The notes below the pieces were generated by a model. The model had not been told where the DNA came from. It was given only the letters and a program-made list of their open reading frames with translations, and did not search any database. Of a DNA stretch of 41,786 nt, positions 1-41,786 are shown in pieces. Where the stretch lies: assembly GCA_019310425.1 (NCBI GenBank), contig JAFDEI010000015.1:1-41786 (forward strand), given 5' to 3'. Source of the DNA: Deltaproteobacteria bacterium (GTDB lineage Bacteria > Myxococcota_A > UBA9160 > SMWR01). Position 1 is the first letter of the stretch, and each line of letters begins with the position of its first letter. The translations under genes and the position numbers were made by a program.

Positions 1-674
<674 letters not shown>

Positions 675-796
675 TCGGGTGCTCCTGTTTCGCTGGGCTT
701 CTCCGACAGCGTCGGCCGATAGCCCGCGTCACCGCCTAGGGGGCCAAAACGATAGCCATTCCGCAGATTTGCGGCACATTCCGGGCGGCGAGCGGA

Positions 797-3700
797 CTAC
801 ATCGAGCGACGATAACGACCACCGGCTTCGAACAGCGCATCGGAAATCTGCTGGAGGCTCGCGACCTTCACGGTCTCCATCAGCTCTGCGAAAATATTCT
901 TACCACTGCGCGCCACCTGCTGGAGCCGTTCGAGCGCGAGAGGCGAGGCGTCCGCGTGTCGCTGCTGGAAAGCTCGCAGATTCGCGAGCTGGCCGGCCTT
1001 CTCTGCGTCGTCCGAACGAATCAGATCCGGTGCCGCACTCTCTTCGGGCTCCGGATTTTCGAACGTGTTGACACCAACGATCGGCAACTCGCCCGAGTCC
1101 TTCAGCGACTCGTAACGCAGACTCTCCTCCTGGATCTTGCTGCGCTGATACTGCGTCTCCATTGCACCGAGCACCCCACCCCGGCTCGACAACCGCTCGA
1201 ATTCCCGAAGCACCGCCTCCTCGACGAGGTCCGTCAACTCGTCGATCACGTAGGCGCCCTGGATCGAGTTCTCATTTTTCGAAAGGCCGAGTTCGCGGTT
1301 GATGATCAGCTGAATTGCGAGCGCGCGTCGCACCGATTCCTCGGTAGGCGTGGTGACCGCCTCGTCGTAGGCGTTCGTGTGCAGACTGTTGCACTGGTCC
1401 TGGAGCGCCATGAGCGCCTGAAGCGTCGTGCGGATGTCGTTGAAAGCCATCTCCTGGGCGTGCAGCGATCTCCCGGAAGTCTGCGTGTGATACTTGAGCT
1501 TCTGGCTCCGCTCCGAGGCCCCATATCGTTCGCGCATCGCGACCGCCCAGATCCGCCGTGCGACCCGGCCGATCACGTTGTACTCGGCGTCGAGACCATT
1601 GCTGAAGAAGAACGACAGATTCGGCGCGAAGTCGTCGACGGCCATTCCGCGACCGGCGTAGTACTCGCAGAAGGTGAAACCATTGGCGAGCGTGAACGCG
1701 AGCTGGCTGATCGGGTTCGCGCCGGCTTCAGCCATGTGGTAACCCGAAATCGACACCGAGTAGAAGTTCTTGACGCCGTTCTCGATGAAGTACTCCTGAA
1801 TGTCCCCCATCATCTCGAGGCCGAAAGTCGTCGAGAAGATGCAGGTGTTCTGAGCCTGATCTTCCTTCAGGATGTCGGCCTGCACCGTGCCGCGAACCGA
1901 CTCGAGCACCTCGCCGCGAATCCGCGCGTATGTTTCGGCATCGACGACCTCGTCACCCGACACGCCGAGGAGCGCGAGGCCCAGCCCGTCGTTGCCCTCG
2001 GGCAGATCACCTGAATAGGCCGGGAGTTCCCGCTTAGCACGCAGCTCAGCAAGAGTCGGCTCGAGTTCACCGATCTCGCGCAGGTGCTTCTCGACACCCT
2101 GGTCAATGGCTGCGTTCAGGAAGAACGCGAGGATCATCGGTGCCGGGCCGTTGATGGTCATCGACACCGAAGTATTCGGCGCGCACAGATCGAAGCCCGA
2201 GTAGAGCTTCTTTGCATCGTCGACAGAGCAGATCGAGACGCCCGAGTTACCGACCTTGCCGTAGATATCCGGGCGCTCATCGGGGTCGCGTCCGTATAGC
2301 GTCACACTGTCGAACGCGGTCGACAGCCGATGCGCGGGCTGCCCCTCACAGACGAAGTGAAAGCGGCGATTGGTGCGCTCGGGAGTCCCCTCGCCCGCGA
2401 ACATCCGGGCCGGGTCCTCGCCGCTGCGCTTGAACGGGAATACGCCGGCAGTGAACGGGAACCGCCCCGGCAGGTTCTCGAGCCGGAAATAGCGCGTGAG
2501 TTCGCCCCAGTCGCCGGTGCGCGGCAGCGCAATCTTCGGCAGCTGGGTATCCGACAGCGTCGTCGAGAAATTTTCGACTTCGATCGATCGGCCTCGCACT
2601 TCGTAGGACTGCTTCTCCTGTTGGTAACGAGCGCGCAGCGCGGGCCATTCCACCAGCTCCGCACGCGTCGACGCGTCGAGGTCATCGAGCGCACCGTTGT
2701 AGCGCCCGCGCAGGCTTGCAACGACTGGATCGTCCGATTCCGTCAGCGCGCTCACCGGATACGGCTGAGCCTGCGGGGGCACGTCGTCGCCGAGGTTGCG
2801 CAATGCGCGCGCGAACGCGCCCGCGTCCGCGGCGCGCTCGGCCTGAGCCTGGGTACGCGCGCGCCAATCGTGGACACACTCGGCGATCTCCGCCAGGTAA
2901 CGTTGCCGCGGCCCCGGGATCAGCCCGGTCGAATGCCCAACCGTCGTCGCGGGCAACACCACCTCGTCGTCGCTGGTGCCCGTCAGCCGCGACCGCAGTG
3001 CACGATAGAAGTTGTCCATGCCGGGATCGTTCCACTGGCTCGCGATCGTCGGAAACACCGGGATCGCCTCGTCGTGAAACCGCTCACGGTTGCGCTGCCA
3101 CTGCTTGCGAACGTCGCGCAGCGCGTCGGCCGCACCCTGCCGATCGCTCTTGTTCAGCACGGTGAAGTCGGCCATGTCGAGCATGTCGATCTTCTCGAGC
3201 TGTGACGGCGCGCCATACTCGGGAGTCATCACGTAGATCGAGGTGTCGACCAGGTCGACGATCTCGGAATCGCTCTGACCGATCCCCGCCGTCTCGACGA
3301 GGATCAGGTCGAAATCGGCGGCCTGAAGCACGCGCACAGCATTCGCAATCACCTTCGAAAGCGCGAGATGCGCCTGCCGCGTCGCGAGCGACCGCGCAAA
3401 GATCTGCGGTGACGAGATCGCGTTCATCCGAATCCGATCGCCCAGCAGCGCGCCGCCCGAACGGCGGCGCGTCGGGTCGACGAGCAGCAACCCGATATGC
3501 CGCTCCGGGAATTCGGCGTGAAAACGCCGGACCAACTCGTCGACGACGCTGGACTTGCCGGAGCCGCCGGTTCCCGTGAAGCCCACGACAGGTGCGGCTG
3601 CGCGCTTGCGACTGCCCTCCAGCTGTACGCAGACAGCCTCGTACTGCGGACCGCCTTCTTCCGCCGCGACTTCGAGCCAGCTGATTCGCTGCGCGACCGC

Positions 3701-4207
3701 TCGCCAATCCGACGGCAACAGACTCCCGACCTCACTGCCGGCGCGATCGGGCGAATAGCGTGCGCACTCGTCGAGGATCAGCTGATTCATGCCTTCGAGG
3801 CCGAGTTCGCGACCATCTTCGGGCGTGAAGATGCGCGCGACGCCGTAGTCGTGGAGTTCCGCGGCCTCTTCCTTCGTGATGGTTCCGCCCCCACCGCCGT
3901 AGATCCGGATATTGGGCGCACCCAGCTCGCGCAGGCGATCGACCAGGAAGCGGAAGAACTCCATGTGGCCGCCCTGGTAAGACGAAATCGCGACTGCGTG
4001 CGCATCTTCCTGCACCGCAGCGGTCGCGATTTCCTCGACCGAGCGGTCGTGTCCCAGATGGACGACCTCGGCACCCTGCGCCTGGAGAATTCGCCGCATG
4101 ATGTTGATCGCGGCGTCATGCCCATCGAACAGCGATGCCGCAGTCACCAGGCGGATCCGCTCAGGGGCGGGGTGCAGTGCGGTCACCCGAGCCGAACTCG
4201 AACTCAT
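797..4207 (-). CDS. icmF: Fused isobutyryl-CoA mutase IcmF (B12 domain, G-protein chaperone, mutase)
   Basis: Interconverts isobutyryl-CoA and n-butyryl-CoA with adenosylcobalamin and carries its own GTPase chaperone. The 1136 residues are full length for the family. Domain order: B12-binding Rossmann fold with DGHD at 28-31 (His30 the expected cobalt ligand) and SSYQGGH at 75-81; MeaB-type GTPase with Walker A TGTGGSGKSS at 211-220 and NKSD at 352-355; linker; TIM-barrel mutase from about residue 560. The substrate signature is Phe603 (in RMFAGEG) and Gln786 (in KEDQAQNT), aligning with MCM Tyr89 and Arg207, which is the isobutyryl-CoA mutase pair. NFYSVSISGYHMAEAGAN and SQKLKYHTQTSGRSLHAQE are classic IcmF blocks. 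The ATG follows GGAGG, and its first bases overlap the stop of the MerR gene by 4 bp, so the two are likely translationally coupled. Confidence 0.97.
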   Translation of the reverse strand: MSSSSARVTALHPAPERIRLVTAASLFDGHDAAINIMRRILQAQGAEVVHLGHDRSVEEIATAAVQEDAHAVAISSYQGGHMEFFRFLVDRLRELGAPNIRIYGGGGGTITKEEAAELHDYGVARIFTPEDGRELGLEGMNQLILDECARYSPDRAGSEVGSLLPSDWRAVAQRISWLEVAAEEGGPQYEAVCVQLEGSRKRAAAPVVGFTGTGGSGKSSVVDELVRRFHAEFPERHIGLLLVDPTRRRSGGALLGDRIRMNAISSPQIFARSLATRQAHLALSKVIANAVRVLQAADFDLILVETAGIGQSDSEIVDLVDTSIYVMTPEYGAPSQLEKIDMLDMADFTVLNKSDRQGAADALRDVRKQWQRNRERFHDEAIPVFPTIASQWNDPGMDNFYRALRSRLTGTSDDEVVLPATTVGHSTGLIPGPRQRYLAEIAECVHDWRARTQAQAERAADAGAFARALRNLGDDVPPQAQPYPVSALTESDDPVVASLRGRYNGALDDLDASTRAELVEWPALRARYQQEKQSYEVRGRSIEVENFSTTLSDTQLPKIALPRTGDWGELTRYFRLENLPGRFPFTAGVFPFKRSGEDPARMFAGEGTPERTNRRFHFVCEGQPAHRLSTAFDSVTLYGRDPDERPDIYGKVGNSGVSICSVDDAKKLYSGFDLCAPNTSVSMTINGPAPMILAFFLNAAIDQGVEKHLREIGELEPTLAELRAKRELPAYSGDLPEGNDGLGLALLGVSGDEVVDAETYARIRGEVLESVRGTVQADILKEDQAQNTCIFSTTFGLEMMGDIQEYFIENGVKNFYSVSISGYHMAEAGANPISQLAFTLANGFTFCEYYAGRGMAVDDFAPNLSFFFSNGLDAEYNVIGRVARRIWAVAMRERYGASERSQKLKYHTQTSGRSLHAQEMAFNDIRTTLQALMALQDQCNSLHTNAYDEAVTTPTEESVRRALAIQLIINRELGLSKNENSIQGAYVIDELTDLVEEAVLREFERLSSRGGVLGAMETQYQRSKIQEESLRYESLKDSGELPIVGVNTFENPEPEESAAPDLIRSDDAEKAGQLANLRAFQQRHADASPLALERLQQVARSGKNIFAELMETVKVASLQQISDALFEAGGRYRRSM

Positions 4208-4668
4208 GTCTTCCTCCGTTTCAGGGCGTCGCGAGGGGCCGCAAGCCGCTCGCTACGGGCAGCCACGTGATCCCGGTACTTCGTGATTTCGTCCCGTAAG
4301 CTCATCAGCTCGGCGATGCGCCCGTCGATCTCGCCGAAATGCCGTTCGAGCAACTCGTCGAGACGACCGAGCATCGCGCTCGTCGAACCCTCGATGCCGT
4401 AGACCGCATTCAGGTCCTTGATGTCGGCCAGCGACAACCCGAGGGCCTTGAGGCGCTGAATGAAGCGCAGGCGTTCGATCTCATCCGGCCCGTAGACACG
4501 CCGCCCTCCGGCGCGTCGACGCACCCCGGGCAAGAGCCCGAGTTCCTCGTAATAACGCAGGGTTCGGGCCGACAATCCCGTGCTCTCACGCACCTCGGCC
4601 ACGGTCAGCAGCGATTCATTCAGGTTGCTTTGCCAGCTCACGTAAACTGGGTAGCACGGGATCACCAC
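4204..4668 (-). CDS. MerR-family transcriptional regulator
   Basis: Small DNA-binding regulator, 154 residues from the first GTG. The N-terminal winged helix reads LLTVAEVRESTGLSARTLRYYEELGLLPG (written here in parts: LLTVAEVRESTG, then SARTLRYYEELGLLP), the MerR signature, followed by RRVYGPDEIERLRFIQRLK. The C-terminal half is a predicted dimerisation helix rich in Glu and Arg; no cysteine or other obvious metal-binding site is visible, so an acyl-CoA or other organic effector is more likely than a metal. It is the first gene before icmF with a 4-bp overlap, so autoregulation and control of icmF and the downstream mutase is a reasonable inference. The start is uncertain: GTG at 4668, an adjacent GTG at 4665, or GTG at 4641, none with a clear ribosome binding site. 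Confidence 0.9.
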   Translation of the reverse strand: MVIPCYPVYVSWQSNLNESLLTVAEVRESTGLSARTLRYYEELGLLPGVRRRAGGRRVYGPDEIERLRFIQRLKALGLSLADIKDLNAVYGIEGSTSAMLGRLDELLERHFGEIDGRIAELMSLRDEITKYRDHVAARSERLAAPRDALKRRKT

Positions 4669-4768
4669 TGCGTCGAGGAATTATCCCCCGCGGGGCTTCT
4701 TTCCGAATCGTTCTGGAGTCCGCCGCGCGCCCGGCCTCACAGCGAAGGACGCGGGGCGGGCGATCGTA
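4669..4768 (-). promoter_or_regulatory. Promoter-proximal gap upstream of merR-icmF
   Basis: This 100-bp gap separates the end of the dehydrogenase gene from merR. It contains a perfect 10-bp palindrome CCCCGCGGGG at 4686-4695, immediately followed on the minus strand by GATAAT (4685-4680), which is a plausible -10 box. No convincing -35 hexamer is present at normal spacing, and the palindrome centre is too near the -10 to be a textbook MerR operator. If transcription starts near 4673, the first GTG of merR would be leaderless, which would favour a later start. Confidence 0.3.
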
Positions 4769-5623
4769 CTAACGACCGTAGTCGTAAAAGCCCTTGCCGG
4801 TCTTCTGGCCGAGCCAGCCCGTCTCGACCCGCTTGGTGATCTCGAGGCAAGGGGCGTAGCGCGGGTTGCCGTATTCCACGTACAGGCTCTGAAGGATCGC
4901 GTGGACCACGTCGAGACCGACCAGGTCCGCGAGGGCGAGCGGTCCCATCGGGTGATTGCAACCACCCTTCATGCACTCATCGATGCCCTTGGCGTCGGAT
5001 ACGCCTTCCTGCAGCGCAAAGGCGGCCTCGTTGATCATCGGGAAGAGCACGCGGTTCACCACGAAGCCGGGGTAGTCCTTGACATCGATCGCGAGCTTGC
5101 CGAGGGCCTCTGCGAAATCGCGGATCGCGCTGACCGTGCTGTCGGTCGTGCGCATACCCGAAACGACTTCCACCAGCTTCATTGCGGGCACCGGATTGAA
5201 GAAGTGCATCCCGATGAAATGCCCCGGACGGCTCACGAACGACGCGAGCTTCGTCACCGACAGACTCGACGTATTCGTGGCGATGATGCAATCGTCCGCG
5301 ACGATTGCATCGACCTTCCTGAGCAGCTCCTCCTTGATCGCGACGTCCTCGGGCGCCGACTCGATCACGAGGTCACAACCTTTCAGGTCCTCGAGCGCCA
5401 CCGCACCGTGGATCCGGTCGAGAACACCCTCGGCCTGATGCTGTGTGATCTTCTCTCGGCTGACCATCTTGTCGAGGCTCTTCTTGATATTGCCGAGGCC
5501 CCGATCGACGGACTCCTGCTTGCGGTTCTGGAAGATGACGTCACAGCGAATCTGTGCCGCCACCTGCGCGATCCCGCATCCCATAGTTCCGGTTCCGATA
5601 ATTCCGATTCTCTTCATCGTCAT
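4769..5623 (-). CDS. 3-hydroxybutyryl-CoA / 3-hydroxyacyl-CoA dehydrogenase
   Basis: Oxidises 3-hydroxyacyl-CoA to 3-ketoacyl-CoA, or the reverse, with a nicotinamide cofactor. The 284 residues match the usual length of about 282. The N-terminal Rossmann motif is GTGTMG (10-15). Catalytic residues are in place: His140 (IGMHFFNP), Glu152 (KLVEVVSG) and Asn190 (GFVVNRVL). The C-terminal domain has HPMGPLALADLVGLD. The end of the second beta strand reads Asn33-Arg34 instead of the acidic residue that usually selects NAD, so NADP use is possible. The start is the ATG at 5623, overlapping the thiolase stop by 4 bp (ATGA), which indicates one operon with the thiolase and a joint role at the acetoacetyl-CoA / 3-hydroxybutyryl-CoA step. 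A second ATG lies at 5617. Confidence 0.95.
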   Translation of the reverse strand: MTMKRIGIIGTGTMGCGIAQVAAQIRCDVIFQNRKQESVDRGLGNIKKSLDKMVSREKITQHQAEGVLDRIHGAVALEDLKGCDLVIESAPEDVAIKEELLRKVDAIVADDCIIATNTSSLSVTKLASFVSRPGHFIGMHFFNPVPAMKLVEVVSGMRTTDSTVSAIRDFAEALGKLAIDVKDYPGFVVNRVLFPMINEAAFALQEGVSDAKGIDECMKGGCNHPMGPLALADLVGLDVVHAILQSLYVEYGNPRYAPCLEITKRVETGWLGQKTGKGFYDYGR

Positions 5624-6804
5624 ACGAGCTCCACTGCGAGGGCCACCGCTTCGCCGCCACCGATGCAGAGCGTTGCGATTCCGGTCTTCTTGCCACGATC
5701 TGCGAGCGCGTGCAGCAACGTCACGAGCACCCGGGCGCCCGAGCAACCGATCGGGTGGCCGAGTGCGGCCGCACCGCCGTTCACATTGACCGTCTCGGGA
5801 TCGATGCCGTGGTCCTTCATCGCGGCCATCGTCACGCACGAGAAGGCTTCGTTGATTTCGTAGAGATCCCAGTCGCCCGACTTGCTGTCGGTCTTCGCGT
5901 AGAGTTTCGCGAGCGCCTCGACCGGCGCCACGGTGAACCATTTCGGCTCGACCGCGGCGGTCGAATCCGCGATGACCTTCGCGAGCACCTTGTAGCCACG
6001 CTCCTTCGCAACCTCGGCCGAACACACCAGCAACGCGGCAGCACCGTCGTTGATCGACGAGGCGTTGGCGGCGGTCACGGTGCCGGTCTTCGTGAATGCG
6101 GCGCGCAACTTGCCCATCTTCTCGATATTGCCGCGGCCGGGCTCTTCGTCCTGGTCGACGAGCAGCGGCTCACCCTTCCGCTGCGGCACGGAGACCGGAA
6201 CGATCTCCTCCTTGAAGCGGCCCGCGGCCTGCGCGGCCAGCGCGCGGCGGTAGCTCGTTGCCGCGAACGCGTCCTGGTCCTCGCGGGTGAAGCCGTACTT
6301 CGCCGCCGTCGCATCACCGCAGACACCCATGTGGTGATCGTCGTAGGGATCCCAGAGACCATCGGCGATCATCGAGTCGACCACTTCGCCGTTGCCCATC
6401 CGCAGCCCGCCGCGACCCCCCGGAAGCAGGTAGGGCGAGTTGGTCATCGACTCCATACCGCCGGCCACGATCACGTCGGCGTCGTCGATCAGGATTTCAC
6501 GCCGCGCGTACATCACAGCCTGGAGGCCCGAGCCACAGACCTTGTTCAGCGTGACGGCTCCGACATTCACGGGGAAGTCGGCCTTGATCACGCACTGGCG
6601 GGCAGGCGCCTGGCCCATCCCGGCCGAGAGCACGTTTCCCATGATCACGCGATCGACATCTTCGGGTTTACCGGCGGCACGACGCACGGCCTCCCGGACA
6701 ACGACTGCGCCGAGATCCGACGCCGAGAGCGACGAGAGCGCCCCCTGGAACGATCCGATCGGGGTTCGCACCGCACTGGCGATAACAACGTCCTTCTGAC
6801 CCAT
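5620..6804 (-). CDS. Acetyl-CoA C-acetyltransferase (thiolase)
   Basis: Condenses two acetyl-CoA to acetoacetyl-CoA or performs the thiolytic reverse. The 394 residues fit the family. Active-site residues: Cys90 (NKVCGSGLQAV), His350 (GHPIGCSG) and Cys380 (CIGGGEA), matching Zoogloea thiolase Cys89, His348 and Cys378. GGMESMTNSPYLLP and NVNGGAAALGHP are further signatures of the biosynthetic, short-chain group. The start is ATG at 6804 because AGGAG lies about 5 nt upstream; the reading frame stays open to 6870 but that extension has no homology. It is the first gene of the two-gene operon with the dehydrogenase and has a good sigma70-type promoter upstream. Confidence 0.96.
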   Translation of the reverse strand: MGQKDVVIASAVRTPIGSFQGALSSLSASDLGAVVVREAVRRAAGKPEDVDRVIMGNVLSAGMGQAPARQCVIKADFPVNVGAVTLNKVCGSGLQAVMYARREILIDDADVIVAGGMESMTNSPYLLPGGRGGLRMGNGEVVDSMIADGLWDPYDDHHMGVCGDATAAKYGFTREDQDAFAATSYRRALAAQAAGRFKEEIVPVSVPQRKGEPLLVDQDEEPGRGNIEKMGKLRAAFTKTGTVTAANASSINDGAAALLVCSAEVAKERGYKVLAKVIADSTAAVEPKWFTVAPVEALAKLYAKTDSKSGDWDLYEINEAFSCVTMAAMKDHGIDPETVNVNGGAAALGHPIGCSGARVLVTLLHALADRGKKTGIATLCIGGGEAVALAVELV

Positions 6805-6911
6805 GCCGTCTCCTGAAGTCTTTCGAAAAAACGGGTCCCGGCACAGACCGGGCCCGTCAGGGAGTTTCATGGCGCGCTACTGCGATCCGTATTTCGCGAG
6901 CAGGAATCGAT

Positions 6912-6941
6912 AAATTACACGAAGCCCGACTTCTGAGTCAA
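6912..6941 (-). promoter_or_regulatory. Candidate sigma70 promoter of the thiolase-dehydrogenase operon
   Basis: On the minus strand, TTGACT (6941-6936) is followed after 18 bp by TAATTT (6917-6912), a reasonable match to the -35/-10 consensus in otherwise GC-rich DNA. It lies in the 161-bp gap between era and the thiolase gene and implies a leader of about 100 nt. A 9-bp direct repeat GAGTCAATC occurs at 6935-6943, overlapping the -35, and again at 6963-6971, 28 bp away, and could be a regulator site. Confidence 0.4.
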
Positions 6942-6965
6942 TCACTTCGGCATGATGACCCGGAG

Positions 6966-7838
6966 TCAATCGTATCCGAGCGACTTCAGCCGTGTGGGCT
7001 TCTTGGACCATCGCGGTTCGACCTTCACCCACAGGTCGAGATGGACCTGTCGACCCACCAGCCGCTCGATCTCGCGGCGCGCGCGCACTCCGATACGCTT
7101 GATCCCCTGCCCGCCGCGCCCGATCACGATCTGCTTCTGCGATGCGCGTTCCACGAGCAAGTTCGCGCGGATTCGCACCAGGTCCGGGCGTTTTTCGTCC
7201 CACTCCACGACTTCGACGGCGAGCTCGTACGGGAGCTCCTGGCTGAGTGAGTCGAACGCGGCCTCACGCACCAGCTCGGCGCCGAGGAACCGCATTGGCC
7301 GATCGCTGAGCGCATCCTCGGGATAGAGCGGCGGCGAAACCGGTAGCTGCGCACGGATCTGCTCGAGCAACACATCGACGCCGGCGCCGGTCTTTGCTGA
7401 GACGATCTGCGGTTCCGGCGCCGAATCCGGCCACTCGGGACGCGCCCGGTCAGCGCGATCACTCTTCGTCCCCACGACGAGCAGCGGCGTGCCGGCCTCC
7501 GCCAGGCGCGCTGCCAGCGCTGCGTGCTCTTCGTCCCAGCCACGCAGCAGGTCCACCAACAGCACCGCAACGTCGCAGCCCTTGCTGACCTCGTCGACGA
7601 TCTCGTTCAGCGCGAGGTTCAACGCCTTGGTGCCCGCATGGAATCCAGGCGTATCGAGCAGCGCGAATTGTGCGTCGTCACGCGTGAGAACGCCGAGGAT
7701 CCGGCTGCGCGTCGTCTGGGGCTTGTCAGTCACGATCGCAAGCTTCCAACCCAACAGGCGATTCAGCAGAGTCGACTTCCCCGCGTTCGGCTTGCCGAGC
7801 AGCGCCACGATCCCGGCGCGGTGCGCGCGCTCAGGCAT
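6966..7838 (-). CDS. era: GTPase Era, ribosome assembly factor
   Basis: GTP-binding protein that binds the 3-prime end of 16S rRNA during 30S maturation. 290 residues. G1 is GKPNAGKS (15-22), G3 is DTPG (62-65) and G4 is TKSD (124-127, the common NKxD with Thr). A C-terminal KH domain shows VIGRGGQGIKRIGVRARRE. The start is ATG at 7838, giving an 8-bp overlap with the end of rnc; rnc-era is a widely conserved pair joining rRNA processing with 30S assembly. This is the last gene of the long minus-strand run. Confidence 0.97.
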   Translation of the reverse strand: MPERAHRAGIVALLGKPNAGKSTLLNRLLGWKLAIVTDKPQTTRSRILGVLTRDDAQFALLDTPGFHAGTKALNLALNEIVDEVSKGCDVAVLLVDLLRGWDEEHAALAARLAEAGTPLLVVGTKSDRADRARPEWPDSAPEPQIVSAKTGAGVDVLLEQIRAQLPVSPPLYPEDALSDRPMRFLGAELVREAAFDSLSQELPYELAVEVVEWDEKRPDLVRIRANLLVERASQKQIVIGRGGQGIKRIGVRARREIERLVGRQVHLDLWVKVEPRWSKKPTRLKSLGYD

Positions 7839-8541
7839 CTGACTTCTCGCAGCGTTCGATCGCCGCCATCGCGGCCGCACGCTCAGCAACCCGCTTCGAA
7901 CGACCTGCCCCCACGCCCCAGACCTCGCCATCGACGATGGCTTCGACGGTGAAGCGGTCCTCGTCGTTCTCGACACCACTGTCGCGAGTGGTCCGATAGC
8001 CCGGCGTCGCCTGTAGCCGGGCGTGTGCCCACTCCTGAAACCTCGTCTTCGCATCCCGGCGCTCGGGTGTACTTCCCGCTGCAAAGCCGTCGTTGAAGGT
8101 TCTTTCCACCCACGCGCGCACGGCCGTGAGTCCGCAGTCGAGATAGATCGCACCGATGACCGCTTCGAGGCAATTGGCGAGCACCGAATCCTTGCGCTGT
8201 CCCGCGCTGCGGCGTTCGGTGCGCCCAAGCTTCACGAAGCGATCGAGGCCGACCCCGCGAGCGCGCTCCGCGAGCGCGTCCTTGTTCACCAGCGCAGCAC
8301 GTGAGCGCGACAGGTCGCCCTCGCTCCAATCCGGATGCAACCGAAATTGCAGCTCGCTCACCACCAGGTCGAGTACCGCGTCGCCGAGGAACTCCAGCCG
8401 CTCGTTGCCCCGACTACCATCGAGTTCGTGCGCGTATGAGGGATGTGACAGCGCCAGCTCCGCGAGCGCCGGATCCTCGAACTCGTAACCGATGGCTTCC
8501 GTGAGACCCTCGATCGAATCGCGTTCGGAATGCGGGCTCAA
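7831..8541 (-). CDS. rnc: Ribonuclease III
   Basis: Double-strand RNA endonuclease for rRNA and mRNA processing. 236 residues. The RNase III signature NERLEFLGDAVLD is at 46-58 (Glu50 and Asp54 among the metal ligands), a second catalytic helix is SVLANCLEAVIGAIYLD (119-135) with Glu126, and a double-strand RNA-binding domain occupies the C-terminus (about 160-233, ending AERAAAMAAIERCEK). One oddity: Asn123 stands where E. coli has Asp114, a metal-coordinating residue. I cannot say how common Asn is there in related lineages. The gene overlaps mnmA by 4 bp upstream and era by 8 bp downstream. Confidence 0.95.
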   Translation of the reverse strand: MSPHSERDSIEGLTEAIGYEFEDPALAELALSHPSYAHELDGSRGNERLEFLGDAVLDLVVSELQFRLHPDWSEGDLSRSRAALVNKDALAERARGVGLDRFVKLGRTERRSAGQRKDSVLANCLEAVIGAIYLDCGLTAVRAWVERTFNDGFAAGSTPERRDAKTRFQEWAHARLQATPGYRTTRDSGVENDEDRFTVEAIVDGEVWGVGAGRSKRVAERAAAMAAIERCEKSDA

Positions 8542-9605
8542 GCGATCCGCCCCGCGATCCAGCCACCTCCGAGCACGATGTCTCCGTCGTAGAAAACCGC
8601 CGCCTGGCCCGGCGTGACAGCACGCACGGGCTCGTCGAACTCGACCCGAACCGAGTCGTCCTCGCAGACATAGAGCGCGGCAGCGACTCCCGGATCACCG
8701 TGGCGGATCTTCACACGCGCACGGATCGATCGGTCCGGCGAGCCGCCGGCAACCCACGACACGCGTTGGACGCAGGCGACGGTCGCATCGAGATCCCTGC
8801 TCTCACCTACTACGACGCGGTTGTTCTCAGCATCGATCGATGAAACATAGACTGGTTTCGATGTACTCAGCCCGAGCCCGCGGCGCTGCCCAACCGTGAA
8901 ATGATGAATCCCCGCGTGGCGGCCCAGCACGGTTCCATTCGCATCAACGACGTCGCCCTCGCCCGGCAAGGCATCCGGGCGGATTCTTTCGACAACAGCC
9001 GCGTAGTCGCCGTCGGGGACGAAGCAGATCTCCTGACTCTCGGCCTTGTCTGCGGTTTCGAGCCCGAACCGCCGCGCGTGCGCACGCACCTCGGACTTCA
9101 CCATGCTCCCGAGCGGAAACAGTACGGCGGACAGCTGCTCCTGCTTCAACTCGAACAAGAAGTAAGTCTGGTCCTTCGACACGTCGGCGGCGGTACGCAA
9201 CCGCTTCAAACCGGTCTCGGGGTCGTCGTCGATCCGCGCGTAGTGACCCGATGCGACGCAAGAGGCACCGAAGACCCGTGCGCGCTCGATCAGATATTCG
9301 AATTTGAACTTGGTGTTGCAAGTGACGCACGGAATCGGAGTTCGGCCAGCGAGATATTCGTCGGCGAACACCTCCTGCACCACGCGCCGGAACGAATCAC
9401 CGTAGTTTGCGATGAAGTGACGCATCCCGAGGCCGCTCGCCACGCGGCGTGCGTCGTCCGCATCTGCGATCGAGCAACAGCGCGAGCCGTCGCCCGCGAG
9501 CGACATCGTGATGCCGATCGCCTCGTGGCCCTGCTCGACCAGTAATGCGGCCGCAACCGACGAATCGACCCCGCCCGACATGGCTACCACCGTGCGTTCA
9601 CTCAT
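8538..9605 (-). CDS. mnmA: tRNA-specific 2-thiouridylase MnmA
   Basis: Makes 2-thiouridine at the wobble position of tRNA Lys, Glu and Gln using sulfur passed as persulfide. 355 residues. The N-terminal ATP-pyrophosphatase loop is SGGVDSS (10-16). The two catalytic cysteines are Cys96 (PCVTCN) and Cys194 (QEICFVPDGDY). Other signatures are GHYAR and FTVGQRRGLGLS, followed by the C-terminal beta-barrel with PGQAAVFYDGD. It overlaps the cysteine desulfurase stop by 4 bp, so sulfur donor and acceptor are co-translated, and it overlaps rnc by 4 bp downstream. Confidence 0.97.
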   Translation of the reverse strand: MSERTVVAMSGGVDSSVAAALLVEQGHEAIGITMSLAGDGSRCCSIADADDARRVASGLGMRHFIANYGDSFRRVVQEVFADEYLAGRTPIPCVTCNTKFKFEYLIERARVFGASCVASGHYARIDDDPETGLKRLRTAADVSKDQTYFLFELKQEQLSAVLFPLGSMVKSEVRAHARRFGLETADKAESQEICFVPDGDYAAVVERIRPDALPGEGDVVDANGTVLGRHAGIHHFTVGQRRGLGLSTSKPVYVSSIDAENNRVVVGESRDLDATVACVQRVSWVAGGSPDRSIRARVKIRHGDPGVAAALYVCEDDSVRVEFDEPVRAVTPGQAAVFYDGDIVLGGGWIAGRIA

Positions 9606-10750
9606 ACAGTGCTCGCACGGCGCGCGCGTTCAACGAGGTCGGGCAACACGGCCAGCAGCTGATCGATCTGCACCTCGTCGACTCCGTAGCCGACGCTCAT
9701 CCGCAGCGACCCGCGAGCAGCTTCCGGCGAGCGCCCCATCGCAAGCAGCACCTGCGACGGCTCGATCGTCCCCGAGGCACACGCCGCGCCCGACGACACG
9801 GCGATCCCTTCGAGGTCGAGCGCCTGCAGCAAGATCTCGCCTGCCGCGCCTTCGAATTCGACATTCAGGCTATTCGGCAGCACGAAGACGGCCGAGCCGT
9901 TGCGGCGAATCCCCGGGACTTTCGCCTGCAGGCCTTCCCAGAGACGATCACGGAGCGCGCGATACCGTGAGGAACGTTCCGGCAGCTCGTGCTCGGCGAG
10001 CTCGCAGGCGACGCCCAGCCCAGCGATGCCCGCAACGTTCTCGGTACCGCCGCGGCGGCGACGCTCCTGCGGTCCACCGAGGAGGATCGGCTCGAAGGCG
10101 ATCCCACCGCGCGCAATCAGACAGCCGACTCCCTTCGGACCGTTGAGCTTGTGTGCGGACAATGACAGTAAATCAACCGGAACACTCGAGAGATCGACCG
10201 ACACCTTGCCGACTGCCTGGGTTGCGTCCGAGTGAAACGGCACTCCATGATCGCGCACGGCAGCCGCGATGGCTTCGACCGGCTGCAGCACTCCCGTCTC
10301 GTTGTTGGCCCAGATCACCGAGACCAACGCCGTCTCGGGGGTGATCGCCGCCACCACGGCGTCTTCTTCGACGCGGCCTTCCGCGTCAACGGGCACCCGC
10401 GTCACGCACCAGCCCGCACGTTCGAGCCACTCGAGCGGAGCGTCGACCGACGGGTGCTCGACATTCGTGGTCACGAGGTGTCCAGGCCCTTCCGTGCGCT
10501 GCGCGAGCAACCCGAGCAGGGCTGTGTTGTTGGCCTCGGTCGCACCCCCCGTGAAAAGCACGTCGGCGGGTTCGACCCGGAGAAGGCTGGCCACGCGTGC
10601 GCGAGCGCGATCGCACTCCGCCTTGGCTGCCGCACCCTCTTCGTGCACGCTGGAGGCGTTTCCGAAGAGGGACCGCTGCACAACATCCATGGCATCGGCA
10701 ACTTCGGGCCGAACCGGTGTAGTGGCATTGTGGTCGAGATATATCCGCAT
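9602..10750 (-). CDS. iscS: Cysteine desulfurase, IscS/NifS class
   Basis: PLP enzyme that takes sulfur from cysteine as an enzyme persulfide. 382 residues. His99 (NVEHPSV) stacks on PLP, Asp175 and Gln178 (SDATQAVGK) contact the ring, and Lys201 (SAHKLNGPKG) forms the Schiff base. The sulfur-carrying Cys324 lies in SSGAACASGTIEPS, a short catalytic loop of the IscS/NifS type and not SufS. It directly precedes mnmA with a 4-bp overlap and no iscU or iscA is nearby, so its main local job is probably tRNA thiolation, though a general role is possible. Confidence 0.95.
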   Translation of the reverse strand: MRIYLDHNATTPVRPEVADAMDVVQRSLFGNASSVHEEGAAAKAECDRARARVASLLRVEPADVLFTGGATEANNTALLGLLAQRTEGPGHLVTTNVEHPSVDAPLEWLERAGWCVTRVPVDAEGRVEEDAVVAAITPETALVSVIWANNETGVLQPVEAIAAAVRDHGVPFHSDATQAVGKVSVDLSSVPVDLLSLSAHKLNGPKGVGCLIARGGIAFEPILLGGPQERRRRGGTENVAGIAGLGVACELAEHELPERSSRYRALRDRLWEGLQAKVPGIRRNGSAVFVLPNSLNVEFEGAAGEILLQALDLEGIAVSSGAACASGTIEPSQVLLAMGRSPEAARGSLRMSVGYGVDEVQIDQLLAVLPDLVERARRASTV

Positions 10751-10782
10751 TGGGAACCCGCCGCAGAAGGCGAAGACCGACC

Positions 10783-12177
10783 CTACCCCCGGCCTGCGGA
10801 AGGGTCAACCAATGCCGCGACCGCGCGACCCGCGGCCTCCCCGGATGGGCGCGGCGGGACCTCAGCGAGCAGATCGCCCAGCGTCCGGCCGCCGGCGTGT
10901 TCGAACTCGCCCTGGTCCAGCGTCGTCAGCAGCTTCTCGACAGGCCGCGCCACGTCGGCATCTCCGCGCAGCCGTTCGCGTGCGCCGCGGACACTGGCGA
11001 TCACATCCGTTAGCTGGATCTGATCCGCCGGGCTTCCGAGCTGCACACCCCCCTCGCCGGTTCCGTCGAATCGTCGCGACACGATGCCCGAGTTCTCGAG
11101 GTGCCCAAGCAGATCACGCACGATCCGAACCGGCACGTTGAGTACGTCGGCCAGGGTGTCGGCGGTCCAGCACTCGCGGCCGTCGCGGAAGGTCCGGGCG
11201 ATCTCGAGCGCAATCGACATCGCGATCGCCTCGCGGTTGGCCGCCCCCGTCTTGTGGCCCCGCACCTCGTCGCGATAGAGCTTCAAGTTCTGATGGGCGA
11301 ACGCGACTTCTGCGCCGAACAGTACGATGGCCCAGAAGCAATACAACCAGACGAACAGCAGGGGAATCGCGTAAAAGGTGCCGAACACGGTATTCGCACG
11401 CGCGACTCCGATTTGCAGCCCGAGATACGCGTTCTGTGCGCCCGCGACCAACACGGCGGCGATCACGCCGCCGAGGATCGCTGAAGCAGGGTTCACCTTG
11501 GTGTTCGGCAGGAACCAGATCAGGAACGAAAAGGAAAGACCGAGCATCACCGTCGGCAGATAGCCGAGACCGTACCCATACAGGCTCGATAGAACCGGCG
11601 TCGCGAGGAGGTACTGCACCGCGGTCTGGCTCTCGAGCGTCGTCCGGGCCGACAGCGCTGCACCCGTAAGAATCGGCGCGATCACGAGGACCGCGAGGTA
11701 ATCGGGCAAACGGCGCGCCCAGGTACGCCCCTTCTTGACTCCCCAGATCTGATTGAAAGAATGCTCGATGTTTCCGATCGCGAGCACGGTCGTGAGAAAC
11801 AGCATCGCAGCACCCAGGGTTCCGAGCGCGCCGAAGTTCACATTCTCGATGGTCTCGAGAATCTTCGCACTCGCATCCGGGCTGCCGGCCGCGAGGTAGT
11901 CGACGACGGCCTCCGCAAAGTTACCCGTCACCCCGACCGCGTTTGCGATCGACACCATCACCGCGATCATGGGAACGAGTGACAGCACCGTGAAATAGGT
12001 GAGCGCGCTCGCGCGCAGCAGCAGCATGTCGCGGACGAAGCCCTGTCCGATCATGACCGAGAACTGGAGGAAGGAGACCGCACGGCCCGCCCAGCTGCGC
12101 GGGTCGAGCTGGACATCCCACATCTCTTCTCGCACGAAACGCAATGTGCGCTCCATGCGGCTCTCGAACTCGACCAT
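10783..12177 (-). CDS. YihY/BrkB-family inner membrane protein with C-terminal winged-helix-like domain
   Basis: Multi-spanning membrane protein of the YihY/virulence factor BrkB family (once misnamed RNase BN); substrate unknown. 464 residues. The core from about residue 45 has LLLRASALTYFTVLSLVPMI, a long segment with NIEHSFNQIWGVKKGR, and YFTVL, LIWFLPNTKV and FVWLYCFWAIVLFGAE typical of the family; about six membrane segments. After about residue 320 a soluble extension carries CWTADTLADVLNVPVRIVRDLLGHLENSGIV-type sequence (two shorter pieces: LADVLNVPVRIVRDLL and LENSGIVSRR), which looks like a winged helix. The start is ATG at 12177, sharing one base with the stop of the upstream HhH gene (TGATG). 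Confidence 0.88.
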   Translation of the reverse strand: MVEFESRMERTLRFVREEMWDVQLDPRSWAGRAVSFLQFSVMIGQGFVRDMLLLRASALTYFTVLSLVPMIAVMVSIANAVGVTGNFAEAVVDYLAAGSPDASAKILETIENVNFGALGTLGAAMLFLTTVLAIGNIEHSFNQIWGVKKGRTWARRLPDYLAVLVIAPILTGAALSARTTLESQTAVQYLLATPVLSSLYGYGLGYLPTVMLGLSFSFLIWFLPNTKVNPASAILGGVIAAVLVAGAQNAYLGLQIGVARANTVFGTFYAIPLLFVWLYCFWAIVLFGAEVAFAHQNLKLYRDEVRGHKTGAANREAIAMSIALEIARTFRDGRECWTADTLADVLNVPVRIVRDLLGHLENSGIVSRRFDGTGEGGVQLGSPADQIQLTDVIASVRGARERLRGDADVARPVEKLLTTLDQGEFEHAGGRTLGDLLAEVPPRPSGEAAGRAVAALVDPSAGRG

Positions 12178-12692
12178 CACTTCATCGCCTCTCCGGATCG
12201 TCGCCTCGAACAGTCGGGGCCCGCGTGCGCCGCCTTCGCGACGCCCTCGCAAGTTGTACGGCAAGTGCCTGATTTTACTGAATCCCGACCTACGGGTGCC
12301 AATCCCTGCCCAAGTTCGAGGAACGGCTCGAGTCTGCGAATCCGCTGCGGGCCAATCCCCGGAACTCGCTGCAGGTCCGCAACCGACGCGAATGGTCGCC
12401 CGCAACGCTCCCGAATGATCGCGGACGCGCGTGCCGGCCCGATGCCTGGAAGCGTCTCGAGCGTGATCGCATCTGCGCGGTTCGGATCGAGCGGCTGCCC
12501 GAACAGCCGCCGCAGCGGACCCTCCAGGCGCGGCGCCGCCTCGGGGTGCATCACACAGACCACCTCCCCCGGAGCGCGAAGCATGGGGTTGGCGCATGCC
12601 TCAGGCCGCCGCTCGCGGTCCGGCAAGGCCAACGCGAGCAACAACAGCGACAACGCAAAGCCCGCCCGCTCGCCGGGCACGCTGTTTCGCAT
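12177..12692 (-). CDS. ComEA-like helix-hairpin-helix protein, probably exported
   Basis: 171 residues. A hydrophobic stretch at 12-23 (FALSLLLLALAL) looks like a signal peptide or anchor. Residues about 70-128 form two helix-hairpin-helix units with DPNRADAITLETLPGIGPARA and LQRVPGIGPQRIRRLEPFL (each quoted in part), the ComEA pattern, so it probably binds duplex DNA non-specifically outside the inner membrane. The last 40 residues, rich in Cys, Ser and Arg, have no family resemblance. There is no comEC or pilus gene nearby; it sits between lysC (27 bp upstream) and yihY (1-bp overlap), so a role in DNA uptake is only an inference. Confidence 0.75.
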   Translation of the reverse strand: MRNSVPGERAGFALSLLLLALALPDRERRPEACANPMLRAPGEVVCVMHPEAAPRLEGPLRRLFGQPLDPNRADAITLETLPGIGPARASAIIRERCGRPFASVADLQRVPGIGPQRIRRLEPFLELGQGLAPVGRDSVKSGTCRTTCEGVAKAAHAGPDCSRRRSGEAMK

Positions 12693-12719
12693 CGGAGCCC
12701 CCGAATCGGGACCGGGAGA

Positions 12720-13961
12720 TCAGTTCTCGACGACGGGTTCCGCCGCGCCGACTTCGATGAACGCTGCGTGCAGCGCCGTGACGGCAGCCTCGGTTTCGGA
12801 TTCTGCGATCACCACCGAGACTTTGATTTCGCTGGTCGAAATCAACTGGATGTTGATGCCCTTTTCGGCCAGCACCTCGAACATGCGAGATGCCACACCG
12901 GCGTGGTCCTTCATGCCGAGGCCAACGATGGAGACCTTGGCGATGTTCTCGTCGGCATCGATCGCCACGGCCCCAATCAGGCCGCCGACTTCGTTCGCGA
13001 TGTCGATGGCGCGGCGGTAGTCACCCTTCTGCACGGTGAAAGTGACGTCGGTCGTGCCGTCCTGCGCCAGGTTCTGGATGATCACATCGACGATGATACC
13101 CGCTTCGGACAATGGGCCGAAGATCCGCGCGGCAACACCCGGTACATCCTTCACGCCCCGCACCCGGATCTTGGCTTCATCGCGATTGTAGGTGACACCG
13201 GAAACAAACAGGCCTTCCATGATCTCTTCCTCGGGTACGACCCAGGTTCCCTCGTCGGGTTTGAACGAGGAACGTACGTGGAGCGGAACGCCATAACGCG
13301 CAGCGAATCGCACCGATCGGGTCTGGAGCACTTTCGCGCCGAGACTCGCCATTTCGATCATCTCGTTGTACGAGATACGCTCGAGCTTACGCGCTGCCGG
13401 AACCATGCGCGGATCGGACGTGAGTACGCCGTCCACATCAGTGAAAATCTCGCAGACATCTGCTCCAATCGCGGCCGCGATCGCGACCGCGGAAGTATCG
13501 GATCCACCGCGCCCGAGCGTGGTGATGTTGCCGCCGTCGTCCACGCCCTGGAAGCCCGCGATCACCGCCACCGAACCCTCGTCGAGCACGGAGAGAATCC
13601 GACTGGCATCAATGCTCGCAATCCGCGCGCGCGTGTGCGCGGTGTCTGTCCGCATGCCCATCTGCGCGCCCGTGAATGAGCGCGCGGACTTGCCCAAGCC
13701 GTGAATCGCCATCGCGAGCAACGCAATCGTCTTCTGCTCGCCGGTCGACACCAGCACGTCGAATTCACGCGGGTCGGGGACCGAACCGCCGAGATCCTCG
13801 GCCAATGCGACCAGCGTGTTGGTCTCACCTGACATCGCCGAGACCACCACCGCCACGCGGTGGCCTTCGGCCTGGGTCGCGAGCACACGCTTCGCGACAT
13901 TTCGGATCCGGTCAGGGTCGCCGACGCTGGTGCCGCCGTATTTTTGGACGATCAGGGCCAT
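12720..13961 (-). CDS. lysC: Aspartate kinase
   Basis: Phosphorylates L-aspartate, the first step to lysine, threonine, methionine and diaminopimelate. 413 residues. The kinase domain begins KYGGTSVGD (7-15), with [19 protein letters not shown] and [13 protein letters not shown]. Two C-terminal ACT domains follow (about 265-410; [20 protein letters not shown] and [20 protein letters not shown], quoted in part), so feedback inhibition by lysine or threonine is expected. It starts with ATG overlapping the end of tsaE by 10 bp. Confidence 0.97.
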
Positions 13962-14455
13962 CTGCTCAATTCCGGTCGTCGACCCCCGGGTTCGCCTTGG
14001 TCGAGCGCATCGGTCCAGCGCGCAAGGGCCACACTCGAAACGGGGCCGCAGCTTAGCGCGTGTAGGTCGCGTCTGTCCGGGTTGGTGATCGGATCAGGAC
14101 GAAGAATCTCGATTTTCAGGTGGTCCGGCGGCAGCACTTCGGGGAAGCGGTCACCCCACTCCACCGCAACCAGGGCTCCCGGCTCGAGCAGATCATCGAA
14201 GCCCACGGCCTCGAGCTCGCCGGCGTGCTCGACTCGGTACAGGTCGACGTGGGCCAAGGCGTGCCCCGCCGGGGTCGGATACTCGCTGCAGATCACGAAA
14301 GTCGGGCTCGCCACGCCGGCCGGATCGATGCCAAGGCCCTCGGCGAGCCCCTTTACGAAGACGGTCTTGCCGACACCGAACGCTCGGGGAATGAAATCGC
14401 AAGACGCGTCCCCGGGTCCGGCGATGCCTCCGCCGCTTCGCGCAGACGAGCGCAT
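13952..14455 (-). CDS. tsaE: tRNA threonylcarbamoyladenosine biosynthesis ATPase TsaE, N-terminus uncertain
   Basis: ATPase partner of TsaB and TsaD in making t6A37 of ANN-decoding tRNAs. The core is clear: [16 protein letters not shown] (P-loop), [30 protein letters not shown] and [15 protein letters not shown] match TsaE. The part before the P-loop in this frame (from ATG at 14455) does not look like TsaE: Arg-Ala-Phe replaces the usual Gly-Asp-Leu, so the first glycine of Walker A is missing. TsaE-like N-terminal sequence (PGTRLAIS) instead appears in the nnr frame just upstream, suggesting a -1 frame change near 14385. The end overlaps lysC by 10 bp. The nnr-tsaE order matches E. coli yjeF-yjeE. 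Confidence 0.75.
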
Positions 14456-15915
14456 TCTTCCGGAACCGCCCGAGCGAGGTCCCCTGCAATCAGCCCCGAA
14501 ACGCCCATCACAGCGGCAAGCCGGTCGGCGGCGGCTCCATGCACGAACGTCGCAATCGCAGCCGCCTCGAAACCGCCCAAGCCCTGGCCGAGCAACGCGG
14601 CAACGAGCCCGGTGAGTACGTCCCCGGTTCCCCCGGACCCCAGTGCGGGGCTGCCGGTCGGGTTCAGGCAGACCCTCCCATCGGGTGCCGCGATCACGGT
14701 CGCCGCTCCCTTCAGAACCACGATGCACTCCGACCGCGCTGCCAGCAATCGCGCCGCGGCCGGACGGTCGCGGTTTACTTCGGCGGGCGACGAGCCGAGC
14801 AGGTACGCGGCCTCGCCCGGATGCGGAGTCAGCACGGTCGGACCACGACGCGCCGCCAAGCGCTCCGGATTGCCTGCGAACGCGAACAGGCCGTCCGCGT
14901 CGACTACCAGTGGCTTGCGCAGCTTTGGCACCAGCTCCGCCACGAGCTCGAGCAACGGCACCGCCGCACCCGCTGCAAACGCACGCTCACTGGTATCCGG
15001 TATCGGCACCGTCATTGCCTCGGTGCACTTGATTTCAAGAATGTCGTTCAAGCCGGCTGGACACGCGATCGTGACGAGCCCTGAACCCATCCGCAGCGCG
15101 CCCTCTGCCGCCAGCGCAGCCGCTCCGGTCTTTCCCTCCGAGCCCGCGATCAACAACACGTGACCGAAAGTCCCCTTGTGACCCGTCGCCGGCCGCTCCG
15201 GCAGCCGCTGACCAACCTCGCGACGCGTCCAGACCTCCGCATCAGCCGGCAGATCGGCGTTGCCCTCCGCGATCCCGATTCGCGCCACGACCACGCGGCC
15301 CGCATGCGCACGCCCGGGCTCCAGCACCAGCGCGGGCTTCGGAGCCTGTATGGTCACGGTCACGTCGGCGCGTACCGCGACGCCAAGTACCTGCCCGGTA
15401 TCCGCGCACAGCCCGGAGGGCAGATCCACTGCCACCACGCGCAGTGAATCGCGGTGAGCGTCACGACCCGCGTTGATCCGCCGGACGGCCGCAGCCTCCG
15501 CACCCTCGACGTCACGCGAAAGCCCGGTTCCGAAAACCGCGTCGACGATGACACCGGCTGCCGGCGTGCGCCAGCGTGCGCTCTCGAACACGACCTCGAC
15601 TGCACGAGCGCGTTTCAGGTTGACGGCAGCGTCTGCGGCAAGCCGCTTTTCGTCGCCAACCAACGCGATGCGCACGGGCACCCCGAGTAGTTGCAGGTGG
15701 CGCGCGATCACGAATCCATCGCCGCCGTTGTTGCCCGCGCCGCAGACGACAACGACCCGGCCGCCCGGACGAAGCTCCGCAAGCACGGCCTCGCAGACGG
15801 CGCGGCCCGCACTCTCCATCAATACGTCGCCGGAGATCCCCAGCGCCTCGATTGCGTGTTGGTCGAGACGCCTGCTCGCCGCCGCACCATAGAGCCGCCA
15901 CACCTGCGGACTCAC
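14353..15915 (-). CDS. nnr: Bifunctional NAD(P)H-hydrate repair enzyme Nnr
   Basis: Repairs damaged NAD(P)H hydrate: the N-terminal domain epimerises NAD(P)HX and the C-terminal ribokinase-like domain dehydrates it using ADP. 520 residues. The epimerase half shows VVVCGAGNNGGDGFVIARHL (about 54-73) and VDAVFGTGLSR. The dehydratase half shows GHKGTFGHVLLIAGS, LTPHPGEAAYLLGS and the anion hole GSGGTGDVLTGLVAALLGQG. It starts with GTG at 15915. Normal Nnr sequence ends near [18 protein letters not shown]; about 30 further residues follow, and these include a TsaE-like stretch, so the true end, or a fusion with TsaE, is unclear. Confidence 0.93.
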   Translation of the reverse strand: MSPQVWRLYGAAASRRLDQHAIEALGISGDVLMESAGRAVCEAVLAELRPGGRVVVVCGAGNNGGDGFVIARHLQLLGVPVRIALVGDEKRLAADAAVNLKRARAVEVVFESARWRTPAAGVIVDAVFGTGLSRDVEGAEAAAVRRINAGRDAHRDSLRVVAVDLPSGLCADTGQVLGVAVRADVTVTIQAPKPALVLEPGRAHAGRVVVARIGIAEGNADLPADAEVWTRREVGQRLPERPATGHKGTFGHVLLIAGSEGKTGAAALAAEGALRMGSGLVTIACPAGLNDILEIKCTEAMTVPIPDTSERAFAAGAAVPLLELVAELVPKLRKPLVVDADGLFAFAGNPERLAARRGPTVLTPHPGEAAYLLGSSPAEVNRDRPAAARLLAARSECIVVLKGAATVIAAPDGRVCLNPTGSPALGSGGTGDVLTGLVAALLGQGLGGFEAAAIATFVHGAAADRLAAVMGVSGLIAGDLARAVPEECARLREAAEASPDPGTRLAISFPERSVSARPSS

Positions 15916-15943
15916 GCGTGCAAACCTCGCGGTCTTCCCCCAG

Positions 15944-16654
15944 TCATTCCACCAACGCCCGCAAGTCGCGCAGTGCCCGGTCGAGGCCGATCAACACCGC
16001 GCGCGCAATTGCCGCGCGGCCGACCGTGACCGCCGCCAGTGCCGGTGCATTCTCGATCACTTCCGTAACGCTGCGATAGCCGAGCCCGCCACCTGCCGCG
16101 ATGTGCATCCGTAGTTTGGAGGCCAGACGGGCCGCATCACCGAGTTTCTCGAGCTCGCGAACCCGCTCGACCGGCGGCAGGTCGATGATCGCTCCAGTAT
16201 AGAATTCGACGCCCTCGACTCCTTCAGCATGTGCCGTCTTGACCGCCTCGAGCTCGGGCTTGATCAGCGCCGAGACCGGAATGCCGCCATCGGCGAGTGG
16301 CCGCACCATGGGCGCCAGCGACACACCGCGACCGCGCAGGTCGAGCGGTTCGCACGGCAGCCCACCGTCGCGCCCCTCGTCAGCCAGCAGCACGCGCTCC
16401 GGTTGGGCCTCGAGCGCGATCTTCACAAGCGACGGATCGACCGGCAGCGCGAGTTCGAGTGTTCGCACCACCCGGCGCACGTCGCTCACATCCTGCGCGC
16501 TGATCGGCGCGAGATCCTCGTTGACACCCAGCCGAACTGCATCGACCGCCGCAAGCTCGGCGAGGGTCGCGGCAACCGCAACATCGACATCCCGCGCCTT
16601 CGCTTCCGAGCGAAGGATCGCCAACGCATCGAGGCTCAATGTGAGACGCCGCAA
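15944..16654 (-). CDS. PdxJ-like TIM-barrel protein with degenerate active site
   Basis: Homologue of pyridoxine 5-phosphate synthase by overall pattern and position after glmM: LTLSLDALAILRSEA, NEDLAPISAQDVSDVRRVV, GGIPVSALIKPELEAVKTA, GVEFYTGAIIDL, and a C-terminal AAGGGLGYRSV and VGRAAIARAVLIGLDRALRD align along E. coli PdxJ. Several conserved catalytic positions differ: Asn9 to Ser, His12 to Ala, His45 to Gly, Arg47 to Asn and His193 to Gly; Glu72 and the Glu of EIHTG are kept. It may have lost PNP synthase activity or use another substrate. Start: TTG at 16654, chosen because GGGAGG lies 8 nt upstream and the product aligns with the E. coli start; GTG at 16663 is an alternative. 236 residues, E. 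coli 243. Confidence 0.7.
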   Translation of the reverse strand: MRRLTLSLDALAILRSEAKARDVDVAVAATLAELAAVDAVRLGVNEDLAPISAQDVSDVRRVVRTLELALPVDPSLVKIALEAQPERVLLADEGRDGGLPCEPLDLRGRGVSLAPMVRPLADGGIPVSALIKPELEAVKTAHAEGVEGVEFYTGAIIDLPPVERVRELEKLGDAARLASKLRMHIAAGGGLGYRSVTEVIENAPALAAVTVGRAAIARAVLIGLDRALRDLRALVE

Positions 16655-16655
16655 C

Positions 16656-18023
16656 TCACGCACCTCCCAGCGCGCGCTGGAGTTCATCGGCGAGGTCCTG
16701 CGCGTAGCCGCCAACACGATCCTCGTCCTCTCCCTCCACCATGATGCGCGCCTTGGGCTCCGTGCCGCTGTAGCGGATCAACACGCGACCACTGCCATCC
16801 AGATCGGCTTCGACACGTTCGAGTGCCTTCGTGAACGTAGACAAGCCCTCGATCGGCTTCTTTTCCTTGACCGGCACGTTCACGATCACCTGCGGGAAAC
16901 GCACGAAATCAGCAGTGAGCTCAGCCAACGTTCGTTCGGAGCGTCGCATGATCGCGAGTGTCTGTAGGGCGGTGATCAGACCGTCACCGCTGGTGTTGTG
17001 ATCGAGGAAGATGACGTGCCCCGACTGCTCTCCGCCGAGGTTGTAACCGCCGGCGCGCATCGCTTCGACGACGTAGCGGTCCCCCACCTGTGTGCGGATC
17101 AGCCCGACCCCCAGACCGTCCAGCGCCTTCTCGAGGCCCATATTACTCATCACGGTGGCGACGATCGCGCCGCCGCGCAGCAGACCGCGCTCTTGCTGGT
17201 CGCGGGCGCAGTAGGCGAGCACCATGTCGCCATCCAGAACCGTTCCGTCGTGAGTGACGAGCACGCAACGGTCGGCGTCTCCGTCGAGTGCAATACCAAT
17301 GTCGGCACGCACCTCCCGAACCCGCTCGACGAGCTTTTCGGGATACAGCGATCCACAACCCTCGTTGATGTTCAGGCCGTTGGGCTCGACGCCCTGGGTA
17401 ACAACCTCTGCACCGAGTTCCTCGAGCACGGTCGGGCCGACCTTGTAGGCCGCGCCGTTGGCACAGTCGAGCACGACACGAAGGCCATCGAGTGCGAGGT
17501 CCGCCGGAAAAGTCTTCTTCAAGAAGACGACGTATCGCCCCTCGACGTCATCGATGCGTTTTGCGCGTCCGATCATCGTGGCATCGGCGCGGTGTTCGGC
17601 GAGTTCACCCGAGTCGATCAGGTCCTCGATACGCGTTTCGAGTTCATCGGGGAGCTTGAATCCGTCACTCGAAAAGAACTTGATCCCGTTGTCCTGGTAG
17701 GAATTGTGGCTGGCCGAAATCATCACGCCCGCGTTGCAGCGCATATCGGCAGTGAGAAATGCCATGCCCGGTGTAGGCATTGGCCCGACCTGGATCACGT
17801 CTACGCCCATCGAGCAGATTCCCGCCGCGAGCGCATCTTCGAACAGGTAGCCTGAAAGGCGCGTATCCTTGCCAATGATGATTCGGTGCCGGCCGGAATC
17901 GCGGCGGTTGAAGATGTGCGCGATCGCCTGACCCAGCGACAGCGCCGTCTCGGCGGTCATCGGGTGCACGTTGGACTTCCCACGGACCCCATCGGTCCCG
18001 AACAATTTCGCTTTCACGCTCAT
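16656..18023 (-). CDS. glmM: Phosphoglucosamine mutase
   Basis: Converts glucosamine 6-phosphate to glucosamine 1-phosphate for UDP-GlcNAc, peptidoglycan and LPS. 455 residues, full length. It begins [13 protein letters not shown] (6-18), has the phosphoserine loop MISASHN with Ser105, the metal loop ALDGDADRC, the sugar-binding GGEQSGHVI and the C-terminal phosphate-binding [14 protein letters not shown]. It overlaps ybbR by 4 bp, matching the conserved cdaA-ybbR-glmM unit in which c-di-AMP synthesis and GlmM are physically and functionally linked in other bacteria. Confidence 0.97.
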
Positions 18024-18733
18024 CCCTGCTGCAGCCCCCCAGCCGAATTTTCGTCTACCTCATCCGGCCCCGGCTCCGGCTCCGGCATCGAATCGATCTG
18101 CACGCGGATCGTCACGGGCTGATCCTTTTCGAGCCAGACGTGCCCGCCGCCGAGCGACAGACGCACCTGCTTCTCGAGCGATTCCGCCAGCCCGGTCAAC
18201 TCCACTGTTTCGGTCACAACTTCGCTCAACCGGAGCACATCACTACGCGCGCCGGTGAGCCACACCCGCTCGGGATCGACCACGACGTCACCGGCCACGA
18301 ACCCGTCGGCGGGATCCCCTTCGACATCCGGGCGGATCCGGACATTCTTCCTCCCGCGCGGTTCGATTGTGAGTTCGATGCGAGCGGGCGAGCGACTGAC
18401 CACCTTGATGCCACGCGGGGCTTCGATGTGGGAGGCCTCGACATCGTAGACCGCCGGACCGGCTTTCACGCCTTCGAGATTGACCGGATACTCCATACTG
18501 GTCGACGTCACGTTTCGCAGCGACGCCCGGCTGCCCTGCACTCGGATGTTGATTTCGTTGTTACTCTGCTCGGTGACGACCATGTCGTCAGGCAGGCCGT
18601 GAAGCGCCACGGAGATGTCGAAATTCTGCTCGCTGTCGCGCTCGCCGTGCGCGATCACCCACAGCACCATCGAAATTGCGATGGCCATGAAGATGTAACG
18701 CAGATTCCCCGGTCGCTGCCTCCGACGCGCCAT
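18020..18733 (-). CDS. YbbR/CdaR-domain membrane-anchored protein
   Basis: Partner and likely regulator of the diadenylate cyclase CdaA. 237 residues: a basic start [10 protein letters not shown], one membrane segment at about 13-28 ([15 protein letters not shown]), then an extracytoplasmic region with tandem YbbR repeats ([39 protein letters not shown]; each quoted in part). It ends in an acidic, Pro-rich tail ([12 protein letters not shown]). It begins 6 bp after cdaA and overlaps glmM by 4 bp, the canonical arrangement. Confidence 0.9.
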
Positions 18734-18739
18734 CGACCG

Positions 18740-19642
18740 CTAACGCCCCCAACGCATTTTCGCACGGTCGCTCGGGCTCGACGGCTCGCCGGATGCCTCG
18801 CCGTCGGGCCCGGTTTCCGCAATGCTCTCAGCGGCCTGCGGCAGTTCACGCTGTTCCCCACTCAGTACCGAGTGGAGCACGTTGCGAAGCTGCGGACCGG
18901 TGAGGTCAGTCAGCAGGTCTCCGCTCAGCACCACCGAAATCGCACCGGTCTCCTCGGAGATCACGATTACGAGTGCATCGGTCTCCTCGGTGATGCCGAC
19001 CGCCGCACGATGGCGGGTCCCAACGCCTTCCGGCAGGTCGTCGCGTAGGGTAAGCGGAAGAATACAGCCCGCGGCGGCGATACGGCCCTGCTGGATCAAC
19101 ACAGCGCCATCGTGCATCGGCGACGACGTCTGAAAGATCGACATCAGCAGGTCCTTGCTCACCTCCGCGTCGACCCGCGTGCCGGCCTCGATCTGATCAT
19201 CGAGCAGCGTCTCACGTTCGATCACGAAAATCGCGCCGATCCGTTTTTTCGTGAGCGCCTGCGCACCCTGAACCACTTCCTCGATGCTCTGCAGCTCGAC
19301 CCGGGTCGTCGTCGACCGGAAGAAGCCGCGTCCCACCTGCGCAAGCGCACGGCGGATGTCATTCTGGAAGATCACGATGAAGATCAGGACTGCGGACGAC
19401 AGGAAGTTCTCGAGGATGAGCCGCAGCGTCAGTAGCTGGAAGACTTCGGACGCGAGGCTCGCACCGATCAGCACCGTCAGGCCGACGAGGATCTGGACCG
19501 CCCGGGTGCCGCGGATCAGCATCAGCAGCCAGTAGACCGCAAAGGTAACGATCAGGATGTCGATGGTGTCGCGGATGGGGTCGAAGTTCACCCCGAGGTA
19601 TTCCCAGAACTCCTGGAGCAGCTCCCAGATCCGTTCGATCAT
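18740..19642 (-). CDS. cdaA: Diadenylate cyclase CdaA
   Basis: Makes c-di-AMP from two ATP at the inner membrane. 300 residues. Three N-terminal membrane segments (about 25-43, 48-65 and 78-92) precede the DAC domain with the catalytic DGA motif at 178-180 (SPMHDGAVLI), the RHR motif at 210-212 (GTRHRAAVG) and ISEETGAISV. The tail after about 265 is acidic and Ser/Pro-rich. The start is ATG at 19642, overlapping folP by 4 bp; upstream in-frame sequence is non-homologous. Position next to ybbR and glmM supports a role in envelope or osmotic control. Confidence 0.96.
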   Translation of the reverse strand: MIERIWELLQEFWEYLGVNFDPIRDTIDILIVTFAVYWLLMLIRGTRAVQILVGLTVLIGASLASEVFQLLTLRLILENFLSSAVLIFIVIFQNDIRRALAQVGRGFFRSTTTRVELQSIEEVVQGAQALTKKRIGAIFVIERETLLDDQIEAGTRVDAEVSKDLLMSIFQTSSPMHDGAVLIQQGRIAAAGCILPLTLRDDLPEGVGTRHRAAVGITEETDALVIVISEETGAISVVLSGDLLTDLTGPQLRNVLHSVLSGEQRELPQAAESIAETGPDGEASGEPSSPSDRAKMRWGR

Positions 19643-20499
19643 GCGGCGGCCTCCTGGCTCGCGTCGCGCATCGCGCGGCCGACCGCCACCGCCTTCGCCG
19701 CCCCGGCCGCATCGTGAACGCGCACAGCATCGGCGCCGGCGAATGCCGCGATCGCACACGCAGCCCAAGTCGCCGGATCACGCCGCTCGACCGGATCACC
19801 CGTAATGGCACCCAGGAACGCCTTGCGCGACGGGCCGACCAGCACCGGGCAGGAAAGGCGCCGGGCCAATGCGCCGATGTTCGAAATCAGTCGCAGATTA
19901 TCCTCGACGCGCTTGCCAAAGCCGATCCCGGGATCGACCGCGATACAGTCCGTCGCGACACCCGCCGAACGCGCTTCAGACACCGCCGCCGCGAGTTCGG
20001 CCCCGACCTCCGCCACCGCGTCGTGGTAGAACGGCTCTCGCTGCATCGTCTCAGGGGTGCCGCGCGCGTGCCCGAGGATCAATACCGCCTGCGCCGCAGC
20101 CACGACCCCTGCGAGGTCCGGATCGAAGGCCAGTCCCGACACATCGTTCACGATCTGTGCGCCCGCATCGAACGCGGCCTCGGCAACCGCAGCCTTGCGC
20201 GTATCGATCGAAATCGGCGCGTCCACCCGCTTCGCAATCGCCTCGATCACCGGTGCGGTGCGATCGATCTCGACCTCGACATCGACCGCCACGGCTCCGG
20301 GCCGCGTCGACTCACCCCCGATGTCGATCACGTGCGCGCCATCGCACACGAGCGATAGTGCTGCTTCGACCGCCGCTTCGATGTTCACCGTCGACCCCGT
20401 ACGCACGAAACGACCTCCGTCTGAAAACGAATCGGGGGTCAGATTCAGTGCACCGACGATCGTCACACGCTTCAGCGGGAAGATCGCCCTGGCGTTCAC
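19639..20499 (-). CDS. folP: Dihydropteroate synthase
   Basis: Condenses p-aminobenzoate with hydroxymethyl-dihydropterin pyrophosphate in folate synthesis; the sulfonamide target. 286 residues. Signatures: GALNLTPDSFSDGGRF (16-31), HVIDIGGESTRPGA, ISIDTRKA, IVNDVSGL, VDPGIGFGK and LVGPSRKAFLG. It starts with GTG at 20499, 9 bp after the ftsH stop, and overlaps cdaA by 4 bp. ftsH-folP adjacency is conserved in many bacteria. Confidence 0.97.
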   Translation of the reverse strand: MNARAIFPLKRVTIVGALNLTPDSFSDGGRFVRTGSTVNIEAAVEAALSLVCDGAHVIDIGGESTRPGAVAVDVEVEIDRTAPVIEAIAKRVDAPISIDTRKAAVAEAAFDAGAQIVNDVSGLAFDPDLAGVVAAAQAVLILGHARGTPETMQREPFYHDAVAEVGAELAAAVSEARSAGVATDCIAVDPGIGFGKRVEDNLRLISNIGALARRLSCPVLVGPSRKAFLGAITGDPVERRDPATWAACAIAAFAGADAVRVHDAAGAAKAVAVGRAMRDASQEAAA

Positions 20500-20508
20500 G
20501 CTGGACTC

Positions 20509-22425
<1,917 letters not shown>

Positions 22426-22570
22426 ACTTGCTCCTGGGAGAAATAACGGCTGCCACCACCCGGTCGCTCCGGGAAATGTGCCTGCAGCCAGCTCCTGTGG
22501 GTGCCGAGATTCCCCACCCTGCGGCAGAAAACCTCAGTAGTATCGGAGCCTAGCACGCCCCTCCCACGCT

Positions 22571-23581
22571 TCACCGCGAATCCCCGCCCGGCGCTACCGG
22601 ACCCAGCCGGCAAGCCGCGGAATCCCGCTCGAGGCGCAGATCGCCGGGGAGTTCGATCACCGTACCCACGCGCGCGTCCGCGAGAAAAGCGCACATGCGT
22701 TGCAGGTGAACGCGCGTCACGTTCCGCCCTGCGCCGCAGCGCTGTAAAGCGAGGCGGGCCAACCGGCGCGCGAGTGCTTCTGGAAGACGCGACCAGTCCT
22801 TGATGTCGATGCGTAGCCATTTCCCATCACTCTCGAACCGGAGCTGCGCCTCGCGCTGAACCTGTGCTTCGATCCATTCCGAGTCCCTGCGCTGCGCTTC
22901 GGCAAGATCGGCCACAACCCTGAGCAACTGCGGGTTGAATTCGCGGGTCAGGCCCGGCAACCAGTGATGCCGCAGGCGGTTTCGCGCGTAGTCGGAATTC
23001 CGGTTCGACGTATCCTCGCGCCACTCGAGGTCCCGCTCACGAGCGAATGCCTCGATGTCGCGACGCGCGACCCTCAGCAACGGCCGCACTACCGCAGCAT
23101 CCGGAGATTGCTCCGGAATACCACCGAGGCCGTCGGGCCCCGTACCCCGCAGCAACCGCAGCAGAACCGTCTCGGCCTGGTCATCGGCGTTGTGCGCCGT
23201 CGCAATCGGCGCGGCCTCGAAACGCGCGCAAAGTGCCCGCAGCGCGCGATAGCGCAGTGTGCGAGCAGCTTCCTGAAGCGTCGGCCGATCGCGGCTCGGA
23301 CCCTCGCTACGCAGCGCGTGCGGATCGATCGTCTCGACCGCCACCGGTACGCCGAGTTTCCCGGCGAGCGTGCGCACGGCGTGCTCGTCCGCCGTGGACT
23401 CGGCGCCGCGCAGGCCGTGGTTCACGTGTCCGATGGTGAGCTCGAGCCGGTGCAAGCGAGCGAGCTCAGCCAGCCCCACGACGAGCACCGTCGAGTCCAC
23501 TCCACCGGATACCGCAACCAGCACACGGCGCCCGGCGAGATCCAGGCGGCGAATCGCGCGTTCGAGCTCCTGCAACACCAT
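22571..23581 (-). CDS. tilS: tRNA(Ile)-lysidine synthase
   Basis: Converts C34 of the CAU-anticodon tRNA Ile to lysidine so that it reads AUA. 336 residues, a compact form lacking much of the C-terminal extension of the 432-residue E. coli enzyme. The ATP-pyrophosphatase loop is SGGVDST (25-31); TAHNADDQAETVLLRLLRGTG and the partner motif REDTSNRNSDYARNRLRH (quoted in part) are diagnostic of TilS. The ATG at 23581 has no ribosome binding site, and a -10-like TATAAG lies only about 8 bp upstream, so the mRNA may be leaderless. It is the first gene of the long minus-strand run and is divergent from the ThDP enzyme. Confidence 0.95.
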   Translation of the reverse strand: MVLQELERAIRRLDLAGRRVLVAVSGGVDSTVLVVGLAELARLHRLELTIGHVNHGLRGAESTADEHAVRTLAGKLGVPVAVETIDPHALRSEGPSRDRPTLQEAARTLRYRALRALCARFEAAPIATAHNADDQAETVLLRLLRGTGPDGLGGIPEQSPDAAVVRPLLRVARRDIEAFARERDLEWREDTSNRNSDYARNRLRHHWLPGLTREFNPQLLRVVADLAEAQRRDSEWIEAQVQREAQLRFESDGKWLRIDIKDWSRLPEALARRLARLALQRCGAGRNVTRVHLQRMCAFLADARVGTVIELPGDLRLERDSAACRLGPVAPGGDSR

Positions 23582-23589
23582 GTGTGGAT

Positions 23590-23595
23590 CTTATA
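23590..23595 (-). promoter_or_regulatory. -10-like box between divergent tilS and ThDP enzyme genes
   Basis: The 91-bp divergent gap has one AT-rich patch, CTTATATGC. On the minus strand it reads TATAAG, 8 bp before the tilS ATG; on the plus strand TTATAT lies upstream of the ThDP gene. No convincing -35 hexamer is seen on either side, so this is a weak call. Confidence 0.28.
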
Positions 23596-23672
23596 TGCTC
23601 GTCTGCCATGGCGCCGAGGCGAACCCGGGACCGTCCGGCGTTCACCCGAGCCGCTCTAGGGGATCACAATCG

Positions 23673-25220
23673 ATGAATGGCGCAGACAGCCTGATTCGGA
23701 CCCTCATCGCAGGTGGGGTCGACATCTGCTTCACGAACCCCGGAACATCGGAGATGCACTTCGTTGCCGCGCTCGACCGGCAGCCCGGCCTGCGTTCGAT
23801 CCTGACCCTGTTCGAGGGCGTTGCCTCGGGTGCCGCAGACGGCTACGGGCGGATGGCCGGCAAACCGGCCGCGACCCTGCTCCACACCGGCCCGGGGCTC
23901 GCGAATGCACTCGCGAACTTCCACAACGCGCGGAAGGCCCGCACACCGATCGTGAACATCGTCGGTGACCACGCCACGAGCCATCAACGCTACGACGCAC
24001 CGCTGAGTTCCGACGTCGCGGGCTTCGCCGCGCCGGTATCGGGGTGGGTTCGATCGAGCGTGGACGCGAATGCGGTGGCGGGCGATGCGGTGGCGGCGCT
24101 GGCGGCGGCGGCGCAACCACCCGGACAGGTCGCCACGCTGATCCTACCGGCCGACTGCGCCTGGAACGAAACCGCGGGTACTGCGACACCACCGCCGCCA
24201 CCACCACCCCGCCGCGCTCAACCAAAGCCGAACGTGATCGCCGAGGTCGCGCGGGCGCTTCGCACCGGGGAATCCGCGGTGATCTTCCTCAGCGGCCAGG
24301 CGCTACTCGAGCACGAGCTGGCACTCGCGGGGCGCGTCGCCGCCGCGACTGGCGCACGGTTGCTCTGCCAGACCTTCAACCCGCGCCATCAGCGCGGTGC
24401 AGGTCGCATCGCCGTCGAGCCCCTGCCCTATTTCGCAGAATCCGCGATCGCGAATCTCGCCGGGACACGCCACCTGATCCTCGCAGGTGCGCAACCGCCG
24501 GTGTCGTTCTTCGCCTATCCCGACACGCCGAGCTGGCTCACCCCCGACGGCTGCGCGATCCACACACTGGCCGCGCCCGAAGACGACGCCCAGGCGGCGC
24601 TCACGGCGCTCGTCGACGAACTTGGCGCGGGTAGCGTGCCGATGGATGTCCAGCCGGCCTTGGCGCCCGAACTTCCGACCGGCGCGCTCACACCCGAGGC
24701 GGTCCACCGATCGATCGCGGCACAAATGCCCGAACACGCCATCGTATCGGACGAGGCGATCACCGGCGGCTTCGGGATGCTGCACCACACGCGCGGCGCA
24801 CCGCCGCACGACTGGCTTCAACTGACGGGCGGCTCGATCGGCCAGGGGTTGCCGCTCGCGACCGGCGCCGCGACGGCCTGCCCGGATCGCAAGGTCATCT
24901 GCCTCGAAGGCGACGGCAGCGCGATGTACACCATCCAATCGTTATGGACCCAGGCGCGCGAAGGCATGGACGTCACGAACATCGTATTCGCGAACCGGCG
25001 CTATGCGATTCTCGAAGTCGAACTCGCGCGGGTCGGCGCGCAGCCCGGGCCGCAGGCACAGCGGAATTATTCGATCGGCGATCCCGACCTCGATTTCGTC
25101 GCACTCGCGCGCGGCCTCGGCGTCCCGGCCGCGCGCGTCACGACTGCGGACGAGTTCAACGCCCGCTTCGCAGCGGCGATGACCGAACCCGGGCCGAGCC
25201 TGATCGAAGTGCCTTTCTAG
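23673..25220 (+). CDS. Thiamine diphosphate-dependent enzyme, acetolactate synthase large subunit-like
   Basis: 515 residues with the full ThDP-enzyme layout. N-terminal pyrimidine domain with catalytic Glu48 (LFEGVASGAADGYGRM) and LHTGPGLANALANFHNARK; a linker with seven consecutive prolines (173-179); a central domain; and a C-terminal diphosphate domain with GDGS at 413-416 and Asn441 (FANRRYA), the magnesium/diphosphate motif. It resembles stand-alone proteins annotated as acetolactate synthase large subunit or benzoylformate decarboxylase-like. No small regulatory subunit or other ilv gene is adjacent, so branched-chain amino acid synthesis is doubtful and the substrate is unknown. The start is ATG at 23673 after AGGGGA; the frame is open further upstream but that region overlaps tilS. 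Confidence 0.85.
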   Translation: MNGADSLIRTLIAGGVDICFTNPGTSEMHFVAALDRQPGLRSILTLFEGVASGAADGYGRMAGKPAATLLHTGPGLANALANFHNARKARTPIVNIVGDHATSHQRYDAPLSSDVAGFAAPVSGWVRSSVDANAVAGDAVAALAAAAQPPGQVATLILPADCAWNETAGTATPPPPPPPRRAQPKPNVIAEVARALRTGESAVIFLSGQALLEHELALAGRVAAATGARLLCQTFNPRHQRGAGRIAVEPLPYFAESAIANLAGTRHLILAGAQPPVSFFAYPDTPSWLTPDGCAIHTLAAPEDDAQAALTALVDELGAGSVPMDVQPALAPELPTGALTPEAVHRSIAAQMPEHAIVSDEAITGGFGMLHHTRGAPPHDWLQLTGGSIGQGLPLATGAATACPDRKVICLEGDGSAMYTIQSLWTQAREGMDVTNIVFANRRYAILEVELARVGAQPGPQAQRNYSIGDPDLDFVALARGLGVPAARVTTADEFNARFAAAMTEPGPSLIEVPF

Positions 25221-25229
25221 GCAAGGAGC

Positions 25230-25277
25230 CCGGAAACACGAAGTGTTTCCCGTGACGACGCGAAAGCATCGGTCGCA
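25230..25277 (+). repeat. Two-hairpin 3-prime UTR repeat element, copy 1
   Basis: 48-nt element starting 9 nt after the stop of the ThDP enzyme gene. Hairpin 1 is GGAAACAC (25232-25239), loop GAA, GTGTTTCC (25243-25250). It is followed by CGTGACGACGCGAAAGC (25251-25267), a variable ATC, and GGTCGCA (25271-25277). Within the second part CGAC (25256-25259) can pair with GTCG (25272-25275), enclosing GC-GAAA-GC, a GNRA-type tetraloop. Copy 2 lies at 39479-39526 on the minus strand and is 43 of 48 identical without gaps. There is no T-run, so it is not a standard intrinsic terminator. Confidence 0.85.
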
Positions 25278-25294
25278 AAGCAACCCACGCGCAG

Positions 25295-25546
25295 CTAGGA
25301 GTGCCCTCGCTCCGCGACCGCGTCGTTCTCGGCCTCGATCCGTCGCACACGGCGGACGAACGCCCACACCGCGAATCCGAGCAGAAGCAGCGGCAGGAAG
25401 GTGAGGAAGCCGGTGGTGATGATGAAGGCTTCGCGCTGCTCGTCGGAGCGCCCCGAAAAACACACCGCGCAGGCCCGCGCAAGCGACGGCGACAGCAGGA
25501 TCGGGAACGTGAGAACCCCAAAGGCTCGAAGATGCATGCTCGACAT
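25295..25546 (-). CDS. Small exported membrane protein with CAVCF motif, cox operon end
   Basis: 83 residues. A signal-like segment (about 6-25) ends at ARACAVCFSGRSDEQ, and a second hydrophobic segment (about 42-62, TTGFLTFLPLLLLGFAVWAF) is followed by a basic and then acidic tail. The two cysteines in CAVC are spaced like a metal- or redox-active pair, though that is inference. It is the last gene of the oxidase operon, its ATG sharing one base with the stop of the preceding subunit III gene (TGATG). Function unknown; a role in oxidase assembly or copper handling is a guess from position. Confidence 0.75.
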   Translation of the reverse strand: MSSMHLRAFGVLTFPILLSPSLARACAVCFSGRSDEQREAFIITTGFLTFLPLLLLGFAVWAFVRRVRRIEAENDAVAERGHS

Positions 25547-26136
25547 CACGGGTAGACCCGTAGGTAGATGAACGGCCACACCCCCACGACGAAATACCAG
25601 AAGATCTGCGTCGCGAGGAACAACCCCGGCTGCAACCGGCCCTGATTCAAAAGCAAGCATGCGCGCACGAGCATAGTCAGCGCAACCACTGCGTGCAGCG
25701 CGTGCAGGCCGATGATCATATAGAAGAAGCTGCCGAGAACACTCGAGGTGAGCGTGAGCCCCGCGCGAAGCATCCCGACCCACTCGACGCCTTGAAAGAC
25801 CACGAAGATGGCACCCAGCGAAATGGCTGCCAGCAGCGGCCAGCGAGCCTGACTGCGGTTCCGCTTGTAGACCTGGTGCGCGATCGCAAGGGCGACGCCG
25901 CTCGCCAGCAACGCAGCGGTGTTGATCGCAGTCTCCTCCATCGGCAGCCGCGGCTGACCAGGCGGCGGCCACGCCATCGCGGCTGAGCGAACAATGGTGA
26001 ACGCGCTGATGAATCCGGCGAAGAGCATGATCTCGGTGAAGACGAAGATCAGCATCCCCAACGCGCGGCTGTCCATGATCTGCGAACGGTGCGGCACGTT
26101 CTCCATGCCCGCGAGACGCAGCTTCTCCTCGTTCAC
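25546..26136 (-). CDS. Cytochrome c oxidase subunit III, second copy
   Basis: 196 residues, five predicted membrane segments. SRALGMLIFVFTEIMLFAGF opens the first helix, FQGVEWVGMLRAGLT carries the conserved Glu of subunit III, and FFYMIIGLHALHAVVALTML and ATQIFWYFVVGVWPFIYLRVY (quoted in part) close the fold. It is clearly different from the subunit III gene two places upstream (26521-27090), so the operon encodes two subunit III paralogues on either side of subunit IV. Both may belong to one complex or alternate; sequence alone does not decide. Confidence 0.9.
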   Translation of the reverse strand: MNEEKLRLAGMENVPHRSQIMDSRALGMLIFVFTEIMLFAGFISAFTIVRSAAMAWPPPGQPRLPMEETAINTAALLASGVALAIAHQVYKRNRSQARWPLLAAISLGAIFVVFQGVEWVGMLRAGLTLTSSVLGSFFYMIIGLHALHAVVALTMLVRACLLLNQGRLQPGLFLATQIFWYFVVGVWPFIYLRVYP

Positions 26137-26151
26137 GAGCAGATCCCCCGA

Positions 26152-26502
26152 CTAATGATGGTTCTCCGCTTCAGCGGGCGCACTTGCTTCGGCGGCCAGC
26201 CAGGACGACTTCTCCCAGTTCGTGCCCTCGGCATTCATCACATCAGGTGCGGTTCCGGCAAAGAAGAGCACCACGAAGAGCACTGCGGTCATCAGCAAGT
26301 ACGTGACGAAACGCGGCTCGACGCTCACATGCATGAAGTTCTTCGCGACCATATAGGCCTTGATGATCGCAATCCCGAATGCGGTGAACAGCGTCACCGA
26401 TCGGATCCCGAGTTCGGGGCCGAGTACGCTGACCACGAGCAGCACCACCAGGATTGCCCAGATCTTCACGTAGTTCGGATGGTGGTGCTCTGATTCAGAC
26501 AT
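26152..26502 (-). CDS. Cytochrome c oxidase subunit IV (caa3 type)
   Basis: 116 residues, three predicted membrane segments (about 13-30, 38-52 and 64-82). HHPNYVKIWAILVVLLVVSV and KAYMVAKNFMHV are typical of the bacterial caa3 subunit IV family (COX4 pro). Both ends are His-rich (SEHHHP and ENHH). The gene is 18 bp downstream of subunit III and 15 bp upstream of the second subunit III gene. The ATG follows a GGGAGAGGG ribosome binding site. Confidence 0.88.
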   Translation of the reverse strand: MSESEHHHPNYVKIWAILVVLLVVSVLGPELGIRSVTLFTAFGIAIIKAYMVAKNFMHVSVEPRFVTYLLMTAVLFVVLFFAGTAPDVMNAEGTNWEKSSWLAAEASAPAEAENHH

Positions 26503-26520
26503 GCCCTCTCCCTCGCCTGT

Positions 26521-27090
26521 CTACTTCGCGATGTACAGCAGCGGGAACAAGAAGATCCAGACCAGGTCGACGAAGTGCCAGTAGAGCCCGATCAGCTCGA
26601 CACGATGCAGCTCCCGACCCTTGGCGGCGTCCTTTGCAACGATGCCCATGATGATCATGCCCGCGATCACGTGCAACCCGTGCAGCCCGGCTGCGGTGTA
26701 GTAGAACGACCAAAACGTGTTGGAGGTGATGGTGTACCCAATCGAAATTTCGTGGGTCCACTCGAACGCCTTCACAGTCAGGAAGACCGCACCACCGCAG
26801 ATCGTCGCTCCGAGGAGCTTCGCGGCTTTCTTGCCGTCGCCCTCCGATGCGGCTTTGTGGGCCAGCACCGCCGAGAGGCTCGATGTGAGCAGCACCAGCG
26901 TATTGAACGCGCCGGCCATCGTATTGGTGTGCGCCGCTTGGTTCGCCCAGGAGTCGTGCGCCAGGCGGTACATGACGTACGAGCCGAGGAGCCCGCCGAA
27001 GATCACGATCTCCGACACGATGATCCACCAGACGGCGAGCCGCCCCGTCGGGATTCCTGTAACGCTGCGCGTGTTTGCGATCGGTCTCAT
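26521..27090 (-). CDS. coxC: Cytochrome c oxidase subunit III
   Basis: 189 residues, five predicted membrane segments. GRLAVWWIIVSEIVIFGGLL, FLTVKAFEWTHEI with the conserved Glu, SFYYTAAGLHGLHVIAGMII and LYWHFVDLVWIFLFPLLY are subunit III landmarks (the last two quoted in part). It lacks the first two helices of the seven-helix mitochondrial form, as usual for caa3-type operons. It lies 21 bp downstream of coxA. Confidence 0.94.
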   Translation of the reverse strand: MRPIANTRSVTGIPTGRLAVWWIIVSEIVIFGGLLGSYVMYRLAHDSWANQAAHTNTMAGAFNTLVLLTSSLSAVLAHKAASEGDGKKAAKLLGATICGGAVFLTVKAFEWTHEISIGYTITSNTFWSFYYTAAGLHGLHVIAGMIIMGIVAKDAAKGRELHRVELIGLYWHFVDLVWIFLFPLLYIAK

Positions 27091-27111
27091 TCTTCGTCCG
27101 AATTGGCTGAA

Positions 27112-28824
27112 TCAGTTGGGAACGTTCTGCGGCCAGTAATCTTCGTCTCGACCCGGCGTGCTGTACTCGTACGGGCCCCGGTACACCGTGGGCATCTCGG
27201 CGAAATTCCCGTGCGGCGGAGGTGACGGCACCGTCCATTCCAGCGTATTCGCCTTCCAGGGGTTGTTGCCGGCCTTCTCGCCCTTGAACAGGCTCATGAA
27301 GAAGTTGTAGAGGAACACCACCTGGAACGCGAGCATCACGAGCAGGGCGAAGGTCGCGAGGATGCGAAGATCCTGGTACTGCGGCAACGCGAGTTCCGGG
27401 AAGTTCCGATAGTCGAAGATGCGGCGGTGCTGCCCGGCGATGCCGAGCACGAACAACGGGATGAAGATCACGTTGAACGAAATGACGGAGCCCCAGAAAT
27501 GGATCTTGCCGAGGGTCTCGTTCAGCATCCGGCCGAACATCTTCGGGTACCAATAGGTGATCCCCGCGAAGGTGCCGATGATCGCGATGGGGTAGAAGGT
27601 GTAGTGGAAATGGGCGAGCACGAAGTAGGTATCGTGCAGGTAGATGTCCGAACCGCTCGCCCCGAGGAAGATGCCCGTCACGCCGCCGATCAGGAACTCG
27701 GCAATGAACGCCAGGGCCCACAACATCGGCGTCGTCAGCCGAATCGATCCGCCGAACAGGGTCGCGATATAGACGAAACAGAGCTCCGCGATCGGAACCG
27801 AAATCAGCAGTGTGGTCAGCGTGAAGATATTCGCCATGCGGGGATCGATGCCGGCGACGAACTGATGATGCGCCCAGACCGTGAAGCTGAGAACACCGGT
27901 TCCGAAGGTCGTATAGAGGACGGTTCGATACGCGAAGAGTTTCTTGCGCGAGAACGTCGTGATGACCTCGGCGACGATTCCCAGTGCGGGCAGGAGCACC
28001 ACGTAGACTTCGGGATGGCCGAAGAACCAGAACAGGTGCTGCCAGAGCAACGGGTCACCGGCGCCATCGGGATCATAGAACTGGGTTCCCAGGGTCTGGT
28101 CGAACAGCAGCATGAACGCGCCGGCAATGAGCGGTCCGACCGACACCATGAACAGGATGCTGGCCACGACGATCATCCAGACCACGATCGGAATGTCGTA
28201 GAGCTTCATCCCGGGCGCGCGCGAGTTCATTGCAGTCGTGACGAAGTTGATGCCCCCCAACAGAAAGGCGATGAATTCGAGTGCGACGGCAACCAACCAG
28301 ATCGAGGATCCGAGCTTGGTCAGGCTGTACTCGGCTTTCGCCGAGAGTGGCGGGTACGCGGTCCAAGCGCCGCCAAATCCGCCGCCTTCCACGAAGAAAG
28401 ACGAAATCAGCACGACCGCGCTCAACAGGAAGATCTGATAGGAGAGCCGATTGATCTTCGGGAAGACCATGTCGTCGCAGCCGCACATCAACGGGATCAG
28501 GAAGTTTCCGAAGGCTGCGATCAATACCGGCATCGCGACCCAGAAGATCATGATGGTGCCGTGATTGGTGACGAGCGCGTTGTAATTGGCCGCGCTCACG
28601 ATCCCATAACCCGGCACGGCCTCGCCCGGGAAGGCGAGTTGCATGCGGAACGCGTAGGCCATGAAGCCGCCGATCAGCGCCATCGCCATGCCGGTGAACA
28701 GGTACTGCATCGCGATGACCTTGTGGTCCGTCGAGAAAACGTACTTGCTGACGAAGCTCATCTCGCCGTGATGCCCGTGAGCATCCTCGTGATGGGCTGC
28801 TTGGGTTTCGACCGACTCAGCCAT
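27112..28824 (-). CDS. coxA: Cytochrome c oxidase subunit I
   Basis: Catalytic heme-copper subunit, 570 residues, 12 membrane segments expected. Key residues: His88 (NHGTIMIF) and His407 for low-spin heme, His405 for heme a3, His270, His319 and His320 for CuB, Tyr274 crosslinked to His270 (GHPEVY), and the gating Glu272, giving an A1-type enzyme. The D channel entrance is kept (Asp118, Asn125). The K channel is not: where Rhodobacter has VPTGIKVF this protein has VPIAELCF, so the lysine is Leu348 and the threonine is Ile345. Start: ATG at 28824, two bases after the coxB stop; the longer frame upstream overlaps coxB. The N-terminus is His-rich (AAHHEDAHGHHG). Confidence 0.96.
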   Translation of the reverse strand: MAESVETQAAHHEDAHGHHGEMSFVSKYVFSTDHKVIAMQYLFTGMAMALIGGFMAYAFRMQLAFPGEAVPGYGIVSAANYNALVTNHGTIMIFWVAMPVLIAAFGNFLIPLMCGCDDMVFPKINRLSYQIFLLSAVVLISSFFVEGGGFGGAWTAYPPLSAKAEYSLTKLGSSIWLVAVALEFIAFLLGGINFVTTAMNSRAPGMKLYDIPIVVWMIVVASILFMVSVGPLIAGAFMLLFDQTLGTQFYDPDGAGDPLLWQHLFWFFGHPEVYVVLLPALGIVAEVITTFSRKKLFAYRTVLYTTFGTGVLSFTVWAHHQFVAGIDPRMANIFTLTTLLISVPIAELCFVYIATLFGGSIRLTTPMLWALAFIAEFLIGGVTGIFLGASGSDIYLHDTYFVLAHFHYTFYPIAIIGTFAGITYWYPKMFGRMLNETLGKIHFWGSVISFNVIFIPLFVLGIAGQHRRIFDYRNFPELALPQYQDLRILATFALLVMLAFQVVFLYNFFMSLFKGEKAGNNPWKANTLEWTVPSPPPHGNFAEMPTVYRGPYEYSTPGRDEDYWPQNVPN

Positions 28825-28826
28825 TG

Positions 28827-29534
28827 CTAATCCTCGACCCGCTGCGGAGTGTTTGCGGACGCCAGCGCGATCGGCCGTTGGCCGGCCAGCCACGCTGCGT
28901 GCTCTTCAGGCGTCTCGATGAAGATCCGAGCGGCCATCAGCCCGTGGCCGATGCCGCAGATTTCGGCGCATTGAACGTCGTGCTCACCCACCTTCGTGGG
29001 TTTGAACCAGCCGGTGATCACCCGGCCCGGCACTGCGTCCTGCTTGAGCCGGAACACCGGCACCGAAAAACTGTGCAGCACATCGCGCGCTTCGAGCTTG
29101 AAGTGGTAGGTGGTGCCGACCTTCACGTGCAATTCGTCGACGATCGCGATGTCGTCATCCGTGTCGATCGTGCCATCGGGCCCGGCATGAACGAAGGTCC
29201 ACGCCCACTGCTGGCCGATGACGCGCACGATTTCATCCGCTTCAGGTAGCTGCTGCTTGACGTTGTACCAGACGTTCACGGCACCCACGAGGATGAAGAT
29301 GTCGCAGATCAGCACCAGGAAGTGCGGGACCGTGATCCAACGCTTCAGGTGCTTCTCCTCACCGGTGTAGTACTCCGCCTTCTGACCGTCCTTCTTTCTG
29401 AACTTGACGATGAGGTAGATGAATACGGCCTCGGTGAGGACCAACCAGAATCCGACCAGCGTGAAGATCAACGTGAAGAGATTGTCGATGTCCTGCGCGT
29501 AGCTGGATGCCGCCGGTAGGAAATGTTCGATCAT
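28827..29534 (-). CDS. coxB: Cytochrome c oxidase subunit II
   Basis: Carries the dinuclear CuA centre that takes electrons from cytochrome c. 235 residues: two membrane helices (about 20-44 and 68-90), then a periplasmic cupredoxin domain with GQQWAWTF (electron entry Trp) and the CuA ligands His154 (DVLHSFSV), Cys189, Glu191, Cys193, His197 and Met200 (CAEICGIGHGLM). There is no fused cytochrome c domain; the separate diheme cytochrome upstream may play that part. It is the third gene of the operon. Confidence 0.95.
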   Translation of the reverse strand: MIEHFLPAASSYAQDIDNLFTLIFTLVGFWLVLTEAVFIYLIVKFRKKDGQKAEYYTGEEKHLKRWITVPHFLVLICDIFILVGAVNVWYNVKQQLPEADEIVRVIGQQWAWTFVHAGPDGTIDTDDDIAIVDELHVKVGTTYHFKLEARDVLHSFSVPVFRLKQDAVPGRVITGWFKPTKVGEHDVQCAEICGIGHGLMAARIFIETPEEHAAWLAGQRPIALASANTPQRVED

Positions 29535-29546
29535 TCCGCCGCGCCC

Positions 29547-29651
29547 CTAAAGGATGAAGAGAAAGACCACGGCAATGAATATGCCGACGCCGATCGTGGT
29601 GATTAGGAAGGTACGCTTGGCCAGATCTTCGGGGGAGTAGACTTTTCCCAT
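29547..29651 (-). CDS. 34-residue single-helix membrane protein of the cox operon
   Basis: Very short gene: MGKVYSPEDLAKRT at the N-terminus, then one hydrophobic helix (about 15-34, LITTIGVGIFIAVVFLFIL) to the stop. It is supported by a strong GGAGG site 7 nt before the ATG, a tight position between the cytochrome c gene (25 bp) and coxB (12 bp), and a soluble-head plus single-helix layout common among small accessory subunits of oxidases. No family is recognised with certainty. Likely an accessory subunit or assembly factor. Confidence 0.72.
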   Translation of the reverse strand: MGKVYSPEDLAKRTFLITTIGVGIFIAVVFLFIL

Positions 29652-29676
29652 TTCGGTTCCTCCGGGTGCGCCCAGG

Positions 29677-30318
29677 CTATTCGGACAGTGAATGGATGTA
29701 GGCGATGACGTCCTTCATGGCCTGCTCGTCGGGCAAGGTCATCGCCATCGGTCGCATCGTCGCACCCACGGTGTCCGCCGGGTTTGCGCCGCGAATACCT
29801 GCACGGAACTTCTCGAGCGATCGGTAGAGATACCAATCGCTCGCGTATCGGAGCGGCGGCGAGGACATCTGCTGGTTCCCCATCGCGTCCGCGCCGTGGC
29901 AAGCCACACAGGTCAGCGAGAAGAGTTCCTTGCCGCGCGCGGCGTCGCCCCCGACGAGCAGCGGCTCGGGCGTGTGGGCGGGCAAGCTCGCGATATAGGC
30001 CGCGACTGCGCTCAAATCCTCGTCGCTGCGGAGTGCACGTGACATCGGCGCCATGCGCAGGCCCGTGATGTCGCCCGGGTGCTCCCCGCGCGTGCGATCC
30101 TGGAACTTGTGGAGCTGGTTCTCCATGTACCACTGCGGGAGCCCCGCAAGGGAAGGCGCTTCGGCGAGTTTGCTGCCCGTGGCCTCCGAGCCGTGGCACT
30201 GCGCACACAATCCATACAAGGCTTCGCCGCGGGCGAGGTCTTCCGCAGCGGCCGATCCCGCGAGTGCTCCGGTCACAGCGGCCAGCAGGCACGCCACGGC
30301 GATTCGCGCTCTCGTCAC
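29677..30318 (-). CDS. Diheme cytochrome c, c4/c553-like
   Basis: Periplasmic electron carrier, 213 residues. Signal peptide about 1-25 (VACLLAAVTGALAGSAAA). Two class I cytochrome domains in tandem: heme sites Cys38-Cys41-His42 (CAQCH) and Cys137-Cys140-His141 (CVACH), each followed by a Met-containing segment (GLRMAPMSRAL, ATMRPMAMTLP) that can supply the axial ligand. The two halves are similar (YMENQLHKFQDRTRGEHP and YLYRSLEKFRAGIRGANP), pointing to an internal duplication. It is the first gene of the oxidase operon and the likely electron donor to CuA. GTG start at 30318 with GGGGGG about 10 nt upstream. Confidence 0.93.
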   Translation of the reverse strand: MTRARIAVACLLAAVTGALAGSAAAEDLARGEALYGLCAQCHGSEATGSKLAEAPSLAGLPQWYMENQLHKFQDRTRGEHPGDITGLRMAPMSRALRSDEDLSAVAAYIASLPAHTPEPLLVGGDAARGKELFSLTCVACHGADAMGNQQMSSPPLRYASDWYLYRSLEKFRAGIRGANPADTVGATMRPMAMTLPDEQAMKDVIAYIHSLSE

Positions 30319-30599
30319 GGTTCAGATGCCCCCCTCAAGAATCGTGCCGAGGTCTCGCTCGGCGGAGAATCGGTGCCCACCGCCTATGCACGTAAACGCA
30401 GATTCCAGTATGTCCTAGATCATACGTTGCATCCCGTTTAGCCCAGATTCAGCACCTTCGTCAAGGAAGGAACGATGGCGGCTGACGTCGGCTGCAGCCT
30501 GTGGGGCATCATTCCCCATGCTGCTGTTACAACCACGTTGTACGACCTGGCGCCCCGGCTATCCGCAAGCCCAGTGACAGGTTTGCCGATGGTTGCGGA

Positions 30600-31151
30600 A
30601 TGGTGATGACGGCTCTGTTTCTGGTGTTGTCGGCGCTGTGGGGCGTGTCCGCCCACAACCGCCTCGTGAAGCACGCGAACCTCGCGCGCGAGGCGTGGAG
30701 CGGGATCGACGTTCAGCTCGAGCGGCGTCACGATCTCGTCCCCAATCTCGTGGCCGTGGTCGAGGCTTACGCGAAGCACGAGCACGAGGTCCTCGAGAGC
30801 GTGACCCGGGCCCGACAGCGCGCCGTAGACGACGAGCCCGCGCCGGAACTGCAGCGCCGCGAAAACCAGCTGACCGGGAGCCTGCGGTCGCTGCTCGCGC
30901 TGACGGAGAATTACCCCGAACTGCTCGCCAACCGGAGTTTTGCGGACCTCCACGACCAGCTGGTGGAGATCGAGGATCGAATCCAGATGGCGCGCCGGTA
31001 TTTCAATGGCTCCGTCCGCGACTACAACATCTGCGTCGAATCGTTCCCGTCGAACCTCGTCGCGCGCGTACTCGGCTTCGAGATCCGCAGCTTCTTCGAA
31101 CTCGCCTCGGCCACCGAACGCGAGGCACCGAAAGTGGAGATCACGTCATGA
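30600..31151 (+). CDS. lemA: LemA-family protein
   Basis: 183 residues. An N-terminal hydrophobic segment (ALFLVLSALWGVSA) is followed by the LemA helical core: EAWSGIDVQLERRHDLVPNLV, VVEAYAKHEHEVLESVTRAR, YPELLANRSFADLHDQL, EIEDRIQMARRYFNGSVRDYN (each quoted in part) and FPSNLVARVLGF. LemA proteins are membrane-anchored, helical and of uncertain role, often paired with a DUF2207 or TPM protein, as here. The start is the ATG at 30600 or 30606; neither has a clear ribosome binding site. Its stop overlaps the next ATG by 4 bp. Confidence 0.92.
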   Translation: MVMTALFLVLSALWGVSAHNRLVKHANLAREAWSGIDVQLERRHDLVPNLVAVVEAYAKHEHEVLESVTRARQRAVDDEPAPELQRRENQLTGSLRSLLALTENYPELLANRSFADLHDQLVEIEDRIQMARRYFNGSVRDYNICVESFPSNLVARVLGFEIRSFFELASATEREAPKVEITS

Positions 31152-33101
31152 TCCTTCGCCTGCTCCGTTCTCTCCTCATCGCACTCGTGGCCGCCGGCAT
31201 CGCATCCGGCGCCTCGGCGGCTGAAGAGATTCTCGATTACGACGCTCGGATCGACATCGCTCGCGACGGTACGCTGAACGTCACCGAGACAATCACCGTG
31301 TCGGCCGAAGGCAAGAAGATCAAACGCGGGATCTATCGCGACTTTCCGACCCGATACACGGGCCGGTATGGAACACGTGTCGAAGTTCCGTTCGAAGTCG
31401 TGCGCGTGATGCGCGACGGGAGCCACGAGGAATTCCACACCAAGAATGTCGAAGGCGGTGTCCGCGTCTACATCGGCAAGCGCAACCAGCCGGTATCGCA
31501 CGGGGTGCACCGTTACGAGCTCAGCTACAGAACACGCCGACAACTCGGCTTCTTCGAGCAGCACGACGAGCTCTACTGGAACGTGACCGGCAACTTCTGG
31601 GATTTCCAGATCCTGCAAGCCGCCGCAACCGTCCGACTGCCCGAGACCGTCGACCCGACGGCCATTGTCCCCGAGGGCTACACGGGCCCGGCCGGCGCGA
31701 AGGGGCACGACTGGACCAGCTACGTCGACCCCGATTCCGGTGAACTCCGCTTCGAGACTACGAAAGCGCTGCCACGACACCACGGGCTCAGCATCGTCGT
31801 GCAGTTCCCCAAGGGCATCGTGACACCCCCCTCGGAAGCCGAGCGGCGCCAGGCATTCCGGGAGGCGAACGCGTCGTTGCTCATCGGCCTGATCGGCATC
31901 GCGGTGGTCCTCGCCTACTACGGGATCGCGTGGCTGGCGGTCGGGCGCGACCCCGCGTCCGGAACGATCATCCCACGCTTCGAGCCGCCGCGCGGCCAGA
32001 GTCCGGCGGCGATGCGCCACCTGACGCGCATGGGCTACGACAACGAGTGCTTCTCGGCCGCGCTCGTGAGCATGGCGGTAAAGGACTATCTGCGGATCGA
32101 GGAGGAGGACGGCGAGTACACCCTCGTCCGGGCCGAGGCGGACCGGAAGGTCCTGTCTTCGGGCGAGCGGCGGATCGCGGACCGTCTGATCCCAAAAGGG
32201 CGCTTCGTGATCCGCCAGAGCGACCACGCCAAGATCCGCTCGGCCATCGCGGTGTTCAGGAAATGGCTGAAGCTCGAGAACGAGGGGGGTCTCTTCCGCG
32301 CGAACCGGGGCGTGGTCATCCCCGGCGTCGTGATCTCGCTACTCGCGATCATCGCGACAGCGAACGCGATGAAGGATGAGGTGGTCACGGGAGTCGATGG
32401 AATGCCGGTCTTCATGCTGATCATCTGGCTCACGATCTGGTCGTGTGCGGTCTACTCGTTGCTGGTGAAGGTCGTGAATGCCTGGAAGACGGCGCTCGGA
32501 TCGCAGCCCGGTGCGGAACGCGTAACCGGCTCGCTCGGCGCGGCCTTCCTCACCTGCTTCGCGACTCCGTTCGTGATCGCCGAGTTCGTCGTGCTCGGGA
32601 TCCTCGCGAAGACGACCTCGATCGCGATGATCCCGACACTGTTGGTGTTGGTGCTCTCCAACCTCGTCTTCTACCAGCTGCTGAAGCAGCCCACGCGCGC
32701 GGGCCGACGGCTGATGGACGAGATCGAAGGCTTCGAGATGTACCTCCGGACCGCGGAAGGCGATCACATCCGCAGGCTCGAGGGGCCGAAACCGACGCCC
32801 GAGCTGTTCGAGCGATTGCTCCCCTACGCGCTCGCACTCGGAGTCGAGAACGAATGGGCCGAGCGATTCAGCGACGTTCTCGAACAGGCCGGCCAGGTGG
32901 ACGAACACGGCTATTCGCCGAACTGGTACTCGGGACGTGACCTCCGTCTGATCGGATCCCACGGATTGGTGTCGTCGCTCGGTTCGTCACTGAGCGGCGC
33001 AGTCGCGAGCAATTCGGCCGCCCCGGGCTCGAGCAGCGGCGGGGGGGGGCGGGGGATCATCGGGCGGTGGTGGAGGTGGGGGCGGCGGCGGGGGCTGGTA
33101 G
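31148..33101 (+). pseudogene. DUF2207 (YciQ-like) membrane protein, frameshifted at a G9 tract
   Basis: Signal peptide about 1-25, then the DUF2207 beta domain (RIDIARDGTLNVTETITVSA, KIKRGIYRDFPTRY, LYWNVTGNFWDF), a membrane segment near 250 (LLIGLIGIAVVLAYYGIAWL), a cytoplasmic region, and three more membrane segments (about 395-540) before GRDLRLIG. Members end in a Gly-rich tail finishing GGGW or similar. Here the zero frame leaves that tail at 33041-33049 (nine G) and runs on into the next gene with Arg-rich nonsense. Removing one G restores SSGGGGGGGGGGW and a TAG at 33099-33101, giving about 650 residues. Assembly error, real mutation or phase variation are all possible. Coupled to lemA by ATGA. 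Confidence 0.85.
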
Positions 33102-33185
33102 CGCGCCCTGCCCCGCGGCAGCGCAGCCGTTTGACAGTCCCGCATCGATCCGGGAACGTCGGGCTCTCGCACGGGAGACCCGCCC

Positions 33186-34037
33186 ATGAACTTCGGAATT
33201 TCGATCTTTCCCACCGACTACACCATCGGCCCCGGCGACCTCGCCGCCGCAGCCGAACAGCGCGGTTTCGATTCGTTCTGGGTTCCCGAGCATTCCCACT
33301 TCCCGGTCTCGCCCCTCACCCCGGGTCACGACGAGGGCGGCCTGCCCAACATGTACTACGACGTCGGCGACCCGTTCGTCTCACTCGGCATGGCCGCGCA
33401 AGCCACGACCGACCTTCTACTCGGCACCAGCATCTGCCTCGTCGTACAACGCGACCCCATCCAGCTCGCGAAGCAGGTCGCGACACTCGACGCGTTCTCC
33501 GGCGGACGCTTTCAATTCGGCGTCGGCGGGGGCTGGAACCCGCTCGAAATGGCGAACCACGGCACCGACTACAACGAGCGCCTCGCAATCATGGACGAGC
33601 GAATCGAGGCGATGAAGTGCATCTGGGCCGACGACCAGGCCGAATACCACGGCAAACACGTCGACTTCGGGCCGCTGTACGCGTGGCCCAAGCCCGCCCA
33701 GAAACCACATCCGCCGATCCACGTCGCAGTCAATCTGCCCCAGGGAATCAAGCGCGTCGTGCGTCAGGGCGACGGCTGGTTCCCGCTGCTCCAGGACGGC
33801 AACCCGGATTCAGTGATCGAGCAGCTGCCCGCACTCCACGAAGCCCTCAGCGCAGCCGGCCGCCGCCCCGATTCGGTCGAAGTCAGCGCCTACATCTGCC
33901 CGCTCGACGAGGATGTCGTGCTGAAGCTCCGCGATGCGGGCATCCATCGCGTGATCTTTCTGCTCGACCCCCTCGCCCCCGATGCCACACTCGCGCAACT
34001 CGACGAGCGAGCGGCACTGATCAGCCGCTGCGCCTGA
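33186..34037 (+). CDS. LLM-class F420/flavin-dependent oxidoreductase
   Basis: 283 residues with the bacterial luciferase-like TIM barrel: MNFGISIFPTDYTIG, FDSFWVPEHSHFPV, LLLGTSICLVVQRDPIQLAKQVATLD (in part), FQFGVGGGWNPLEMANHG and RRPDSVEVSAYIC. This is the pattern of the F420-dependent LLM subfamily found in actinobacteria and in several uncultured aerobic lineages. Substrate unknown. The ATG follows GGGAG by about 8 nt. It is followed by a convergent hotdog protein and the acyl-CoA ligase, so a role in lipid or xenobiotic acyl metabolism is plausible. Confidence 0.9.
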   Translation: MNFGISIFPTDYTIGPGDLAAAAEQRGFDSFWVPEHSHFPVSPLTPGHDEGGLPNMYYDVGDPFVSLGMAAQATTDLLLGTSICLVVQRDPIQLAKQVATLDAFSGGRFQFGVGGGWNPLEMANHGTDYNERLAIMDERIEAMKCIWADDQAEYHGKHVDFGPLYAWPKPAQKPHPPIHVAVNLPQGIKRVVRQGDGWFPLLQDGNPDSVIEQLPALHEALSAAGRRPDSVEVSAYICPLDEDVVLKLRDAGIHRVIFLLDPLAPDATLAQLDERAALISRCA

Positions 34038-34050
34038 CCAGCGCCAGGTC

Positions 34051-34914
34051 TCAATCCCGCAACGCGCTGGCACTCCCAAGGCATACGCGCGTGCCGTCGT
34101 CCTTCTCGGCCCACACGTCGCAGTGAACACGGGTTCGCGTTCCCTCCGGAACCTCCTCGCGAACCTTGGCCCGAGCGGTCACTGTCTCGTCGACCCAGAG
34201 CACGTTGGTGAGCTTGAGCGAAGCCTTTCCGCCCTCGAGCCACCCCATTCCGAAAGCATCTTGCATCACTTGCGCGATGAAGCAGGTCGACATCATCCCC
34301 TGCACCACGATGTTGGGAAAACCGAGTTTCTCGGCCTGCTCCTTGTCGGTGTGATAGTTCCGACCCGGCCCCGAGAACATCCAACAGCGGCGTTGGTCTA
34401 CGAGCTTCTGCGTCGGCGTGAGATCCGCCCCGGTCGCGGTTGGAAACGGCGGGCGTGGCTGCTTCTGGCCGGCGCTGCGTTCGTCCACCACGAACTCGTC
34501 CTCACCGCCCTTCGGTTTCGGGGGCAGGAAGGATTGGAAGGTACGTCCGCGCACGAGCAGACGACCATCCGCGGCATCGCATAGATCGGTTTCATTCACG
34601 ACGTAATCTCGACCGCGCTTCGAGAATCGTTCGATAATGGTCGAGCGAGAACGAACCGTCGTTCCGATCCGGATCGGGCCGAAAAGCTCCCAATCCTGCT
34701 GTGCGTGAAGATTCCCGAACAGGTTCGCGAGGTACCACTCGCCGACGAACTTGTAGCACTCGGAGTGGTGGAGAAGCGACGGCGCAAACTCACTGTAGAG
34801 CGGGCTGTGGTCGTCGAGCGCGTCTGCGTAGAATTCAACGGCTTCGCGGGTGACCTCGTAGCTGTTCGAGCCGCAATGTCGCCCCACGTGCGCAGGCTGT
34901 CCCATCAGATTCAC
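34051..34914 (-). CDS. Double-hotdog MaoC/FAS1-like dehydratase family protein
   Basis: 287 residues from GTG 34914, chosen because GGGGAG lies 6 nt upstream; ATG at 34905 is the alternative. Two hotdog folds: an N-terminal FAS1-type dehydratase domain (about 15-125, AVEFYADALDDHSPLYSE) and a C-terminal MaoC domain (about 160-285, GRNYHTDKEQAEKLGFPNIV and NVLWVDETVTARAKV). Usual hydratases pair Asp and His in one D-x4-H motif. Here the N-terminal half has Asp but Tyr for His, and the C-terminal half has His but Pro for Asp. The product may use an atypical dyad or have a non-hydratase function. Convergent with the LLM gene, 13 bp apart; divergent from the acyl-CoA ligase. Confidence 0.82.
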   Translation of the reverse strand: MNLMGQPAHVGRHCGSNSYEVTREAVEFYADALDDHSPLYSEFAPSLLHHSECYKFVGEWYLANLFGNLHAQQDWELFGPIRIGTTVRSRSTIIERFSKRGRDYVVNETDLCDAADGRLLVRGRTFQSFLPPKPKGGEDEFVVDERSAGQKQPRPPFPTATGADLTPTQKLVDQRRCWMFSGPGRNYHTDKEQAEKLGFPNIVVQGMMSTCFIAQVMQDAFGMGWLEGGKASLKLTNVLWVDETVTARAKVREEVPEGTRTRVHCDVWAEKDDGTRVCLGSASALRD

Positions 34915-35005
34915 GCCGTTCTCCCCGCAGCAATTCTCTTCCGATGTACCACGTTCAACGCGGCGATGCTGGCGGTCCGGGGAGCCCTCGGGTATCCAAC
35001 CGCGC

Positions 35006-36577
35006 GTGGAATCCCCGGATGTCAATATCGCGAGCTGGATCCGGAAGCACGCAGCCACTTGCGGCAGCCGCCGCGCTCTCGCCGATGCCGACCGGACTCT
35101 AGACTATGCCGCGCTAGACGGCCGCATCTCGCGCTGTGCTGCTGTGCTCGAAGCCCGCGGCATCGGGAGCCGCGATCGGGTCGCCCTACTGCTCGGCAAT
35201 CGAACCGCCTTCGTCGAAGTCGTCATCGCAGCTGCACAGCTTGGCGCAATCACGGTCCCGCTGAACGCCCGCCTCACCGCCTGGGAGATCCACCGACAGC
35301 TCGACGACTGCACACCGAAGCTGCTGGTATACGATCGCGAGCACGCCGACGTTGCCGAAGGCGCTTGCGATGCCGCTCAGTCGCCGCCGGGTTCGCTCCT
35401 ACGCTGCGGCGATGAACCGGATGCCTACGAGGCCGCGCTCGCATCGGTGCAGCCCCGCATCGCCATCGAACGCGTGCACGGGGACCATCCCATGATGATC
35501 CTCTACACCTCGGGTACGACCGGGATTCCGAAGGGTGCACTGCTCCCGCACCGCAAGACGCTCTACAACGGACTCAACGCCGAGCGGTTCTTCCGGCTCG
35601 TGCCCGACGACCACGTGCTCGTGATGCTGCCGCTCTTCCACTCCTTCGGTCTCTCGATCCTCACGCTCCCGGCCCTCCAGGCAGCGGCCTCGGTGACACT
35701 GCAGCCGCGCTTCGATCCGAGCGAGGTCTGGGAGACGGTCGAGCGCGAGTGCATCACCTTTTTTGGCGGCGTACCGACGATGTTCCAACGTCTACTCGAC
35801 ACGCTCGATGCAAGCGAGACTCGGCGCTACGACCTCTCGACGCTTCGATTCCTGTTCACGTCGGGTGCGGCGATTCCGATCGAACGCGTGCGCGACTTCG
35901 AGCGCCATGGGCTGGTACTCAAGCAAGGCTATGGACAGACGGAGACCTCCACGCTGTGCTGCCTCGAAGCGCAGGACGCGCTGCGGAAGGCGGGCAGCGT
36001 GGGTCGCCCCGTTGAACACGCCGAAATTCGTGTCGTCACGGTCCGGAGCCTCGACGAACCCGTCGAGAACTGGACCGACGCCGCGACCGGTGACACGGGG
36101 GAAGTCGTCGTCAAGGGCCCGATCACGATGTTGGGCTACTGGCAGCGGCCCGAGGAGACCGCGGAGACGCTGCGCGGCGAGTGGCTACGCACCCACGACC
36201 TCGCCAGCGTAGACGACGAGGGATTCGTCACACTGGTGGGCCGTGCACGTGACCTGTACATCTCGGGCGGAGAGAACGTCTACCCCGCGGAAGTCGAAGC
36301 GGTCTTCGGTGAGCACTCGGCAGTTCGCGAGATCGCCGTGATCGGAATTCCGGACGAACGCTGGGGGGAGTCGGGCCGGGCCTACGTGGTCTGTGAAACC
36401 GGCCAGGCACTCGACGCCGACGCCCTGCTCGCCTGGGGGCGCGAGCGCCTTGCCGTCTTCAAACTACCGAGCGAGTTCGTCAGCGTGCCCGCACTCCCCC
36501 GGACCGTCTCGGGCAAGGTCCAGAAGCACCTGCTCCCGGGCGCCGAGGACGCCGCCATGCTCCCACCGGAAAGCTAG
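35006..36577 (+). CDS. AMP-forming acyl-CoA ligase
   Basis: Activates a carboxylic acid to its CoA thioester through an acyl-adenylate. 523 residues. P-loop YTSGTTGIPKGA (about 167-178), GYGQTETS (adenine pocket), GEWLRTHDLASVDDEGF with the ribose-binding Asp, GRARDLYISGGENVYPAEVE hinge, and catalytic Lys in PRTVSGKVQKH. The chain specificity cannot be read with confidence. GTG start at 35006. It is divergent from the double-hotdog gene with 91 bp between starts, suggesting shared regulation. Its stop TAG shares the palindrome CTAG with the stop of the convergent DUF47 gene. Confidence 0.94.
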   Translation: MESPDVNIASWIRKHAATCGSRRALADADRTLDYAALDGRISRCAAVLEARGIGSRDRVALLLGNRTAFVEVVIAAAQLGAITVPLNARLTAWEIHRQLDDCTPKLLVYDREHADVAEGACDAAQSPPGSLLRCGDEPDAYEAALASVQPRIAIERVHGDHPMMILYTSGTTGIPKGALLPHRKTLYNGLNAERFFRLVPDDHVLVMLPLFHSFGLSILTLPALQAAASVTLQPRFDPSEVWETVERECITFFGGVPTMFQRLLDTLDASETRRYDLSTLRFLFTSGAAIPIERVRDFERHGLVLKQGYGQTETSTLCCLEAQDALRKAGSVGRPVEHAEIRVVTVRSLDEPVENWTDAATGDTGEVVVKGPITMLGYWQRPEETAETLRGEWLRTHDLASVDDEGFVTLVGRARDLYISGGENVYPAEVEAVFGEHSAVREIAVIGIPDERWGESGRAYVVCETGQALDADALLAWGRERLAVFKLPSEFVSVPALPRTVSGKVQKHLLPGAEDAAMLPPES

Positions 36578-37242
36578 TTCGCGATCAGGACGCGCATGCG
36601 ATTGCCGACTTTTTCGGCGTGGTCCGCCATCCGTGCCACCCAGCCGATCAACTCGTACCAGAAGACCGTACTCACACCGAGTGAATCCTCGATTTCGAAG
36701 AGCTTGCGTTTAACTCGCTCCGCGAGCTCGTCGGTTTCGGTCTCGAGGCCGTTCAGCACCGTGATCAACCCTCTGACGCGTTCGACCTCGCGCCCGGAGA
36801 AACCGGTTTCGACGAGTTCGTCGAGTTCTTGAATCACCTGGCCCGCATGCTCGCAGGTCGCGATCACCTTCCGCACGAGATCGAGCATCGCCTCGGCGAG
36901 CAGCTCGGGAACCACCATCTTGCGCTGATCGACCAGCTCGGCGATGTCCTGGGCGCGATCGGCGATCGAATCCTGCTGATCGAGAATCTCGAGAATGTCG
37001 CGCCGCTCGAATGCCATGAACAAGCGGTTCGGGAGTTTACTGCGAATCTCGTGTTTGATGTCGTCGGCCTGGTGTTCGAGTTCGTCGACCCGCTTGCGAC
37101 GGTCCGGATAAGTCTCCGTCCGGCCGGCCACCATGTCCTCGAACAACGGCAGGACCTCGCGCGCGCAGGCGACCGCCGCCTGCATATGGCGTTGCATCGG
37201 GCGGATCGGAGAAGCACCGAAAAGATTACCGATCAGTGACAT
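36574..37242 (-). CDS. DUF47/PhoU-like phosphate transport accessory protein
   Basis: 222 residues, all-helical PhoU-like fold: RKRVDELEHQADDIKHEI, ERRDILEILDQQDSIADRAQD (in part) with the acidic E/D-x3-D metal-binding pattern, and GWVARMADHAEKVGNRMR. Family members are paired with Pit-type phosphate transporters and are thought to modulate them; here pit ends 12 bp upstream. The gene is cytoplasmic, with no signal or membrane segment. Confidence 0.93.
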   Translation of the reverse strand: MSLIGNLFGASPIRPMQRHMQAAVACAREVLPLFEDMVAGRTETYPDRRKRVDELEHQADDIKHEIRSKLPNRLFMAFERRDILEILDQQDSIADRAQDIAELVDQRKMVVPELLAEAMLDLVRKVIATCEHAGQVIQELDELVETGFSGREVERVRGLITVLNGLETETDELAERVKRKLFEIEDSLGVSTVFWYELIGWVARMADHAEKVGNRMRVLIAN

Positions 37243-37254
37243 GGCGCAGACCTC

Positions 37255-38520
37255 CTAGGGCGAGAGCAGGCCCTTGAAGAAGAAATAGAAGAAGATCGAC
37301 AAGCCCGCTGAGATCGGCAGTGTCGCGATCCAGGACAACAGGATCTTCCCGAAGACGCGCCCATCCAGCGCGCCGATACCGCGCGCGAGCCCGACGCCCA
37401 GCACGGAGCCGACCAAGATGTGCGTCGTCGACACGGGAATGCCAAGTCGCGACGCGAGCACGATCGTCGTCGCTGCGGCGAGTTCCGCAGCAAAGGCCCG
37501 GCTCGGCGTCAGCTCGGTGATGCGTTTGCCGATCGTCTCGATCACACGGTAGCCCATCGTCCCGAGACCGATCACGATGCCGATGCCGCCGACCATCAAC
37601 ATCCATGGTGCGACAGGGGCCTTGCCTGCGAGGTCGACCCCCTGCACGTTGTTCACGACCGTGGCCAGCGGGCCGATCGCATTGGCGACGTCGTTGGAGC
37701 CGTGCGCGAACGCAACCGAGCTCGCGGTCATGATGACCAGCACCGCGAACACACGCTCCACGTCGCGGAAGCGACTCTGCCCCTCCTCGAACGGTTGCGG
37801 CTCGATCCGGACCAGGGCGAAACGCGCGATCAGCGCAGCCACGGCACCCAGGGCCGCCGCCCAGCCAAGCGCTTCGACAAAATCGAGGTCGAGCGCGACG
37901 TGCTTCAGGCCCTTGAACATCGTCACGAGGCCAATCATGAAGACCACCGCAAATACAAAGAATGGGCCGGCCTTCTTGGCGGCGTCCATCGGGTCGTCGC
38001 GGCCCAGCACCGTGTATTGCACGAGGTGGAAGATCCCGAACGCGAGCGTGCCGCCCATGAGCGGTGAAGTCAGCCACGAGGCGACGATCTGCGCCACCTT
38101 GCCCCAATTGACTGCGTCCGCTCCGAGCGAAACCGCGCCGAAACCCACGATCGCGCCGACGATCGAGTGCGTGGTCGAGACCGGCAGGCCGAGCCGAGTC
38201 GCCCCGAGTAGCAACGTCGCAGCGGATGCGAGCGCGGCCAACATCCCGTAGGTCAGCAGCTCGGGGTTCGCCGCGAACTCGGTGGTATCAAGGATGCCCT
38301 TGCGGACCGTATCGGTCACGTGCCCACCGGCCAGGAATGCGCCCGTGAACTCGAATACACCCGCGATGATGATCGCCCGGCGGATCGTCAGGGATCCCGA
38401 ACCGACGCTCGTCCCCATCGCATTCGCGACGTCATTGGCCCCGATTCCCCAGGCCATGTAGAAGGCGAGCGCGCCCGCAATCCATATGATGGGGGAAATC
38501 CCCAGCAGTGTTGCTTCCAA
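37255..38520 (-). CDS. pit: Inorganic phosphate transporter, Pit family
   Basis: Low-affinity phosphate (metal-phosphate) symporter of the inner membrane. 421 residues, about ten helices in an inverted repeat: the N-terminal signature GANDVANAMGTSVGSGSLT and C-terminal HGSNDVANAIGPLA are the two Pit motifs, with GLPVSTTHSIVGAIVG and GIPVSTTHILVGSVLG the matching paired loops. A cytoplasmic linker at about 185-260 includes a Glu/Gln-rich segment. The start is TTG at 38520, chosen for the G-rich stretch just upstream and a normal N-terminus (EATLLGISPIIWIAG). It is followed by its DUF47 partner. Confidence 0.93.
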   Translation of the reverse strand: MEATLLGISPIIWIAGALAFYMAWGIGANDVANAMGTSVGSGSLTIRRAIIIAGVFEFTGAFLAGGHVTDTVRKGILDTTEFAANPELLTYGMLAALASAATLLLGATRLGLPVSTTHSIVGAIVGFGAVSLGADAVNWGKVAQIVASWLTSPLMGGTLAFGIFHLVQYTVLGRDDPMDAAKKAGPFFVFAVVFMIGLVTMFKGLKHVALDLDFVEALGWAAALGAVAALIARFALVRIEPQPFEEGQSRFRDVERVFAVLVIMTASSVAFAHGSNDVANAIGPLATVVNNVQGVDLAGKAPVAPWMLMVGGIGIVIGLGTMGYRVIETIGKRITELTPSRAFAAELAAATTIVLASRLGIPVSTTHILVGSVLGVGLARGIGALDGRVFGKILLSWIATLPISAGLSIFFYFFFKGLLSP

Positions 38521-38996
38521 GTGGCACACCCCCCACCACGGTGACAAATGCTTTGCGAGATTGTTACCGAATCGACGCGACGCCGTTAACGGGTCCCCGG
38601 TGAATCTCGGCGCTTTTTCGGACTCGAAAAGCGGTTCCCCAGGGGACTTTCGGCATCGGAACCCCCTCTGGCGATCACCCGGAAAGTATTCCCATCATTT
38701 TCGAGAAACCGTGACACCCAGCCGAGCTTCACCTCCACATCCCTTTTGAGAACCAAATATCCCCTTCCCAGGGAGGCCCGAGAAAGCAACAGCTGACTCG
38801 GGCTCTTCCTGTTTCTGGAGCCCGCTGCCCAATCGACACCATCGAGCCGGCCCCAACGCCCCTCGACAACCGTCAACACCCGGGTGCTCCCTCGAACCGA
38901 GCCGCTGCCGAAGCCGCAGCGGATGCTGTTCTGCACGGCGACGCGGAAACCGGCCGCATAGCGGCCAGAATGCAGAATGTCTCGCCGAGCGCAGCC
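38521..38996 (-). other. 476-bp non-coding region with several hairpins between MAPEG gene and pit
   Basis: No convincing gene. A 116-codon open frame on the minus strand (38586-38936) has no recognisable domain. The region is less GC-rich than its neighbours and holds inverted repeats: CGCTTTT/AAAAGCG (38611-38633), CCGCTGC/GCAGCGG (38902-38922), and three 7-nt arms GCCCGAG (38776-38782), CTCGGGCTC (38797-38805) and GAGCCCG (38818-38824) in which the middle arm can pair with either outer arm but not both. It would form the leader of pit if transcription enters from upstream. Confidence 0.4.
38952..38966 (-). terminator. Candidate terminator after the MAPEG gene
   Basis: Perfect 6-bp stem GGCCGC/GCGGCC with a 3-nt loop, 30 nt downstream of the MAPEG stop codon. 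On the minus strand it is followed by GGTTTCC, only a weak T-run, so Rho-independent activity is uncertain. Confidence 0.35.
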
Positions 38997-39443
38997 TCAA
39001 TGGCTGAATCCCCAGAGCAGCATCTGCCCCAACATGACGAGCACGCACAGCTCGCCCAGTAGGAAACTCAACGACCGCCAGGGCTGCGCAGCGAGAAAGT
39101 AACAGACCGAGAACAGCGTACGGAACACCGTGAACCCGATGAAGAGCCCACTCGCAGTCGAAGCCGACGGATCCGTAAGCAGGTAGGGGAGCCCGATCGC
39201 CAGGAAGGGCAGCGTGCTTTCCAGATCATTGCGGTGGGCGCGCAAACCGCGCGCAACCACGGGATCCTCCTGCATCGATTCCGCCTTGCTCGAGCGGAAT
39301 GTCTTGACGTCCTCCGGGTTGAGGACCGCTTCGCGTTTGATTCGGATGAAGCCGGTGATGTGACCGACAATGAGCATCTTCAACACGAGCAGAGCGGCAC
39401 AGATTGCGAAGACGTTGAATGCGGGGTGTAGGGTAAATTCCAT
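38997..39443 (-). CDS. MAPEG-family membrane protein
   Basis: 148 residues, four predicted membrane helices (about 8-27, 76-92, 96-116 and 122-144). GLRAHRNDLESTLPFLAIGL is the MAPEG signature (Arg and Asn-Asp-Glu contact glutathione in MGST1 and mPGES-1), and TVFRTLFSVCYFLAAQPWRS carries the second conserved Arg and Tyr. Such bacterial proteins act on glutathione and lipophilic electrophiles or hydroperoxides; the substrate is unknown. The ATG follows AGGAGG. Confidence 0.88.
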   Translation of the reverse strand: MEFTLHPAFNVFAICAALLVLKMLIVGHITGFIRIKREAVLNPEDVKTFRSSKAESMQEDPVVARGLRAHRNDLESTLPFLAIGLPYLLTDPSASTASGLFIGFTVFRTLFSVCYFLAAQPWRSLSFLLGELCVLVMLGQMLLWGFSH

Positions 39444-39478
39444 TCTGTCGGATCCTCCTGGTTGCGCTTCGGCCGTCG

Positions 39479-39526
39479 TGCGACCAGAGCTTTCGCGTCG
39501 TCACGGGAAACACCTGGTGTTTCCGG
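39479..39526 (-). repeat. Two-hairpin 3-prime UTR repeat element, copy 2
   Basis: Reverse-oriented copy of the element at 25230-25277. Read on the minus strand it starts 3 nt after the stop of the acyl-CoA ligase gene: GGAAACAC (39524-39517), loop CAG, GTGTTTCC (39513-39506), then CGTGACGACGCGAAAGC (39505-39489), variable TCT, and GGTCGCA (39485-39479). All differences from copy 1 fall in the loop (2 of 3 positions) and the TCT/ATC triplet. Both copies have the same orientation relative to the gene just ended. Confidence 0.85.
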
Positions 39527-39529
39527 CTG

Positions 39530-41092
39530 TTAGATTCGACGGCCGCTCGCCGCCCAGTACGGGTCACGCAGCAGCCGCTTATAGAGCTTACCGGTCGGGT
39601 GGCGCGGCAGCTTGGCCTCGAAGTCGATCGAGCGCGGAGCCTTGTAGCCGGCGAGGTGCTCGCGACAATGAGCGATCAATTCTGCGGCGAGTTCATTTCC
39701 GGGCTCGCACCCCTGGACGAGCTCGACCGCAGCCTTCACCTCTTCGCCCATTTCGCTGTGCGGGACCCCGAAAACCGCCGCGTCCGCAACCGCCGGATGG
39801 CTGACCAGCACACCCTCGATTTCGGCCGGGTAGATGTTCACACCACCCGAGATCACCATGTCGATCTTGCGGTCGCTCATGAATAGATGGTCGTCTTCGT
39901 CGAGGTAACCGATATCGCCGAAAGTGAAGATGCCCGGCTCGAGGTGAGCAGCGGCCGTCTTCTCCGGGTCCTTGTGGTACTCGAAGTCGCTGCCGCGCTT
40001 GTTGCGGAAATAGAGCTGACCCTCCTCGCCCACCCCCGCGCGCGAGCCGTCTTCGCGTACCACGATCGCCTCGATGTGATCGAGTGGCTTTCCCAGGCTA
40101 CCCGGCTTCGCGAGCCAATCCTCGGCCCCGATCGCGCTGATGATCGCACCCTCGGTTGCACCGTAGTACTCCATCACGATCGGACCGAACCAGTCGATCA
40201 TCTGCCGCTTCACCTGAGGCGGGCATGGTGCTGCACCGTGGAGCACCAGAACCAGGCTCGAACCATCGAATTCGGCACGCACGCTCGGGTCGACGTCGAG
40301 CAACCGGATGAACTGGGTCGGAACCAGGTGCACGTTCGTGATCCGATGACGGTCGATCAGCTCGAGCGTTTCCGCGGCGTCGAACTTGTGGCGCATCACC
40401 ACCGAGTTGCCACTGAGCATCGGCAGGTACGAGAACGCCCACTGCGCGGAGTGGTAGACCGGGCCCTCGAGAAGTGTCGTGCCACCTTCGGGAATTCCGA
40501 GCATGCCGATGATCGCGGCTCCGACGAGCTTCATCGCGGCCACGGGAGCATCGGGCGGCAACAGCGAACTCACGACGCCCTTCGGTCGGCCCGTGGTGCC
40601 GGAGGTGTAGAACATGGGACCGCCCAGCTTCTGGTCGGCCGGCTCGTCCGGGGAGGCTGCCGCGAGCACCGCCTCGTAGTCGGCGAATCCGTCCGGAGCG
40701 GGCCCGCCGAAGACCACCCGCAGCGCAAGCTCGGGTGCATCGGCTCGAGCCATGGTTTCCGCTGCGAGGTCGTCGAAACGAGCATCGACGAGCAACGCGC
40801 GCGAGTCCGAGTTGGCGAGTACGTAGGCGAGCTCCTCGGCCACCCAGTGCCAGTTGACCGGAACGAATTTCCAGCCGCCGTGGCTCGCAGCCGCCATCGC
40901 CTCGAAGGCCTCGCGGCGGTTGCCCGCAACGAGGGAGAAGGTATCCCCTGCCTCGAGGCCCGCAGCGCGCAACGCGTTTACGAGACGGTTGGTCCGATCG
41001 TCGAATTGCGCCCAGGTGGTTTCTCCGAATTCGTCGCAGAGCGCGACTTCGTCACCGTGGTCTGCGGCATAGCCGCGAAAGATGTCCGACAT
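39530..41092 (-). CDS. AMP-forming acyl-CoA ligase, second
   Basis: 520 residues from ATG 41092, which has GGAG about 8 nt upstream; the frame is open to 41200 but the extra sequence is not homologous. Motifs: FYTSGTTGRPKGVV, EYYGATEGAI (adenine pocket), FTFGDIGYLDEDDHLFMSDR with the ribose Asp, DMVISGGVNIYPAEIEG hinge, and the catalytic Lys in LPRHPTGKLYKR. It is distinct from the ligase at 35006-36577 and is of the type annotated as fatty-acid or steroid-acid CoA ligase in actinobacteria-like catabolic genomes. Specificity unknown. The repeat element follows 3 nt after its TAA stop. Confidence 0.93.
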   Translation of the reverse strand: MSDIFRGYAADHGDEVALCDEFGETTWAQFDDRTNRLVNALRAAGLEAGDTFSLVAGNRREAFEAMAAASHGGWKFVPVNWHWVAEELAYVLANSDSRALLVDARFDDLAAETMARADAPELALRVVFGGPAPDGFADYEAVLAAASPDEPADQKLGGPMFYTSGTTGRPKGVVSSLLPPDAPVAAMKLVGAAIIGMLGIPEGGTTLLEGPVYHSAQWAFSYLPMLSGNSVVMRHKFDAAETLELIDRHRITNVHLVPTQFIRLLDVDPSVRAEFDGSSLVLVLHGAAPCPPQVKRQMIDWFGPIVMEYYGATEGAIISAIGAEDWLAKPGSLGKPLDHIEAIVVREDGSRAGVGEEGQLYFRNKRGSDFEYHKDPEKTAAAHLEPGIFTFGDIGYLDEDDHLFMSDRKIDMVISGGVNIYPAEIEGVLVSHPAVADAAVFGVPHSEMGEEVKAAVELVQGCEPGNELAAELIAHCREHLAGYKAPRSIDFEAKLPRHPTGKLYKRLLRDPYWAASGRRI

Positions 41093-41459
41093 GCGAGTCG
41101 CTCCGAATCGAAGTCCCGCCGCAACATCGCATATCCGGGTCGCAGGCGGGAGAGGTTTCGGGCCGCCGACCGCCGGCAGATCCGAGCGAAATCGGACCAC
41201 CGGGAACGAATCTACCCCGCGCCGGCAGCCGCTCGAGATCCAACCACTTGGAGTGGACCGTTGGTGGGGACGGATGACATCGGCAACTCATACGCAGCAA
41301 TGTTTCGGATTTCGTCGGCGGAACGGCGGGCTTCCGCTTCCTGCGCTCGCATCTCAGTCCGACAAGCCCGAGCCCTGTAACTGAATTGGCTGTACGACCC
41401 CGAATCGGCAAGCAAACGGCAGCTTCAAGGCCGTAGCCGGCGGGGACGATATCGACTGG
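41093..41459. other. 367-bp divergent intergenic region
   Basis: Lies between the acyl-CoA ligase (minus) and the lipoprotein gene (plus) and should hold both promoters. I see no clear -35/-10 pair, strong hairpin or small gene. Open frames through it on either strand are Arg/Pro-rich and unlike any family I know. Confidence 0.5.
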
Positions 41460-41786
41460 ATGCAGCTGGATTTCGTGCATCCTTGGATCGGAATCGGGGC
41501 GATCACTCTCGCCTTGATGTTACCCGCCTGCGCCGAAGAGCCGCCGCCCTCCGCCACCGGCCCGGCTGCGGCCCAGGTATCCGGCAACCCCGGCAATGCC
41601 GGCAACCGTCCGGCCCAGATAACCAGCGTCCGGTTCGAACCAGCGGAGCCCATGGCCGACGAGGCCGTGCGGGCGGTCGTGAAAGCCTCGGATCCGGACG
41701 GCGACCCGGTGAAGCTCATCTATGCATGGGAGGTGGCCGGCCGTGCGGTCGGCCGGGGCACCCAGCGCCTGGTCCTCGACGGCGCC
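41460..41786 (+). CDS. Predicted lipoprotein with Ig/cadherin-like repeat (cut by window edge)
   Basis: 109 codons are visible. A hydrophobic stretch (IGIGAITLALMLPA) ends in the lipobox LPAC, with Cys24 the expected lipidation site. A low-complexity linker rich in Pro, Ala, Gly and Asn (EEPPPSATGPAAAQ, NPGNAGN) is followed by FEPAEPMADEAVRAVVKASD and then DPDGDPVKLIYAWEVAGR, the start of a DPDGD-type Ig/cadherin-like beta domain common in surface proteins. Probably an outer-membrane or periplasmic lipoprotein; total length unknown. The ATG has only a weak G-rich site upstream. Confidence 0.8.
   Translation, partial: MQLDFVHPWIGIGAITLALMLPACAEEPPPSATGPAAAQVSGNPGNAGNRPAQITSVRFEPAEPMADEAVRAVVKASDPDGDPVKLIYAWEVAGRAVGRGTQRLVLDGA

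Follow-up and report, generated by a model that had tools for sequence, protein, structure and literature searches.

A PdxJ orthologue at its old locus without most of the catalytic residues of pyridoxine-5'-phosphate synthase, in an order of Myxococcota

Plants possess a pseudoenzyme of vitamin B6 synthesis, PDX1.2, a paralogue of PdxS that works beside active PdxS. A search of the open-licence literature, outside of which lie most subscription journals, turned up no paper on pseudoenzymes of PdxJ, nor any on PdxJ in Myxococcota. PdxJ (PF03740, TIGR00559; E. coli structures 1M5W and 1HO1) is pyridoxine-5'-phosphate (PNP) synthase. The lid of the E. coli enzyme consists of residues 95-105 (PMC10471632), and pdxJ has served as the gene by which the DXP-dependent B6 pathway is recognised (PMC9997740).

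The gene considered here lies in a window of 41,786 nucleotides, the whole stretch of DNA that was analysed, and encodes a PdxJ-like protein, PdxJL. Those named records that carry it are uncultured Myxococcota or 'Deltaproteobacteria' MAGs, including assembly UBA9160. The gene and its neighbours are as follows:

12720..13961, minus strand: lysC, aspartate kinase, end of the conserved block (synteny and family profile)
14353..15915, minus strand: nnr, NAD(P)HX epimerase/dehydratase, directly downstream of PdxJL after a 28-base gap (synteny and family profile)
15944..16654, minus strand: PdxJ-like protein (PdxJL), 236 aa, TTG start at 16652-16654
16656..18023, minus strand: glmM, directly upstream with a 1-base gap (TIGR01455, 598 bits)
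18020..18733, minus strand: ybbR/cdaR-like gene in the conserved slot between cdaA and glmM (no NCBIfam match at 1e-10)
18740..19660, minus strand: cdaA, diadenylate cyclase, reading frame open from 19768 (TIGR00159, 235 bits)
19639..20499, minus strand: folP-like gene in a conserved slot (synteny)

The last of these I take to be folP-like from its sequence together with the slot it occupies. The TTG start of PdxJL lines up with the ATG or GTG starts of its orthologues and stands 1 base past the glmM stop; the alternative, longer start would be an in-frame GTG at 16717, within glmM.

By sequence and by fold, PdxJL is a member of the PdxJ family. It matches the Pfam model (PF03740) over its whole length, residues 3-234, with 134 bits against a cut-off of 24.5. 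AlphaFold2, given 30 orthologues, predicts a complete TIM barrel of PdxJ type (pLDDT 93, pTM 0.90), and the best 16 PDB matches to that model are all PdxJ, with TM-scores of 0.81-0.92 and about 30% identity. The next-nearest folds are ribulose-phosphate epimerases and TrpC-type phosphate binders. At the equivalog level the protein falls short: its TIGR00559 score of 106 bits is below the cut-off of 192.75, none of the PRK05265 equivalogs is reached, and every NCBIfam cut-off for PNP synthase is missed. PdxJL fails those tests for a PNP synthase that can be computed.

The block folP-cdaA-ybbR-glmM-[pdxJ]-(acpS)-nnr-tsaE-lysC is common to Geobacter-type loci, which hold canonical PdxJ, and to PdxJL loci. 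The first-pass annotation had placed the gene in the canonical pdxJ slot after glmM and aligned it along PdxJ, and the 1-base gap, the extent of the Pfam match and the shared synteny bear it out on both counts. In several relatives acpS lies between pdxJ and nnr; it is absent from the corresponding interval of the window, 15916-15943. In a tree built without the active-site columns, all sequences of the PdxJL family group together (100/100), and their sister group is the canonical PdxJ from f12, the sister order (95/83). Given this position in the tree and the old locus, PdxJL is an orthologue and not a paralogue. It is the lineage's native pdxJ, descended vertically where pdxJ has long stood.

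The catalytic and substrate positions of E. coli PdxJ (N9, H12, H45, R47, E72, H193 and others) were assigned from general knowledge, a presumption that holds up because the 18 active-site positions used have a mean conservation of 0.99 across 30 canonical PdxJ. In a gap-minimal alignment to the E. coli enzyme, PdxJL is found to have replaced N9, H12, R20, H45, R47, R50, H52, E72, T102, E104, H155, H193 and H216. If E153 (the Glu of EIHTG) is added to this set, E153 is the only member that PdxJL keeps; it also retains D11, G194 and G215. Some of the replacements had been claimed beforehand from the sequence and are confirmed by the alignment (N9 to Ser, H12 to Ala, H45 to Gly, R47 to Asn, H193 to Gly), to which are added R20A, R50L, H52P, T102L, E104C, H155Y and H216R. 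The same annotation held that two glutamates remain. It was right about E153 and wrong about Glu72, because the anchors D57/R62 and A83/P88 permit only a single 1-residue deletion between them, and this brings Ala69 to position 72. The sites that matter to the argument are listed here, with E. coli equivalents by alignment:

16634..16636, minus strand: Ser7, at the position of Asn9 (S, G, A, V, E or C in relatives)
16625..16627, minus strand: Ala10, at the position of His12
16526..16528, minus strand: Gly43, at the position of His45
16520..16522, minus strand: Asn45, at the position of Arg47
16454-16456, minus strand: Glu67, at the position of Asn70
16448..16450, minus strand: Ala69, at the position of Glu72 (Arg or Cys in most relatives)
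16316..16384, minus strand: beta4-alpha4 stretch, residues 91-113, equivalent to the PdxJ lid; degenerate, the family's least conserved part, with lower pLDDT
16205..16207, minus strand: Glu150, the retained Glu153 (E or D in all relatives)
16175..16183, minus strand: D158-L159-P160, a family-specific motif in the beta6-alpha6 loop (D and P invariant)
16115..16117, minus strand: Lys180, at the end of helix alpha6 (invariant in the family)
16088..16090, minus strand: Gly189, at the position of catalytic His193 (Gly in other degenerate lineages too)
16016..16018, minus strand: Arg213, at the position of His216 (invariant in the family)

When relatives were checked for the same substitutions, as had been suggested, the active-site losses proved to be present in all 42 aligned orthologues from the same Myxococcota order. 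Geobacter, Myxococcaceae, cyanobacterial and other PdxJ retain the catalytic set. Assembly error or chance is ruled out as the source of the substitutions, since dozens of genomes share the state.

In this order, PLP synthesis has moved to PdxS/PdxT. PdxS is found in 59 of the 61 members searched and PdxA in one, and canonical PdxJ is absent from every one of them; the slot gene, where there is one (36 genomes), is always of the degenerate kind. In the sister order, f12, the corresponding locus holds canonical PdxJ with its catalytic residues, and 6 of 7 genomes have PdxA; of the class- and phylum-mates tested for PdxA, 22 of 26 possess it. The order's only PdxA-family match, L036/L228 (G039:C14:37571-38404), is weaker than the phylum's usual PdxA and is probably a PdxA2-type paralogue. 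In the window's own genome neither PdxA nor a second intact PdxJ was found, the sole other PdxJ match having 13 bits, below the cut-off. The same genome carries pdxS in two pieces, at the ends of contigs C214 and C256, with pdxT downstream and a MocR-type regulator upstream; PdxT and MocR are named from a reading of the translations. The regulator (L226 171-1658, G000:C214), which has a GntR and an aminotransferase-like domain by translation and lies directly upstream of pdxS, is likely PdxR. The first-pass annotation had offered two alternatives and had asked for a second pdxJ or for pdxS/pdxT; with the cassette found, and no PdxA or second PdxJ, the first of them, that PLP synthesis had moved elsewhere, is supported. 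The second, a PdxJ-derived protein with a new job, is supported by vertical descent and by the purifying selection described below, and so the two hold together.

PdxJL is a working protein, constrained like its neighbours. In 13 within-genus pairs its dN/dS is 0.06-0.29, compared with 0.07-0.17 for GlmM and 0.12-0.30 for Nnr, that is, similar to the former and about equal to or below the latter. No stops or frameshifts occur among the aligned full-length copies. Decay is rejected by these dN/dS values, and because the gene is kept under purifying selection though PLP is made elsewhere, its product must have another job. That job is dispensable in some lineages: 16 members of the order have had the gene cleanly excised, leaving an intact glmM followed directly by acpS or nnr. 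Presence and absence require about 8 label changes on the GlmM tree, only 2 of which are forced by well-supported branches. With its reading frame and fold intact, its sequence under purifying selection and its catalytic residues lost, PdxJL is a pseudoenzyme or a repurposed enzyme.

What the new job is may be approached by asking where the constraint has gone. In canonical PdxJ (n=30) the active-site positions have a conservation of 0.99, the rest 0.67 (p=1.6e-9). In the PdxJL family the two values are 0.66 and 0.65 (p=0.9). Loops on the catalytic face are less conserved than in canonical PdxJ (beta2-alpha2 falls from 0.95 to 0.62, the lid from 0.75 to 0.50), and helices alpha3, alpha4, alpha5 and alpha6 are more so (alpha6 rises from 0.46 to 0.69), as is the new D158-L159-P160 motif. 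K180, R213, D158 and P160 are invariant in the family. This pattern of constraint favours a structural or regulatory protein over an enzyme. I take the barrel to be retained mainly for its flank and fold; the chief competing view is that it has a new active site.

I propose that the native pdxJ of this order, vertically inherited, ceased to encode PNP synthase once PdxS/PdxT had taken over PLP synthesis and PdxA had been lost, and that its product is now mainly a non-catalytic barrel for binding or regulation, acting most plausibly with a product of its own cluster. I consider this account somewhat probable. Orthology, active-site loss, pathway replacement, selection and dispensability in some lineages are computed; that the new job is mainly non-catalytic I infer. 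Purifying selection would keep the fold and reading frame for the other function, and the barrel would bind or regulate through the helical flank alpha3-alpha6 and the vestigial phosphate site.

GlmM, encoded next to CdaA and YbbR, is a weakly favoured candidate for the partner. The genes cdaA-ybbR-glmM immediately precede that of PdxJL, and in Firmicutes GlmM belongs to a complex with CdaR and CdaA, where it acts as an inhibitor of the c-di-AMP cyclase (PMC8573169). Among 21 gene pairs, PdxJL-GlmM also ranks first in partial distance correlation (0.48, p=0.0005), a weak signal from a noisy method that in a Geobacter control reaches up to 0.62 between unrelated genes. GlmM is a weak lead, a hypothesis only. 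PdxJL can be no essential partner of it, because the 16 relatives without the gene have intact glmM. Other points tell against a non-catalytic barrel. Pocket residues both new and kept (E67, E150, G189, R213) are conserved, as a remodelled active site would show; the conserved helix residues could be mere internal salt bridges; and part of the helix conservation (D173, K/R180) is present already in canonical relatives.

The window's order is not alone. A survey of 285 Myxococcota genomes found 24 with PdxS outside the order, of which 14 lack PdxJ, 7 have a degenerate one (G062, G090, G106, G114, G147, G197, G237) and 3 an intact one (G165, G183, G128). In G128, a member of f12 with PdxS and no PdxA, the gene (L177, G128:C5) is intact except for the lid (T102A, E104A), possibly a first step in the loss of an active site. 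Among the approximately 190 genomes with PdxJ and no PdxS, most of them judged by profile score and not residue by residue, the only slot copies recognised as degenerate are those of three f40 genomes, of G248 (f27) and of G178. The f40 genomes (G228, G201, G162; L213-L215) have neither PdxA nor PdxS and are perhaps B6 auxotrophs. G178, of f12, has a slot copy without H12, R20, H45, E72, E153 and H193, and a second, very different PdxJ away from glmM, L197 (G178:C73:32027-32749; also L180/L219), which looks like a replacement by horizontal transfer. Five f36 genomes (G144, G175, G204, G209, G261) have PdxA and PdxS and no PdxJ; their PdxA may be the catabolic PdxA2.

These degenerate copies in f27, f40, f14 and G178 resemble PdxJL in following glmM where the neighbour is visible, in keeping the fold and in having exchanged H193 for Gly. 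As with PdxJL, PLP can be supplied from elsewhere, through PdxS in f27 and f14 and through the second PdxJ in G178. In other respects they differ. The lineages f27, f40 and f14 have lost other residues than the window's order, all having Gly at H193 where that position is covered, and f27 members L183/L184, unlike PdxJL, keep N9, R20, R47, D49 and R50 and have E153 changed to V and H216 to Q. The degenerate lineages vary in the pocket residues they keep, but have the fold in common, along with certain helix residues (D173 and K/R180 among them), and this speaks for the non-catalytic reading. On the tree the degenerate groups fall apart in a way that favours more than one origin, and an AU test still admits a single clade (p=0.083 with all sequences, 0.32 without G178). 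That the slot gene was degraded independently in two or more further Myxococcota lineages (f27/f40/f14 as one, a single f12 genome as another) is likely, though not proven, because different residues were kept and because G178 falls inside its canonical family.

A further reading is that the PdxJ of Myxococcota carries an ancestral second function, non-catalytic and tied to the glmM cluster; whenever PNP synthesis became redundant, be it through PdxS/T or a second PdxJ, the active site would have been dismantled by a different path and the barrel retained for the second function. I offer this tentatively, as a possibility of some substance. If true, the slot gene exposes a moonlighting role hidden in ordinary PdxJ.

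The main rival to a mainly non-catalytic barrel is a neofunctionalised enzyme, doubtful to my mind and still to be taken seriously. It would have kept the phosphate site (G189-G190-L191 and G212-R213), which resembles a GG/GR motif common among TIM barrels, and would have assembled a second catalytic centre from D9, E67, E150, R213 and D158 for some other phosphorylated substrate. The conservation of E67, E150, G189, G212 and R213 (94-100%), the invariance of D158 and P160, the intact fold and the closeness of that fold to ribulose-phosphate epimerases and TrpC-type phosphate binders are all as such an enzyme would have them. Yet the former substrate positions as a whole show no excess constraint, the lid is variable, and the residue at the E72 site may be R, C, A, K or T (Ala in the window). 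Nor is a common new chemistry visible in the other degenerate lineages, where E153 is replaced by Val or Arg and the residue at H216 is Gln or His.

It is unlikely that PdxJL instead binds, but does not synthesise, PLP, PNP or DXP and serves as a B6-vitamer carrier, buffer or sensor, perhaps together with Nnr. The idea draws on the direct adjacency of nnr, on the remaining glycines of the phosphate site and on a reported B6-related moonlighting of the Nnr epimerase, an E. coli K192A mutant of which has less free PLP (PMC5938422). However, the residues that contact substrate are gone, and PdxJL and Nnr show no evolutionary coupling (partial r of -0.03). That the gene is a relaxed remnant, dying and held in place by operon polarity or by a lag in time, is very improbable. 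The multiple losses within the order and the early state seen in G128 are what one would look for in that case, but not the strong purifying selection, with dN/dS like that of glmM and full-length copies free of stops and frameshifts, and the clean excisions show that the cluster does not depend on the gene for spacing. Finally, it is scarcely credible that PdxJL has rearranged its active site and remains a PNP synthase. In spite of E153, D11 and the fold, both catalytic His, the ligands of DXP and aminoacetone phosphate, the second Glu and the lid are gone, and 60 of 61 relatives lack PdxA, the maker of the substrate, 59 having PdxS.

A core enzyme of vitamin B6 synthesis has here become something different throughout a bacterial order, and the change of pathway that set it free can still be seen. 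The similar events elsewhere in the phylum amount to a natural experiment on the role of PdxJ beyond PNP synthesis. There is a practical consequence as well: a match to PdxJ at the level of Pfam would wrongly assign the DXP-dependent B6 pathway to these organisms.

Compared with known systems, PdxJL shares with PdxJ homology over the full length, the TIM-barrel fold (TM-score about 0.9), the delta-proteobacterial gene neighbourhood and the residues E153, D11, G194 and G215. It differs from PdxJ in its identity of only about 30%, in missing the NCBIfam cut-offs for PNP synthase and in having lost the lid and the rest of the catalytic and substrate residues, and its genomes differ from those of PdxJ in having PdxS/T and lacking PdxA. 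With plant PDX1.2 it has in common a barrel of B6 synthesis that has lost catalysis and been retained. Unlike PDX1.2, it is an orthologue of PdxJ, and no active PdxJ is left in the genome beside it.
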